Source of the DNA: a virus
Reading direction: 5' to 3' (one strand)
IMG/VR virus record: IMGVR_UViG_3300048586_000904
Span: 1-53,548 of that record
DNA: 53,548 nucleotides
The translations under genes and the position numbers were made by a program. Under the pieces are notes generated by a model that saw only the letters and a program-made list of their open reading frames with translations, searched no databases and was not told the origin of the DNA. Shown one piece after another: positions 1 through 53,548 of the stretch. Position 1 is the first letter of the stretch. Each line of letters begins with the position of its first letter.

Positions 1-1308
1 TTAGGGATCGATGAAGACCAGTTCGATGGGCATCCGCTCGTATTCCAGCCATTGCCCGGTCCAGGTTTGTTGATCTTGCTGTCGGAGATGGCATGTGGGG
101 CGATCGATTCGCGACAATGTGAGAACCAACTCGCCATCGACTTGATTGATGTGCCAGCATCGTTCGCATTCGGCCGCACCTTCACCGATCATTCGTTCGC
201 CATCGAATTGCAAGATTCGCTCGTCATAACCGACTCGCCTGTAGATTGCCTTCTTGCCTTGGATCGAATCGATGAGGGCTTGCTCGCTCGGGGTGGGCTG
301 TTCATTTCGCCATAGGACGCCTCTCCACACCGAAGCTAGCGATTGAACTAGATCGAAACAGAACTGCTCGTTGGCCAACGATTCGTTAAAGCGGTTACCT
401 CCGAAACGCCATTTATCCTGGCAACGATGCTGGAAGAGGATCTGGCCCCGGAAGTCGTATTGAACAATGGTGTGGAGATTCCATCCAGGGCCGGCGCTTG
501 GCATCGCGTATTCCGAATCCAATCGTCGCCACCCCAGATGGAAACACTCCTTGTCACCATAGACATGCTGGAACGTGAAGTCCGAGTGTTCGGCATAGAA
601 GAGCGATAATCGCAGTTCGCGATCGCATCGACGTTTATCGATGAGGTATTGTCCGGATTCGAACGCGCGTTCATGCTCGGCCACTCCCGGTTCTGCCATG
701 TCGGGCATTCCGAAGATACGCCACACGCCAGGCTTGAGAGTCCAGCACGCGTAGTCGGGCCAAAACACCGCGCCATGGCGTTTGTACTCTTCGCAGTCGA
801 ACATATAAGTAGGATCGCACACCACTCCATTATCAGCATCGAGAAAGAGAACTTGGGCGAATGGCGAGTGGAGCGTGGCGAACAGTTTCAATTCCCAGCC
901 GCATAGGATGCGACAGGGGTACTCCTTTTCGACTTCACGCGCGTCGACGCATTCGACTCCGAGCGGCTCCAGCAACCGCTTCATGTAAGGATCCATCTCA
1001 CCATCCCCCAAATACCATAGTTGGATCGGAAGATTGCACCCAAAATGTCTCAGCAGATGAACATTTACCCAGACGCTGGGAAAGTACTTGAGGCCTCCCC
1101 CTGCGATGACGATGCCCCGATCTTGAGAATAGGTGGTTCGACTAGGCTTGAGGTTGTCGATGAAGCGATCAACCAATCGGCGATGGGCTTCAATGGTATT
1201 GTCCCAAGTCCCCCAGGCGTTGGGCCAAGGTCCAGGGGGACACTTCGCAATGAGCTCCATCATCTCGTCTGGAGTCATCTCGGGATTGGCATCCATGCAA
1301 CTAGCCAT
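1..1308 (-). CDS. MNN1-like (GT71-type) glycosyltransferase
   Basis: This 435-residue protein resembles the alpha-mannosyltransferase MNN1/GT71 group, which transfers sugar from a nucleotide donor. The visible support is a Rossmann-like N-terminal segment (GGGLKYFPSVWVNVHLL, about residues 70-86), a WYLGDGE segment near 98-104, and a DxD metal/sugar-nucleotide motif in LFLDADNGVV (D157, D159). No signal peptide or membrane segment is seen, so it should act in the cytoplasm. Its ATG overlaps the stop of the Ser/Gly-rich tail gene (TAATG), so it belongs to the phage late operon and is the last gene of it visible here. It probably glycosylates a virion protein, perhaps the Ser-rich neighbour, but it could instead alter the host surface. 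Family confidence is good; the substrate is a guess. Confidence 0.75.
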   Translation of the reverse strand: MASCMDANPEMTPDEMMELIAKCPPGPWPNAWGTWDNTIEAHRRLVDRFIDNLKPSRTTYSQDRGIVIAGGGLKYFPSVWVNVHLLRHFGCNLPIQLWYLGDGEMDPYMKRLLEPLGVECVDAREVEKEYPCRILCGWELKLFATLHSPFAQVLFLDADNGVVCDPTYMFDCEEYKRHGAVFWPDYACWTLKPGVWRIFGMPDMAEPGVAEHERAFESGQYLIDKRRCDRELRLSLFYAEHSDFTFQHVYGDKECFHLGWRRLDSEYAMPSAGPGWNLHTIVQYDFRGQILFQHRCQDKWRFGGNRFNESLANEQFCFDLVQSLASVWRGVLWRNEQPTPSEQALIDSIQGKKAIYRRVGYDERILQFDGERMIGEGAAECERCWHINQVDGELVLTLSRIDRPTCHLRQQDQQTWTGQWLEYERMPIELVFIDP

Positions 1309-2219
1309 TATTCACCTATCTCCGGATCAGGACCTTCACTGCAACAATTGGGGATTGGATTGATTTCCAAGTAGCATTCGGCGGGAATTCCCAGGTCGGC
1401 TGCGAGCTGCTTTGGGTCTGCCCCCTGGTACCACTTCAACCAACTAAAGAAGGGATTCGGAAAGTAACAGTCCGTTGGTGGTTCTTCCGAGCACGTAGCC
1501 CAGAACGAATACTCACCGTAGATTGCGGAGCATCCGTTCAGTTCGTTGACTGCGCCAACTTGAGTTACTTCTGTTGATTCGCCGATAGAGCAAAGCCCAC
1601 CCGATGGTCCATTGAAGAACACGCCTATCCACAGATTGGGACAGAATCCCGATGAGCCCGAGCCCGACGAACCGGATTGGCTTCCGGACAGACTGCCACT
1701 TGTTCCACTACCGCTGGGGCCACTGCTGCCAGAGGGAGCGGAGCCAGACGGACCGCTGCTACCACTCGAACCGAGGCTTCCACTGCTACCGCTTGGACCC
1801 GAGGAACCGGATGAGCCGGAAAGACCGGATGATGCGAGAGATCCCAGGCTGCCAGAGGGACCGCTCGAGCCTGATGGGCCGCTAGAACCAATCGTTCCAC
1901 TGGAGCCTGATGGGCCACTCGAACCGGATGGCCCACTTGAGCCGGACGAACCACTCGAAGACTGTTCACAGCAAACAAGGGCGTAGATGGGCAAGTCTGC
2001 GAGTCCCGCATAGCGCATGAGGTAGCGCCCCATTTGCGGAAACTCGCAACTCGAAATTGCATACAGTGGGCCGCCATCGCTCATACCGAGAAAATGACCA
2101 AGCTGACGTTTGGGACTTTCACCGGATCGCTTTTGCGCACAGGTTGCGGCATAAACGGGAAGCCCATCGACTTCGCCTTGAACTGCAGTGGCGATGTAGC
2201 GGCGCGAAGAGAGTGTCAT
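1308..2219 (-). CDS. Ser/Gly-repeat phage tail protein, unrecognised family
   Basis: This 303-residue protein has an N-terminal domain of about 85 residues ending in two cysteines (LVCCEQ). A long low-complexity linker of SGSSG and PSGSSG repeats follows (about residues 86-195). The C-terminal domain is cysteine-containing and begins FCPNLWIG. Several other cysteines suggest metal binding or disulfides. It overlaps the upstream gene by ATGA and the glycosyltransferase by TAATG, so it is translated with the distal tail genes. The linker architecture suits a tail-tip or fibre protein joining two globular parts, and the serines would make natural acceptor sites for the adjacent glycosyltransferase. 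I do not recognise either globular domain. Confidence 0.6.
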   Translation of the reverse strand: MTLSSRRYIATAVQGEVDGLPVYAATCAQKRSGESPKRQLGHFLGMSDGGPLYAISSCEFPQMGRYLMRYAGLADLPIYALVCCEQSSSGSSGSSGPSGSSGPSGSSGTIGSSGPSGSSGPSGSLGSLASSGLSGSSGSSGPSGSSGSLGSSGSSGPSGSAPSGSSGPSGSGTSGSLSGSQSGSSGSGSSGFCPNLWIGVFFNGPSGGLCSIGESTEVTQVGAVNELNGCSAIYGEYSFWATCSEEPPTDCYFPNPFFSWLKWYQGADPKQLAADLGIPAECYLEINPIPNCCSEGPDPEIGE

Positions 2220-2887
2220 CGATTGGCATCCAGCACTTTGCAGTTAAAGACCGTGTTCCAAGTTTTCGATACAACGTCGAATCGTTGAACCACGCCTGGG
2301 TAGTAGCCATTGACATCCGGAATGTTACTCGTGATGAATACGACCTCTTCGTTGTTCGCGTTATCAAAGCGAATTACCGCCCAGCGGATGGAACCGGTCG
2401 CTTCCATCCAAATGACCGCAGCGGGCCCGTGCGGAACATTTCGGAGAAAGCCATGTTCGCCAGCCACCGTTTCCACGCAGTCGTAGATTTGCATGCCGAC
2501 CGAAACGCGTGCGATAACGCAGCCGCTGATCGCTGCGGTCCCGATCATGTTGGCCCCGAGAGGCTCCAATAGCACACCGAATCGGGAACCTGTATTGGCG
2601 GTTGAAAGTATCCCTTGAAAGTTCGATTGGCGTTTGAACTCATTGAGATTGTCGTCTGGAGTCAGAATCGGATTCCCAAGAGCCACAATGGAGAATCGAT
2701 CCAAATCGACGCCGGTTTGGTTGCGAACTTTGGCAAGGGTAGTTTGTCGCGAGGTTCCTTCGGCATCGGACAGCTGATTGTGTCGCTGATTCCTTTGAAG
2801 TTGGGAAAGATCCATCAACGCATTCCAAGCCTCGGCTGGAATCCGCAATGGATCTCCTGGTTGTACTTTGCGAAATGGCTCCGCCAT
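2216..2887 (-). CDS. phage distal tail hypothetical protein
   Basis: This 223-residue protein is of unknown function. It opens with MAEPFRKVQPGDPLRIPAEAW, an N-terminus I associate with structural proteins of planctomycete phages, and has a beta-rich remainder with no membrane segment. The ATG has a good ribosome site (GGAG eight bases upstream). The gene starts just after the preceding tail gene and its stop overlaps the next start by ATGA. Its position between the tape measure and the fibre-like Ser/Gly protein suggests a baseplate, tail-tip or adsorption role. No catalytic motif is visible. Confidence 0.65.
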   Translation of the reverse strand: MAEPFRKVQPGDPLRIPAEAWNALMDLSQLQRNQRHNQLSDAEGTSRQTTLAKVRNQTGVDLDRFSIVALGNPILTPDDNLNEFKRQSNFQGILSTANTGSRFGVLLEPLGANMIGTAAISGCVIARVSVGMQIYDCVETVAGEHGFLRNVPHGPAAVIWMEATGSIRWAVIRFDNANNEEVVFITSNIPDVNGYYPGVVQRFDVVSKTWNTVFNCKVLDANR

Positions 2888-2890
2888 CGA

Positions 2891-3679
2891 TCAGACTCCA
2901 ATCCCGAGGGTACTGAAGTCACCGTATGGATAGACTTGCTCGACGTAGGCTGCGACGGGGCGTTTGATAAGGGCCTTGGCCGTAGGATCCTCATCGTCAA
3001 CGAATCGCACCCACAGGTATTGCCAGCCTTCCTTGCTCACGACGAGGCCGCCATCACCGATCGGTTGATTGACCACATTGGGGCTAGCAGCGAATTTGTA
3101 GGTGATAGCCCAGCGCTCGCGGCCGCGTTTGCTCCCTGTCGCACCAAGAAACAGCAGTTCCCCTTTTGCATATCCCTTGAAAGCCGCAGCATTGACTTTG
3201 CCTGTCAGAATAAAGAGGTTGTATTTGAATGCGGGAGTGACAGTCAGGGCATCAAGATACTTCGTCTCGGAGAAGTTGAAGACCGGAACGGTGATGTCGA
3301 CACCCTCGACTCGGTCTTCGGAAACTCCGATCGCTCCCTGGTAATTCGGTGCTACATAGCCAGGTGCCGACAATCGCTGCTGGGTCGCCAAGCTTGTCGA
3401 GATGCGCTGCGTTCCACCGGAAGTATCGAATTCGTAGTCGCTTGGAAACTCAATCAGTTGGTAGCGTGCCGTCGCATACCAGAGATCGCCACCTTGCGGT
3501 TCGGTATCGATCTGCACCAAACTCAAATCGAAATAGTTCTCGGGTGCATTGGCCTTCACAAGGCTACGCACTTCGGCTTCATCGTCGGTGCCGCGCACGA
3601 CGAAAATCAAATCGCAACGGTTGTCGTCCCCTTCACTGGAAGGGCGCGAGTCGTAACGTTCGGCAATCCAGGCGGTCAT
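2891..3679 (-). CDS. phage distal tail protein, unknown function
   Basis: This 262-residue soluble protein has alternating beta-type sequence and no recognised motif. It lies directly downstream of the tape measure gene, the usual place for distal tail or baseplate hub proteins of siphoviruses. A central segment, QGAIGVSEDRVEGVDITVPV, and a later FSETKYLDALTVTP segment look like a jelly-roll or tail-tube-like beta structure, but this is only impression. The spacing to its neighbours (44 and 3 bases) keeps it within the late operon. A distal-tail (Dit-like) role is plausible and unproven. Confidence 0.6.
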   Translation of the reverse strand: MTAWIAERYDSRPSSEGDDNRCDLIFVVRGTDDEAEVRSLVKANAPENYFDLSLVQIDTEPQGGDLWYATARYQLIEFPSDYEFDTSGGTQRISTSLATQQRLSAPGYVAPNYQGAIGVSEDRVEGVDITVPVFNFSETKYLDALTVTPAFKYNLFILTGKVNAAAFKGYAKGELLFLGATGSKRGRERWAITYKFAASPNVVNQPIGDGGLVVSKEGWQYLWVRFVDDEDPTAKALIKRPVAAYVEQVYPYGDFSTLGIGV

Positions 3680-3723
3680 AGGTTTGCGTTGCTAGAGGTT
3701 CGAAACGAGAAGCCCAACAAGTG

Positions 3724-6048
3724 TTAGCTGTAGGACAAACGGGAGTCTTCAACGACTTGGATCAGTTTGCGCGTGTTGGCAGCGGTTTGTTCTGCGGCTT
3801 GGAGCTGGCGATCGGACAATCGGTCAGCGCCGAGCCCTCGGATAGCAAATGCATTGAAGGTGGACTTGGCTTCAGCGGTTTGTTGCTCCATGTTTACCGC
3901 TTGACCTGATCCCGAGAGAGCTTGTTTGAGCGCCGCCATGGTTGGATCCAGCTGAGATGTAGGACTCTCTTTCACATCTTCAGCGTTAAGGTCTTCGATC
4001 GCTTTTCGCCATTCCTGTTTCGCGAGGTCGAGCTCTTGAGCCGCCGCATCGATGGCTGATTGCCCCTGCTGTCGCTGAGATTCCGCATCGGACTGTTGAG
4101 CTTGCTCCAAGGCAGCGGATCGCCCTTGGCGTTCCGATTCGATTTGGGTGCGCCGGTTCTTCCTCTCCTGGTCGCGCTCGCCAATCGCATTGAGCATTTC
4201 TTTGTTTGCGTTCTCATTCAGCGATGTCGTTTCTTGATCGATGCGTTGCACTTCGGCGTTCACATCGATCTCGGAATCAAACATGCCCTTGAGACGCGTC
4301 CATGCTTTCTTGATAAAGCCGACGGTTGAATGCCACGTCTTGGTGAGCGTACCTGTGAATAGCGACCACGCGTCGGCGAGGAATCCAATGGTTTCGACCC
4401 AAGCCACTTCGATTCCGGCCCAGCCATCGCTAATCGCTTGAGCCATACCATAGGTTAAGCCTTCGGTGACGCTGAGCATGGAATCCTTGAATGCCACCCA
4501 GTACTCGGTGAGGACTCGAATGCCCCGCATCCATTCGAGTTTGAGGGTGAGCCAAAGGATCTTGGCTGCCGAGCTGAGATCCCCAGCGGTGAGTGCTTTT
4601 CCAATCGCCCCCATCGCGGTGGATACATCCGATCGGAGCGTGTCGAATTTGGTACCGAGCCACTGGATCGCTTGCCCACCGACGCCCGAAGCGTAGAGTA
4701 AGTAGGTGCCGAGTCCCATGACAGCCATCGATACAAGCCCGATCGGGGAGACCAATGCGGCAAAGAGAGTCCCCATGGCCGACAGGATCCCCGATACGAA
4801 TCCGAGGGTGGTCAAGAATCCACTGATGGCTGCACCTGCGGCCGAAAACATCACCCCTAAGCCAACCAGAACCGTCCCGATGGCGAGGACGGCGAATGTT
4901 ACCTTGGCTGCGGTCTTGATCGTTTGATGGTTCTTCTCAATCCAAGCGATCACACCGGTCAATGTTCCCGAAAGGGCGTTGCTCAAATACTGAAGAGAAC
5001 TGCTGAGCGATTCACCGATCGCGATGGCCACTCCCTCGATCGAGCTTTTGAGAATCCGAAACGCACCCCCGATTCCGGCTTCCATCTCTTTAGCGGTCTT
5101 GGAAGCGGTACCTCCAGCGCTCTTTAGTTCTTCATGCAATGCACGAGTGTTGGCAACCGATTTTCCAATGGCGCTTGCAGAGGTGATGCCAAGCATCCCA
5201 AATACGCGAGCGAACTTGGCTGCTCTTTCGCCGCTAGGAAGTTGGTTGGTCGCTTTGGCCACATCCCCGATGATATCAATCAAGCGGCGAGAGTTCCCTG
5301 CAGCATCCATGGTGGCGACGCCAAACTCCTGCTGGAAGCTTTGGGCTTCTGCAGCGCTCAGAGTCAACAGACGTCGAAGCGATGTACCTGCATCACTTCC
5401 CTGGATCCCCATATTCCCAAGGGTACCTAAAATGGAGAGGGTTTCTTCGAGGCTCATGTTGGCATCGGCTGCGATCGGGGCCGCATACTTTAGAGCTTCG
5501 CCGAGAGCTTCGACTGTATTGAATGTTTTGTTGGCAGCGACGGTGAGAGCATCGGCCACTCGTGTTGCGTCTTCGCCCTCCAATCCAAATTGCCTGATAC
5601 TGGCAGCCATGATCCCCGCCGCACGGGTCGCATCCATACTAGTGGCACGTGCTAGATCCATCACCGCACCGGTCATGGCGATGAGTTGGTCGGGATCGAA
5701 GCCGGCTCTACCTAACTCGGCCATCAGCTTGGCCACTTCAGATGCCGAATAGCTCGTAGTTGCACCAAGTTGTTTGGCTTTGTTTCTAAGCCGTTCGAAG
5801 TCCACTTCGGTGGCTTGCGTCACTGCGCGAACTTCCCGGATGGCATCGTCGAAGGAAGCGAACACGGCGATGCTTCCCGCGAGAGGTACTCCGGCCGCCG
5901 TGCCCATGCTCATCAGTCGCATTCCAAGCATTTGCGTTGCCTGACCGAAGATCTGCAATTGTTTTTGGGCCTGCTGCAATCCTTTGAGTAATTGTGCATT
6001 GCGAGTCGAGATCTCCACGTAGGCTGCGCCAGCTTTGACTTGGGACAT
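3724..6048 (-). CDS. tail tape measure protein (TP901 family)
   Basis: This 774-residue protein sets tail length and is ejected ahead of the DNA. The N-terminal third carries the TP901/PhageMin_Tail core: FDDAIREVRAVTQAT near residue 67, then alternating short helices (TSYSASEVAKLMAELG, then the LARATSMDATRAAGIM segment) to about residue 230. Hydrophobic stretches at roughly 380-460 could insert into the host membrane. A charged coiled-coil region covers about 600-720. It is short for a tape measure. With the usual figure of about 1.5 angstrom per residue it predicts a tail near 115 nm. No sheath gene is present, so a non-contractile tail is likely. Confidence 0.93.
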   Translation of the reverse strand: MSQVKAGAAYVEISTRNAQLLKGLQQAQKQLQIFGQATQMLGMRLMSMGTAAGVPLAGSIAVFASFDDAIREVRAVTQATEVDFERLRNKAKQLGATTSYSASEVAKLMAELGRAGFDPDQLIAMTGAVMDLARATSMDATRAAGIMAASIRQFGLEGEDATRVADALTVAANKTFNTVEALGEALKYAAPIAADANMSLEETLSILGTLGNMGIQGSDAGTSLRRLLTLSAAEAQSFQQEFGVATMDAAGNSRRLIDIIGDVAKATNQLPSGERAAKFARVFGMLGITSASAIGKSVANTRALHEELKSAGGTASKTAKEMEAGIGGAFRILKSSIEGVAIAIGESLSSSLQYLSNALSGTLTGVIAWIEKNHQTIKTAAKVTFAVLAIGTVLVGLGVMFSAAGAAISGFLTTLGFVSGILSAMGTLFAALVSPIGLVSMAVMGLGTYLLYASGVGGQAIQWLGTKFDTLRSDVSTAMGAIGKALTAGDLSSAAKILWLTLKLEWMRGIRVLTEYWVAFKDSMLSVTEGLTYGMAQAISDGWAGIEVAWVETIGFLADAWSLFTGTLTKTWHSTVGFIKKAWTRLKGMFDSEIDVNAEVQRIDQETTSLNENANKEMLNAIGERDQERKNRRTQIESERQGRSAALEQAQQSDAESQRQQGQSAIDAAAQELDLAKQEWRKAIEDLNAEDVKESPTSQLDPTMAALKQALSGSGQAVNMEQQTAEAKSTFNAFAIRGLGADRLSDRQLQAAEQTAANTRKLIQVVEDSRLSYS

Positions 6049-6051
6049 CGA

Positions 6052-6876
6052 TTAGACCTCCACGACTTGGCTAAGGCTTGCTGTCGGTGCGTCGGGAACC
6101 TGGATGCGAATCGTCACCATTCCGTCGGTAGGTCTTCGCACTTGCAAGTCGTATTGCTGATCGCGAAGCAAGAGGAGCGAAACCAATCCATCCAAGTCCG
6201 TCGCCCCGATGGTGAGCGTATTGATGTTGAGCGTTTCGGCGACGATGGCGTAGCCTTTAGGAAATCTTGCATGCACAGGAATCTGCGCGAGAGAATTCCC
6301 GAATTGATCCGCCACATGAATGGTGACGACACAGGTCTCCGGTGTAGGGAGGAGTGCTGATGGAACCTGTGTTAACTCGATTTCCTGCTCGAGGTCTTCA
6401 TTGGTCACAGAGATGTTGATCTCGGGAATATCTTCATAGCCCGTGGGTGGGATGAAGCGGGCGGTGTAGAGATTGGGAGTGAGCCAGACTCGAGCAATCC
6501 CGGTTGTGTCACTGAACAGGGTTCGTCCTGCGATACGCACGGCGACGCCCGAGACCGGAACATCGTTCGCGACAAACTGAAATTCAATCTTGCGAATATC
6601 GGGTCCCGATGTGAGCGAGGAATCGTTGCCAATCTCAAAGCTAAATCGCGGATACAATCGACCGAAAAACTCCACCTCGCTGTCGAGCAATACATCGCAG
6701 CGATACTCGTCTTCGAGCAATGCTTCCTCGATGGTGGCTTCAAATCGTCCCGATGCAACGGGGGATTCGGTGAATGGATTTCCGCCGACGTTGACCAGTA
6801 GTCCGGCCAGCGTCCAGATTTGGAGAGTAAGATTTTCACCTGAGTAATCAGGTCGATGAAGAGTGATCTTGATCAT
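6052..6876 (-). CDS. Ig-like/carboxypeptidase-regulatory-like beta-sandwich tail protein
   Basis: This 274-residue protein is built of beta-sandwich repeats. Segments such as [25 protein letters not shown] (split here as [10 protein letters not shown] and [11 protein letters not shown]) and the later [11 protein letters not shown] with [12 protein letters not shown] match the pattern of carboxypeptidase-regulatory or Big-type Ig domains, in which a 'default plus modification' strand pair precedes a T-D-x-x-G turn. Such modules decorate tails and capsids and bind cell-surface sugars. The gene is overlapped by the collagen-like fibre gene and followed three bases later by the tape measure, so it is part of the tail operon. 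No enzymatic motif is seen. Confidence 0.6.
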
Positions 6877-9800
6877 CCTGCTGGCCCCGCTCTTCCTGTT
6901 TCAATCAAACGGTTACCGTTGGAAATAAAGGTGAGCGTGAAGGTCTTTCCAGCCACCGCCCCAGTATTCACAACCCCTGCAACGAAAAATTGGGAGGGAT
7001 TGAAGCTAACGGTCCGAGAGTTTGTGCCCTGAGATTCAATAATCAGGAAGCAAATCGTCCCGGCTGCCGGTACCGATGACGTCAAAGTCAAGGGTGCAGA
7101 TACGGGAAGCTGCACAACGGTAAAGGAAGCGAAGGGCATGGAGGTGCTGTTCGCGGTAAGTAAGCTGTAGCTGCCAGCAATGTGACCGGTGGTCTTTATT
7201 CCGGTGCTGTCGATTTTGAATCGTTCTGTGCCTTGGGTGAAGAATTGATGAAGTCCATTGACTCCCTGGGCGTCATAATAGGTTTGGCCCAGCATCAAAC
7301 CGTCACAAGATAGAACTAAACTGGTCGTGCCGCCTTTCATAAGGACGATGGCAGGGCGCGAGGCAGTGCTGGGTACGGTTTGATCGATGACCAATGTTGC
7401 GTTGTCTGAACTGTTGTTGTCCAATCTTGCAGCCGCAGCAGCGTTGGAACTCCGAACATGAAACCTCGCTAACGGCACTTCGGCGCCAACAGCGACGTTC
7501 CCGTTACCCGTGACTCGGAGTCTCTCGACGAAAATTCCATCACCAACGGCGTCGTTCAAGAGGATTGTGTTTCCTGCCCACGTTTGGATTCGAAATCCCT
7601 TGTTGGAATCGTCAGAGTCGCGAAGCGTAATGAAGGGCTGGAATCCCGTAACTCGCAGCCCGTCCTGACCGACCACATCGACCCGTGAGATCGGAATGGT
7701 CATGTTCACGCCAAAGTTGCCATCAGCCGTCATGACGAATTTGTCGGAATACGTTCCAGCGCCGGTGGTGTCCATGCTGTACGCTAGCGAGCTTCCGACC
7801 GCCTTCATCCGCACACCGGCCAAAAAAGCACTGTTATCGCGAAACGTCATGTACGGTTCAACACCGGTGATCCGCATACCATCCTGCCCCACGATATCCA
7901 ATTTGGATATGGGAGCGCTGGTGTTGATACCAACGCAGATGGTTATTGGATTGAAGACGAATCCGCTTGTTCCGCCAAAGTCCCCATCGTCGTTGAATTG
8001 AATATGAGTATTCGATCCACCCGGAGTACCACCGCCGACTCCGGGATCGCCTTGGTCACCTTTATCACCCTTGGGGCCAGGCGTCCCTTGGCGACCAATC
8101 GTGCCGACAATGAGGCTACCTAGCGAAGCCGCGATCACATCCGTCGAATTGACAGACGTTACACGCAAAGAAAGCACATCGTCTGGTGCAAGTTCGACGA
8201 GTGCCTCGGTTGATAGCTCGACAAGGTTCACAGCCGATGTTGTCGGTGATTCCTTCTCGGATGCGTTGATCGGGTTGCTGTTCTTATAGAAGATCACCCG
8301 AAGGATTCTGTTGGTGCCTTGCGTCAATACGATCGACGCATGCGCCTGCACTAGCAACGTATCGGTGCTCGTGTTCTTGACGGAAAGTCCCGACGTGCCT
8401 GCCGAGAAACCATTGGCTCCCGTTAAAAGATTGGGGGTACCTGATAGCGCGACATAATCACCGAAGCTAGGTGGAGCTCCTGCGCCGCTGGAGAGAGTCA
8501 CTTGGCCGAAGTAAGCGATGCCATCGCCATCAGCTCCGGCTGGTCCGGGGATACCTTGTGGACCTTGCGGTCCTTGAATGCCCTGGATGCCTTGCGGGCC
8601 TGTATCGCCGGTATCTCCCTTGGGACCGATTGGCCCTGGTTCGCCCTGGGGGCCTTGTGGACCGGTCGCGCCCGCAGGGCCAGCGGGGCCTGTTTCTCCC
8701 TGGATACCCTGAATGCCTTGCGGACCTGTTGCACCGGTCGGACCAGCAGGACCAATTTCGCCTTGGATGCCCTGCAATCCTTGTGGTCCCTGAGGACCAG
8801 TTGCTCCGGTCGGCCCTGTTGGGCCAGGCTCGCCTTGGATCCCTTGAAGGCCTTGCGGTCCGGTTTCACCTTGCGGGCCGGCTTCGCCTTGAGGTCCAAT
8901 CTCTCCCTGCAAACCTGGTTCACCCTGTGCTCCCGCGGGACCGATTGGTCCGGGATCTCCCTGGGGACCGATAGGACCAATAGGGCCCATGGGACCAATG
9001 TCACCGGTATCCCCTTTATCCCCTTTTGGACCTGGTGCTCCGGGCTCGCCTTGTTCACCCTGCGGACCGGCAGGCCCGGTCTCGCCTTGGATCCCCTGTG
9101 GGCCTGGTTCTCCTTGAGGGCCAACCTCTCCCTGCACACCTGGTTCGCCTTGAGGGCCGATGGGGCCAATAGGTCCTATGGGACCAATGTCACCTGCATC
9201 GCCTTTATCACCTTTGGGACCTGTCGGTCCGGGCTCGCCTTGGATGCCTTGAGGTCCTGGTTCTCCGGTATCTCCTTTATCTCCCTTCGGACCAGGTTCT
9301 CCTTGGATGCCTTGAGGACCAGGTTCTCCCTGACTACCCGTTGCACCGGTGTCCCCTTGGTCTCCTTTCGGTCCAGGCGGACCTTGGATGCCCTGTTCAC
9401 CTTGAACGCCCTGAATACCCTGTGGACCAATATCCCCGGTGTCACCTTTGTCCCCTTTGGGACCACGAATGGGACCGACGTTGTCCCACGTGGCTCCATT
9501 GAAGACGTAGCCATCGCCATCGGCTACGACGACATACAAATCCCCCGTGATTGGGTTAACGATGTCGCTCAAATCGGCAACTGTTGCAACGCTACCTTTG
9601 AGCGTCACGCTGGTACCGGGATCGCCCTTTGGACCTTGCTCACCGGTCGCACCGGGAATGCCTTGTGGCCCCTGAGGACCAATGGGACCGATCACTCCGG
9701 GATCACCTTTATCACCCTTGGGTCCAGGTTCGCCTTGGATTCCTTGTGGACCTGCTGGCCCTGCTTCACCCTGTATGCCTGGTTCACCGGGTGAGCCCGG

Positions 9801-10157
9801 CTCACCTTGAGGTCCCTGCGGCCCAACATCGCCTGCGTCACCTTTGGGGCCGACTGGTCCAGGCTCTCCTTGAATCCCCTGAACACCCTGTGGACCGGGT
9901 TCGCCCTGTGGGCCTGGTGGTCCTTCAACGGATAACTCCCATTCACGATCTTCGCTCAGATCAAAAGCGACGCCGTTGATGCTGAGCTCGCGAGACTTCG
10001 GAACATAGTTCTCCAAATCCGGAGGTAGAGGATTGATCTCCGCAGCGCTGAGTTGACCGTTTGGATCAATCCACAGGGGCATCGGTTCGTTCGGAAACTC
10101 CGCGAGTCCCCGCATCGCCTTGCCACCTCGAATTTTTTGCGCGTTGGTCGAGCTCAT
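6873..10157 (-). CDS. collagen-like tail fibre protein
   Basis: This 1094-residue fibre protein has an N-terminal attachment region of about 75 residues. Long Gly-X-Y collagen repeats rich in [10 protein letters not shown] and GPKGDKGD triplets follow (about residues 77-190 and 230-550). They are interrupted by a small globular insert containing the motif [15 protein letters not shown], common between collagen blocks in phage fibres. After the repeats come a C1q/TNF-like beta segment, another short collagen block near 690, and a C-terminal repeat region of the form [19 protein letters not shown], found twice, as in trimeric phage spikes. The collagen part should form a triple helix and the C-terminus probably binds the receptor. 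Start and end overlap neighbours by ATGA. Confidence 0.9.
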
Positions 10158-10405
10158 GACTGCAATGGAACGTTGAGGATCTTGGCCAATTGAGAAACGG
10201 AACAGGCAATAGGCTTGGGGCGAACTGAAACCATCGGATTGAATTCCTCGGCTCGAAATGGTCTCCGACGTTTCTTTCGGTCGCGATTGATCTCGGCTAG
10301 GAGTGCCATCACATGACTTGCCAAGCTCCAGTCATGTTCTCGTTTGCCCCGAGCCATCCACACAAGCTCTCGCAACGTGAATGGCATGGGGTCGATCCCC
10401 ATCAC
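10154..10405 (-). CDS. tail assembly chaperone, second (T-like) frame
   Basis: This 83-residue product, as read from its GTG, has a conserved-looking core, [17 protein letters not shown] followed by a Lys/Arg patch ([10 protein letters not shown]). Similar sequences form the downstream part of the G/GT tail chaperone pair that loads the tape measure during tail assembly. The GTG overlaps the stop of the upstream frame (GTGA). Notably the same frame stays open for more than 40 codons inside the upstream gene, and just before the GTG it reads [12 protein letters not shown], which looks like the true start of this domain. A -1 frameshift fusion with the upstream gene is therefore likely, although no classical slippery heptamer is obvious. 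Confidence 0.7.
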
Positions 10406-10878
10406 TCCGGCAATGCGGAAGATGAGTTGTTCGGTATCGCCAGCTGTAGATCTTGTTCGAGTCGCGCGAGGATCTGAGACTCGATGTTCGTGCTCTCCAG
10501 CTTTGTCTCGATCATCTGGAACGCCTTTGTCTGTACCTGGTGAAACTTCGCCGCCGCTTTCTGAAGCAGGCGGCGTCGTGGCTCCGGGAAGAAATCCACC
10601 AATGCTTCGATGAGGGCTTTGGTTGCCTCCGAGATGGCTTCACCCGCCAATCCCGTTCCGAAATCCTCATCGGATACCCCTTCCCGATCCGCTTGCGGTT
10701 TGCAAACGGAGTAGAGAACATCACAGAGAAGAATCGGATCGGAACTGAGTCTCTCGACGAGCTCCCCCTCAACAACCTCCAAGAGATTGATCCCCGCGAG
10801 TGTTTTCACACGTTTGATGGTGGCGACATGGACTTCTACCACCCAGGGTCGACCTTTCGAATCAATGAACTTCTTCAT
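10402..10878 (-). CDS. tail assembly chaperone, first (G-like) frame
   Basis: This 158-residue, mostly helical protein begins MKKFIDSKGRPWVVEVHVATIKR and lies between the tail tube gene and the small frame above, the standard place for the G-type tail chaperone. It should bind and solubilise the tape measure before tail polymerisation. The sequence is acidic and helical with no catalytic motif. Its stop overlaps the GTG of the next frame, and the -1 frame is open through its last part. The product is probably made both alone and as a frameshift fusion. The assignment rests on position and on the neighbour rather than on a motif. Confidence 0.7.
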   Translation of the reverse strand: MKKFIDSKGRPWVVEVHVATIKRVKTLAGINLLEVVEGELVERLSSDPILLCDVLYSVCKPQADREGVSDEDFGTGLAGEAISEATKALIEALVDFFPEPRRRLLQKAAAKFHQVQTKAFQMIETKLESTNIESQILARLEQDLQLAIPNNSSSALPE

Positions 10879-10881
10879 GGA

Positions 10882-11307
10882 TTAGGCACCTCCACCGCCG
10901 GTACCACTCGTTCCCACATTGAGTCCCGTACCGGTCGAGGATTGGGTTGGTTTGAGCGTCACATCAGCAGCGATCACCTCTTCGAGGTTTTGATTGACGT
11001 TGAACTGCATTACCTCGCAGGTTAGAAGGAGCGTGCCCCCTGCGTCGCTGATCTCCACATCGCAGGGATCGCCCGACATGAATAGGGCTTGGATTGTGGC
11101 AAACGCTGTGTCGCCGACCTTGTTGAGAACTGTAAACTCAATGGAGGCATCCTTCAGCGTTCCAACGGTCGCACGCCAACCGTTGTTGTCGCGCGTGCTT
11201 GCATCGGCCTCGGCCTTTTCAAGCGAGACAGTCAGGTCTTTGCAGTTTTTGATCTCGACGTCATCGATTTTGAGAACGGCATCGAGACCGAGTACGACTT
11301 CGGCCAT
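10882..11307 (-). CDS. major tail tube protein
   Basis: This 141-residue protein has the short beta-rich profile of siphovirus tail tube subunits. KNCKDLTVSLEKAEADASTRDNNGW is the typical N-terminal segment of TP901-1-like tube proteins (the key part is VSLEKAEADASTRDNNGW, about residues 27-44). A flexible Gly/Ser/Thr tail closes the protein. It sits between the gp10-like connector and the chaperones, exactly where the tube gene belongs. The subunit forms hexameric rings stacked around the tape measure. Confidence is high for a tube role; contractile inner-tube proteins look similar, but no sheath gene is present. Confidence 0.85.
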   Translation of the reverse strand: MAEVVLGLDAVLKIDDVEIKNCKDLTVSLEKAEADASTRDNNGWRATVGTLKDASIEFTVLNKVGDTAFATIQALFMSGDPCDVEISDAGGTLLLTCEVMQFNVNQNLEEVIAADVTLKPTQSSTGTGLNVGTSGTGGGGA

Positions 11308-11322
11308 GGGGGATCTTCTCCT

Positions 11323-11886
11323 TTACTTCACACTGTTGGCCCAGAACTTTGGCAGTCGGGCGCGGTTGGCATCCAATGCGGGTTTCATGAACGGACGTTT
11401 GGGATAGTTTCGGACTTCGTTTTGGCGTCTCGCGTTCTCTTCTTCGATCAACCTCGTTGCTCGATTCGCTTGAGCGGGTGTCTGCATTTGAATGCGAGCG
11501 AACTTGGTGTTGTAGCCTCGCTGCTTGATTCGGATCGGACCATATTCTCCGACTTGGAATCGATGCGCCTTGAGAAGGCGACGACCCTTGGCTCTTCCTC
11601 CGAACTCATGCAAGTTCCAAATAGTTCCTGCGAATTCATTCACAGGACCGATGAGCACTTCCGTCTTGTTGGAAGAGACTTCGTATCGGAACACACGCTT
11701 CATGTGTCCGGTTTGGGTGTGTGGAGGTGAACCTGGTTGGGATGGTTTCTTGCGCCTACGGATGCTTCGCCGCGCAGTGAGTCGGATCGCTGCACCAGCG
11801 TGACCGAGCGAGCGGAACGTTGCTGACTGCGTCTTTCGCTGCAATTTCCGAGCATCGAATTGTGTACGGACACTCAGTCGGATCAT
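11323..11886 (-). CDS. HK97 gp10-like head-tail connector/minor tail protein
   Basis: This 187-residue basic protein belongs by look and position to the HK97 gp10/'tail completion' group. It has an N-terminal helix rich in Arg/Lys (AIRLTARRSIRRRKKPSQPGSPPHTQTG), which I give here only by its PSQPGSPPHTQTG core, about residues 48-60. A beta segment, TEVLIGPV, follows, and the C-terminal PKRPFMKPAL motif near 165-174 is typical of the family. These proteins sit at the head-tail interface. The gene overlaps the tail terminator upstream (ATGA) and precedes the tube gene by 15 bases. Confidence 0.75.
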   Translation of the reverse strand: MIRLSVRTQFDARKLQRKTQSATFRSLGHAGAAIRLTARRSIRRRKKPSQPGSPPHTQTGHMKRVFRYEVSSNKTEVLIGPVNEFAGTIWNLHEFGGRAKGRRLLKAHRFQVGEYGPIRIKQRGYNTKFARIQMQTPAQANRATRLIEEENARRQNEVRNYPKRPFMKPALDANRARLPKFWANSVK

Positions 11887-12311
11887 CGCGATAGCTCGAA
11901 GGTAAGAGTCATTAAACTCGTGAACTGTCGCAATTGCTCCCAGTGCTCTGTCGAATAGAGCACCGTTTGTTCCACCTTGATGCAGCGGGCAGCCTGAAAC
12001 GAAAGGAGTCGCTTGAGCCGAAACTCATCGGCGATCTTTTCGCCAAGATCCACCAGGGCATCAATCTCTTGATTGGTCCCTTGGGAGAACTTCTTTTGAA
12101 CCGCAATGTCCACTCGGCAGTGATAGCGATTCTGGGATCGATCATGTGGTAGGATTTCCACATCGCGAGGGACCACGCTCACCCGCAGTTCCTTCATGTC
12201 CTCCAAATCGAAGTTGGGCACGTACAGCCGGTGGGCCACGAATTCTTGATCGAACTGCGTGGCATTTAGCTGTGCGGTAACGCTATCGGCGATTTGAAGG
12301 ATTGTGGTCAT
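11883..12311 (-). CDS. tail terminator-like protein
   Basis: This 142-residue alpha/beta protein begins MTTILQIADSVTAQLN and has a central HCRVDIAVQKKF strand and a C-terminal SLMTLTFELSR strand, the arrangement of Gp-U-like tail terminators, which cap the tube and join it to the head. It lies between a head-closure candidate and the gp10-like connector and overlaps both by ATGA, matching the usual connector order. Sequence identity in this family is low, so the call depends mainly on order, size and fold impression. Confidence 0.6.
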   Translation of the reverse strand: MTTILQIADSVTAQLNATQFDQEFVAHRLYVPNFDLEDMKELRVSVVPRDVEILPHDRSQNRYHCRVDIAVQKKFSQGTNQEIDALVDLGEKIADEFRLKRLLSFQAARCIKVEQTVLYSTEHWEQLRQFTSLMTLTFELSR

Positions 12312-12691
12312 GAAGACTGAAAATGGACTTGCTTGGTGTGAATGCGCAATTTCAAACGGAACGGATCGCTGTATCTCCAGGGAGGCTCGCTCCCCATCGA
12401 CATCACCTCGTAGGTGAATTCGCTTTCATCATCGATCTCCACAATCGTGTCCCCCGCTTTGGGGAGCGATCCGATGATGGAGGTCGTCAGATCGCGGGTA
12501 TTGATCAGAAAGTCGCGGACCTGACTGCGGGTAACAATTCCTTCCCCATCGTCTTGGTCGTACATCGACTTTCCGATCGTGGCCCGAATCAACACGCTCA
12601 GTTCATTGCGTCGGTAGATAATTTCTCGCGACATGTGTTGATAGAGTTGACCGGACAACCACTTCTGTCCCTCTGCTAGGAGATCTCTCAT
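12308..12691 (-). CDS. head closure/head-tail adaptor-like protein
   Basis: This 127-residue protein is probably the head-closure (stopper) component that seals the packaged head. Support comes from its size, a beta-rich second half (TIVEIDDESEFTYEVMSMG and FRLKLRIHTKQ), and its place directly before the tail terminator gene, overlapping it by ATGA. The N-terminal half is helical and charged. There is no catalytic signature. It might also be a minor head protein. Confidence 0.55.
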   Translation of the reverse strand: MRDLLAEGQKWLSGQLYQHMSREIIYRRNELSVLIRATIGKSMYDQDDGEGIVTRSQVRDFLINTRDLTTSIIGSLPKAGDTIVEIDDESEFTYEVMSMGSEPPWRYSDPFRLKLRIHTKQVHFQSS

Positions 12692-12936
12692 TTGCGTTCC
12701 GCCAGGAGTAGGGATGCCTTTTGACGGAGTTCAGCACGCCAAGCCTCCTCCGACTTGCGGCGAAACTCCTCGGCAATCGCATCGGCTTCCTCCCGCACTT
12801 GGCGAACTCGCAAGCTCGATTGATCCCATGGGTTTGGCAGCCCGGAGGAGTTTGGGGAGGTGGTGGATTTCTTGGGGTAGATGGCAACCGCCAACAATAC
12901 CAAGACCACAACTAGTGCAATAATCGACGTCGTCAC
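12688..12936 (-). CDS. small single-span membrane protein
   Basis: This 82-residue protein starts at a GTG. The choice is set by a strong GAGGAG site seven bases upstream, placed just after the stop of the preceding gene; a longer reading frame exists but lacks such a site. One hydrophobic helix (SIIALVVVLVLLAVAIY, about residues 4-20) is followed by a charged, helical tail rich in Glu and Arg (REEADAIAEEFRRKSEEAW). An N-terminal anchor with a helical tail is seen in spanins, holin-like proteins and membrane-tethered connectors. With the neighbouring membrane and lipoprotein genes it may belong to a lysis or envelope module. Confidence 0.6.
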   Translation of the reverse strand: MTTSIIALVVVLVLLAVAIYPKKSTTSPNSSGLPNPWDQSSLRVRQVREEADAIAEEFRRKSEEAWRAELRQKASLLLAERK

Positions 12937-12938
12937 GT

Positions 12939-14021
12939 TTAGACTCCTCGTTTGATAAGAATGAAACCCAGCAGCAGGACAGCAACGACGATCAATGCGA
13001 TGGTGATCATTTCGCCAGCCGATGCCCACAGGATGGCATGACGTCCGTCGTTCACTTCGTCGAACAATCGGTCGCGAATCCGGGAACCTGGTCGCAATCG
13101 GTCGCTTGTATCGATCGGGCAGTAACCATCGGGGCAGTCTTGAGAGAAGAGCGTCATCGACGGCGAGATCATCTCATCCCAGGAATAACCAGCCGATCGG
13201 ATAGCTCCCGTTTTCTCCGCTTGAATGGCTTGTTCGTAGAGCTGGTATCCATACTGCAGATCGGAATAGAGTTCCTCCGCCGTAGATGGGATCATCGATC
13301 GGCCTGCGGCATGGATGTGTCCCCCTTTTGCATCTTGAAGAAGCACGACTGGGAACTGCTCGCGAGGCACGATACTCGCGAAGCGTTCTCGGTAGAGTGG
13401 GTTCGATTCGGTGTAGACCTGGAATTCGCATAGCTCCCGAAGCTTGATTAGCTTTGGATTCGTCTCGAACCATTGCATCAACTGCCGGCTTTGCGAATCA
13501 TTACCGACGAAGAGCGCCAATTGGTATGCTCGACTATCGGGCGCCCTAACCGGCGTTACCACCATGGGTGGATGGATCGGATCCTTGAGCGGTGATCCAT
13601 CCGGTACCTTGGGGGGAACAATAGCAGGTTGTGGAGCGGGACTGTTGCTAGACGATGGCACGGGGCATTTGATGGGATCGAGACAGGGGGCAGCCCTTTC
13701 GGTCGTTCTTGGAACCGTATAAACGTTTTGGTAGACACTCGAGTTTCGAATGGGAAAGAAACGCCCTGTCCGGTTGCCAAAGATCCCTTGCTTGATCTCC
13801 TGCTGCGCTTGGATGTTCACAGGAACTGGCTCTTCGAGCTTTTCGATTTGGCCGACGCTTGCATTACTAGGACGAAACGGCGGCGACTTGAGAAGGTCCG
13901 AGTAGGTATCCTTGGATGGAACCTCCTGCACGGCTGTGAATACCACTCCGATAAGAATCGCGTGGACGACAGCCAAAACGAACAGTCCAAGGCTCAAACG
14001 AATTCGAATCGTGTCGCTCAT
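12939..14021 (-). CDS. two-span membrane protein with a thioredoxin-like soluble domain
   Basis: This 360-residue protein has an N-terminal membrane segment (LSLGLFVLAVVHAILIGVVF, about 10-29) and a C-terminal one (ITIALIVVAVLLLGFILI, about 337-355). Between them lie a Pro-rich linker and a domain (about 165-250) that looks like a thioredoxin fold: LALFVGNDSQSRQLMQWF, a Cys in LRELCEFQVY, and the cis-proline-like segment REQFPVVLLQD. The CxxC pair is not evident, so redox activity is doubtful. A DCPDGYCP motif lies near 305. It is flanked by the lipoprotein and the small membrane protein and appears co-translated with them. I do not recognise the family; an envelope or lysis role is inference. 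Confidence 0.55.
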   Translation of the reverse strand: MSDTIRIRLSLGLFVLAVVHAILIGVVFTAVQEVPSKDTYSDLLKSPPFRPSNASVGQIEKLEEPVPVNIQAQQEIKQGIFGNRTGRFFPIRNSSVYQNVYTVPRTTERAAPCLDPIKCPVPSSSNSPAPQPAIVPPKVPDGSPLKDPIHPPMVVTPVRAPDSRAYQLALFVGNDSQSRQLMQWFETNPKLIKLRELCEFQVYTESNPLYRERFASIVPREQFPVVLLQDAKGGHIHAAGRSMIPSTAEELYSDLQYGYQLYEQAIQAEKTGAIRSAGYSWDEMISPSMTLFSQDCPDGYCPIDTSDRLRPGSRIRDRLFDEVNDGRHAILWASAGEMITIALIVVAVLLLGFILIKRGV

Positions 14022-14024
14022 GGC

Positions 14025-14624
14025 TTAGTACACCTCGTAACTTTGATACGTGAGAGAAGATGCGGGATCGTGGATCACGGTCAATGCGAATCCACCGTAG
14101 CCGGCCCACAGACGGATGAACTGATCGCGCGGCGTCAGTTCGAATCTTCCGGGGTAGTTGTTATCAAGGATGGCGGCGTATTGCTTTCCGTCGCGCACCA
14201 CCCATCCGACGAAGGTGCAGCAATGCGCTGGCTTCCACCACAGGATGGCACCGCGACGCGTTGCACTAGCCCAATCAAGGAACCGTGGATCGGCTTTGAG
14301 CGTGTAGCTGTAGTCGATCCCTGCAGCATCGAGCCGATCTCGCAGCCGCGAATCCCATTCCCCGTCGCTGTAGGTGGCACGCCATCGCTCCCCCAACTCG
14401 TATTGGTTGAGCCAGCGGAAGTGGTTCACCAGTGAAGCGTGAACGCAGCTCCCTTGGTTGAGTCGGCCCGTCCAGTTCCGTTGATGCAGGTCGACGGGAA
14501 GATTGGCCGATGGTTGTTCGGTGGGAGGAGTCGGCAGAGCTCTCACGCGAACTTCCTTGGAATTGCACCCCATCGTGCACCACAACAGAAGCAAAAACAG
14601 CAAGTATCGAATCGATGGAACCAT
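14025..14624 (-). CDS. lipoprotein with papain-like cysteine-peptidase signature
   Basis: This 199-residue protein has a lipoprotein signal peptide: a hydrophobic stretch (YLLFLLLLWCTMG) ending in the lipidated Cys20. The mature part shows the order expected for a papain/C39-like peptidase: Gln57-Gly-Ser-Cys60 (oxyanion Gln plus nucleophile, in LNQGSCVHASLVNHF), His134 in KPAHCCTFVGW, and Asp154/Asn155 in ILDNNYPG. It would be anchored to a membrane facing the periplasm or outside. It lies among head genes, upstream of two membrane proteins. It could cleave a peptide in the cell wall or a surface protein, act in lysis or superinfection exclusion, or be inactive. The motif reading is direct; the substrate is unknown. 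Confidence 0.6.
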   Translation of the reverse strand: MVPSIRYLLFLLLLWCTMGCNSKEVRVRALPTPPTEQPSANLPVDLHQRNWTGRLNQGSCVHASLVNHFRWLNQYELGERWRATYSDGEWDSRLRDRLDAAGIDYSYTLKADPRFLDWASATRRGAILWWKPAHCCTFVGWVVRDGKQYAAILDNNYPGRFELTPRDQFIRLWAGYGGFALTVIHDPASSLTYQSYEVY

Positions 14625-14650
14625 CTGAGGAGAATCCGCTATCAGAAGAA

Positions 14651-14980
14651 TCAGTGGGTTAGCAACACGCGTGCGGTCGTAGCACCTTCTGGGGCTGCCG
14701 CGATGGTCTTTCCGACCAGCTTGTTTCCCGTTGCCAGCGTCACGATGATCTGATCGTCGGACTTCCAGTAGACCTTGGTCCCTACGCTGATCACCTCATC
14801 AGGGTCTTTGGCAATGTCGAAGACGCCGGCCACGGCGAGTGAACCGAGGTTGTTCGCCTTGATCTCCGTTCGGGTGATTCCGATCAGGTCTCCGATCGCT
14901 ACGACGCTTCCGGATGCCAGATCCGTCTCTGGCGCGTAATTGATGGCGTCGCCATCCTGAACAAAAACTGCTTTGGCCAT
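14651..14980 (-). CDS. capsid decoration protein (DUF2190 family)
   Basis: This 109-residue beta-rich protein matches the DUF2190 family: MAKAVFVQDGDAINYAPETDLASG at the start (core AVFVQDGDAINY), VVAIGDLIGI in the middle, and the KVYWKSDDQIIV strand near residue 70. DUF2190 proteins are small capsid cement or decoration proteins encoded right after the major capsid gene, as here (44 bases downstream). They stabilise the expanded shell. No unusual feature is seen. Confidence 0.8.
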   Translation of the reverse strand: MAKAVFVQDGDAINYAPETDLASGSVVAIGDLIGITRTEIKANNLGSLAVAGVFDIAKDPDEVISVGTKVYWKSDDQIIVTLATGNKLVGKTIAAAPEGATTARVLLTH

Positions 14981-15024
14981 ATCTAACTCCGTGAATGATT
15001 TTCAGTAGATGGAGGGAAAACGAA

Positions 15025-17154
15025 TTACGCTTCGCCCTTCGCCTTGACACCGCCGCGTGGATCTTGAAGGGCTACCCCGAAGTCGTGGTAGCCACGCATT
15101 TGGACACCAAGCACATTGAAGTCCGCTTCGGCCGTTTCAATCGTGGGAGACTCTTGCCCGTTGAGGAATGCGACCTCAATAACCGGAAGGTCATTGGGGT
15201 CTGCGAGCAGGTACCATGCTTTGCCTGAAGATCCTGCGTAGGTGGTGTTCCCCAAGTAGCGGCTCACTTCGACGCGGAACTTCCCTTGGTGCGGGTTGCT
15301 CGTGGTGGTCTTCGTATTGGCTGTGGTATCACGCATCTCCAGAGATTTGTAGAGTTGTGCGGCCGTGGTCGAGATAGCGGTCGGAACCAAAAGAAGCTGT
15401 GGCATCACGCCGACGGGCTTCCCGTCCGCATCGACTTGATCCATGAAGGTTTTCTCCCCTTCCGTGAGGCCATCGATCCCGAGAGCGGTGGTTGCGCCGG
15501 CGATGTAATTCTTGTTGCCGGTGGTGAAGAAAGCCGCGTTGTTCAAGAATGTGGACCAGAAGATGTCATTGATCTTGAGCCCCGAACCACGGCCAAGCTT
15601 GCGAGGAACAGTGGTGATAGCACCCAGGTCATCATTGATGATGTCTCGACGATCGATCGAAAGCTTCAAACCATAGGTATCCGCTTTGTTGCTGTAGGTT
15701 TCTTCCCCAAGCGTTCCGCTGGAGATCTCTCCACCGGGAGCGACTAGTTCATATTGGTCTTTCCCGATGAGCCGGTAGCTGCTGATGGTTTTGAAATCCG
15801 AAACCGATCGGACTGCGCAAATGCTCCGCCAGACTCGTTCCACCGAGAAGAAGCCCTCCAAGAGAAACTTATTAGCTACGTTGGAGAGGATCCCCGAGAC
15901 TTGGATAGTGGAGAGTCCCGCTTGGATCGAAGGTCCAAACGCAAACCTCAGCACTTCACGTGAATCTCGGAAGTTCCGCCCGGTGTAACCATTAGCCCAT
16001 GCGGCCTCGAGAAGAAGCTCTTGCAAGCTAATACCACCACGGAAGCGACGGGTTGCGGCCTCGAGAGTCCGAGCTTCGTAGAGGCTCTCCAAATCGGAGT
16101 GTCGAGCAGCAATCATGCATGCTGCTTCGAGCACCTCTCCCGTTAGTGAACGATCGACAGTTTGAATCGCGGGGGCTTGTGGACGTTGTGCGCGGAGCAT
16201 TTCCAATTCCGTTCGAGTAGTATCCCATCCTTCGGCGATGGCGCGGGCTTCGATCGTCGCGTCACGGCCGTTGCAGATTTTGCGAATGGCAGCAATTCGT
16301 TTGAGTTCGCTCGACATGGAGGAACGCAAAGCCGTCACAGGATCATTGCCTGCGTCGCTCCCCGTCGACGAAGATGGCTCATTTGCAGATGGCAACTCGT
16401 GGATGGGATCCGAATCGAGACGAATCTGAGCAACAGCAAACATCTGACGCAGCGAATCCATCTGAGACGCGGTTAGAGAATCTTTCTCGAAACCATGGAT
16501 TGCGAGCCAAGCATCGAAAGAGGTCGGCACCGATGGTTCGGTGGTTGCTCCCTCCAGTGACTGCGTTCCCGTTGGCTGTTGGCTAGCTGCGATCTGTGCG
16601 CTGGTGTTATCATCTGCGCCAAGAACCACAAAGCTCACTTCACCGAGAAAGGATCGGCGCGCCACATTCACGGGGCCAAGAACTTCCTGTCCATTGACGA
16701 TGGTCGACTTGCCCTCCGCTACAAACTCCACTTGATCGGCACGTGCACCGATGGAAGCTTGCCAGGCGAAGCCCTTATCGTTGAGAGCAATGACTTGACG
16801 TGCCTTGGGGGAATCCCCCATCACTTGCCCGGCTACGATGAGCTGATTGTTGAGAACGGCGATCGAATCGGTTTGACCGACTACAAAATCCACATCGCGT
16901 GTGTGATCCAAGAGGATCGGTCGGCGCTGTTTCCCCATCTGCATACCTTGCAGGTCCACTACGACGGGGTATCGCCAACCGGCAAGCTGCATCGGTCCAC
17001 CGGTATAAGCGGTCATGGTGAATCGACGAAGACTCGATTCGGTTGCTTCCCCGGCCCCTCCTTCGAATTCGACAGAACTGGCTTGCAGTTGCAAGAGTTG
17101 GTCGGTCGAGTGCGCGAGGATATTCAACGGTGCTGGGGATGGACTATTCATCAT
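15025..17154 (-). CDS. prohead protease fused to major capsid protein
   Basis: This single 709-residue reading frame joins a prohead protease and a Mu-gpT-like/HK97-fold major capsid protein. In the protease part (about 1-190), a His lies in LLDHTRDVDFVVG near residue 84 and a Ser in FLGEVSFVVLGAD near 174, the His/Ser pattern of HK97-type proteases. A linker/scaffold-like stretch (200-320) precedes the capsid core (FGPSIQAGLSTIQVSGILSN and onward). I start it at ATGATG overlapping the portal stop; an in-frame start further upstream would overlap portal by nearly 100 bases. The protease presumably frees the mature capsid subunit by self-cleavage. Fused forms are known but less common than separate genes. 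Confidence 0.85.
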   Translation of the reverse strand: MMNSPSPAPLNILAHSTDQLLQLQASSVEFEGGAGEATESSLRRFTMTAYTGGPMQLAGWRYPVVVDLQGMQMGKQRRPILLDHTRDVDFVVGQTDSIAVLNNQLIVAGQVMGDSPKARQVIALNDKGFAWQASIGARADQVEFVAEGKSTIVNGQEVLGPVNVARRSFLGEVSFVVLGADDNTSAQIAASQQPTGTQSLEGATTEPSVPTSFDAWLAIHGFEKDSLTASQMDSLRQMFAVAQIRLDSDPIHELPSANEPSSSTGSDAGNDPVTALRSSMSSELKRIAAIRKICNGRDATIEARAIAEGWDTTRTELEMLRAQRPQAPAIQTVDRSLTGEVLEAACMIAARHSDLESLYEARTLEAATRRFRGGISLQELLLEAAWANGYTGRNFRDSREVLRFAFGPSIQAGLSTIQVSGILSNVANKFLLEGFFSVERVWRSICAVRSVSDFKTISSYRLIGKDQYELVAPGGEISSGTLGEETYSNKADTYGLKLSIDRRDIINDDLGAITTVPRKLGRGSGLKINDIFWSTFLNNAAFFTTGNKNYIAGATTALGIDGLTEGEKTFMDQVDADGKPVGVMPQLLLVPTAISTTAAQLYKSLEMRDTTANTKTTTSNPHQGKFRVEVSRYLGNTTYAGSSGKAWYLLADPNDLPVIEVAFLNGQESPTIETAEADFNVLGVQMRGYHDFGVALQDPRGGVKAKGEA

Positions 17155-18637
17155 TTGAAGCTGGATCACTGATAGACTCCTCGTCGAGTTCAGGTGGTGA
17201 AACAGAAGCAGGTACGCCAGGCTGCGAAAGACCGAGCTCATTCATCAAGGCCAGTTCTTTGGCTCTTTGATAGAGTGCGTCTTCCCAATCGCGACCTTGT
17301 CGTGCGTATTCGTAAGCGAGCGTGGTGGTATGGTTGGAGAGCCGAGTCGCCTGCGCGTTGGCTTCCTTGAGTGGATCCACATGCTCGTGGCCATCGAAGA
17401 ACCATTGGTGGGCAGCGGTGAATGAGAGAGTGCGAACAGATTGAGGCAGCAATCCCTCGATGAGAATGGCTTCGCTGAGCCATGCTGCAAGAATGCGATC
17501 GAGGATGACTCGGGCTAGGTTCGCTTGATCGACACGGATCGATTTGAAGTAGGTTTGGTGATCTAGCCGACCAGAGGCATAGTTGTATCCAGCGGAATTG
17601 CCACTCGCAACATTGAACGGCATGTTCAGGCAACGCGCGATCTCATTGAGAATCTCGTGTTTGAACTCTCCATAGGTACTGCATGGCTGTTGGGCTTCGA
17701 GCTGCGACATGCGCCAGCCACCGGGCATAGTGAGAAGCGCTCGTTTCTCGAGTTCAATCGGCTCAAAAGGTTCCGCCGCGTCCGCTTCACCGTTGGCAGG
17801 TGAATCGGTGTAGAGGATCCCTGCGAAGTCGGCAGCGGTTTCGGCTGCAGCGATGACAGCTAGAGTGAAACGACGAAGCTGCGCGAAGAGCGGTAGGGCT
17901 GGGGTGATTTCCGGAATGCCGCGCACCTGGCCAGGTCGATCCACGCGAAAAAGATGGAGCATCGCGCCTGCGGAGACAGTGTTGTATTCACCCCAGGCGT
18001 TCAATGCATCACCCGGATGCGTCTTGAGAACATGGTAGAAGATTGGGTTTCCAAACGAATCAAATTGAATTCCATCGATGTAGTTCGGCGAGGTTACAAA
18101 ACCCATCGGAGCAGCGACTTGATCGGCTTCTACGAGCATCAAGTCAAGTTGCACGGGAGCAGCTACACGAGGGTTGCTGGTGAGAATGCCGAAGGCTTCC
18201 CCGTCCCCCATACTTGCAAGCTTCATCGTTCGTAGCTTCTCAGGGAGACCGATCGCATTGGACCAACGATGGAACTCCGTTTCGATCGCTCGATTAACGG
18301 CTGGATCTTCGGCTAGCATTTGAAGCCGAGGTCCTGTTCCAATAACATCGTTTGCAAGTGTCAGCGTGATGCCGCGGGCATAACTGTTGTTGGCAATCTC
18401 ATAGCGAGCGCGGTTGCGAAGAGTACGGCGTACGCTGGCGCTATTCGCGCTCTTAGCCGAGAGACCATCGGCAGCAGACCAATGGCGACGATTATCATCG
18501 CTGGTGATCGATGCGTCGTAGCGAGCATCAATTCGGGGAGGCCAAAAGAAAGGCTGTCGGAATCCGCGTCCACCGCTAGAGGGACGCGAGGTCCGACGCG
18601 GTCGATTGCTCAAGATCCCTGACAAGAATTCGAACAT
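17144..18637 (-). CDS. phage portal protein (lambda type)
   Basis: This 497-residue portal protein forms the dodecameric ring through which DNA enters and leaves the head. Typical features include the N-terminal YDASITSDDNRRHW segment, RTLRNRARYEIANNSYARGI near residue 70 (the conserved RNRARYEIANN region), and YASGRLDHQTYFKSIRV near 355 (the lambda-family YASGR motif). The start is set by AAGGAAG a few bases before an ATG; the open frame extends more than 120 codons further but lacks support. It lies directly upstream of and overlaps the protease-capsid gene. Confidence 0.92.
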   Translation of the reverse strand: MFEFLSGILSNRPRRTSRPSSGGRGFRQPFFWPPRIDARYDASITSDDNRRHWSAADGLSAKSANSASVRRTLRNRARYEIANNSYARGITLTLANDVIGTGPRLQMLAEDPAVNRAIETEFHRWSNAIGLPEKLRTMKLASMGDGEAFGILTSNPRVAAPVQLDLMLVEADQVAAPMGFVTSPNYIDGIQFDSFGNPIFYHVLKTHPGDALNAWGEYNTVSAGAMLHLFRVDRPGQVRGIPEITPALPLFAQLRRFTLAVIAAAETAADFAGILYTDSPANGEADAAEPFEPIELEKRALLTMPGGWRMSQLEAQQPCSTYGEFKHEILNEIARCLNMPFNVASGNSAGYNYASGRLDHQTYFKSIRVDQANLARVILDRILAAWLSEAILIEGLLPQSVRTLSFTAAHQWFFDGHEHVDPLKEANAQATRLSNHTTTLAYEYARQGRDWEDALYQRAKELALMNELGLSQPGVPASVSPPELDEESISDPASNDE

Positions 18638-18716
18638 CCGTATTCTTCCTTGATTGTCGTGATTCCGACAGCCCGATTTGAAAAGAAGCGAGTAAGACCG
18701 AGAAGAGAGAGACGGT

Positions 18717-18914
18717 TCAGTCGGCCCCGGGGGGAACAACGCGGTTGAACCGAAGCCCACGGTTCTTGGTATGCATCGCAGCCTTGGATGCGAGGTACCT
18801 GTCGGCTTCGATTTGATCGGCGAGCTTATGTTGCTCAACACTTCCCGCGTCCCCCGAGGCCTTGGCTGGGGCCTTCGCGTTCTCGCGAATCGTCTCTTGC
18901 AAGTTGTCTGACAT
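18717..18914 (-). CDS. small gpW-position head protein
   Basis: This 65-residue polar protein begins MSDNLQETIRENAKAPAKAS and contains SVEQHKLADQIEADRYLASKAA, which suggests a short helical protein that is probably oligomeric. It lies between terminase and portal, where lambda-like phages place gpW or similar small head-tail joining proteins. An AGGA-type ribosome site precedes the ATG. It is the first gene after the promoter-like element at 18952-18990, so it probably opens the structural operon. The function is assigned by place only. Confidence 0.6.
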   Translation of the reverse strand: MSDNLQETIRENAKAPAKASGDAGSVEQHKLADQIEADRYLASKAAMHTKNRGLRFNRVVPPGAD

Positions 18915-18951
18915 ATGTCCGGTCCTAGTCGTTGATGAAGAGTTAGGTCTT

Positions 18952-18990
18952 CTATCTGTAGGAATACCCGGTACACATCGAGATTGACGG
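18952..18990 (-). promoter_or_regulatory. candidate phage promoter, site 1 (bipartite motif)
   Basis: On the minus strand this intergenic stretch reads CCGTC, fifteen bases, then CGGGTATTCC, followed by TACAGATAG. The same arrangement occurs at 34701-34739 (22 of 23 bases identical across the right-hand block, plus an identical CCGTCAA left block) and on the plus strand at 39083. The site lies 38 bases before the small head gene and reads towards portal, capsid and tail, so it would drive the structural operon separately from terminase. Recognition by the sigma factor at 34.7-35.3 kb is inference. Confidence 0.6.
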
Positions 18991-19025
18991 ACAATAGGGA
19001 AGTATTTTTATACAACCATCAATTA

Positions 19026-21296
19026 CTATTCAGTCCGACGCCGCTTTTGCATTGCAGAAAAGCTCATCCGTTCTTTACGAATCACGGCTTTACCATCGAC
19101 GTCAGGTAGGACCACACCTTGCATGGATGCCGCGACTGCAGTGCCAACCAGGCAATCGAACCAGTGGTTGTCGGGCTGCTCGGGTCGCTGCTTCCATTCG
19201 TTAACAATACGGCCACGAGCTTCGGTCTTAATAAAATACTCTGATGTCAATTGTTCCGAAAACATACGATGTGTTTCAACACTTGTTCCAAAGAGTGAAA
19301 GGCATCCACGATCCCCCATCGAAACGCGAAGCCGAGCATGAGTAAACGACTTCCACCAGTTGGTGTCGTAAATCACGTGTCGGATCGCTCGTTTGCCCTG
19401 AACGTTGGGGATGCGCCAGTTAAGACCAACCCTGTCGCCGGGGCGGCGTCGATACTCGCTGAACGGTTGACTTGAAGCTCCCACGAATCTCCCGTGGCTT
19501 GGCATGATCACAGCGGCATGTTTGGATTGCCTGCAGAACTGATAGACGACGTCCGTTGATTGGCCCCAGTTGGCGTCGATCAAACAGCGACCGATTCGCA
19601 TGGCAGCCCCATCGTCTCGTTGCCACTCTCGATCGAGTAGCTTGGATGTCAGCGATTCAAGGCCGGCGTAAATCGAACCTTCGAGCCCGGTTCCCATAGC
19701 CTCGGAGCCCAGCGTCTGCCGAGCTTCCCGTAATGTGAAGTACGGTCGCTGCTGATCAGGATAACAACCATAGTCGATGACGTATCCTGTGAAATCATCT
19801 TCCCATGCAGCGACCACATAGAAGAGTAGGCTTTGCTGGACGTCGATAAATGCGGAGAGGTTGTTTGCTCCGATGGAAACCAAGCCACGATCCAAGCGAT
19901 TGATCTTGCTTGCAACCTCTGCAGGTTTGAGCATCCCATCGCTAACCGTCTCGGTTGGCAGCGGTTGGTTCTGGTATTCTGCGAAGAACGCAGCTTCATC
20001 CTGAAGCTTGAGGTTCATAGCATGCTGGATTGCCGAAAGTTCATCGTAGTTAAATCGTTCCTGCCAAGCGACAACAGCGCCGTCATCCATAGCGGCTTGG
20101 TTCTGACGATAGAATTCGGTGGCTGCTTCACCACCATCACCACCTCGCATCCCTTCCGCGCGGATCTCGGCATAGCGTTCCCAAAGCATTTCGTTCTTTG
20201 GGAAGGAGTAAACCATCTTGGTTCGTTCCCCATTCCATTCGGGATGTCGATTGCGATCGAGGATATTGTCGGCCATGTCACCAGGGCGAATCACCGTGCA
20301 GGGCATGATGCCCGAGATCTTCTTCCCCGGACCAGCCAAACCGAGCACGGCACCGGCAAGGATGCTTTCCCGATTTGCGCATTGCGAAAGCGAACGCGCG
20401 CTCTCATCGGTTTGCGGATCATCGAGCACCACGAGGCTTGGACGGACCGTTCGACCGTCGGGGCGCTTGAACTTCATACCACGGATACGGCCAGTTAGGC
20501 CAGCGACCTTGATAATCGCACCGCTGGCACTGCTACCTTCGATGGTTGGCAGCACAACCTCTTTCGCTGTCCATCCGATCTGCGTGCGTTTGCCTTTGTA
20601 TAGCTGACCATTGGCGCGATTCGAAATTCCATCGAGTGCTTGGATCGGAAAGCAAACCTCGGGAAAGTCGGCTAAGAGCAATTCGTTACTATCGAGTTCG
20701 GTTTTGATCGAATCGAGCATGTCACAGGCGTGGCCTTCGTCGCTACCGATCAGACAGACGAAGTTCCGATGTCCGTAGAGCACCGCCCAGATACAAGCGA
20801 CTTCGGCTATCGACGATTTTCCACTGCCGCGTGCCATCGCTAAGGCAAACAATCCCCCATGCACAACGGCTTGTTCAATTTTGTTGATGACCTTGACATG
20901 GTCTGGAGACCACGCGAGGTGAAAGGTGAGTGGAAAGTACGTCTCGCAAAAGTACCTGAAGTCTCGCGATGCGCGATCTTTGCGATCGGGATTATCTACG
21001 CTGGGGAGTTCTCCGATGTCGCGTCCGGCAAGTGCGAGCGCTGCATTGCGTGCCCGAGCTCGCTCCTTCATCGCTTCGTACGAATCCACCCCTGAGTTTT
21101 GTTTGGGCGTATGGCGTACGGCATGCATCCAGGCGCAATAGCGAAGGAGATCGACCGTCTTGTTGTCACCGATACGGGCGCCGGCGCGTTGCCGATGACG
21201 ATACAACTGCCGCTCGCTGATCACCTCGCCTAGCGGCGTTGAGTTGAGCAGCCGGCATAGCTCACTTGGCTTTAGTTTTCGAGGATCACTCGCCAC
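19026..21296 (-). CDS. terminase large subunit (GpA-like)
   Basis: This 756-residue packaging motor and nuclease has an N-terminal region (about 10-65) that looks like a small helix-turn-helix segment, as if a small-terminase-type domain were fused. The ATPase follows with Walker A in MARGSGKSS (154-162) and Walker B in LVVLDDPQTDE (from 288). The C-terminal RNase H-like nuclease begins near LSAFIDVQQSLLFYVV and includes LIDANWGQSTDVV, each with an acidic residue in a strand-end position. It translocates DNA into the prohead through portal. The start overlaps the 68-residue gene by 11 bases. Confidence 0.9.
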   Translation of the reverse strand: MASDPRKLKPSELCRLLNSTPLGEVISERQLYRHRQRAGARIGDNKTVDLLRYCAWMHAVRHTPKQNSGVDSYEAMKERARARNAALALAGRDIGELPSVDNPDRKDRASRDFRYFCETYFPLTFHLAWSPDHVKVINKIEQAVVHGGLFALAMARGSGKSSIAEVACIWAVLYGHRNFVCLIGSDEGHACDMLDSIKTELDSNELLLADFPEVCFPIQALDGISNRANGQLYKGKRTQIGWTAKEVVLPTIEGSSASGAIIKVAGLTGRIRGMKFKRPDGRTVRPSLVVLDDPQTDESARSLSQCANRESILAGAVLGLAGPGKKISGIMPCTVIRPGDMADNILDRNRHPEWNGERTKMVYSFPKNEMLWERYAEIRAEGMRGGDGGEAATEFYRQNQAAMDDGAVVAWQERFNYDELSAIQHAMNLKLQDEAAFFAEYQNQPLPTETVSDGMLKPAEVASKINRLDRGLVSIGANNLSAFIDVQQSLLFYVVAAWEDDFTGYVIDYGCYPDQQRPYFTLREARQTLGSEAMGTGLEGSIYAGLESLTSKLLDREWQRDDGAAMRIGRCLIDANWGQSTDVVYQFCRQSKHAAVIMPSHGRFVGASSQPFSEYRRRPGDRVGLNWRIPNVQGKRAIRHVIYDTNWWKSFTHARLRVSMGDRGCLSLFGTSVETHRMFSEQLTSEYFIKTEARGRIVNEWKQRPEQPDNHWFDCLVGTAVAASMQGVVLPDVDGKAVIRKERMSFSAMQKRRRTE

Positions 21297-21492
21297 GGCC
21301 CATCTCCTTTGCTTGCCAAGCGCTATAGTTCACGAGGTTGATCGTGCCATCGGCGTTCGCGGGCGCACCTTCATGGAGATCACTTCGGATCTTCTCGGCA
21401 TCGATCCGTTCTCGGTAGGCAGCGGACAGAAGTTTCGCGGCTTGTTCGATCGAGAGTCTCGTCGGATCGACCGGCTGTTTGTCTTCACTCAT
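21286..21492 (-). CDS. small DNA-packaging-associated protein
   Basis: This 68-residue protein contains RLSIEQAAKLLSAAYRERID and INLVNYSAWQAKEMG. It looks like a short helix-turn-helix type DNA-binding segment with a tail and overlaps the terminase start. Position and size suggest a minimal small terminase subunit or a packaging cofactor. The pattern 'T-I-N-L-V-N-Y-x-A-W' echoes KTVDLLRYCAWM in the terminase N-terminus, so the two may be related by duplication. This is the first minus-strand gene of the packaging operon; divergent plus-strand genes begin about 275 bases to the right. Confidence 0.6.
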   Translation of the reverse strand: MSEDKQPVDPTRLSIEQAAKLLSAAYRERIDAEKIRSDLHEGAPANADGTINLVNYSAWQAKEMGRGE

Positions 21493-21691
21493 CGCATTCC
21501 TCCGTGACTTGGTAGTTCAAAACGTGGGGCCACTGTTTGCGCCGTGTCGCGTTTCCCCATCCACTTCGCCTGGTTATGCGAAGCATGTTTGAACGCGACG
21601 GTGGCGTAATGTTGGGGCACCGGTGGCTTCTCGAAGAACATGCGAAATTGCTGGAAAAACATGATGCAATTCGCTGGATGATTCCTCTCCC

Positions 21692-21736
21692 GCAAGGCTT
21701 CATGTGTGTTGTCGCGACGCGAAGAACGCGACGAAA
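21692..21736 (+). promoter_or_regulatory. conserved upstream element, copy A
   Basis: This is one of three related stretches found before plus-strand genes (also 22851 and 23892). It reads GCAAGGCTTCATGTGTGT, then TCGCG and a CGA-containing stretch. GTCGCG and CGCGAC form an inverted repeat across about 22 bases. It lies 32-76 bases before the amidoligase ATG. A promoter, operator or mRNA leader element is likely; I cannot tell which. Confidence 0.4.
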
Positions 21737-21767
21737 CACAAACCTTGCACCCCAGAGGAACATCACC

Positions 21768-22625
21768 ATGAATGCAAACGAAATTTTCTTTGGTCTGGAA
21801 TTTGAGACGACGCTTCCGAACAGTGACACCACACCAATCGGCCCCTACCACAACGGATACCAAGTCCCTTGGTTGCCAACCGGATGGAAAGCGGAACGCG
21901 ACGGTAGCATCCGCCCTGAGAGCCCATGCCGTAAAGGATGCGAGTTCGTAAGCCCCAAGCTCAAAGGTTACGGAGGCCTCAATGAAATCGAAGAAGCAAT
22001 CGACAAGATCAACGAGCACGGAGGAAAGGTAAATCAAAGCTGCGGCCTGCACATTTCGATCGAGTGGAATGGCGACGCAGCCGCCCTCGCACGGTTGATC
22101 TCCTTGGTTGGTAACCACGAGAAAGCGATTTTCGCTAGTACCGGAACACGCCGCCGCGAACAAACGATCTACACCAAGCAAATCAAGCAATACGGCGACA
22201 AAGACGCCGCGAAGAATCGATGTGAAGCGGATCGCTACCACCTGCTGAACCTTACCCACCTGGCCGCCGGTAGAAACCGAATCGAATTTCGGGCTTTTGC
22301 TGGAACGCTCAACAAAACCAAGGTGGCGGGATACCTGATGATGGTTTTGGGATTGGTAGAGTTGGCTTTGAGCACCAAACGCTGCAGCGATTGGGACTAC
22401 GTCAAGAAAGAGGGAGCAAAAAGCTGCTGGGACCGACCGGGCGCCGGCCTTGGGGAAACGGAACTCAACCGATTGTTCTACCGACTGGGGTGGACCAAGG
22501 GGTGGTATAAGGGCGCCCTTCGCGACAAGGTCTACGGAGAGATCGCAGGCGAGTCGAAACCAGATTGGAGAACCATAAAGGCAAAGCTCCTCGATCTTTC
22601 TAGGAAATACGACCGAGTCGCGTAG
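21768..22625 (+). CDS. amidoligase-family enzyme
   Basis: This 285-residue protein has the diagnostic amidoligase (COOH-NH2 ligase) motifs in order: FGLEFETTLP at residues 7-16 (acidic metal/substrate residues), DGSIRPESPCRKGCEFVSPKL around 45-65 (core GCEFVSPKL), and SCGLHISI near 90. RIEFRAFAGTLN lies near 170. The family uses ATP to form amide bonds between carboxylates and amines and occurs in phages and mobile elements, where it may modify peptides or proteins. The ATG is chosen because AGAGGA precedes it; the open frame runs 77 codons further upstream through a conserved leader element. Encoded opposite the late operon, it heads a small plus-strand cluster. Substrate unknown. Confidence 0.85.
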   Translation: MNANEIFFGLEFETTLPNSDTTPIGPYHNGYQVPWLPTGWKAERDGSIRPESPCRKGCEFVSPKLKGYGGLNEIEEAIDKINEHGGKVNQSCGLHISIEWNGDAAALARLISLVGNHEKAIFASTGTRRREQTIYTKQIKQYGDKDAAKNRCEADRYHLLNLTHLAAGRNRIEFRAFAGTLNKTKVAGYLMMVLGLVELALSTKRCSDWDYVKKEGAKSCWDRPGAGLGETELNRLFYRLGWTKGWYKGALRDKVYGEIAGESKPDWRTIKAKLLDLSRKYDRVA

Positions 22626-22850
22626 ATCAAACACGACCGAAACCGAAGTCAACAAAGTTTTGGTTTCTCTTGATCCAAAACCTTGAGGCGAAAGCACGTC
22701 ACTTTCTTGGCGATTGGTGTATGTAACTAATGACGGCCTAAACCAAATCGCAACATCATGCGTCACGTTTTGCCGGAACGGACGCGACTCAGCGAAACAT
22801 TCAGTTTCTTCTTGGAATCCTCGCATGTTCGGCTTGAGGTTATGCAAACC

Positions 22851-22881
22851 GCATGGCTCCATGGTGTCATCGCGTAAACGA
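22851..22881 (+). promoter_or_regulatory. conserved upstream element, copy B
   Basis: This element reads GCATGGCTCCATGGTGT followed by ATCGCG and AAACGA and ends about 33 bases before the 85-residue gene at 22914. It aligns with copies A and C, including a TTG or CTG 17-18 bases upstream of the GCATGGCT core. The rest of the 288-base gap (22626-22913) holds a seven-base inverted repeat, GTTTTGG/CCAAAAC at 22657-22681, and no gene that I can support. Confidence 0.4.
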
Positions 22882-22913
22882 TTCGAAACCGAGTTCCCAA
22901 CGAAGACACAAAC

Positions 22914-23171
22914 ATGACCAACGCAAGCAACCAACACGCAGCAACCGACGCGACCCTTCGCCAAATCTTCAAGGCGATGGACGCCCACCAAGCCCAAGAG
23001 ATCCGCGAAGCCTATTACAAGGCAATCGAGGGATTGATGACCTTGGCAGAAGCCCTCGAAGTCGCTGACGCACAACAAACCCCCAGCGCCGGCCCGCTTC
23101 TCACCGAACACTTCCACGCCGTCCAAGCGTTGGACGCCATGAAGAACAGCCGCCTCGGCAAGATCCTCTAA
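22914..23171 (+). CDS. small helical protein, unknown function
   Basis: This 85-residue, Ala-rich helical protein is of unknown function, with no membrane segment or cysteines. A central segment, YYKAIEGLMTLAEALEVADA, looks like an amphipathic helix pair. It follows conserved element B, so it has its own leader, and is followed 30 bases later by the next small gene. The ribosome site is weak. Coding is supported by codon pattern and by consistent spacing with the next two genes. Confidence 0.6.
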   Translation: MTNASNQHAATDATLRQIFKAMDAHQAQEIREAYYKAIEGLMTLAEALEVADAQQTPSAGPLLTEHFHAVQALDAMKNSRLGKIL

Positions 23172-23201
23172 ACCCCAGAACATAACGAAGGAGAAATCAA
23201 C

Positions 23202-23459
23202 ATGAAGCTCGACACCTTGATCGAAATCTTGAACGACTACCGCGAAGAGTTCGGAGGCGACGCGGAAGTGCGATTGATGACCCAACAAAACTGGCCCTTT
23301 GAGAACCGTATTTGCGGCGTAACGAGCGGGCGCGACATGAACGAAACGGATGAGGACGATGACCAAGATGTCGCCGACGACCAAACGGTTTACATCGTCG
23401 AAGGGGGACAAATCTGCTACGGCAGCAAGAGGGCTTGGGAAAACTACAAGGATAGCTGA
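23202..23459 (+). CDS. small conserved phage/planctomycete protein
   Basis: This 85-residue acidic protein opens with MKLDTLIEILNDYREEFGGD and contains AEVRLMTQQNWPFENRI and VYIVEGGQICYGSKRAW. The combination 'helix, EVRLMTQ-PFE, VYIVEG-Q--YG' is a pattern I recognise from small phage and plasmid proteins without known function. A clear AAGGAG lies seven bases before the ATG. A run of acidic residues (DEDDDQDVADD) sits in the middle. It is transcribed with its plus-strand neighbours. Confidence 0.7.
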   Translation: MKLDTLIEILNDYREEFGGDAEVRLMTQQNWPFENRICGVTSGRDMNETDEDDDQDVADDQTVYIVEGGQICYGSKRAWENYKDS

Positions 23460-23465
23460 ACGCAC

Positions 23466-23705
23466 ATGTACATCGGGCAACTTCATTTGGTAACCGACCT
23501 CGAAGACGGAGATCGTGCCTATCCAGAGGCGAACGTCTCGTACGAAATCGAATCGATTGACGACTCTTCGCTCAATACGACCGTCGCGTATGTCGAGCGA
23601 CGAGGGAATCGGCTGATTGCAAGAGGATGCAACGGACGGGATTACGCCGTCTCGGGCTTCGATGGTTACGAACTTTACGCGGTTCGAAAGCCGCCACAGC
23701 GATGA
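23466..23705 (+). CDS. small unknown protein
   Basis: This 79-residue protein is predicted to be beta-rich, begins MYIGQLHLVTDLEDGD and has no recognised motif. It starts seven bases after the preceding gene and is followed after 20 bases by a strong intrinsic terminator, so it is the last gene of this small transcription unit. The ribosome site is poor; translation may be coupled to the gene before it. Real coding is likely from the tight spacing. Confidence 0.55.
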   Translation: MYIGQLHLVTDLEDGDRAYPEANVSYEIESIDDSSLNTTVAYVERRGNRLIARGCNGRDYAVSGFDGYELYAVRKPPQR

Positions 23706-23724
23706 TGATTGCCCGCTTCGCGAC

Positions 23725-23761
23725 AACGCCCCACGTTTGCGACGTGAGGGCGTTCTTTTTT
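23725..23761 (+). terminator. intrinsic terminator
   Basis: AACGCCC pairs with GGGCGTT and an inner CACGT pairs with ACGTG, giving a long stem with a short loop, followed by C and six T residues. It ends the unit that includes 23202-23705. The remainder of the gap up to 23951 holds conserved element C. Confidence 0.85.
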
Positions 23762-23891
23762 CGATTGGCGTCATTTCCCCCAGATGCAATGCGACGCGAC
23801 TGTGGCCAAACGGTTGCGATTGTGGGGCTCGGAAACATTCTTCAAAAAAGCATCGAACTACTTTTTGAATTGCCTTGCTGTTTATCAACGT

Positions 23892-23923
23892 GCATGGCTC
23901 ATGTGTGTATACGCGAAAGCGAA
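23892..23923 (+). promoter_or_regulatory. conserved upstream element, copy C
   Basis: This element reads GCATGGCTCATGTGTGT, then ACGCGAAAGCGA, 29-60 bases before the gene at 23952 and just after a terminator, so it must include or lie close to a promoter for that gene. It aligns base by base with copies A and B. Confidence 0.45.
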
Positions 23924-23951
23924 TTGATAACCCAAACGAAGAGATGCATAG

Positions 23952-24266
23952 ATGACTCACCACGACCTCGACCTGACGCTTACCAAGATCAGCCACCGAA
24001 CCCCTGGGGCTGGAGGTTCTTGGGTCCAAGGGAAGATCAACAACGAATACCGATTCGATGCCCTGGTCTTCTCGGAGCACGCGGAATGCGAATCGTACGA
24101 ATTGGGAAGAAGCAAGATTTCGAAGCTTTGGATCCAACGCCTTTCCGATCGCGCGGTGATGTTCAACTTCGACCGCGGGTTGGATGTCGCGGCGGTCAAC
24201 ACCGAGGTTCAGGTGGTGGTTGATTTTCTTTGCGAAGGACTCTCCGACTTGGTCTTTGGTCAATAA
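23952..24266 (+). CDS. small conserved protein, unknown function
   Basis: This 104-residue protein contains GGSWVQGKINNEYRFDALVF and SKISKLWIQR, a two-strand pattern typical of a small conserved phage or planctomycete family of unknown function. No membrane segment, cysteine pair or catalytic motif stands out. It is the only gene between a terminator and a pair of tandem hairpins, so it may be a single-gene unit with element C as its leader. Confidence 0.6.
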   Translation: MTHHDLDLTLTKISHRTPGAGGSWVQGKINNEYRFDALVFSEHAECESYELGRSKISKLWIQRLSDRAVMFNFDRGLDVAAVNTEVQVVVDFLCEGLSDLVFGQ

Positions 24267-24273
24267 GCCGAAA

Positions 24274-24315
24274 CGCGGAGAGGATCCGCGTCGCCGATCG
24301 GTGGTTCGATCGGCC
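24274..24315 (+). other. two tandem hairpins between genes
   Basis: ACGCGGA/TCCGCGT form a perfect seven-base stem with a five-base loop. GCCGATC/GATCGGC form a second seven-base stem directly afterwards. No T-tract follows, so a simple terminator is unlikely. The hairpins may be an mRNA processing or stability element before the HARE-HTH gene. Confidence 0.45.
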
Positions 24316-24359
24316 TGACGATGGCAGCCAACCACGAACATGAACACAAGGTGATCAAG

Positions 24360-24944
24360 ATGAAGAAGGCAGACGTAAAGATCGGCGGTAAGTATTTCGC
24401 GAATGTTTCCGGCAACCGATGTGAGATCCGAATCGATGCGGAGAAACCGCGTGGCGGATGGGATGCTACGAATCTGGCCACAGGCAAGAAGATTCTTATC
24501 AAAAGCGCACAGCGTCTTCAGGGGGAGGTGACGACGCGAGCCGGCCAAGCCAAGGTGACCACCGAGGGAAATGTCACCGTGGTCGAGAATGAGCCGGCAA
24601 CTGTCGAATCGTTCGGGGAGACTGCGACCAAGGTGGCCGTTCTGAAGAAGCCTCGTAAAGCCAAACCAGCTGCAACCGAATCGGCGGCGGCCGAATCGAA
24701 GACGAGTGGCAAAAAGCGAATGAGCTGCATCGAAGCGGCATTGAAGGTCCTCTCCGAATCGGCTGAACCCATGAACACGCAACAGATGATTGCCGCTATG
24801 GAAGCGAAGGGGTACTGGACGAGCCCGGGAGGAAAAACTCCTCACGCGACCCTCTACAGCGTGATCCTTCGCGACTTGGCTAAAGGCGATTCGAGCCGGT
24901 TTGTAAAAGCCGAACGCGGACGCTTTACGGTTTCCAACAAATAA
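24360..24944 (+). CDS. HARE-HTH-domain protein
   Basis: This 194-residue protein has an N-terminal beta domain (KADVKIGGKYFANVSGNR, GGWDATNLATGKKI, with IKSAQRL), a Lys/Ala-rich linker (about 85-125), and a C-terminal winged helix of the HARE-HTH type (CIEAALKVLSESAEPMNTQQ, MEAKGYWTSPGGKTPHATLY). HARE-HTH domains accompany restriction and DNA-modification factors and bind DNA or recruit partners. I start it at the ATG with AGGTG seven bases upstream; another in-frame ATG 39 bases earlier has no site. The linker composition suggests a flexible tether. Probable role: nucleoid or DNA-modification-sensing accessory factor. Confidence 0.75.
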   Translation: MKKADVKIGGKYFANVSGNRCEIRIDAEKPRGGWDATNLATGKKILIKSAQRLQGEVTTRAGQAKVTTEGNVTVVENEPATVESFGETATKVAVLKKPRKAKPAATESAAAESKTSGKKRMSCIEAALKVLSESAEPMNTQQMIAAMEAKGYWTSPGGKTPHATLYSVILRDLAKGDSSRFVKAERGRFTVSNK

Positions 24945-24962
24945 GCCGAAGGCGATGCAATC

Positions 24963-25181
24963 ATGCGAATTCGATTGAAGAGAGGCGACCGCATACGGTT
25001 GGTCTCGATGCCTGATGATCCCGATCCAATCCCGGTCGGGATGCTTGGAACCGTCACCGAGGTTCATGAGCATCGAGACTGGATGCAGGTCGAGGTCGAT
25101 TGGGACAACGGCCGCTCCCTGATGTTGACCCTTCCCGATGACTGCATTGAGATCATCGATTCCCAGAACTCCGAATTCTGA
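24963..25181 (+). CDS. DUF4314-domain protein
   Basis: This 72-residue protein is nearly entirely a DUF4314 domain: GDRIRLVSMPDDPDPIPVG, GTVTEV, then WMQVEVDWDNGRSLML. The family is a small SH3-like barrel with a conserved 'D-P-x-P-x-G-x-x-G-T-V' loop, frequent in phages and mobile elements, of unknown function; RNA, DNA or protein binding is plausible. It follows the HARE-HTH gene by 18 bases and ends 12 bases before the decayed gene. Confidence 0.8.
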   Translation: MRIRLKRGDRIRLVSMPDDPDPIPVGMLGTVTEVHEHRDWMQVEVDWDNGRSLMLTLPDDCIEIIDSQNSEF

Positions 25182-25193
25182 AGGGACCACACC

Positions 25194-25511
25194 ATATCGA
25201 CGCGAGCAACGATTGCCCATTCCGATAGCGATGGGAGTTACCACGCTACGTACCTGCATTTCGATGGATACCAAGACCACGCCGGCAGAGTCCTCTAAGA
25301 ACATTACACATCTATCGAGTCGGCATGAACGTTGGTCGTAGGCGGCGACATTCGTCCGGTCGCTAACGATGGAATGCCCGAACGATTCACCGACCGCAAC
25401 CGCGCGGTTGTCATGCCTACTCGCGCAGCCTTGCATGAATTCGCTAGGAACTGCGGAGCGGAATACATCTATGTCTTCGAGGACGAGTCTTGGCATTGTC
25501 ATAAGCGGTGA
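25194..25511 (+). pseudogene. decayed small phage gene with lost start and two stops
   Basis: One uninterrupted phase runs through this stretch and reads STRATIAHSDSDG, YHATYLHFDGYQDHAGRVL, stop, EHYTSIESA, stop, TLVVGGDIRPV, then MPERFTDRNRAVVMPTRAAL to YIYVFEDESWHCHKR. The beginning matches a common small family that opens M-[ST]-R-A-x-I and has 'HFDGY' followed by 'L-x-EHY'. The start position holds ATA (25194) after an AGGGA site, TAA lies at 25296 and TGA at 25326. No frameshift is needed. All three lesions can be explained by C:G to T:A changes (ATG to ATA, CAA to TAA, CGA to TGA). The reading is direct; the family match is from memory. Confidence 0.75.
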
Positions 25512-25521
25512 TCGCGACCTC

Positions 25522-26919
25522 CTATCGCATGTTTTCCTCGCGCACTTTCATTGCGATTGGTGATTCGCCGGTTCGCTCAAGGATTGCTGGCTTGCCTGTA
25601 AACCTTTGGTACCTATCAACAATTACGTCAGCGTAAAGGCAATCGAGTTCCATCAAGAAGGCGTTCCGACCGCATTGCTCGGCGCCGATCAAGGTCGAGC
25701 CACTTCCACCAAACAAATCGAGAACATTCTCGCCAGGCACGGAAGAGTACTGCATCGCTCGCACCGCGAGCTCCACTGGCTTTTCGGTGAGGTGGATCAT
25801 CGATTGCGGATTGACCTTCTTCACTTGCCACAGATCGGTTGCATTGTTAGGTCCGTAGTACTTGTGGCCCGCCCCTTCCTTCCAACCGTAGAACGCCCAC
25901 TCATGCGCGCCCATAAAATCCTTCCGAGTCAAAACGGGGTGCTGCTTGTCCCAAATGATCGATTGGGAGAAATACAAACCATGCTTGGCAAGGAATGGTG
26001 GATAGTTACCACAGTTGGCGTAGCCTCCCCAAATGTAGAAGCAACGACCGGGCAAAAGTACGCGTGCGATGTTCCCAAACCACGCATCGAGCAATCGATC
26101 GAACTCGTTGTCGCTGACAAAGTCATTCGCGAGGGGACGATCCTTGGGCCGAAGCTTCTTATGCGTTGCAGCGTGCTTCGGTTTCCCCGTCTCATGATCG
26201 ACGCCAAAGGAAGCAGCGTTCCCTTGTCCTTGCTTGAGTTTTCCTGACGCGGCGTCGTTGGTAAACGAAGACAAACCGGCCGCGATCGCGTTGTTCGATC
26301 GAGGTTCCACCTTCACATTGTAGGGTGGGTCTGTGTTGCAAAGATGAATTGCATTGCCGGCCAACAAGCGATCCAGATCAGCAGGACTCGAGGAATCGCC
26401 ACAGAGCAATCGATGATTTCCGAGGATCCAAAGATCCCCTGGCTTAGTGATCGCAGCATCTGGAGGTTCCGGGATTTTATCGGGATCGGTCAAGCCTTCG
26501 TTGACTCCGGTATCCATCAGCTTCGCAAGTTCCTCCGCGTTGAACCCAAGCAACCCGAGGTCGTAGTTCGCTTCCTGTAATGCCGACAATTCGATCGGCA
26601 ACAGATCATAATTCCAGTCCGCGATCTCAGCGGTCTTGTTATCTGCGATGCGATACGCTCGAACTTGCTCTGGCGACAGGTGCGCCGCTACAACAACGGG
26701 GACCCGATCCAGCCCGAGCTTCTGCGCGGCTTTCAATCGCGTATGGCCAACGATGATGACGCTGTCGCTATCAACCACCAATGGCTGCGCGAAGCCGAAT
26801 TCCTTGATCGATGCTGCGACTGCGTCAACGGCTTTATCGTTGTTGCGCGGGTTGTTTTCGTAGGGACGAACTCGATCGAGGGTCCACATTTCAATCTGCA
26901 AAGCATTGATGGTTGACAT
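25522..26919 (-). CDS. ParB-domain DNA methyltransferase (beta class)
   Basis: This 465-residue protein has an N-terminal ParB/sulfiredoxin-like domain (YENNPRNNDKAV, VIIVGHTRLKAAQKLG at 54-69), then an N4-cytosine/N6-adenine methyltransferase. DPPY is at 197-200 and the SAM-binding FGGSGS at 403-408. Catalytic motif first and SAM motif last defines the beta order, as in CcrM. No partner endonuclease gene is adjacent, so it is an orphan modification enzyme of the type phages use to protect their DNA or to mark it for regulation. GGAAGGA precedes the ATG. The region to its right (26920-27011) holds no gene. Confidence 0.88.
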   Translation of the reverse strand: MSTINALQIEMWTLDRVRPYENNPRNNDKAVDAVAASIKEFGFAQPLVVDSDSVIIVGHTRLKAAQKLGLDRVPVVVAAHLSPEQVRAYRIADNKTAEIADWNYDLLPIELSALQEANYDLGLLGFNAEELAKLMDTGVNEGLTDPDKIPEPPDAAITKPGDLWILGNHRLLCGDSSSPADLDRLLAGNAIHLCNTDPPYNVKVEPRSNNAIAAGLSSFTNDAASGKLKQGQGNAASFGVDHETGKPKHAATHKKLRPKDRPLANDFVSDNEFDRLLDAWFGNIARVLLPGRCFYIWGGYANCGNYPPFLAKHGLYFSQSIIWDKQHPVLTRKDFMGAHEWAFYGWKEGAGHKYYGPNNATDLWQVKKVNPQSMIHLTEKPVELAVRAMQYSSVPGENVLDLFGGSGSTLIGAEQCGRNAFLMELDCLYADVIVDRYQRFTGKPAILERTGESPIAMKVREENMR

Positions 26920-27011
26920 ATTGGTATTCCTTCCGTGATGGACTCGTGTTGGAAATAGATCTCTGATCTTCGGGGGGATTATTTGGCGTTGATGGGCCCG
27001 GGCTTCGCTTT

Positions 27012-27209
27012 CTACGCGTTGACTTTCACGATTCTCGATGCCTTCCTTCGTGCTTTTCGAAGCGTACGTTTCAACGCTACATCCCAGCCTGTTGGCTGTG
27101 GCTCTGATGGCTTCGAATCCACCTTGCCCGCTTCGCGTTTTGCAATCGAGCGTCTGGCTGCTGCGTTGAATTGCTTCAATTCCCGGCGAATGACTGTGCC
27201 GAAATCCAT
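27012..27209 (-). CDS. small basic protein
   Basis: This 65-residue protein is strongly basic (KRTLRKARRKASRIVKVNA at the C-terminus) with an N-terminal helix, FGTVIRRELKQFNAAARRS. The ATG is fixed by AAGGAG a few bases upstream; a longer frame lacks such a site. A hairpin with a U-tract lies directly before the ribosome site, suggesting termination or attenuation ahead of this gene. Such small basic proteins often bind nucleic acid. Function unknown. Confidence 0.6.
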   Translation of the reverse strand: MDFGTVIRRELKQFNAAARRSIAKREAGKVDSKPSEPQPTGWDVALKRTLRKARRKASRIVKVNA

Positions 27210-27223
27210 GAAGATCTCCTTGT

Positions 27224-27245
27224 AAAAATGGGGCGGAAGCCGCCC
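27224..27245 (-). terminator. hairpin plus U-tract before the small basic gene
   Basis: On the minus strand a perfect GGGCGG-CTT-CCGCCC stem is followed by CA and five T residues and, within the same 20 bases, by the AAGGAG of the next gene. Either transcription from upstream ends here or the hairpin acts as an attenuator in the leader. The gap from 27246 to 27496 shows only a six-base inverted repeat (GCCCTA/TAGGGC at 27291-27312). Confidence 0.6.
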
Positions 27246-27496
27246 GGACCCAAAAAACAAACTCTGTCTAGTAAGGCTCCTGTTCCCGCGGCCCTAGAAC
27301 GCGTTTTAGGGCGGGGTAGGACCCATTACCGCGCGTTGCACCGAAGCTACTGAGTGCCACATTGGCAGACGCGTTGTGGGGGCCACTGTTGGCCCACTGA
27401 CGCGTCCTCTGGTTGGCTTGGCGTTCCATACGAATGCGGTGCTTCGGTTGCGACGGTCGCTAACGTGTGCGATTCGTTGCGATCTCGATTGGTTAC

Positions 27497-27967
27497 TCAT
27501 GAGTAGCCTCGGATGATGTTGCCTGCTGCCTTCCAGAGTTCGATTGCATTCGTAGGCGTCCAGTTGCGAACGTTCTCGGCACCACCACCGGCGCCATGCC
27601 CCATTTCCCAATAGGTCACGTCGGGATTGATTCCGAATGCGGCTGATGCGTCGGCAGGAATCGTTTCCTCTTCGCCGTTTGGCTTGTTACTAGCGCCAAA
27701 GGAGAAGTCCATGCAGCGTCGGCCAGCAAACGCTGCGACTTCGTCGAAGGGTTGCACGTCGATCAGAAGCACATGGGTGTCGGGGCACTCGGAATGACCG
27801 CATGGAAACTCCACACGGAAGCTTGGCGTCCAACCAACGAGGTCGATCGGCTCATAGTCCCACTTCCATTTCGCTTGATCGAAGAAGCATGCCCATTGGG
27901 CTTCGAGACGGGAACGAAACTGGACGCCGTTGTAGAGGGTGGACCGAGACTCAAATGCGTGATTCAT
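27497..27967 (-). CDS. PD-(D/E)XK-like nuclease-fold protein
   Basis: This 156-residue protein opens with NGVQFRSRLEAQWACFFDQAKWKWDYEPIDLVGWTPSFRVE; the useful core is FRSRLEAQWACFFD followed by WDYEP and W-x-P-x-F. This 'RSRLEA-WA-F-D--WxYEP' pattern is widespread in phage proteins and resembles the N-terminal part of a PD-(D/E)XK nuclease fold. A following HVLLIDVQP could carry a catalytic acid. The C-terminal half is unrecognised. It lies beside the repeat array and the primase-helicase, so a replication or DNA-processing role fits. Confidence 0.6.
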   Translation of the reverse strand: MNHAFESRSTLYNGVQFRSRLEAQWACFFDQAKWKWDYEPIDLVGWTPSFRVEFPCGHSECPDTHVLLIDVQPFDEVAAFAGRRCMDFSFGASNKPNGEEETIPADASAAFGINPDVTYWEMGHGAGGGAENVRNWTPTNAIELWKAAGNIIRGYS

Positions 27968-28019
27968 ATCGCGGGTACCTTTCGAATTTGGGATGAGTGA
28001 GGACCAGTTGTTTTGGCTT

Positions 28020-28368
28020 GCGGACGTTGCGGACGTTGCGGACCTTTTTCCTATGCGAATACATACAGGGGAAAATTACGTGTTTTCCCCCCCAATACAG
28101 CAGATAACCTTTAAACGTCCGCAACGTCCGCAGATGAATCGAACTACCAATGATTTCATTGACGAAACGGATGCGGACGTTTGAGTGAGCAACGTCCGCA
28201 CAACGTCCGCAAGTGGCCTCAACGTCCGCACGAAAGTGTGTCGAAAGTGGCAAAATGGGAGAAAAACCATCCGTCGAATCCCGTTCTTTTGGTGTAATGA
28301 GTGGCTAAATGTTGCGGACGTTGTCCAAATTTGCGGACGTTGCGGACCTACGGCCTATAAAGGTCCGC
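28020..28368. repeat. array of GCGGACGTT repeats; candidate replication origin
   Basis: Ten exact copies of the nonamer GCGGACGTT occur in about 320 bases: forward at 28020, 28029, 28173, 28314 and 28333; reverse at 28114, 28123, 28191, 28202 and 28221. GCGGACC variants lie at 28038, 28342 and, inverted, 28362. Two forward copies and two reverse copies flank a dyad at 28068-28090. The array fills the gap between the 3' end of the primase-helicase and the nuclease-like gene, without a convincing gene inside. Clustered short repeats beside a replication gene suggest iterons; a regulatory array is the alternative. Confidence 0.75.
28068..28090. repeat. dyad GGGGAAAA / TTTTCCCC within the repeat array
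   Basis: A perfect eight-base inverted repeat has a seven-base centre (TTACGTG). Its midpoint (28079) nearly coincides with the midpoint of the flanking repeat pairs (28075). The dyad could extrude as a hairpin or be an initiator-binding or strand-opening site. Confidence 0.7.
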
Positions 28369-30981
28369 AGGGTCGTGCGTGACTGCTTCTGTAGACTCTA
28401 GGCATACCTGGTAGGTCGTATACCGACGCGTTGTCGTCTTCCGAAATGTCGCGATAGAACCGTCATCTAAATCGAACCGTTCGTCGACAAAGCGCCCGGC
28501 GACGATGCCCATCCGTGTCGTCTGAGACCGTGATGTTCCACTGCCTAAGTCGGATTCCAAGAGGCCGTTTCGCATTGCAAGGTCAACGAGCTCAGCGGCC
28601 GTCCATGTGCCCTGCGGATGAAGTGCGAGCACGCCAATCAGCTCTTCGAACTCGCGGCGAGTTTCATCCATCTCGCTGGCGGCGTCTTCCGCATTGATCA
28701 TGAAGTCTGGTTCACCATTGGCGTCCAGAATGCCGCCGATGATGTTGCCCCAGCCCTTTTTGTTGAACCGTGTTTGAACCTTAGCAAGAGGCATGCCGCT
28801 GGCCTTCCAGCGTTCGACCATGTTTACGAGTTCGCCCAGCAACTGCAGCCGATGTGTTTGAACGTACCCCTCCGGATCGTCCATCGAGAAGGATCGCTTC
28901 GTGGGATCGCCTTCGTGGTGCAGATTGATGACCACGCAGCGAGTAATGAGGTCACGGCTTACATCAGGCGAGTTGGCAGTGATACAAAACAGATGTGAGT
29001 TCTCAGCGCGGATCTCTTGCGAAAACCCCAACAAACGAAAGGATAGAATCGGATCGGTGATAGACCGCTCGAGGCAAGCCGAATCGATCTTGGGATTGCG
29101 GCCACGGGCCTTGGCGTTATCGATGATGATGGTCGTCACGCCACGCCGGACGATTGTTCCTAAACGTTTCTCGAACTCTTCGTCGTTCGCGTTGTACGAT
29201 GCGGTTTCCACATGATTGCCATCCCGGAGAATTGCCAGAATCTGAGCAAGAACCGACTTGCCCAACTCGGGTTGATTCCCATTGAATAGCACAGCCGGCT
29301 TAGAACCGATGAAGCGTGAGACGAGCAGACCTGTAAGCAGAATGCCAATGTAATTGGTGCGATCGGCCGGCTTCCGCCAACAGAAGTCTCGCAACAACGC
29401 GTCGAGATGCTTGGTCCCCTCGACGGGATCGATGTTAGGACCAGCATAAAAGAACCCGGTTTTGGGATCGAAACCAGGGCTGACCAATCGCCAATCTTCC
29501 GTGTAAATTGGGTTGTGGCTAAACAGCCGGATGGCTGGAAGGCGTTCTCTTTGCCCCACATTGTTGAGCCAGGTGTTCGCATACGAGGATGGGAGCGGCT
29601 TGTACTCACCCCCGTCGTCATTCACGAAAAAGAACTCGACATGCTGGTTGAGTAGTCCTGTCAATTCTGCCGAGGAGAGAACCGGCGAGATGGATTGCTC
29701 CCTCACCACGACCATTTGCTCCACCCGATTGAAACAGGAGCCGGTGGCCAGCAATCGCTCGGTGATTTGGTCCATGGTCGTGGCCACAGGTGTTGAACGC
29801 GAGTCGATCGTAATGGTTCGGCGCTCGTCCGACTCCTCTACCTGCTGACCACCCGTGGGCTCAGGTACTGTAGGACTTTCCTGTGGCAAACGCTTCTTCA
29901 AGCGTTCGCACAAAGTAGCCCGCACATCGTATTCGCCACTCTCCCAGGTTAAGTCGAAGTAGCGGCGACCTCGCTCTGCGAACTTACCTACCGACTGGAG
30001 CCGATTCCAGACCTCATCTCTTGCAATCCCATTCCGAATCGCATAACAGCAGACAGCAAAATCAGCCTCGGAACGTGCACCATCGGGAGCGATTGCGCAT
30101 GCGGCAATGAGTTCGGAGAGCTTGTCCGATTTTCCAGCCGATAGTTTACGAACCGCAGGCAATGGCATCGCCTCGATCTGCCGCCGGCGTTTCGTAGATT
30201 CGCTCGTCTTTGCGAACTTCTGAAACGCATCCAAAGAATACCGCCGGCATCCATCACATTCGATCAATTCCGCTTTGATCGGTGTGCGACCATTTCGTTG
30301 ATCTTTGCGATTCAATGTGCCCGGCAGTCGGAGCAACCGAGTGAGGTCTGTCGTATGATCACCGCTGATCGCAGCCGCGATGCCAGTTAAAAGGTCTTGG
30401 GCCTGAAGTGCTTTCGGACTTGTTTTGGTCAAATGATGGCGCTGATCCACAAAAACACGATCTTTACCATCCAGTATGTATCGTCTCGGTTTCTTTCGTC
30501 CATCGCTACCGAGAGCCCACTCCGTTTCAACGGGAGGTGGATCGCCAGCGTCGTCGATTAGGAATGGGAGATCCAGCAGCCAGTAGAGATGCACACCATT
30601 CCCACTACTCACAATCGCCGTAGGCGAAGGCATCGACTGGGATGCGCACCGTTCAATGGATTGTGCAACGCTGCATCCATCAATATCGGCCCACAGGCAG
30701 CGAATAACCCGAATCTGCCAAGCGAGGTCAAATCGACCTTTGTTGCCTACTCGTGGACAGACCCCGAAAAACAAATTGGTACGTTCGGACTCGGAGCTTT
30801 TGACCAGCCGATCGAGTGTCTGCTCGAGCGTTACGGCCTTGGCGGGCCGATAGCAAACATTGCGATAATCGACGCGGCTGCGTTTTCGTCCACTTTCATT
30901 CCAAGTCTCCACGGGACGAAAGAGGATGAGATCGGGCGGATCATACAATGTTGTCAATAAGGTGATCGCTGGATGAGTCAA
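28348..30981 (-). CDS. AEP-type primase fused to a P-loop helicase
   Basis: This 877-residue replication protein has an N-terminal archaeo-eukaryotic primase/RepB-like domain with catalytic D99-x-D101 in CLWADIDG, the His of SSGNGVHLYWLL (H131), and the R-x-LPGTLNRK motif near 217-226. The C-terminal ATPase has a P-loop in FNGNQPELGKS (568-576, with NQPELGKS slightly unusual because the first Gly is displaced) and a Walker B-like VTTIIIDNAK near 612-621. It would start and unwind at the origin; the repeat array lies directly after its stop. It overlaps the small upstream gene by ATGA. Confidence 0.88.
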   Translation of the reverse strand: MTHPAITLLTTLYDPPDLILFRPVETWNESGRKRSRVDYRNVCYRPAKAVTLEQTLDRLVKSSESERTNLFFGVCPRVGNKGRFDLAWQIRVIRCLWADIDGCSVAQSIERCASQSMPSPTAIVSSGNGVHLYWLLDLPFLIDDAGDPPPVETEWALGSDGRKKPRRYILDGKDRVFVDQRHHLTKTSPKALQAQDLLTGIAAAISGDHTTDLTRLLRLPGTLNRKDQRNGRTPIKAELIECDGCRRYSLDAFQKFAKTSESTKRRRQIEAMPLPAVRKLSAGKSDKLSELIAACAIAPDGARSEADFAVCCYAIRNGIARDEVWNRLQSVGKFAERGRRYFDLTWESGEYDVRATLCERLKKRLPQESPTVPEPTGGQQVEESDERRTITIDSRSTPVATTMDQITERLLATGSCFNRVEQMVVVREQSISPVLSSAELTGLLNQHVEFFFVNDDGGEYKPLPSSYANTWLNNVGQRERLPAIRLFSHNPIYTEDWRLVSPGFDPKTGFFYAGPNIDPVEGTKHLDALLRDFCWRKPADRTNYIGILLTGLLVSRFIGSKPAVLFNGNQPELGKSVLAQILAILRDGNHVETASYNANDEEFEKRLGTIVRRGVTTIIIDNAKARGRNPKIDSACLERSITDPILSFRLLGFSQEIRAENSHLFCITANSPDVSRDLITRCVVINLHHEGDPTKRSFSMDDPEGYVQTHRLQLLGELVNMVERWKASGMPLAKVQTRFNKKGWGNIIGGILDANGEPDFMINAEDAASEMDETRREFEELIGVLALHPQGTWTAAELVDLAMRNGLLESDLGSGTSRSQTTRMGIVAGRFVDERFDLDDGSIATFRKTTTRRYTTYQVCLESTEAVTHDPADLYRP

Positions 30982-31247
30982 GCTGCGCCACCCTTATTTG
31001 CGTGGTCGCTGGCTGGTACCCGCACTCCCATCGATTTCAAGACTCGCGACCCATGGCCCGTTTCACAAAATCGAACCACTGGCTCGTTCTCATCGGATAG
31101 TGATGCAAGCTGAGCCCAGCTAACACTTTTCCATTTGCGACAGCGGTATGCACGAATGGCAATCCCAGAATCATCGAAACGAACAACAAGGTTGAGGATT
31201 GGGAAATGCCGGACGATTGGGCGACTGAAACGGGTGAGTTGCGACAT
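30978..31247 (-). CDS. small protein coupled to the primase
   Basis: This 89-residue protein contains RPIVRHFPILNLVVRFDDSGIAIRAYRCRKWK, summarised by its VVRFDDSGIAIRAYR beta hairpin and KWKSVSW segment, followed by an unstructured Ala/Gly tail. It overlaps the primase by ATGA and starts two bases after RusA. The pattern is one I associate with small planctomycete phage proteins, without known function. Tight coupling suggests a primase accessory role. Confidence 0.6.
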   Translation of the reverse strand: MSQLTRFSRPIVRHFPILNLVVRFDDSGIAIRAYRCRKWKSVSWAQLASLSDENEPVVRFCETGHGSRVLKSMGVRVPASDHANKGGAA

Positions 31248-31249
31248 GG

Positions 31250-31633
31250 CTAGGCGATCTCCATTGCGGGAGAAAGCGATTGCGACGTCTCATCGCTGAG
31301 TTGAACCCTGATTGTGCCGCTCTTCTGCGATTCGTGTTTGATCGAAAGTAACCAGACAACTTGCGAGTCATCCCAGAAAGCGCCGGCATGTTGTAACGCA
31401 TCGAGTACAGATTTTTGTACGTTATCTGCGTCGCGCCGACGATCATCAGGCGGGGTGATATCGATACGAATCGCTAGCGGTCCCATTAAAGGTTTGATAC
31501 CAGCGGCGATCGCCATTCGTCGAACCTGATGACGATACGATCGCGCATCTTTTGAAAGCACGGGACGTCCTTGGTAGTAGCTGAAGTAATGATTTATCGA
31601 CGGTGGGTAAGGGAGTGTGAGCTCGGTAACCAT
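31250..31633 (-). CDS. rusA: RusA-family Holliday junction resolvase
   Basis: This 127-residue protein is a standard-length RusA endonuclease. PPSINHYF near the N-terminus is typical, and the catalytic acids are D68 and D70 in RRRDADNVQKSVLDAL plus D88 in FWDDSQV. The homodimer cuts four-way junctions formed during replication and recombination so that concatemers can be packaged. It lies downstream of a strong hairpin terminator that separates it from the SSB-like gene, so it needs read-through, antitermination or a promoter within the short gap. Confidence 0.9.
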   Translation of the reverse strand: MVTELTLPYPPSINHYFSYYQGRPVLSKDARSYRHQVRRMAIAAGIKPLMGPLAIRIDITPPDDRRRDADNVQKSVLDALQHAGAFWDDSQVVWLLSIKHESQKSGTIRVQLSDETSQSLSPAMEIA

Positions 31634-31657
31634 CCCTGCTTCCTTTTGCTGAAATAG

Positions 31658-31719
31658 AAAAAGCTGGAACGGAGCGAATGGCCGATTAGCAACGACTCAT
31701 TCGCTTTGCCCGTCCCAGC
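31658..31719 (-). terminator. intrinsic terminator between SSB-like and rusA genes
   Basis: On the minus strand GCTGG...AGCGAATG pairs with CATTCGCT...CCAGC in one long imperfect stem, with an additional CGG/CCG match, and a run of five T residues follows immediately. It sits between two genes whose roles suggest common expression. Confidence 0.75.
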
Positions 31720-31749
31720 CGCACCCGTGCGAACTCAAGCCGCTTGTGA

Positions 31750-32214
31750 TCAGAACGGTATATCCCCTGACGATGGGACTTCACCGTTTGATGCGGCTGC
31801 AAGTCGGATGCGTCGATTGAAGTAGACGTTGGTGTAGTCACCACGAGTCCGCTTCGTGACTTCCAAGGTCACATCGAGCAGTTCTTCGAGTCGCCCAGAC
31901 AATTCGCTGAATTTGGAAAGTTCGATCCCCAGCGTTTTCAGGTCTCCCTTCACATAGGGAATCGACGCTTGGGTGATGACCGAGTTCTTGAAGATGTGGC
32001 GGCCGGCCTGGGAGCCAGACATCACTTCCAAATCGAACTTGATCATCGGATCGCCCTTCTGACTGTTTTCAAGTCGTACCGATTCGATGCGCGCTTGATA
32101 CTTGCCATCCGGCACTTCGTCGTACTCCGGTGCTTCCGCCGTTTCGAATTCATCATCGAACGACGATAAATCAACCGCTGGGTTGTTGGGTTCGTATTCT
32201 TCGTAATCGCTCAT
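31750..32214 (-). CDS. DUF669-family, SSB-like protein
   Basis: This 154-residue protein has an acidic N-terminus (YEEYEPNNPAVDLSSFDDEF), a core with GKYQARIESVRLENSQKGDPM, then RHIFKNSVI, and ends SSGDIPF. The core matches DUF669, found next to recombinases in phages. The terminal DIPF is the tail by which bacterial SSB proteins recruit partners, so it likely coats single-stranded DNA. Its ATG overlaps the stop of the Sak4-like gene (TAATG), which supports a shared recombination role. Confidence 0.8.
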   Translation of the reverse strand: MSDYEEYEPNNPAVDLSSFDDEFETAEAPEYDEVPDGKYQARIESVRLENSQKGDPMIKFDLEVMSGSQAGRHIFKNSVITQASIPYVKGDLKTLGIELSKFSELSGRLEELLDVTLEVTKRTRGDYTNVYFNRRIRLAAASNGEVPSSGDIPF

Positions 32215-33014
32215 TACTTAATAGCCTTTCCTGCTGGGGTACTGCCCGGAGTGGAAGAAGAAGCAGCAGGGCCTTTGCCGGGCGAAGGGCTCTGTGCAGT
32301 TGAATTCGACGAGGTGACGCTGAATGCCGAATGGAAAGCGGCATAGCTCAGCGGCAACATTTCTGGCAAGCGACCCGTGCGATCGCCGGCCTCGTAGGTT
32401 GGATGCGGTTTGGTTCGGAGCACGCGATCTACAACAAGATTGCCAGCAGCGTCCTTACGCGAGACCGAGTCGCCGTAGAGGATGATGTCGACCAGACCCA
32501 ACACAACGTTTCGAGCACGATCAGGTAAACTCGGTGTGGTCTTGGTGTACTCACCCGTTCGCGTTTCAATTGTCTTGTCGACAGCGTGCGAGATGAGAAT
32601 CAAGCCGTATGGCAAACTGGCCAGACGCGTCAGTACTCGATGCCATTCGTTTTTGACCAGCGCCCAGCCTTTGCCGTGCCCCATGTCGCCTTCGTACTCA
32701 ATGCCATGCTTGGCACACACATAGTCCGAGCACATCTTGAACGCATTGTCGACCGTATCGATCACCAGCGTCTTGAAGTTGTGATCACCTTTGGCGATGA
32801 GTTTGCAAGCTTCCAAGAATGTTTCCCATGAATAGGTTGGCACCTTGAATACTTCCAAGTGATTGAGACCTGGCTCGCATTCGAAGAACACAGCGTCAGG
32901 AAAATTTGAAGCGAAGGTGCTCTTCCCAAGCTTGGGCACCGAGTAGATCAATATGCTTTGTCTTGCCAGATCCGTTATTGGTCGGGTCTTAGCGGAAGGT
33001 AATGTCATTGTCAT
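32214..33014 (-). CDS. Sak4-like RecA-fold recombination ATPase
   Basis: This 266-residue RecA-core ATPase has a P-loop in IYSVPKLGKST (about 23-33; the first Gly is Ser here), a Walker B in FKTLVIDTVDNAF, and GLILISHAVDK, the sensor strand. This compact form matches Sak4, a phage single-strand annealing/strand-exchange helper that cooperates with SSB. The C-terminal 35 residues are Ser/Pro/Gly-rich and unstructured. I start at the first ATG of MTMTLPSAK, after GAGGA; the frame is open 67 codons upstream through the preceding gene. It forms a module with the nuclease upstream and the SSB-like protein downstream. Confidence 0.85.
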   Translation of the reverse strand: MTMTLPSAKTRPITDLARQSILIYSVPKLGKSTFASNFPDAVFFECEPGLNHLEVFKVPTYSWETFLEACKLIAKGDHNFKTLVIDTVDNAFKMCSDYVCAKHGIEYEGDMGHGKGWALVKNEWHRVLTRLASLPYGLILISHAVDKTIETRTGEYTKTTPSLPDRARNVVLGLVDIILYGDSVSRKDAAGNLVVDRVLRTKPHPTYEAGDRTGRLPEMLPLSYAAFHSAFSVTSSNSTAQSPSPGKGPAASSSTPGSTPAGKAIK

Positions 33015-33033
33015 AAAATAGAATTCCTCTAAA

Positions 33034-34080
33034 TCAAAACGGGGGTGCTTCAGAATCAACACGAGATAGCTCTTCGTTAGGGAGAGCGATCTCGTACAGG
33101 TTGTCAGCGACGTTTGGATTGAATCCCGACTGGCAATAAGCCAAGTACTCGCACGGTCGTTGGTACGAGAAGCAATTCGAGGTGTTGAGCAGCCATTTGC
33201 CACGTCGGCGGGCATCGAGGTATTGCTGCGTTATCTCCCAGACCTCGTCTTGCAACATGGCAAGTCGGTCTTCGGAGAGATAAATGAATTCGCGATGGAA
33301 GGCCTCGGGACGGGAATACCATTCCGTTAGCCGAACTTGGAACTCATCGTCGGTCTCAGGCATCTGCCGCTTGGCGGTTGACTTGCCGCTCTTATTCTTG
33401 GATGCCAATTCGGCTTTGCGAGCCTCGTACTCTTCCTGCGTTTCGCCTTTCCCTTGCTTGAGCCGACTCTTGAGCAACACGTTGTAGATGACACCCACGA
33501 TCGGATAGCCCAACTCTCGCAGGTAATGGCAGTACAAGGCGATTTGCGTGTCGGTCCACAGTTTGTCGAGATAGCTCGCATCAACAGATGATGCCGTTTT
33601 ATGCTCAATCAGGTACAAACCATCGTGGCAACGAACGATACCATCAACCTTGCCAGCGATACGGAAGGTTTGACTTTGCCGACCTGTGTCAGGGTTGCGG
33701 ATCTCGCCGACGAACTCCTTTTCTACTTCGACAACCTCGAACTCTTCGATTGCATAGCGTTCGGCGTAACCACGGATCATCGCCGTTGCCAGATGCCACT
33801 GAACCATCTGGTTCGAATTAGCGAGGCGATCTTCAAAAGCATCATCCATGTACGTGAGCACATCGCGAAGCCGAGACTCAGCCTCTTGCGACCGATACCA
33901 AAGCTCGATCGCCGTATGAATAACGCTCCCGAACGACAACGCCTCTGCACGCTCACGCGGTCGCAATTTATCGAGATAGCGGTTCTTATACTTTCTTGGA
34001 CAATTGCGAAACGTATTCAGCGCTGAATAGGTTAGCAGCGTCTTGTCGTTCGATTCATTCTGTGTCACTAGTTGGGACAT
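33034..34080 (-). CDS. Cas4/RecB-like PD-(D/E)XK nuclease with four cysteines
   Basis: This 348-residue nuclease has the RecB-like core His55 (GSVIHTAIELW), D146 in IAGKVDGIVR, and E159-x-K161 in LIEHKT. C27 (NCPRKY) with C303, C310 and C316 (CFSYQRPCEYLAYC) is the arrangement of an iron-sulfur cluster as in Cas4 and AddB. It should resect DNA ends to supply single strands for the Sak4-like protein and the SSB-like protein encoded directly downstream. There are no cas genes or CRISPR repeats nearby, so this is a phage recombination nuclease rather than an adaptation factor. Confidence 0.88.
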   Translation of the reverse strand: MSQLVTQNESNDKTLLTYSALNTFRNCPRKYKNRYLDKLRPRERAEALSFGSVIHTAIELWYRSQEAESRLRDVLTYMDDAFEDRLANSNQMVQWHLATAMIRGYAERYAIEEFEVVEVEKEFVGEIRNPDTGRQSQTFRIAGKVDGIVRCHDGLYLIEHKTASSVDASYLDKLWTDTQIALYCHYLRELGYPIVGVIYNVLLKSRLKQGKGETQEEYEARKAELASKNKSGKSTAKRQMPETDDEFQVRLTEWYSRPEAFHREFIYLSEDRLAMLQDEVWEITQQYLDARRRGKWLLNTSNCFSYQRPCEYLAYCQSGFNPNVADNLYEIALPNEELSRVDSEAPPF

Positions 34081-34129
34081 GGGTGCTTGGTGTTACAGTC
34101 TTGAGGTGTTCTATTGCGCGTATCGATAT

Positions 34130-34354
34130 CTAGAAGAATCTCAACTCGTAGGTTTCTTGATCCTCAATCAGAATGCCGTTGAGGCGTTTTGCCCCCCGTT
34201 CTCGTGCGATTTGTGCTTCACAGAGCCTTAGGGACGCATTGACTTGCGAGCACTTCTTACAAATGCGGTTCGATGCACCTTTGGAACGAAACGTTTGATT
34301 GCACTTCAGGCACATCCGATCACCGGGTTCGTGTGGCAAAAGTCGCGAAGTCAT
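34130..34354 (-). CDS. small zinc-ribbon-like protein
   Basis: This 74-residue protein has a four-cysteine zinc ribbon (MCLKCNQTFRSKG, then RICKKC), followed by a helix-rich tail (LCEAQIARERG). The start is uncertain. I favour the ATG at MTSRLLPHEPGD. A TTG 60 bases upstream overlaps the stop of the preceding gene (TTGA) and would add 20 residues. Such ribbons bind nucleic acid or protein. The place next to the sigma factor suggests a transcription-related role, but this is a guess. Confidence 0.6.
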   Translation of the reverse strand: MTSRLLPHEPGDRMCLKCNQTFRSKGASNRICKKCSQVNASLRLCEAQIARERGAKRLNGILIEDQETYELRFF

Positions 34355-34410
34355 GGTCAATGGATCTTTCAGCAAATAGGTCGAAACGGGATGGGGCGAC
34401 AGTTTGCGGA

Positions 34411-34650
34411 TCAAACCGTGTCGATGGACTCAACCTCGAAGTTGCCTTCGTTGTCGCTAGTCACCAGATAGTGCTGGTGCATGATGTTCGCGACGAAGCG
34501 ACTTCCACGGGGAATCGCTTGTCGGATCGTTTGACAGGATTCATTGAACTCGTCAGATGCGGCTTCGAAGTGTTCGACGGCTCGCAGGTATCGCTGCAAA
34601 GCGAGCGAGACGGTGACTCGTTCCTCGATATTCATGGCGGGTGCAGTCAT
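34411..34650 (-). CDS. small acidic helical protein downstream of the candidate promoter
   Basis: This 79-residue protein contains MNIEERVTVSLALQRYLRAV and an acidic C-terminus (DNEGNFEVESID). An AGGA site precedes the ATG at about ten bases. It is the first gene after promoter-like site 2 and leads towards the zinc ribbon and recombination genes. I do not recognise it. An alternative start six codons in (MNIEE) is possible. Confidence 0.55.
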   Translation of the reverse strand: MTAPAMNIEERVTVSLALQRYLRAVEHFEAASDEFNESCQTIRQAIPRGSRFVANIMHQHYLVTSDNEGNFEVESIDTV

Positions 34651-34700
34651 TAACGAATGTCCTTCTACAACTGGTGACTATTGGCTAAAACATGCTCTCT

Positions 34701-34739
34701 CTATCTGTTGGAATACCCGGTACCCGGGTGAGTTGACGG
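34701..34739 (-). promoter_or_regulatory. candidate phage promoter, site 2 (bipartite motif)
   Basis: On the minus strand this reads CCGTCAA, nine bases, GTACCGGGTATTCC, then AACAGATAG, the same layout and spacing as at 18952-18990. It sits directly after the sigma factor gene and 50 bases before the 79-residue gene, so it could start a transcript through the recombination and replication genes under control of the phage's own sigma factor. Confidence 0.6.
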
Positions 34740-35336
34740 TTACGATTCCAGATATCTTTCGAATCCTGCTTCTTCGAAGAGCTTGCGGATTTGCAACATC
34801 CAGTCATTGAGCGTGGTACGAGGGATGCCGAGGTCGCGAGAAATCTCAGTCATTGAGTGGGTTTGACGGCGACGGAGCACGTCCTGGAATTTCTCCGGCA
34901 ATTTCGACATAAACGCTGCGAGATCCATGCGTAAGTCGTTAAGCTCTTCTTCTCGAATTCGGCGAGCGCGCCCGAGTCGTCGATCTTGGTCTTGGTCACG
35001 GAGTGTCTGAGACATTTCGACTTGACCACCGTCATCACCACGGACAGTCTTGCTCAAACTGACTCGACCGACCGTCGCACGTTTTACAACGAATCGATCG
35101 CGAATGACGTTAGCTAGGTGGCGTTGCACTACAGTGCAGACGTAGGGGTAGAGATGGCCGACCGATGGATCGTAGAGTCGCAGACTCTTAGTGGCACGAA
35201 CGTAAACCTCTTGGACCAGATCATTGCGATCCTGCTGGGTAAAGTCGGATTTGGCGATTAGATTTCCGACCTGACGATGGATGACACTTCGAACGAAGTT
35301 GTCATCGGCGAGATTGATAGAGTGGTTGTCTGACAC
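34740..35336 (-). CDS. ECF-like sigma factor encoded by the element
   Basis: This 198-residue sigma-70-family protein has region 2 in DRNDLVQEVYVRATKSLRL and GHLYPYVCTVVQRHLANVIRD and region 4 in LPEKFQDVLRRRQTHSMTEISRDLGIPRTTLNDW (a helix-turn-helix, key part ISRDLGIPRTTLND). A charged linker joins them and regions 1 and 3 are absent, as in ECF factors. The start is the GTG with a perfect AGGAGG seven bases upstream. Its likely targets are the three CCGTC-N15-CGGGTATTCC sites in this window, two of them before phage gene clusters. No anti-sigma gene is visible; the structured leader may control translation. Confidence 0.85.
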   Translation of the reverse strand: MSDNHSINLADDNFVRSVIHRQVGNLIAKSDFTQQDRNDLVQEVYVRATKSLRLYDPSVGHLYPYVCTVVQRHLANVIRDRFVVKRATVGRVSLSKTVRGDDGGQVEMSQTLRDQDQDRRLGRARRIREEELNDLRMDLAAFMSKLPEKFQDVLRRRQTHSMTEISRDLGIPRTTLNDWMLQIRKLFEEAGFERYLES

Positions 35337-35424
35337 GAACGGACCTCCTGAATGAGGCCCCACAGGCGACAGGTCCGAGAGTTTAAGCCTGTGAGGCTCG
35401 CCCGCTCATTCGCGGGCTGTTTTC
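35337..35424 (-). promoter_or_regulatory. structured 5' leader of the sigma gene
   Basis: Three potential stems lie before the GTG. GCCCGC/GCGGGC spans 35400-35417. CCTCACAGGC pairs with GCCTGTGGGG (35387-35396 with 35358-35367, one wobble). CGGACCT at 35371-35377 can pair with AGGTCCG at 35340-35346, which covers the AGGAGG ribosome site. The last two share the same loop region, so they could form a switch that opens or hides the ribosome site. Pairings are direct from sequence; regulation is inference. Confidence 0.5.
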
Positions 35425-35458
35425 TGATGTGAATCAGACCTGTCGTCCGCTACTGGCG

Positions 35459-35591
35459 AAAATTCCCAAAACGGGCTGGGAAAGAAGAAAATTCCCGAAC
35501 GTCATCGCAAGAGTCCCAGGAAAACACTGGGTAAACGCAAACAGAAATTTGCTAAAATCCCCAGAGTGGGGTTTGGGGAAATTCCCAAAAC
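35459..35591 (+). repeat. three direct repeats in the sigma / HipA-like intergenic region
   Basis: AAATTCCCAAAAC (35460), AAATTCCCGAAC (35489) and AAATTCCCAAAAC (35579) are spaced 29 and 90 bases apart. A CCCAG/CTGGG inverted repeat lies between them. The region separates two divergently transcribed genes, so operator sites for a regulator are plausible. Confidence 0.55.
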
Positions 35592-35620
35592 TCCGATGGG
35601 CCAAAAATTGGGAGTTGCAA

Positions 35621-36496
35621 GTGGGAATAGACCTAAAAGGCGTCGCAAAAGCGCATTGGAGTGACCGCCCTCGACTAAACTCCAGTGTGACCGTCGTTCC
35701 TAGTTCATCTGGGACGAACAATCGGCACTTTAGATGCGAACAAGACAATTCCAGCTACTTTATCAAGCTTAGTGATGGATGGTCGCCATTCGATGAAAGA
35801 GCCGTCTTGGATATGCATGAGCGCGAGGAGTTGTTTTCCATTCTCGCGAAAGCTTTACAGTTACCCGTGGTTGATGCGTGGTACATACGCGCCGACTTAC
35901 TGAGACTACCTTCCTCGGTTTGGTCGGGTAATATTATCCCAGACAAGGCAACGGTATCAGTTTGGCTAAAACGCGATTTTGAATGTCCCGCATGCTCGCG
36001 ATCATCGAAATCGTTCACGCAAAAAGAACTCTTGAATCTGAGCGATCTTTTCCTTTATTGCCTTTGGATCGGCGATGAAGATCGAAAGAAAAGCGACGTC
36101 ATTTGGATTGGTGATCGACCACACCTGTTTGATCAATCCCTTTCTGGACCGCCTTCAAAGCCAAATTCGTCAAAAACATACTGTAGAGGAACACATCACC
36201 AGAGATTTGACCTGAAACTGTTTTCTAAGGAACAAGTGGTCAAAATGAGCCCCAGCGGATACCCCTCCCTTCTTGCCCACACTGTCCGAGATCACTCAAG
36301 TGAACTGCCAATCTCTACACTGCATCAAAGGATTCGAGATATAGAGCAGCGCGATATAGAGAATGTCGTGAATCAACTGGGGATACAAAACCGAATTGCC
36401 GAGGAGTTGTGCAAACGACAAGAATCGCTCAAAGCAGACTACGAAAACTGGCGGCAGGAAGTTGCGGAGATCTTTGGACGTCGATTTTTGGCATAG
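35621..36496 (+). CDS. HipA/PI3K-fold kinase-like protein
   Basis: This 291-residue protein shows a degenerate HipA-type kinase pattern: N-lobe lysine in SYFIKLSDG (about residue 49), a catalytic-loop-like GDEDRKKSDVIW (about 151-162, where HipA proteins have N-x-D-R-H-x-x-N), and the metal-binding Asp in LFDQSL (about 172). A CPAC pair lies near 122-125. Coding may begin further upstream, but I choose the GTG with GGAG six bases before it, because the preceding sequence is repeat-rich. It is divergent from the sigma factor. No HipB-like antitoxin is adjacent. It may be a toxin-like kinase, a regulator or a defence effector; the call is tentative. Confidence 0.5.
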   Translation: MGIDLKGVAKAHWSDRPRLNSSVTVVPSSSGTNNRHFRCEQDNSSYFIKLSDGWSPFDERAVLDMHEREELFSILAKALQLPVVDAWYIRADLLRLPSSVWSGNIIPDKATVSVWLKRDFECPACSRSSKSFTQKELLNLSDLFLYCLWIGDEDRKKSDVIWIGDRPHLFDQSLSGPPSKPNSSKTYCRGTHHQRFDLKLFSKEQVVKMSPSGYPSLLAHTVRDHSSELPISTLHQRIRDIEQRDIENVVNQLGIQNRIAEELCKRQESLKADYENWRQEVAEIFGRRFLA

Positions 36497-36565
36497 GTCG
36501 TAAAGAAGTTGTTTGATTGATTGATTCGAGAATTGACACTACCGGTGAATGCCTGATTATTAGCC

Positions 36566-37600
36566 TCAGTCACCTTGAGGTTGGATTTTGAATTGACATT
36601 GCCAACCCTTATTGTCGTCAGTGAGTTCGATCGGCTCACCATCAATGTCGAAGAATTGCTGCAACGACCTATTCAGCAACTCTCGTCGCTTCCGATTCTT
36701 TCGGCAAGCACTCGGCGAAAGCCAAGTCATACTGCCATGTTCGCGAGCAAACTGAAAAAGCAGTTCCCACTGTTTGCTTGGCTTACCGTTTCGAGAATCG
36801 ACTAGTCCCAATTGCGAGTAGGTCAACACTTGTCGCTGGTCTCGGATGGTGACGCTGATCTTCTCGGTGTCGCTAAAACGCATCTCCACATCGCTCCAGC
36901 GGCTACCACTTGGAGTTGGGAATCGACCAGCCACGGTTTTCGCCGGTGGCATCAGTCGGTCACGGAAAGCAACCAACTGCTGTCGCGCCCATGGCGACAG
37001 GTACCACTCGCCATCATCGCTGAGCAACAACGACTGATCGAGAGGAACCACCAGAGAGCCTCTCGAGTCCAACATCGTCTCGTTACGACTATTCAGTATC
37101 CGTTTCGAAGTGAGAAACAACACGAATGGTCGCTGAAACTCTGCCAAGAACGCATCGATGCACCAATCAAGCCGGCGAGGATCGCTTACTTTGGCAAGGA
37201 ACAACGAGAACCCAGATCCATTTGGATTCCCGTAGTGACCAAGCCTGTATCGATACATCGGACCTCCGAGCCGTTCGAATGCCGTGGAATACCCAACTAG
37301 CGAAGCGAGCTCGGCGGCGAGCTTGCCGAAGCTGAACTCGTAGCAGACGATATCGCGTCGATCGACAGGAATGTACTCTTCGTTCTTTTCATTGTAGCCT
37401 TCGAAGACACCATCTTCGACCTCGACAATTTCCAGCCACTCGTAAGGACGACCTGGAACAGGCAGCGCCGCAGCGAGGTCTTTGATCGGCACGAGGAGTT
37501 CACGGTGCAAATCAAATGCATCGCCGAGCAACATCCGCCAGCTCAAATGTGAAGTTGCCACATCGTTTAGTTGCTCAAGTGCTTGCCAGGGCTGGCTCAT
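36566..37600 (-). CDS. unrecognised protein with C-terminal winged-helix-like domain
   Basis: This 344-residue protein has no recognised catalytic motif. The N-terminal two thirds are alpha/beta (YEWLEIVEVEDGVFEGY, DIVCYEFSFGKLAAELA, RRLDWCIDAFLAEF). The final ~90 residues, starting WSDVEMRFSDTEKISVTIRD and continuing QWELLFQFAREHG and RRELLNRSLQQFFDIDGEPI, resemble a winged-helix domain found at the C-terminus of assorted bacterial proteins. GAGGAGG precedes the ATG, which lies inside the 3' end of the upstream gene (26-base overlap), so the two are translated together. With its partner it looks like a two-component accessory system of unknown job, possibly defence. Confidence 0.6.
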   Translation of the reverse strand: MSQPWQALEQLNDVATSHLSWRMLLGDAFDLHRELLVPIKDLAAALPVPGRPYEWLEIVEVEDGVFEGYNEKNEEYIPVDRRDIVCYEFSFGKLAAELASLVGYSTAFERLGGPMYRYRLGHYGNPNGSGFSLFLAKVSDPRRLDWCIDAFLAEFQRPFVLFLTSKRILNSRNETMLDSRGSLVVPLDQSLLLSDDGEWYLSPWARQQLVAFRDRLMPPAKTVAGRFPTPSGSRWSDVEMRFSDTEKISVTIRDQRQVLTYSQLGLVDSRNGKPSKQWELLFQFAREHGSMTWLSPSACRKNRKRRELLNRSLQQFFDIDGEPIELTDDNKGWQCQFKIQPQGD

Positions 37601-38762
37601 GGCGAGTCCTCCTCGGCAATTGCTTTGAGATGATGAATCCACGCTGGGTAAGCCAAGCTTCGATGGTCGCGGAAACTCTTCCACGACTGTAAATGGCGAC
37701 ATTGGGAGGACGGAGCGTAATCGCCAATTCGGTCTTTCGTCCTTCGAGTTCCATCTTGAACGTTGCCGAAATAAGGCGTCGTTCCAACCAAATGTTCTTC
37801 TTTTTCGCCTGAGCCCAGTTAAGCAGATCGTCACCCTTACGAATGGTTATCACACCATACCGATCATCGGGATCACCGAGCCACAGTTCGATCATTCGAA
37901 CGTCGGTGATGCCCTCGATGCCCCCTGGAGCCAGCGCATCAAATTCAAACTCGCGAAGCGGATCAAGTGTGTACTTGATGCCAGTCGGAAACAAGTTCTC
38001 GTTTCCAAATATATGCTTTCCTATGAGCCGGCAATACAGGGCTTTCTCCTTGCCAGTTTTGGCGTTGATTCGCAACTCCCCAAACTCACGGTTGTATATC
38101 GCGGACGCACTTTGCACAGGCCAGAACGATTGAAACCCGAAACGGCCATTCTCAACGATTCGCTGGCGTCGAAAGAGGCTACCGTGCATGATGGAGAATT
38201 CGACTTCATTGGCGTTCTCGAAAACCTCAACTCTCGTTCCTTGGGCGCGAAGACGCTCCACATGCCAGGAATCAATGTCGCGTTCCAACTGCTGAAGCGT
38301 TTCCTCTGCGGGCGTTACAAACTTTGGAGGAGTGGTTTGACTCGCTTGGAAATAATCGTACGAGCGAACACGCTTTATTCGCGATAGTGCATGGGTTTGG
38401 ACGAGCTTCTCGGGATTGGACAACCACGCGGCCGTAACGATATCTGCTGCAGAATGCTTACCACCGGGTTGGATTCCCAGAGTATGAGCAGGCATTCGGT
38501 CGAGCAACAAGTCGATGGCAACGGTATTGGCTAGTTCATCGATAAGACAGATCGCGTCTAGCAAGTCCGCTGGCGTTTCTCGATCTGCCCTGGTGATCTC
38601 ACGAATGACCCCTTGGCAATCGATCGAATCAGGAGTTTGGATCGGAACAGACCGATTAGCAAAGAAATCGGCGTAAGGGTGGAGTAGCTCGAACAGTCGT
38701 TTGGGGGCGATCGATTCAATAACACCGGGGCGCGATAAACGCGGAAGTCGAACAGCGGTCAT
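37575..38762 (-). CDS. unrecognised 395-residue partner protein
   Basis: This protein has an N-terminal helical part (IAPKRLFELLHPYADFF, LLDAICLIDELANTV, AAWLSNPEKLVQTHALSRI) and a beta-rich C-terminal half (RVEVFENANEVEFSIMHG, EFGELRINAKTGKEKALYCR, DDRYGVITIRKGDDLLNWAQ, TELAITLRPPNVAIYSRGR). I see no ATPase, nuclease or membrane signature. The start is the ATG after AAGG; the frame is open 14 codons upstream. It overlaps and likely forms a complex or operon with the winged-helix protein downstream. The pair is set apart from phage genes and beside other defence candidates. Confidence 0.6.
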   Translation of the reverse strand: MTAVRLPRLSRPGVIESIAPKRLFELLHPYADFFANRSVPIQTPDSIDCQGVIREITRADRETPADLLDAICLIDELANTVAIDLLLDRMPAHTLGIQPGGKHSAADIVTAAWLSNPEKLVQTHALSRIKRVRSYDYFQASQTTPPKFVTPAEETLQQLERDIDSWHVERLRAQGTRVEVFENANEVEFSIMHGSLFRRQRIVENGRFGFQSFWPVQSASAIYNREFGELRINAKTGKEKALYCRLIGKHIFGNENLFPTGIKYTLDPLREFEFDALAPGGIEGITDVRMIELWLGDPDDRYGVITIRKGDDLLNWAQAKKKNIWLERRLISATFKMELEGRKTELAITLRPPNVAIYSRGRVSATIEAWLTQRGFIISKQLPRRTRHEPALAST

Positions 38763-38787
38763 GATGTGAACCTTGAAAATCAGTACT

Positions 38788-38985
38788 TCATAGCAATCCT
38801 TCATTGATCAAAACGTCAAGCGATCCAACCGACTGACGCAAACAAATGCGATTGGCAGTGGCTGGCCCACGGCATCCACCGTGCAAAATTCCTAGCGTGG
38901 GCATCCCATCCGCCAGTCCATGACCGTCGTCCTGTGTGATTCCATCCAGGCCAGCCCACTGCCAATCGCGAACGCTATCATTCAC
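38788..38985 (-). CDS. possible small protein upstream of the two-gene operon
   Basis: This is a 65-residue reading frame that begins at a GTG overlapping the stop of another small frame (GTGA) and ends 25 bases before the 395-residue gene. It contains DWQWAGLDGITQDDGHGLADG and three cysteines. The overlap supports coding, but there is no ribosome site and no recognised motif. The two frames could equally be chance in a regulatory gap. Confidence 0.3.
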   Translation of the reverse strand: MNDSVRDWQWAGLDGITQDDGHGLADGMPTLGILHGGCRGPATANRICLRQSVGSLDVLINEGLL

Positions 38986-39284
38986 GAGTCGGTGACACGT
39001 TTGGTCACATCGAATGCAACTTGGGAAATATTTTCCATTTCATCTGCTAGCAAAACCGATTCGATAGTTCTTGCGTTTTCGTCCGTCGTTCGGGTCGTTA
39101 TTCGGGTATTCCAACAAAAGGACAATGAACTTTCGATTGCGAGTAAACTGACGGATTTCGGTCGGCCTTTGGAGGTTTGGTCGATGCGAACCGACGCAAG
39201 TGTCCAGGACTCCCAAACCTGTCGAATACCAGCGCGAACAATGGCAAGAGCAATTGGGTGACCAAACTTGTCACGAGTCGCCAA
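38982..39284 (-). CDS. possible small protein, weak support
   Basis: This is a 100-residue frame from a TTG with only a distant GGAG, ending in a GTGA overlap with the next frame. The C-terminal part (ESVLLADEMENISQVAFDVT) looks like an amphipathic helix. The plus-strand promoter-like site 3 lies inside it. Apart from these two frames and that site, the 38763-39341 gap shows nothing I can support. Confidence 0.25.
   Translation of the reverse strand: MATRDKFGHPIALAIVRAGIRQVWESWTLASVRIDQTSKGRPKSVSLLAIESSLSFCWNTRITTRTTDENARTIESVLLADEMENISQVAFDVTKRVTDS
39083..39116 (+). promoter_or_regulatory. candidate phage promoter, site 3 (bipartite motif)
   Basis: CCGTC at 39083, then 15 bases, then CGGGTATTCC at 39103 followed by AACA. 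Distances are identical to sites 1 and 2, though the GTAC before the right block is not kept. It points towards the DUF5131 gene 226 bases away. If real, it links this accessory gene to the phage sigma factor. Confidence 0.45.
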
Positions 39285-39341
39285 AGAGTGTAATTACTCC
39301 AATGCGAATCGCAGCGGAGGCCGTCTTCGAGGATCAGACAC

Positions 39342-40163
39342 ATGAGTACTAATTCCAAAATCGAGTGGACGGACACAACGTGGAACCCAGTTCGAGGTTG
39401 CACAAAAATCAGTGCCGGCTGCAAGCACTGCTACGCAGAAACGCTGGCAGAACGATTTCGTGGCGTCCCTGGTCATCCATTTGAGTTTGGCTTCGACCTT
39501 CGTCTGGTACCACACAAACTGTCTGAGCCATTTCATTGGTCCAAACCGCAATTGGTCTTTGTTAACTCGATGAGTGATTTGTTCCACAAAGATGTTCCAG
39601 ATGAATACATCTTTCAGGTTGCCGAGGTAATGGCGACTGCAAACTGGCACATTTACCAGGTGTTAACCAAGCGAGCCGATCGATTGCGCGAAATGTTGCA
39701 AACTAAGTTGCGATTCGCAGCAAAATTGGATCACATATGGTGGGGCACGAGTGTCGAAAACAAGAAATCAGGCGTTCCTAGAATCCGACAATTGCGAGAA
39801 GCAAAAGCAAAGATGAACTTTCTTTCCATCGAACCGCTCCTTGAAGATTTGGGAAAGCTCAACCTTAAAGGCATGCAGTGGGTAATCGTCGGTGGCGAGA
39901 GTGGGAATGGGGCCAGGCCAATGCGAGTCGAGTGGGTCACCTCGATCCGAGAACAGTGCGCGAAACAGAATGTCCCATTCTTCTTTAAACAGTGGGGAGG
40001 CGTGAGAAAATCGAAACATGGACGCGAGTTGGATGGAAGGACTTATGATGAGTACCCCAGCGCGATTCGTCAGCCCGTGCCTCCGGTTACTGTCCGCAAA
40101 GAGTTAGAGTCACGCTTGAAGTTGGCGCAACACGGAAGCCCATCAACTGTAGCGACTGCATAG
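39342..40163 (+). CDS. DUF5131 (phage Gp37/Gp68) three-Cys-motif protein
   Basis: This 273-residue protein starts with IEWTDTTWNPVRGCTKISAGCKHCYAE; the key is C20-x6-C27-x2-C30, a cysteine triad reminiscent of radical-SAM clusters. IWWGTSVENKKS and WVIVGGESGNGARPM are further family hallmarks, and FFFKQWGG lies near the end. The protein is known to occur with TcmP, its predicted methyltransferase-like partner, which is encoded here on the opposite strand 18 bases downstream. A nucleic-acid or metabolite modification is plausible; the reaction is not established to my knowledge. GAGGAT precedes the ATG. Confidence 0.9.
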   Translation: MSTNSKIEWTDTTWNPVRGCTKISAGCKHCYAETLAERFRGVPGHPFEFGFDLRLVPHKLSEPFHWSKPQLVFVNSMSDLFHKDVPDEYIFQVAEVMATANWHIYQVLTKRADRLREMLQTKLRFAAKLDHIWWGTSVENKKSGVPRIRQLREAKAKMNFLSIEPLLEDLGKLNLKGMQWVIVGGESGNGARPMRVEWVTSIREQCAKQNVPFFFKQWGGVRKSKHGRELDGRTYDEYPSAIRQPVPPVTVRKELESRLKLAQHGSPSTVATA

Positions 40164-40181
40164 ATTGGCCACCAAAGGTTC

Positions 40182-41426
40182 TTACATCGGAAGGAACAAC
40201 CTTGGTTGCGGCGGGATGACAAGCCAATCATCTCCTCGCTTAGGTCCAGCTTTTCGTTGTTCACCGTTACCTCCGATGATCTTGATCTCCCCTTCGCGTT
40301 TAAGGTCAGCAAGTACAGCATTCAATCGCGATCCGTCTGCTGGAGTTTCGTTCGCTATAGATTTGGTCAACGTATCGACGGTAATCCGATCGCCCAATGA
40401 ACGAATTCTTGTCATTAATTGCGCAAACAATGCTTCATGCGTAGCTTCGTTAGCTGAAGTATCGAAGCGAAATAGGCTTGGCTGATTGAAATTCTCTTGA
40501 TTGAACTCGAGCATATTGAGACCGGCAAACCCCTCGTGCAAGGAGTCATTCTGATGTTTCCAATGCATTCCTTTCATCACATTGTTCGCCTGGGGATGAT
40601 TACTCAAATGCAAAAGCCAGTATCCCCAGCCTTCATGTTGAATCATGAATGGACTCACGTATTCAGCTCTGCAATTCGCTCGTATCTGTCTTAGGAAATC
40701 CATCAACAACAGTTTTCGCCAATCTCGAAAGTGACTGAATCTTGGCTTGTCTGTAAATGCATCGTCAAGGTTCACTCCAAACTTATGCGCAGCCTTGCGA
40801 AATCTTTCGTCGTCGGTCGCGTAGCTCGCCATTGACTCAACACTTATGTTCCAAATAATCTCCGCTTTCGGAAGTCGCTTCAGGATCATGTTGCAATGGT
40901 CGATGGTTGCAGCATTCCAACCGCATTGATCGAGAAAGAAGATTGCTTTGGTTGTGGATCGCGATGGGATTTTACTCAAACATCTCGGAAGAAACTCGTC
41001 AAATGCTAAGCGGTCAATGGAAATCTTTCCGCTGTTGTATTTGTCGCGATATGAAGACGCGAGAACACTTCGAGAAAGCTGCTCTATGGCGAACGGATCG
41101 CTGTCGGCAAACATAAACGTTGCATCAATGCAAAACTCTTTCGTGCGGTGTGCTGCTATCAGTTGCTCTGATTCATGGACCGCATTTAGCATCACAAATG
41201 GTGAACCAGCAACTGGAGTTCCGGTCAAAGCTGACGTGAACGAACCACCCCCAGCAAATGCATCAACAAAGTAGATAGGGATTCTTGGTATAAAGGGCTT
41301 GGCGGCCACCGTTTGAAAGTAGGCCAGAATGTAGTCCCGCAAGATATCGAGCTTAACCTGACTATGGATACCACAAACCGGCGGTAGGCCATCCTTCCAA
41401 GAAAACGCATCTTTAGATTTGACCAT
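40182..41426 (-). CDS. tcmP: three-Cys-motif partner protein TcmP
   Basis: This 414-residue TcmP protein has the SAM-binding-like YFVDAFAGGGS (54-62), an ADSDPFAIEQL segment near 110, and FFLDQCGWNA, which holds the place of the catalytic motif of methyltransferases. A winged-helix-like C-terminus follows (RITVDTLTKSIANETPADGS). GGAGG six bases before the ATG fixes the start. It is convergent with the DUF5131 gene, whereas the two are usually encoded side by side in the same direction, so they are controlled separately here. The family is linked with phages and mobile elements. Confidence 0.85.
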   Translation of the reverse strand: MVKSKDAFSWKDGLPPVCGIHSQVKLDILRDYILAYFQTVAAKPFIPRIPIYFVDAFAGGGSFTSALTGTPVAGSPFVMLNAVHESEQLIAAHRTKEFCIDATFMFADSDPFAIEQLSRSVLASSYRDKYNSGKISIDRLAFDEFLPRCLSKIPSRSTTKAIFFLDQCGWNAATIDHCNMILKRLPKAEIIWNISVESMASYATDDERFRKAAHKFGVNLDDAFTDKPRFSHFRDWRKLLLMDFLRQIRANCRAEYVSPFMIQHEGWGYWLLHLSNHPQANNVMKGMHWKHQNDSLHEGFAGLNMLEFNQENFNQPSLFRFDTSANEATHEALFAQLMTRIRSLGDRITVDTLTKSIANETPADGSRLNAVLADLKREGEIKIIGGNGEQRKAGPKRGDDWLVIPPQPRLFLPM

Positions 41427-41558
41427 TGTTGCCTCCGAGCATGTTAGACCCCATTTGTTTGGGCTCATTGTATGCGTCCAAATGATAGCAGTCTAGCGAT
41501 TACCAGCGTCCGCATGATCTGCCCCAGCCGCATTCGCAATTCGCATCAGCCCCATGGT

Positions 41559-42809
41559 TCAAACTCGCTCCAACCGGGCGTTAACCTGATCGTAGCGGTA
41601 CTTGCTAATACTGCCATCTTTAATCCTCTCGACAACTTCTTCGACCACGGGCAATGGAACAAGAAACCACTCCCGAGGTTGAACCTTTCCGCCAAATCGA
41701 TCGGCCAGAGCGAGGTCGATGCGAGCACGTGCGAGGAACTTGTGGAGCAGCGACTCGAACGCTTTGCAGTTGATGTTCGCCAAGCGATAGACAGCAACCA
41801 ACTCCACTGCGGCGAAGAGATACGTCGTTTCCTTCCTAGCGTTCGATACACGCTTCTCGGGATCGCCGGTGGTGAGCCCGATCTTGTGTAGCAGCTCGCG
41901 GTTCTCTTTCACGAATGGATTGTCGGAGAGACTTCGTGCCACGTAGATCGCGCCAGATTCGCAGTCGCCGTCTTCCAAGACATTGGAGAAGAGTGGGCCT
42001 AGGTCGCTGAAATCTTCTTCAGTCTCGGGTTGTTGCGGTACGATTCGACGGCTGTTTTCGTCTTTGTTCAGAGCTCGTCGCAATGAACGAAGTAATAAGT
42101 CTGACTCGGTACCATTGTCGAAGATGACTCGTAGGCGTCGATCACGTTCGCCGTGTTCAGGAGTGAACCACTCGCCTGTCTCTGCGACCAGTGCCTTCTG
42201 GCCATCCACGATAAACCAGTCACCCTTGCGTATTTGAGACCGACTACTGGTCTTGAACAACTCGGTCGATTGACGGCCGGTTTCGAGATCCGCTTGCACC
42301 GCTTCAAAGTCAAGTCGAAAAGCATCGAAGTCTTCACAGGGTTTTCGCTGAGCTACTTCTTCTGGAGCATTTCGCTCGGCATTGCGTTCGGCTGCCGAAC
42401 GAACGTGCTTCATCGTTGTGATGTCATTATCGGAAGGACTAACGCCAAGTGCTTCCAAAAGTTCGTCGTCGCTATCCAGTTCGTACTCTTCGGAGGGTTC
42501 GTAGACGCGATCTGTCAGGATTCCGTCGGTATCCATGGGCTTTAGTAGATCCAAGCATTCAGCGCTTGCTCTAATCCGATCCAAACGGACTGCGTAGAGA
42601 CGTTCAAAGATATCACGTCCTTCACCGTGCTGAGGAAGCCGATCGTGCTCTCGATAGAACCGCTGAATGTCTTCGAACCCTGCGATGATCCGTTCTTGCT
42701 TGGCCGTGTAGGTCTGATCCTGCTTGATTTCGGTCTCAACACCAAGTTCGGCCAACAATGCGTCGTCATCGTCGGTAAACGCTTCTTCTTTCGCCATTCT
42801 TTTACCCAT
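41559..42809 (-). CDS. GIY-YIG (T5orf172-type) nuclease of the operon
   Basis: This 416-residue protein has an acidic, helical N-terminal half (EAFTDDDDALLAELG; SDDELLEALGV, a repeated short motif), an SH3-like middle (KGDWFIVDGQKALVAETGEWF), and a C-terminal GIY-YIG nuclease with GAIYVARS (287-294), LLHKIGLTTG (307-316) and Arg320; KAFESLLHKFL supplies the expected Glu and EWFLVPL the terminal strand. It would cut DNA. The ATG overlaps the stop of the helicase by eight bases and has GGAG upstream. As the last gene of the methyltransferase/RhuM/helicase operon it is the probable nuclease effector. The repeated 'LLAELGV/LLEALGV' helix may dock to the helicase. Confidence 0.8.
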   Translation of the reverse strand: MGKRMAKEEAFTDDDDALLAELGVETEIKQDQTYTAKQERIIAGFEDIQRFYREHDRLPQHGEGRDIFERLYAVRLDRIRASAECLDLLKPMDTDGILTDRVYEPSEEYELDSDDELLEALGVSPSDNDITTMKHVRSAAERNAERNAPEEVAQRKPCEDFDAFRLDFEAVQADLETGRQSTELFKTSSRSQIRKGDWFIVDGQKALVAETGEWFTPEHGERDRRLRVIFDNGTESDLLLRSLRRALNKDENSRRIVPQQPETEEDFSDLGPLFSNVLEDGDCESGAIYVARSLSDNPFVKENRELLHKIGLTTGDPEKRVSNARKETTYLFAAVELVAVYRLANINCKAFESLLHKFLARARIDLALADRFGGKVQPREWFLVPLPVVEEVVERIKDGSISKYRYDQVNARLERV

Positions 42810-44877
42810 TAGCCTTCTCCTGTTTCATTCGCGCCAGGAACGCAATGCCCTCTGCCATGCACCGCTCCCACGCATCTTGGCTGGTGATCGAAGGCAGCCG
42901 TCCGCGTTCGTTCTTGAACTTCAAGGCGCGCTTCGCAAGATCGCGAGCCTCATCGGGTGTCAGTTGAACTCGCCGGCCAGCGATCGCTGACTGGACCTGA
43001 CGCAATCGCTCTTCGTTCATCGTCTTGGCGAGAATGTTGTACGCCTCGCCGAAGGGATTGATCGAGTCGATTAGGTCGACATTCAGATCTCGAACATCGG
43101 TCACATAACGGCGAATCCCGTCAATCAACGCCGTGTTCGAAGTTGCACCACTGCCACTAGCTTTCTTGCCACCCATCTGAATCAGGTTAAGGGCTGCAAC
43201 GGCGCGCTGCCGAATGGCCTCGTGGTCTTGCTCAGACAAGTCGGGGTACTTGTCACGAATAATCTTGCCCATTCGCTGCTGAGTTGTTTCCTGAGGTGGA
43301 AGCTCGTCATTGAACAAGCCATCCTGGACGGTGCGGGTGTCTTGAACGAAGGAAGCCAAAACCTCGTTAAGGTCCTCTCGACAGATTCTGGTCGCTTCGT
43401 CACTCTCTGGTTCAACAAGCCCATTGATCTCGATCTGCACACCACCTGTCACTGGGTCCACGCCAACGTTGCAGCCGCCATGGTCGTATCCGTCACTTCC
43501 GTAGTCCAACCCAGGCTGAGGACCACTCGGAGCATTGGTGCCGTTCGGTGCGTTGGCTGGCGTCTTTGGACGGAACTCGAAACGAGGTGCGAGCACTTGT
43601 TCCATCAGCAAACTAGCGGCGATCGCTTTGAGTGTGTCGTTGACCGCCTCGGTAACAGCTTTCTCACCTGCGTCCGGCTCGGCGATCAAGTTAGTGAATC
43701 TGGCCCTTGTCTTGCCGACAGCATCGCGTGTCGCTCGACCGATGATTTGCACGATTTCAGTCAAGCTACTGCGGTAACCGATGGTCAGAGCATGTTCGCA
43801 CCAAATCCAATCGAAACCCTCTTTGGCCATTCCCAAGGCGATGATGATGTCTACGTGATCTCGATTTTCGCGACCTACCGGATCACGGAGCGCGGCTGCA
43901 ACCTTCTCGCGTTTGATCGGTTCATCGTCCACGAGGTCCGCAATTCGCAGAGTTCGTCCTGTCGATGTTTTCACAAGCTGAAAACCAGTAACATCATCGG
44001 TTCCCAGCCACTCACCTAATGTCTCGAGGATGTGCTCAACTTCTTTGTGCTTGTCTTGAGTGCTTTCGCGGCTGTTAACATTTGGGATGTGAATGATCGT
44101 CTTTTCGTTCTCGTCAAGAACCTTTGGCAAATCGTCAAGGTAGCTCCCAGAATAGAAGTAGTATCCAATGTCCAACTGCTTCAGATGCTTATAGCCGCTA
44201 AGCTGTTCGTAATAAGTGTAAGTCACCGTTACAAACCGCCGCTCGTCTTCAGGCAACAGCACGGCCGCAGCGTCGCCACGGAAGTAGCTACCCGTCATGG
44301 CGATCAAGTGAGTCTTATCACGTTCGATCAATTGTCGGACAAACTCACCGAGACGATTGTCGTCACTCACCGATACGTGGTGAAACTCGTCGACGGCAAT
44401 AAGTCGATCATCAAAGGCTTCAACACCGAATTTTTCAAACGCAAAACGAAACGTGGCGTGTGTGCATACTAACAAGCGATCTTCGGAAGCCAGAAAACGC
44501 CCGAGTGCGTCAACCTTGCCACCGTCAGTGCCAGGTGCGTTGCAAAGGTTCCATTGTGGCGCGACAGTCCAGTCGGTAAAGAAACCATCTTTGGCGAGCT
44601 GAGTGTTACCAAAGCTCGCACCAATCGACTTTTCAGGAACGACCACGATCGCCTGCTTCAGGTTTTGGCGATGCAGCTTGTCGAGAGCCACGAACATGAG
44701 CGCTCGACTCTTGCCCGACGCCGGTGGCGACTTGAGTAGCAGATACTGCTCGCCACGAAACTGCCAGACGCGCTGCTGCATAGCGCGCATACCCATCGCG
44801 TTCGATGTCATGGATTGGCCACTGCCCGCGTAGCTCACGCTTACACCAGGCATCGATTTAGGTTTGGGCTGATTCAT
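42802..44877 (-). CDS. SF2 DEAD/DEAH-type helicase
   Basis: This 691-residue superfamily 2 ATPase has a P-loop in SPPASGKSRA (50-59), Walker B DEFHH (163-167) rather than a plain DEAD box, motif III MTGSYFRG and motif VI in IIGRATRDAVGK near 405. The C-terminal third is acidic and helical with ERLRQVQSAIAGRRVQL, followed by a conserved-looking 'ARDLAKRALKFKNERGRLPS' segment. It starts at an ATG sharing one base with the RhuM stop. In the operon it would be the translocase coupling recognition to nuclease action, similar in role to the R subunit motor of type I or III restriction systems. Confidence 0.88.
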   Translation of the reverse strand: MNQPKPKSMPGVSVSYAGSGQSMTSNAMGMRAMQQRVWQFRGEQYLLLKSPPASGKSRALMFVALDKLHRQNLKQAIVVVPEKSIGASFGNTQLAKDGFFTDWTVAPQWNLCNAPGTDGGKVDALGRFLASEDRLLVCTHATFRFAFEKFGVEAFDDRLIAVDEFHHVSVSDDNRLGEFVRQLIERDKTHLIAMTGSYFRGDAAAVLLPEDERRFVTVTYTYYEQLSGYKHLKQLDIGYYFYSGSYLDDLPKVLDENEKTIIHIPNVNSRESTQDKHKEVEHILETLGEWLGTDDVTGFQLVKTSTGRTLRIADLVDDEPIKREKVAAALRDPVGRENRDHVDIIIALGMAKEGFDWIWCEHALTIGYRSSLTEIVQIIGRATRDAVGKTRARFTNLIAEPDAGEKAVTEAVNDTLKAIAASLLMEQVLAPRFEFRPKTPANAPNGTNAPSGPQPGLDYGSDGYDHGGCNVGVDPVTGGVQIEINGLVEPESDEATRICREDLNEVLASFVQDTRTVQDGLFNDELPPQETTQQRMGKIIRDKYPDLSEQDHEAIRQRAVAALNLIQMGGKKASGSGATSNTALIDGIRRYVTDVRDLNVDLIDSINPFGEAYNILAKTMNEERLRQVQSAIAGRRVQLTPDEARDLAKRALKFKNERGRLPSITSQDAWERCMAEGIAFLARMKQEKANG

Positions 44878-45890
44878 CAGGAGCTCTCTCGATCGTTCTT
44901 TTTGTTCCGTTTTAGCTCTTGCTCAATATTTTCAATCTCGCGTAGATCTTCCGAATCAGCTGCAGCGGCCTCGGTGATCCGGCGCTGAGCATCGAATGCT
45001 TCGTAGCGTTCGTACGCAATCCGAGTCATATCCTCGCGGCTTACTTTTCCAGGGCCATCTAATACTGGCTTGTCATTAAAACGAAGTAAGTCGTCCACGT
45101 TCTTTCGCCAGAACTCCAGCGTCAGATCCTTACGCTGCTTAACCCGTAGTTCGGCCTGCTCGAGGAAGATGACAACCAAGCGATTCAGCGTGTCGATCTC
45201 ATCCTCGGTCAAATAGTTCTTGGCTATGATTACATCGTGCTTACGAACTCGACTGCCACTCCAATTCGTCAGCGACATGTTCGCCTCATCTGGATTAGCA
45301 CGGCTGACAATGATTTCAGCCGCTGTTTGGCCAGTCGCCGCGAAGTGCAGCTTGTTCTGAACCTCGGCAAAGAAAATCTGCGTGGAGGAATCGTCGGCCG
45401 CGTAGTCGCTGCTGAGCGCAAACAGCTCCCGGACTTTTTGGTAGAAACGCTTCTCGGAGGCTCGAATCTCGCGAATGCGTGCCAGCAGCTCGTCGAAGTA
45501 ATCCCAGCCCTTCGGGTCTTTCAGTCGCTGGTCATCCATCACGAATCCCTTGACCAGGAATTCCCGCAGGTGCGTCGTGGCCCACTGGCGAAACTGCGTG
45601 CCACGCGGGGAGCGAACTCGATAGCCAATCGCCAGGATCAGGTCCAAATTGTAGAGTTTTGTCGAGTATTTCTTGCCGTCTGCGGCAGTTGTCAAGGATT
45701 CCTTGACAACTGAAACCTCTCGTAACTCCCCCTCTTCCAGGATGTTCTTGGCGTGTAGGGATACATTCTGCTTAGAGGTTTGAAACAGCTCGGCAATCTC
45801 AAGCTGGGTCAACCAGATGGTTCCTTCCTCGACGCGCAGATGCATCTGCGTAGCGCCATCCTCCGAGGTAAACAGAATCAGCTCGCTCAT
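44877..45890 (-). CDS. RhuM-family protein
   Basis: This 337-residue protein of the RhuM ('virulence RhuM') family begins MSELILFTSEDGATQMHLRV, then EGTIWLTQLEIAELFQTSKQNVSLH, a winged-helix-like segment, and LDLILAIGYRVRSPRGTQFRQWA, the family hallmark, with FLVKGFVMDDQRLKDP. RhuM genes frequently lie inside restriction-modification operons, but their role is not settled; DNA binding or an accessory toxin-like function is proposed. Here it overlaps the methyltransferase by ATGA and the helicase by TGATG, so all are made together. Confidence 0.9.
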   Translation of the reverse strand: MSELILFTSEDGATQMHLRVEEGTIWLTQLEIAELFQTSKQNVSLHAKNILEEGELREVSVVKESLTTAADGKKYSTKLYNLDLILAIGYRVRSPRGTQFRQWATTHLREFLVKGFVMDDQRLKDPKGWDYFDELLARIREIRASEKRFYQKVRELFALSSDYAADDSSTQIFFAEVQNKLHFAATGQTAAEIIVSRANPDEANMSLTNWSGSRVRKHDVIIAKNYLTEDEIDTLNRLVVIFLEQAELRVKQRKDLTLEFWRKNVDDLLRFNDKPVLDGPGKVSREDMTRIAYERYEAFDAQRRITEAAAADSEDLREIENIEQELKRNKKNDRESS

Positions 45891-48709
45891 TTCTTGCCTT
45901 TCCCCTTTCCGGTCATTTCCGTATAGAGCTGGAAGAGCGTTTCGAGCCGTTCGGTGTCGTTCTTGAAGCGGCGGCCGATGTAGATGCGTTCGAGCGTTTC
46001 GTCATTCCGATCGTGAGCGGCTCGAAGGTCTTCCGGCATCTGATCGGGATCGTAAAGGTCCGCGATCGTCGAAGGCCAGTGGGCTTCGCGAGCGAGAAGG
46101 ATGTTTTCTGCACAGCGACTTAGATCTGCTCTGTTCTCGTCGGTAAGAGGAGGAACAGGAAACGTATTCCAGCCTAAAACATTTGAGAAACGATAGTCCG
46201 TCTTGAACTTTCCACAAACGGTTGCGATCCAAACAAAGTGCAGTTTGGAATTCAGTAACGCGATAGCATCCAGCGATGGATAATACATAGCAAATGCAAG
46301 ATTCGTTATGATGCTTCCGGGAGGCAGCAAACCAGTCGGAATGTATTCCCTGTTTTCAGACGTCAGCGTCGGAATCAATGCGATGCGTTCATCTCCAGAC
46401 TGCTTTACCTCATCAAAACGATGGGGTGTGACTGCGGCTTTTCTCGTCGCAGCTTTCGGGCTGTTGCTCCGCATTTCTGCGACTGCATTTATTCTCGATT
46501 CGATGGCCGGAATCGAACGCGCTAAATCGACATCATCGTCGGATATCCAAAGACAATGGCGAACTTTTCCATTGGTATACTCATCCGCTCCATAGACTCT
46601 CAATACAAAGTCGGTTGCCGCTGGGTCGGCAAGCTGTAATCTACGCTTAGCGTCCACACTGATCAGAAGATGGCCACCATCGACCGGTTTTCCACCAGCG
46701 TCGACCACTGAAACTCTGCTGATAGGCTCCCTGCGCTTCTCAACAATTACATCCTCTGCCGGAACAAGATAGGCGTTTATGTTTGTAACGACTCTCGCGT
46801 TGTCTTCACCATTGTCTCCGATAGAGTAGAGGATCTTTGGCCGTGTGAGAGATTTTGCAAGGCCCACGATGATCACAGTCACGCCGGCGTTGTGCGAAGC
46901 CAAATTAGCCCACTTAAATGATGTGTGGGCAAAAGCAATTTGGTGAGAGTGTCTTTGGATGAGCGGCCAGAGCAGCGACACCTGCTGTCCTTGGCAAATT
47001 GAATTGGTCGCCACAAACGCGGTTACGGTTTCGGTCGACTTTCCGTATTCAACTGCCTTCATGAACCAGCCAGCAACGTAATCGAGTGATTTCCACTGGT
47101 TAGTTCGACTTGCAAAAACTTGTTGCAAGTCATCTTTTTGGTTCTTCGTTTGCCAAGTCGATCCGAGATACGGCGGGTTGCCACAGATATATGTCTCCCC
47201 TCCTTCGTTCTCGAAATCGATCTCAGTTTGATCGAGCGGCGTTTGGAAAAGATCATCCTCAACTAGTTTGACGCCGCCTTTTCCTGTCGGCGGACAAACC
47301 TTCAACCAATCCAAACGAAGTGCGTTGCCGTGGGTGATCCAGTTCTCTTTATTGAGAGGCAGGAACTCTGCAAGCGCTAGGCGTTGGCCTCGATACAGTT
47401 CGTCGCATTGGTACTCGGCGATGATGAGTGCCAAGCGAGCAATTTCAACTGCGAAGTGCCTTAGTTCGATGCCGCGAAAGTTGGTGAGCGGAATTTCTGA
47501 GGCCCGATCCGGCTCTCCCCGCAGGATATTGATCTCGGCTTCAATTTTGCGCATCTCTTTGTACGCAATCACCAGAAAGTTGCCGCTTCCGCAAGCCGGA
47601 TCGAAGACGCGAATGCGAGCCAATCGCTTGCGAAGATTGAGTAGCTTACGCGGATTCTTGCCTGCTTCCTTCAGTTGAGCATGCAGATCATCAAGGAACA
47701 GAGGATTCAAGACCTTTAAGATGTTCGGCACGCTCGTGTAGTGCATGCCCAAAGCGCCACGCTCCTCGTCGTCAGCAACAGCCTGAATCATCGAGCCAAA
47801 TATGTCGGGATTGATCTGTGTCCAATCGAGCGAGCCAATGTGCAGCAGGTAAGACCGTGCAATCTGCGTGAACTTTGGAACCGTGCCTCCTTCGGAAGTC
47901 GAGCTGTTACTTCCAAACAATCCACCATTGACGTAAGGGAACTGGCCTGCCCATGGACGCAGTTTGGCCGCGTCGCGTGCTTTCATCGGCACATCCATAG
48001 CGCGGAAGATTTCGGCAAGAACAAAGTCCGTGTTCTCACCGCTCGGGTCGCTCATCTGGCGAACGGTCTCGGTAAAGAGCGCGTTGCCGTTGAAGATCCC
48101 GGTATCTTCCGCGAAGAAGCAGAAAATCAATCTCGCGAAGAAATGGTTGAGCTCTTCCCGACGTTCGTCCCCGTCCCAGTCTGGATTGTTGCGTAGCAGT
48201 TCAACGTACAAGCGATTCAGTCGCCCTGTGGCCTTGATATCGAAGGCGTTCTCGCGGATCTGCCGAACGGTCGAGATCCCAGCAAGCTCCAGGAAGTAAC
48301 CAAAGTGGTCAGCCAGCTCCTTGAACTCGCACACCAAGGGCTGCTCTTCGGAGTTCAGGCACTCCGCGTGAACCGTATTCCCATCCGTTGCCAGCGCGAA
48401 CTTCGCTTTGTGTTTGCTTGAAGCAGGGCTGTCAACAAGACGCTTTAGTAGGTTAGCGACAGCGTCGGCGCCACCGGTGCCACCCGCAGAGCACGTGGCG
48501 ATGTGAATGTTATTCCGCTGAAGGACGGCATGAATTCCTTCGCCGACGATGTCCGTCTTATTCGTCGAATTCTTTCCGACGCTGCGTAGTCGCTGAAGGG
48601 TCGCAGTCTTGTTGCCGAACGCCTCCAACAAAGCGTACGAGAACTCGGCCGCGTTGAACGGCTCTTCGACCAGCTTACTGACTGCTTCTTCGATCTCGAC
48701 CGCGTTCAA
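45887..48709 (-). CDS. MmeI-like DNA methyltransferase
   Basis: This 940-residue enzyme resembles the MmeI/type IIL group: a helical spacer with HFFARLIFCFFAEDTGIF (about 189-206), the SAM motif I VFDPACGSGNF (368-378), catalytic NPPY (511-514) in ICGNPPYLGS, an N6-adenine signature, then a target-recognition part (about 690-850) and a C-terminal DDLRAAHDRND-type segment. The N-terminal 180 residues do not show the D-(E)xK nuclease of true MmeI, so cutting is likely done by the other operon members. It heads a four-gene overlapping operon divergent from the XRE regulator. Confidence 0.85.
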   Translation of the reverse strand: MNAVEIEEAVSKLVEEPFNAAEFSYALLEAFGNKTATLQRLRSVGKNSTNKTDIVGEGIHAVLQRNNIHIATCSAGGTGGADAVANLLKRLVDSPASSKHKAKFALATDGNTVHAECLNSEEQPLVCEFKELADHFGYFLELAGISTVRQIRENAFDIKATGRLNRLYVELLRNNPDWDGDERREELNHFFARLIFCFFAEDTGIFNGNALFTETVRQMSDPSGENTDFVLAEIFRAMDVPMKARDAAKLRPWAGQFPYVNGGLFGSNSSTSEGGTVPKFTQIARSYLLHIGSLDWTQINPDIFGSMIQAVADDEERGALGMHYTSVPNILKVLNPLFLDDLHAQLKEAGKNPRKLLNLRKRLARIRVFDPACGSGNFLVIAYKEMRKIEAEINILRGEPDRASEIPLTNFRGIELRHFAVEIARLALIIAEYQCDELYRGQRLALAEFLPLNKENWITHGNALRLDWLKVCPPTGKGGVKLVEDDLFQTPLDQTEIDFENEGGETYICGNPPYLGSTWQTKNQKDDLQQVFASRTNQWKSLDYVAGWFMKAVEYGKSTETVTAFVATNSICQGQQVSLLWPLIQRHSHQIAFAHTSFKWANLASHNAGVTVIIVGLAKSLTRPKILYSIGDNGEDNARVVTNINAYLVPAEDVIVEKRREPISRVSVVDAGGKPVDGGHLLISVDAKRRLQLADPAATDFVLRVYGADEYTNGKVRHCLWISDDDVDLARSIPAIESRINAVAEMRSNSPKAATRKAAVTPHRFDEVKQSGDERIALIPTLTSENREYIPTGLLPPGSIITNLAFAMYYPSLDAIALLNSKLHFVWIATVCGKFKTDYRFSNVLGWNTFPVPPLTDENRADLSRCAENILLAREAHWPSTIADLYDPDQMPEDLRAAHDRNDETLERIYIGRRFKNDTERLETLFQLYTEMTGKGKGKK

Positions 48710-48766
48710 CCGTTCGCTCCATCAATTGGGTGATTCTGAGAAATGACCTCCAAGCATGGCCACATG

Positions 48767-48795
48767 TTGCCTGCAAGCTGCTACAATCCTACAAT
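48767..48795 (+). promoter_or_regulatory. promoter of the XRE regulator
   Basis: TTGCCT and TACAAT are separated by exactly 17 bases, close to the sigma-70 consensus, 33 bases before the regulator ATG. A second TACAAT lies eight bases upstream. The 112-base gap (48710-48821) is shared with the divergent methyltransferase operon, so the regulator could control both. Confidence 0.65.
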
Positions 48796-48827
48796 GCTAG
48801 CCTCACTGGAACAAGCAGGGAATGAAG

Positions 48828-49187
48828 ATGAACAAGTTCGGCGACCGAATTCGTGAACTCCGCAAGGCAAAAGGCTATTCCCTCCGCCAACTGGCTCCGT
48901 TGGTCGGCGTTGGGTTTTCGTATCTGAGCAAAGTCGAGAACGACAAACTCGACTTCGAGGGCACGGCGTCCGAGTCGCTGATCCACCGCCTTGCGGACGT
49001 CCTGGAGGCGGACGAAGAGGAGCTATTGCTGCTCGCCCACCACGTCCCCAAGCGCATTGCTGACCGGATTATTGAGCAACCGGAGGTATTTAGGGCTCTA
49101 GCAACGCTTAATTCAGATGAACTTCAACGAGTGGCCGAGCAAGTGGCGAAGTACACGCTGCGGTCCGAAACGCTAACGCCAAAATGA
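48828..49187 (+). CDS. XRE-family transcriptional regulator
   Basis: This 119-residue protein has an N-terminal HTH (GDRIRELRKAKGYSLRQLAP followed by VGVGFSYLSKVENDK) and a short C-terminal helix bundle. It corresponds to the controller proteins beside restriction-modification genes. I favour the second ATG because AGGGA sits six bases before it; two more codons upstream are possible. It is divergent from the methyltransferase operon and likely represses or times it. Confidence 0.85.
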   Translation: MNKFGDRIRELRKAKGYSLRQLAPLVGVGFSYLSKVENDKLDFEGTASESLIHRLADVLEADEEELLLLAHHVPKRIADRIIEQPEVFRALATLNSDELQRVAEQVAKYTLRSETLTPK

Positions 49188-49303
49188 CTCCACATTTGTA
49201 CTATCGCATTTTTTATTGAACCAGAGTGCGGCTCCGGATGTCTGTAGCCCAAACTGAAAATTGATGCAAGCAGCAAAGACCTTCCCGGAATAATGAGTAA
49301 TCC

Positions 49304-50635
49304 ATGAATGACCAAAGAACCAAAGCTTTGCCGGATGCACTTGAGCCGCCAATTCAGCTCTCCAGTGATCAGTCGCAGTACGTGTTTTGGGAAGGTGACA
49401 CAGTTCTCCGTCAAGACACACGCTCACAAGCAGGGAAAGCGAAGATCATCTTTTGCATGCACCCGGCACCTGAATTTAGGTTTGAGTTTGTTCCTCACAA
49501 AACTCCTGATTTCTTGGAGGCTTGGTTCGAATCTGGATTGAGCGACGCGACGTTCGACTGCGGCGAGCCTTTCGGAGAGGTGGTATGTAAGGTTACAAAC
49601 TCTGGAAGCGAAATCTCCGGGTATCTTGATTCGCAATCAAACCAGATTGGCGAAAGCTCAGTTGCTCTCAAGGCTGTGTTTGTCGTCATCAACGGGCCGC
49701 ATGCGCACGGCGAACCATTGAACCGAGGGAAGCATTCCTATTTAGGGAGACTCGAATCAACTGTAGACGATCACAAGATCGTAATCGACGCACTTCAAAG
49801 TGAACCGACACCGCGTAGCGTTGTGTACGAACCAACTCATGTAGCAAGCTGCGAGTTCATTGACCCAGCGAACTTAGAGAGTATCGAACAGGTGGGTTCG
49901 CACTTGTTTCGGGTTCTCAGCTTGATGAAATGTCGATGGGTCGGTCTCCTCGGACCTTGGATCTACGATTCCTCGGGAAATCTCATTCAAACCCGCTTAT
50001 CTGTTACCAAGACAATGCGAAACGGTGGAGCAATTTCCTGGTATCATCAGATGATGCGATCTTCGTTCAGCGATTTTTACAAATCGATGTATTGTTCGTT
50101 TCAAGACAATACACGTGGACCTGCATTGCAAACGGCAAGCCACTGGCTGGTTGAGTCCGAACAGTGCGCAGGCGGCGTTGAGGGAGCTATTATCCTGCAA
50201 CAGTCTTCCCTTGAATGTCTGGCTTGGCTTGAGATTGTATTGGTTAGAAGGCTTTGCAGTGAATCTGGATTCAAGTCACTGCCAGCGAGCGACAAAATAC
50301 GCTGGCTGCTGTCTCTAAACAATATCAGCTGCGACATTCCCCAAAAATCAGCTGCGATTGGCGCCTATGCCAAAGCGTTCAACCTCGCGAATTTAGTCGA
50401 AGTGCTAGCGGATGTACGAAATGCATTGGTACATGCCGAACCCAAAAAAGCGGAGCGTCTTTTCAGCCGCACCAACGGTGCCGAAGAACGCGGTGACCTT
50501 TGGTATCAGACAGGAGGAATCCTACAGCAGGCGTTTCTCGCTTCTATCGGCTATACCGGCAAGATGCTTCGCCGCGATGTTGACTGCGAATACGTAACGC
50601 AAGCGACGAAACTCGTCCCTTGGGCGGGAAATTGA
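49304..50635 (+). CDS. HEPN-domain protein, possible RNase effector
   Basis: This 443-residue protein has a C-terminal HEPN-like helical domain with the R-x4-H motif R372-N-A-L-V-H377 in EVLADVRNALVHAEPKK, preceded by helices at about 290-325 (SSLECLAWLEIVLVRRL). The N-terminal 280 residues form a beta-rich region (KAVFVVINGPHAHG and VASCEFIDP) of a sort found in ApeA/YopA-like proteins. HEPN proteins with this motif are often RNases used in anti-phage or toxin systems. No partner is beside it except a decayed gene. The motif is direct; the nuclease role is inference. Confidence 0.65.
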   Translation: MNDQRTKALPDALEPPIQLSSDQSQYVFWEGDTVLRQDTRSQAGKAKIIFCMHPAPEFRFEFVPHKTPDFLEAWFESGLSDATFDCGEPFGEVVCKVTNSGSEISGYLDSQSNQIGESSVALKAVFVVINGPHAHGEPLNRGKHSYLGRLESTVDDHKIVIDALQSEPTPRSVVYEPTHVASCEFIDPANLESIEQVGSHLFRVLSLMKCRWVGLLGPWIYDSSGNLIQTRLSVTKTMRNGGAISWYHQMMRSSFSDFYKSMYCSFQDNTRGPALQTASHWLVESEQCAGGVEGAIILQQSSLECLAWLEIVLVRRLCSESGFKSLPASDKIRWLLSLNNISCDIPQKSAAIGAYAKAFNLANLVEVLADVRNALVHAEPKKAERLFSRTNGAEERGDLWYQTGGILQQAFLASIGYTGKMLRRDVDCEYVTQATKLVPWAGN

Positions 50636-50654
50636 ATGCTAAGGAAGGAAACGA

Positions 50655-51317
50655 ATGAGCACTTCGCGCGATGCAGTTCGAGCAATGTGCATGGCAATTA
50701 AGCAGTACCTCGATGGCGTGACAGGAGTTGTTCTTGCTTGGCCTGCTGCGCCAGCTACGGACTCCGTGGCGGCTAAGGAAGCCATATCCACAAGCCGTAT
50801 TGTAATGATGGCTGCATCCCATGCCGCGCTTTCAATTGAGGATGGCGGTGACCACCTCATCGGACTGACTAAGCTTGTTGTTGAGCTAGCGACCGCTACC
50901 GCTTGTTTCACATGCATTAGATCGATGCTAGAAAGCTGTGCTATCGGAGGTTGGCTAGTTGACCCGGACACAGACCCTTTTAAGCGACAGGCACGAGTGT
51001 TTGCGTTCAAATGAAGTGGAATACTTGAATGCCGCAAGTTTGCGTCATGTATTGCTGACTCGGCAATGGAATTAGAGTTCGATAAGGAGATCATTCTTCT
51101 TGAGCAAGAAGCGACAGCGGCAGGATTCTCGCTGACCGTTCCCCCAGATAGCAAAAGTGGGATTGGAATTAAAATGCCTGGAGCAACGGAGATGATCCGA
51201 GATGTCTTGGGGCTAGATGAAAACTATCGTTTGCTTTCCGGTATTGCTCATGGTCACCAGTGGGCTCGCCAGATTATGTACAAGCAAAACGGGCCAGCAC
51301 AGGTAGCAGGTACTTAG
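50655..51317 (+). pseudogene. gene interrupted by one in-frame TGA
   Basis: The frame from 50655 reads through RSMLESCAIGGWLVDPDTDP and QARVFAFK to a TGA at 51012-51014, then continues in the same phase as SGILECRKFASCIADSAMEL and ends after YRLLSGIAHGHQWARQIMYK at 51317. Both halves fit one family, a helical protein with 'LLE-SAxxGWLLDP' and 'LSGxAHGxxWA' motifs, unknown in function. The stop could have been CGA. A second, shorter protein could start at the ATG near 51066, but a single broken gene is the simplest reading. After it, 51318-51548 holds nothing I can support. Confidence 0.7.
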
Positions 51318-51548
51318 TGTGTTCTGCTGACGAAGACGCTTTCCACCGAGTCGTTCATGTTGATCATCCACAGTGGATTCTTAGCTCTTACAAAATTGCT
51401 ATAGAATCGAAACTGCTTTTGGGGGACCGATAAAGATCAGCTTGAAGAGTTGGTGGAGAACGCTGCAGATCAGTTACAGATCAAGTTGCAGAACCGATTT
51501 TGGCGATCGACAGCAAGCGTCGAAAATTAGACCTGTCGTCGGTCCTGA

Positions 51549-51977
51549 TTAATGGCCTAACCATGTTGCGGAGACTCTGTACTTTTGGTTTTCAAATAGC
51601 GCAACCTGCTTTTTCCAGCATTTTTCGCTTGCAACTTTTTGCAGTGCACGAAGGTCTAGTTGTTCTGGAAAGCAAGATGTAAATAAGAGTGATTCTTGTA
51701 TCTCAGGTGCTAAGAGCCGTAGGTTCATGATCTGCGTAACACGGGCTCTTGTCACGTGCCCGAGGCGGGCGAGGTCGGCGTAGTCGGTGACGACGCCTTG
51801 CCGGATCAGATCCTCGAAATGGATCGCAAGAGCCATGTATCGCGAGATGCGTGGGATTCGTTCGAGTGTTGGCTTGGATTCTTCCGATTGGGATGCCCCT
51901 TCGACGATTCGCTTCTTGGCTCCACGGCCGCGTTGCTTGATGGAGAACTGAAAGTCGACGCTTACTGGCTTGCTCAT
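51549..51977 (-). CDS. KorB/ParB-like HTH protein coupled to the recombinase
   Basis: This 142-residue protein has a basic N-terminus (KQRGRGAKKRIVEG) and a KorB/ParB-type helix-turn-helix: YADLARLGHVTRARVTQIMNL, then LLAPEIQESLLF. It overlaps the stop of the serine recombinase (ATGA), so it is a co-translated accessory. Similar genes accompany large serine recombinases of mobile elements and may act as directionality factor or regulator. It lacks the ParB nuclease domain. Confidence 0.75.
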   Translation of the reverse strand: MSKPVSVDFQFSIKQRGRGAKKRIVEGASQSEESKPTLERIPRISRYMALAIHFEDLIRQGVVTDYADLARLGHVTRARVTQIMNLRLLAPEIQESLLFTSCFPEQLDLRALQKVASEKCWKKQVALFENQKYRVSATWLGH

Positions 51978-53548
51978 GATGCGGCCTCCACAAGTTCAGG
52001 ACGGTTCTCCATGGCGATCGTCTTGATGCCATTGGGATGGAAGGTAATGGTCACGCGCCCCGTCGCTCCGTCGTAATCGATCTGCTTTACGATCAACTGT
52101 ACGATCCTTGATTGCTCGCGGACTGTAAGCGATTCCCAGATTGGTTCGAAGCTGGTCAATGCGTTGACCACATCTTCGCGGGTTAGCGTCTGGGCCTGCA
52201 GCGCCGTCAGCTTCGCGCTTACGATCGCATGCCGATGCTCGGCGCGACGGAGACTCTCGTGCCAGTCGGCTAATTGTTCCAGAGAAGTTGCATCCGGCGA
52301 GCCTGGCTTAATCTTGGGAGCGGCAACCCGGATGGCTTCATTCCAGTACTCCAGTTCTTTCACAAGCTCGTCCCGTTCGGCCACAAGTGCCCCCATTTCA
52401 CGCTCAGATTGGATCTTGGCTTGTTCCACCACCTCGTCGACGAGTGCCGCGTCGTGGCCAACGTGGCGTATCTTGTCGACGACAAACTTCTCGATCTCAG
52501 CGGCCGGCACCGACTTGGACTTGCAGTTCTTCCAGCCACGCTTCTGGGCCTTCATGCAAACGTAGTAGCGGTAGCGTTTCGATCCGTTCTTGGTCGTGTG
52601 CGTCGGCGTCATTGAGCAGTCGCAGCAAGCGCATCGCAGGATTCCTTTGAGCATCGCCCCGAATTTGTTTCTCACCTCAACGCCACCAGTTCGGCCGTTG
52701 CGTCTCAGAAGCGATTGAACCTTCTGCCATACTTCCGGTGAAATGATCGCATCATGCTCTCCTTCGTTTACTTCGTCTTTGTAGCCAAGCTTGCCGATGT
52801 AGGTCACGTTGGTGAGGAGTCGGAACAGCGTCGCTTTGGTAAACGGCGAGCCGCCCCGGAGCGTTCCCTTCTTCGTTTTCCATGACTTATTGTTCCAGCC
52901 ACGGTTGTCGAGCTCAGCAATCGTCGCCATGATCGATTCGCGTTCCAAGTAAAGATCGTAGATCGCCCTGACTCTACTGGCCTCGACCTCATTGATTCGA
53001 AGCTTGCCACCTTGCGGCTCGATGTCGTATCCAAGCAGCGGCATGCCACCAGACCATTTGCCTTTGCGTCGCGCCGCAGCGATCTTGTCGCGTGTTCGCT
53101 CCGAGATCAGCTCGCGTTCAAACTGGGCGAACGACAGCAGCACGTTGAGCATCAGCCGCCCCATCGAGTTGGTCGTGTTGAACTGTTGCGTCACGCTGAC
53201 AAATGCGACCTGGTTGCGTTCGAAGACTTCCAGCATGCGAGCGAAGTCCATCAGCGATCGGCTCAGGCGGTCGACCTTGTAGACGACCACGCAGTTCACC
53301 TTGCCGGCTTCGATATCCGCCAGCAATTGCTTGAGCGCCGGACGATCCATATTGCCACCAGTGAAACCACCGTCGTCATAACGATCGGGCACGCAATGCC
53401 AGCCTTCCTGCGTTTGGCTTTTGATGTACGCTTCGGCGCATTCGCGCTGGGCGTCAAGCGAGTTGAATTCCTTGTCGAGACCCTCGTCTGTGGACTTGCG
53501 GGTGTAGATCGCACAGTTCAATTGGCGATTGATGTTGGCCTTGTTCAT
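51974..53548 (-). CDS. large serine recombinase (integrase)
   Basis: This 524-residue serine recombinase has its nucleophile at Ser19 in CAIYTRKSTDEG, VYKVDRLSRSLMDFARML with the catalytic arginines, and FERELISERTRDKIAAAR. Next come a recombinase domain (about 190-290) and a zinc ribbon LRCACCDCSMTPTH near 315, then a coiled coil (about 395-470). The ATG is the last triplet of the window, so the gene is complete. It probably integrates and excises the element by strand exchange between attP and attB. No attachment core could be identified inside the window. Confidence 0.92.
   Translation of the reverse strand: MNKANINRQLNCAIYTRKSTDEGLDKEFNSLDAQRECAEAYIKSQTQEGWHCVPDRYDDGGFTGGNMDRPALKQLLADIEAGKVNCVVVYKVDRLSRSLMDFARMLEVFERNQVAFVSVTQQFNTTNSMGRLMLNVLLSFAQFERELISERTRDKIAAARRKGKWSGGMPLLGYDIEPQGGKLRINEVEASRVRAIYDLYLERESIMATIAELDNRGWNNKSWKTKKGTLRGGSPFTKATLFRLLTNVTYIGKLGYKDEVNEGEHDAIISPEVWQKVQSLLRRNGRTGGVEVRNKFGAMLKGILRCACCDCSMTPTHTTKNGSKRYRYYVCMKAQKRGWKNCKSKSVPAAEIEKFVVDKIRHVGHDAALVDEVVEQAKIQSEREMGALVAERDELVKELEYWNEAIRVAAPKIKPGSPDATSLEQLADWHESLRRAEHRHAIVSAKLTALQAQTLTREDVVNALTSFEPIWESLTVREQSRIVQLIVKQIDYDGATGRVTITFHPNGIKTIAMENRPELVEAAS

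What the first reader, a model, noticed from the sequence alone, without database searches (positions are those of the whole stretch)
28020..28368. Iteron-like array of ten GCGGACGTT nonamers flanking a perfect dyad beside the primase-helicase
Ten exact nonamers in both orientations plus three shortened variants fill the gap. Paired copies face each other around an eight-base inverted repeat whose midpoint is within four bases of the centre. Next to an AEP primase-helicase, this looks like a replication origin of a kind not usually described for siphoviruses.
Basis: partly seen in the sequence, partly recalled or inferred. Interest (0 to 1): 0.7.

Follow-up and report, generated by a model that had tools for sequence, protein, structure and literature searches.

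The report
Phage origin with swappable initiator code
Beside its copying enzyme this planctomycete phage carries a cluster of short repeats that is almost certainly its DNA replication start site, and related phages have swapped or rewritten the repeats together with the matching DNA-reading tip of the enzyme, so the enzyme's sequence largely predicts the repeat.

Summary
In detail: ten exact GCGGACGTT nonamers plus three variants lie at 28020-28368, with a GGGGAAAA/TTTTCCCC dyad centred 3.5 bases from the midpoint of the inner convergent pairs. No shuffle of the region comes near this. The array lies immediately 3' of a TTG-started AEP primase/putative SF3 helicase (28348-30981, minus) and overlaps its stop codon. 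All but one of about 38 relatives with a complete C-terminus and downstream DNA keep an array there; the exception is a decayed gene. The anatomy is kept: a >>>< cluster, then two head-to-tail repeats facing two or three inverted ones across 67-95 nt. The repeat sequence differs: GCGGAC, CCGGAC/TAGGAC, GCAGAC, GCGGAAC, GCCGAAC, GCTGAAC. It changes together with the primase's C-terminal winged-helix domain. Against one relative, DNA is about 93% identical over 15 kb but 55% across exactly that domain plus the array. Between two other repeat classes, the only class-fixed residues in the whole protein lie in that domain and its tail. In the RXG wing subfamily, N, K and Q go with G, C and T (15 of 15 loci). 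Best explanation: a replication origin read by the primase's own C-terminal domain, as in SaPI Rep/ori and pRN1. No binding or replication was tested.

The parts
28348..30981 (-). 877-aa primase-helicase (TTG start): AEP primase domain (motif ADIDG 98-102, SSGNGVHLYW 125-134), putative SF3-like helicase (Walker A GNQPELGKS 568-576, Walker B TTIIIDN 616-622), C-terminal winged helix
   Evidence: Foldseek of AlphaFold model: S-2L PrimPol AEP domain 6zp9 TMt 0.75, RepB' 3h20, pRN1 primase; motifs; no Pfam hit, PHROG DNA polymerase/primase 7e-8. Helicase region is modelled at low confidence
28393..28674 (-). C-terminal winged-helix domain (residues 770-863), proposed repeat reader; wing residues 849-856, key position R853 (codon 28423-28425)
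   Evidence: AlphaFold H-H-H-strand-wing-strand at pLDDT about 90; winged-helix matches, Z 6-7 only; co-variation
28020..28368 (.). repeat array: 10 exact GCGGACGTT plus 3 variants
28020..28131 (.). origin core: convergent head-to-tail repeats (28020-28046 and 28114-28131) around a 67-nt spacer; 19-nt perfect inverted arms, 76-nt loop
   Evidence: same anatomy in 25 loci
28068..28090 (.). dyad GGGGAAAA-N7-TTTTCCCC in the core spacer (window-specific; not conserved)
28173..28229 (.). second repeat cluster, three plus one inverted (>>>< read in the primase direction)
28314..28368 (.). third repeat cluster, overlapping the primase stop codon
28000..28640 (-). module that differs as a unit from L006/G004 (last ~90 codons of the primase plus the array): 55% identity inside, about 92% around
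27497..27967 (-). neighbouring nuclease-like ORF; not the likely reader (92-98% DNA identity to L006, which has other repeats)

Best explanation
The array is the phage's origin of replication. The primase-helicase binds it through its own C-terminal winged helix; the convergent repeats on either side of the 67-95-nt spacer position two oppositely facing helicase assemblies, the spacer is melted, and the AEP domain primes there. The winged helix and the repeats form a matched specificity pair that is exchanged as one module or rewritten together, mostly through the wing. Shown here: the array, its conserved position and anatomy, and its co-variation with that domain. Inferred: binding, melting, priming, the double-hexamer geometry, and the selective reason for switching (incompatibility with resident related elements, or escape from a factor that targets the origin).
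For: (1) Array directly 3' of the primase in about 38 loci (viral contigs, MAGs, chromosomes), while repeat sequence and downstream gene differ. (2) Conserved >>>< then >>[67-95]<< anatomy, even in L087, a distant helicase relative matched over only part of the model. (3) W against G004/L006: median 93% identity per 100 bp over 15 kb, 55% across the C-terminal domain plus array; protein 94.1% over residues 1-782, 56.8% over 783-863. (4) Between CCGGAC-type and GCAGAC-type phages the only class-fixed columns in the protein are 837, 850, 851, 853, 854, 855, 861 and tail positions 867-872, whose codons overlap repeats. (5) Wing RXG: N with TGCGGAAC (5/5), K with TGCCGAAC (9/9), Q with TGCTGAAC (1/1); seven of these were read from the wing before the repeats. 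On a tree without the C-terminal domain both traits change five times and all independent N/K contrasts agree (3 supported, 4 in all). (6) Two copies in one chromosome (L072, L090) carry different wings and repeats. (7) The domain models as a winged helix.
Against: No replication, binding or read-depth data. GC skew shows no switch at the array. L153 has an RKG wing and no array, though its frame holds a stop. The independent contrasts are few (sign test p = 0.25). Helicase class rests on motifs: no family hit, poor model there. The winged-helix matches are middling (Z under 8). The RXG rule does not extend simply to the GAC-type repeats (R at X goes with GCAGAC and GCGGAC).
Confidence: 0.86

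Rival explanations
1. The array is an operator: the winged helix (or another regulator) binds it to control transcription of the primase operon or the downstream gene, without being the origin.
For: Repeats overlap the primase stop codon and precede the next gene; initiators often autoregulate. Co-variation with the wing shows who reads it, not what for.
Against: It lies at the 3' end of the primase gene, and the downstream gene differs between relatives (nuclease-like, ParB_N-type, small ORFs) while the array stays with the primase. The convergent core with a fixed 67-95-nt spacer is unusual for an operator but matches known origins (PMC4234260).
Confidence: 0.07
2. The nuclease-like protein or the ParB_N-methyltransferase reads the array (partition, methylation or packaging site).
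For: A ParB_N/methylase gene lies nearby in the window (25522-26919) and ParB-type ORFs lie next to the array in L032, L099 and L104.
Against: Both regions are about 90% or more identical at DNA level between W and L006/G004 although the repeats differ. No ParA was identified among the ORFs examined. The terminase (19026-21296) is about 7 kb away.
Confidence: 0.04
3. Repeat drift without function: tandem repeats homogenised by slippage.
For: Some contigs carry pure tandem GCGGACGTT runs without any primase (L018).
Against: Copies lie in both orientations at conserved positions, spacings are kept across very different sequences, and all change together with the wing.
Confidence: 0.02

Closest known systems
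SaPI Rep/ori and the related SCCmec Cch2 (Ubeda et al. 2007, as described in PMC7581432)
   Same: [quoted passage not shown] in SaPI5 the protein is also a primase-helicase fusion; [quoted passage not shown]
   Different: Host range, repeat sequences and protein sequence differ; here the element is a siphovirus-like phage, and repeat identity can be largely read from the wing.
pRN1 ORF904 replicon (PMC4234260), with phage BIP-1 proposed as an analogue
   Same: AEP + helicase + C-terminal winged helix; origin directly 3' of the gene; a large inverted repeat (21-nt stem, 58-nt loop) whose sequence is poorly conserved inside conserved flanks. The core here has 10-25-nt perfect arms and 53-85-nt loops in most loci.
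   Different: pRN1 is described as lacking repeats (iterons); here the arms are clearly repeat units that recur elsewhere in the array.
PLE RepA/ori modules and the origin-directed nuclease Odn (PMC8263062)
   Same: DNA-binding domain of the initiator and origin co-vary and are exchanged as a module while the rest of the protein is conserved.
   Different: The exchanged PLE domain is RepA_N, there is no AEP fusion, and there are three ~30-bp repeats. No Odn-like antagonist was found here: a search with the winged helix returned only the known primase contigs.
Phage P4 alpha/ori
   Same: Multifunctional initiator with a winged-helix origin-binding domain and repeats (described in PMC4234260).
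   Different: P4 alpha's primase is given there as the bacterial (Toprim) type; here it is AEP.

Membership tests
SaPI-type Rep/ori replicon | Repeats directly downstream of the initiator gene | tested here: met
SaPI-type Rep/ori replicon | C-terminal domain determines origin specificity | tested here: met
   by co-variation only; no binding assay
SaPI-type Rep/ori replicon | Sequence relationship to SaPI Rep/Cch2 (DUF927 or Primase_Cterm/D5_N) | tested here: inconclusive
   no Pfam family at E<=0.01 for the 877-aa protein
pRN1-type AEP-SF3-winged-helix replicon | AEP primase domain | tested here: met
   Foldseek: 6zp9 TMt 0.75, 3h20, 3m1m
pRN1-type AEP-SF3-winged-helix replicon | SF3 helicase domain | tested here: inconclusive
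   Walker A/B motifs present; region modelled poorly, no family hit
pRN1-type AEP-SF3-winged-helix replicon | C-terminal winged helix | tested here: met
   (middling Z, but helix/strand order and pLDDT fit)
pRN1-type AEP-SF3-winged-helix replicon | Large inverted repeat 3' of the gene | tested here: met
pRN1-type AEP-SF3-winged-helix replicon | Origin without repeats (iterons) | tested here: not met
   10 exact plus 3 variant repeats
PLE RepA/ori module | RepA_N-type DNA-binding domain at the N-terminus | tested here: not met
   the co-varying domain is C-terminal, on an AEP protein
P4 alpha/ori-crr | Toprim-type primase | tested here: not met
   AEP fold
Any functional replication origin | Supports autonomous replication | not testable with these tools
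   needs an experiment

The most novel reading that the evidence does not exclude
The wing of the initiator's C-terminal winged helix acts as a compact specificity code: in the R-X-G subfamily the residue X alone (N, K or Q) sets the fourth base of the TGCxGAAC repeat, and the array is rewritten to match. Planctomycete phages and integrated elements thereby move between many mutually compatible origin specificities. The pRN1-type 'stem-loop' origins would be the same device, their arms being facing repeat pairs.
Probability: 0.45. Interest if true: 0.75.

Novelty: new variant of a known kind. Interest (0 to 1): 0.6.

Why it matters
Origin recognition by initiator helicases of mobile elements is known in a few cases, but how specificity changes in evolution, when some ten DNA sites must change with one protein, is largely unsolved. 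This family gives a natural series of protein-origin pairs, from near-identical proteins that differ essentially in the wing to a whole-module exchange, with predictions that a simple binding assay can test. It also identifies a likely origin and initiator for planctomycete phages; no paper on one turned up in the library searched.

Tried and rejected
GC skew as an origin marker: uninformative. Repeat sequence alone as a marker: the four contigs found by GCGGACGTTGCGGACGTT hold no related primase. Pfam, PDB sequence and PHROG searches: little beyond 'primase'. The central dyad as a conserved element: its sequence is not kept, and spacer folding z-scores range from -2.3 to -0.2. A free-standing copy of the winged helix, such as an Odn-like antagonist: none in viral contigs. 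Foldseek of the C-terminal model gave no significant hit; the VIA-align second look gave Fur/Zur/IclR-type winged helices at Z 6-7, within the range its own note calls common. P4 alpha and SaPI structures were not among the listed rows, which is not evidence of absence. Distant helicase relatives L047, L076-L082 and L088 show no array; AEP relatives with a different helicase (L036, L038, L046) have only three copies of a different repeat. The full-length AlphaFold model is poor between residues 364 and 487 and in the helicase core.

Full report
Observation. The window is a 53,548-base IMG/VR virus record with tape-measure, terminase, head-protease and serine-integrase genes, so a temperate siphovirus-like phage; relatives of its primase lie in planctomycete MAGs and chromosomes. 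The array is 3' of the primase-helicase gene and overlaps its stop codon.

The protein. The 877-aa product has an AEP primase domain: the best structural match is the cyanophage S-2L PrimPol AEP domain, TMt 0.75, followed by RepB'. It also has Walker A and B motifs of a helicase and a C-terminal domain that AlphaFold models as a winged helix with high confidence (also seen in the full-length model). The helicase region is modelled poorly, so 'SF3' is from motifs only.

Relatives keep the array, not its sequence. Relatives were collected from viral contigs, genome contigs and several hundred planctomycete genomes (the draws overlap). About 38 distinct loci have a complete C-terminus and downstream DNA, and all have an array at the same place; the one further locus, L153, has no array, and its frame holds a stop. 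Repeat classes seen: TGCGGACGTT (window), TCCGGACGTT with TTAGGACGTT (L005-L013, L044), TGCAGACGTT (L014, L015, L039, L040, L105, L108, L150, L151), mixed TGCAGAC/TGCGGAC (L045), TGCGGAAC (L032, L033, L072, L103, L104), TGCCGAAC (L016, L034, L074, L090, L099-L102, L111), TGCTGAAC (L107, degenerate), TGCCGGAC (L112) and CGGGACC (L073). The layout is constant: a cluster read >>>< near or beyond the stop codon, then a core of two head-to-tail repeats, a 67-95-nt spacer, and two or three inverted repeats. Even the distant helicase relative L087, with CGCAACC repeats, has it. The core forms 10-25-nt perfect inverted arms with a 53-85-nt loop in most loci; in the window the arms are 19 nt with a 76-nt loop, folding z = -6.3 as a single strand.

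The array and the winged helix change together. Compared with G004 (L006), the window is collinear over 15 kb at a median of 93% per 100 bp. The longest trough is 28000-28640, 55% identical, exactly the last ~90 codons of the primase plus the array; one shorter trough lies at 25308-25600. The protein is 94.1% identical over residues 1-782 and 56.8% over 783-863. The flanking nuclease-like gene (92-98% identical DNA) and the ParB_N-methylase region do not follow the repeats. Between CCGGAC-type and GCAGAC-type phages, the only columns of the whole protein fixed differently are 837, 850, 851, 853, 854, 855 and 861, in the strands and wing of the winged helix, and 867-872 in the tail. The tail codons overlap repeats, so those differences are partly forced by the DNA and are not independent evidence.

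A wing rule. In proteins with an R-X-G wing, X = N goes with TGCGGAAC in five loci, K with TGCCGAAC in nine, and Q with TGCTGAAC in one. The rule was formed on seven loci; seven more wings were read and the arrays, and all seven agreed. That test was not fully blind, because the protein tail shown is encoded by repeat-bearing DNA. The Q case was noticed only when the arrays were read, so it is not a prediction. On a tree of the helicase core without the C-terminal domain, residue and base each change five times, and every independent N/K contrast is concordant (3 on well-supported branches, 4 in all). The sign test cannot reach significance with so few (p = 0.25); a Fisher test on the 14 N/K loci gives 0.0005 but ignores relatedness. 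K facing G and Q facing A on the opposite strand is familiar base-reading chemistry (established knowledge), so the rule is plausible, but contact was not modelled. One chromosome (G389) carries two copies of different class (L072 TGCGGAAC, L090 TGCCGAAC), as expected if like copies interfere; this is a single case.

Mechanism. The best-supported reading is a replication origin recognised by the C-terminal winged helix of its own primase-helicase. Position, symmetry and spacer suggest two facing helicase assemblies and melting between them; this is inferred from SaPI Rep (two hexamers on repeats downstream of rep; PMC7581432) and from pRN1 (PMC4234260). Why the specificity changes is unknown. 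PLE satellites switch origin and initiator domain together, apparently under attack by an origin-directed nuclease (PMC8263062), and incompatibility between co-resident elements is an alternative.

Comparison and novelty. Each component has a precedent: C-terminal reader with downstream repeats (SaPI, Cch2), AEP-helicase-winged-helix protein with origin 3' of the gene (pRN1), and module exchange (PLE). What is new here is the family in planctomycete phages and chromosomes, the fine mapping of the specificity change to the wing, and a predictive residue-to-base relation. I file it as a new variant of a known kind, not as a member of the SaPI or pRN families.

Noticed in passing
window 21489-25502 (-): The 1337-aa minus-strand ORF is very likely spurious: the plus strand carries a series of plausible shorter genes there and the AT skew is opposite.
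   Followed up: partly
L036, L037, L038, L046: Chimeras: N-terminal AEP domain 62-80% identical to the window's, but a different helicase and C-terminus, with three copies of a different repeat (AGTGCGCAG or AGTGCGCCA) around a CATGCGCGCACGCGCATG-type dyad downstream.
   Followed up: partly
L072 and L090 (genome G389): Two related primase-array copies in one chromosome with different repeat classes; consistent with compatibility between co-resident elements.
   Followed up: partly
L083, L085, L084, L086, L087: Distant helicase relatives also have local repeat arrays (TGCGGGTAT, TCTATATTCG, GGGGAT, CGCAACC) at or downstream of the gene's 3' end.
   Followed up: partly
L018:4773-4862: Ten perfect head-to-tail GCGGACGTT copies in an unrelated viral contig without this primase; looks like a simple tandem repeat.
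   Followed up: no
L005, downstream of the primase (window 27550-27850 equivalent): The neighbouring nuclease-like gene carries a large internal deletion in this otherwise very close relative.
   Followed up: no
window 25522-26919 (-); also directly downstream of the array in L032, L099, L104: ParB_N domain fused to an N6/N4 DNA methylase in the window; similar ParB-like ORF starts follow the array in several relatives.
   Followed up: no
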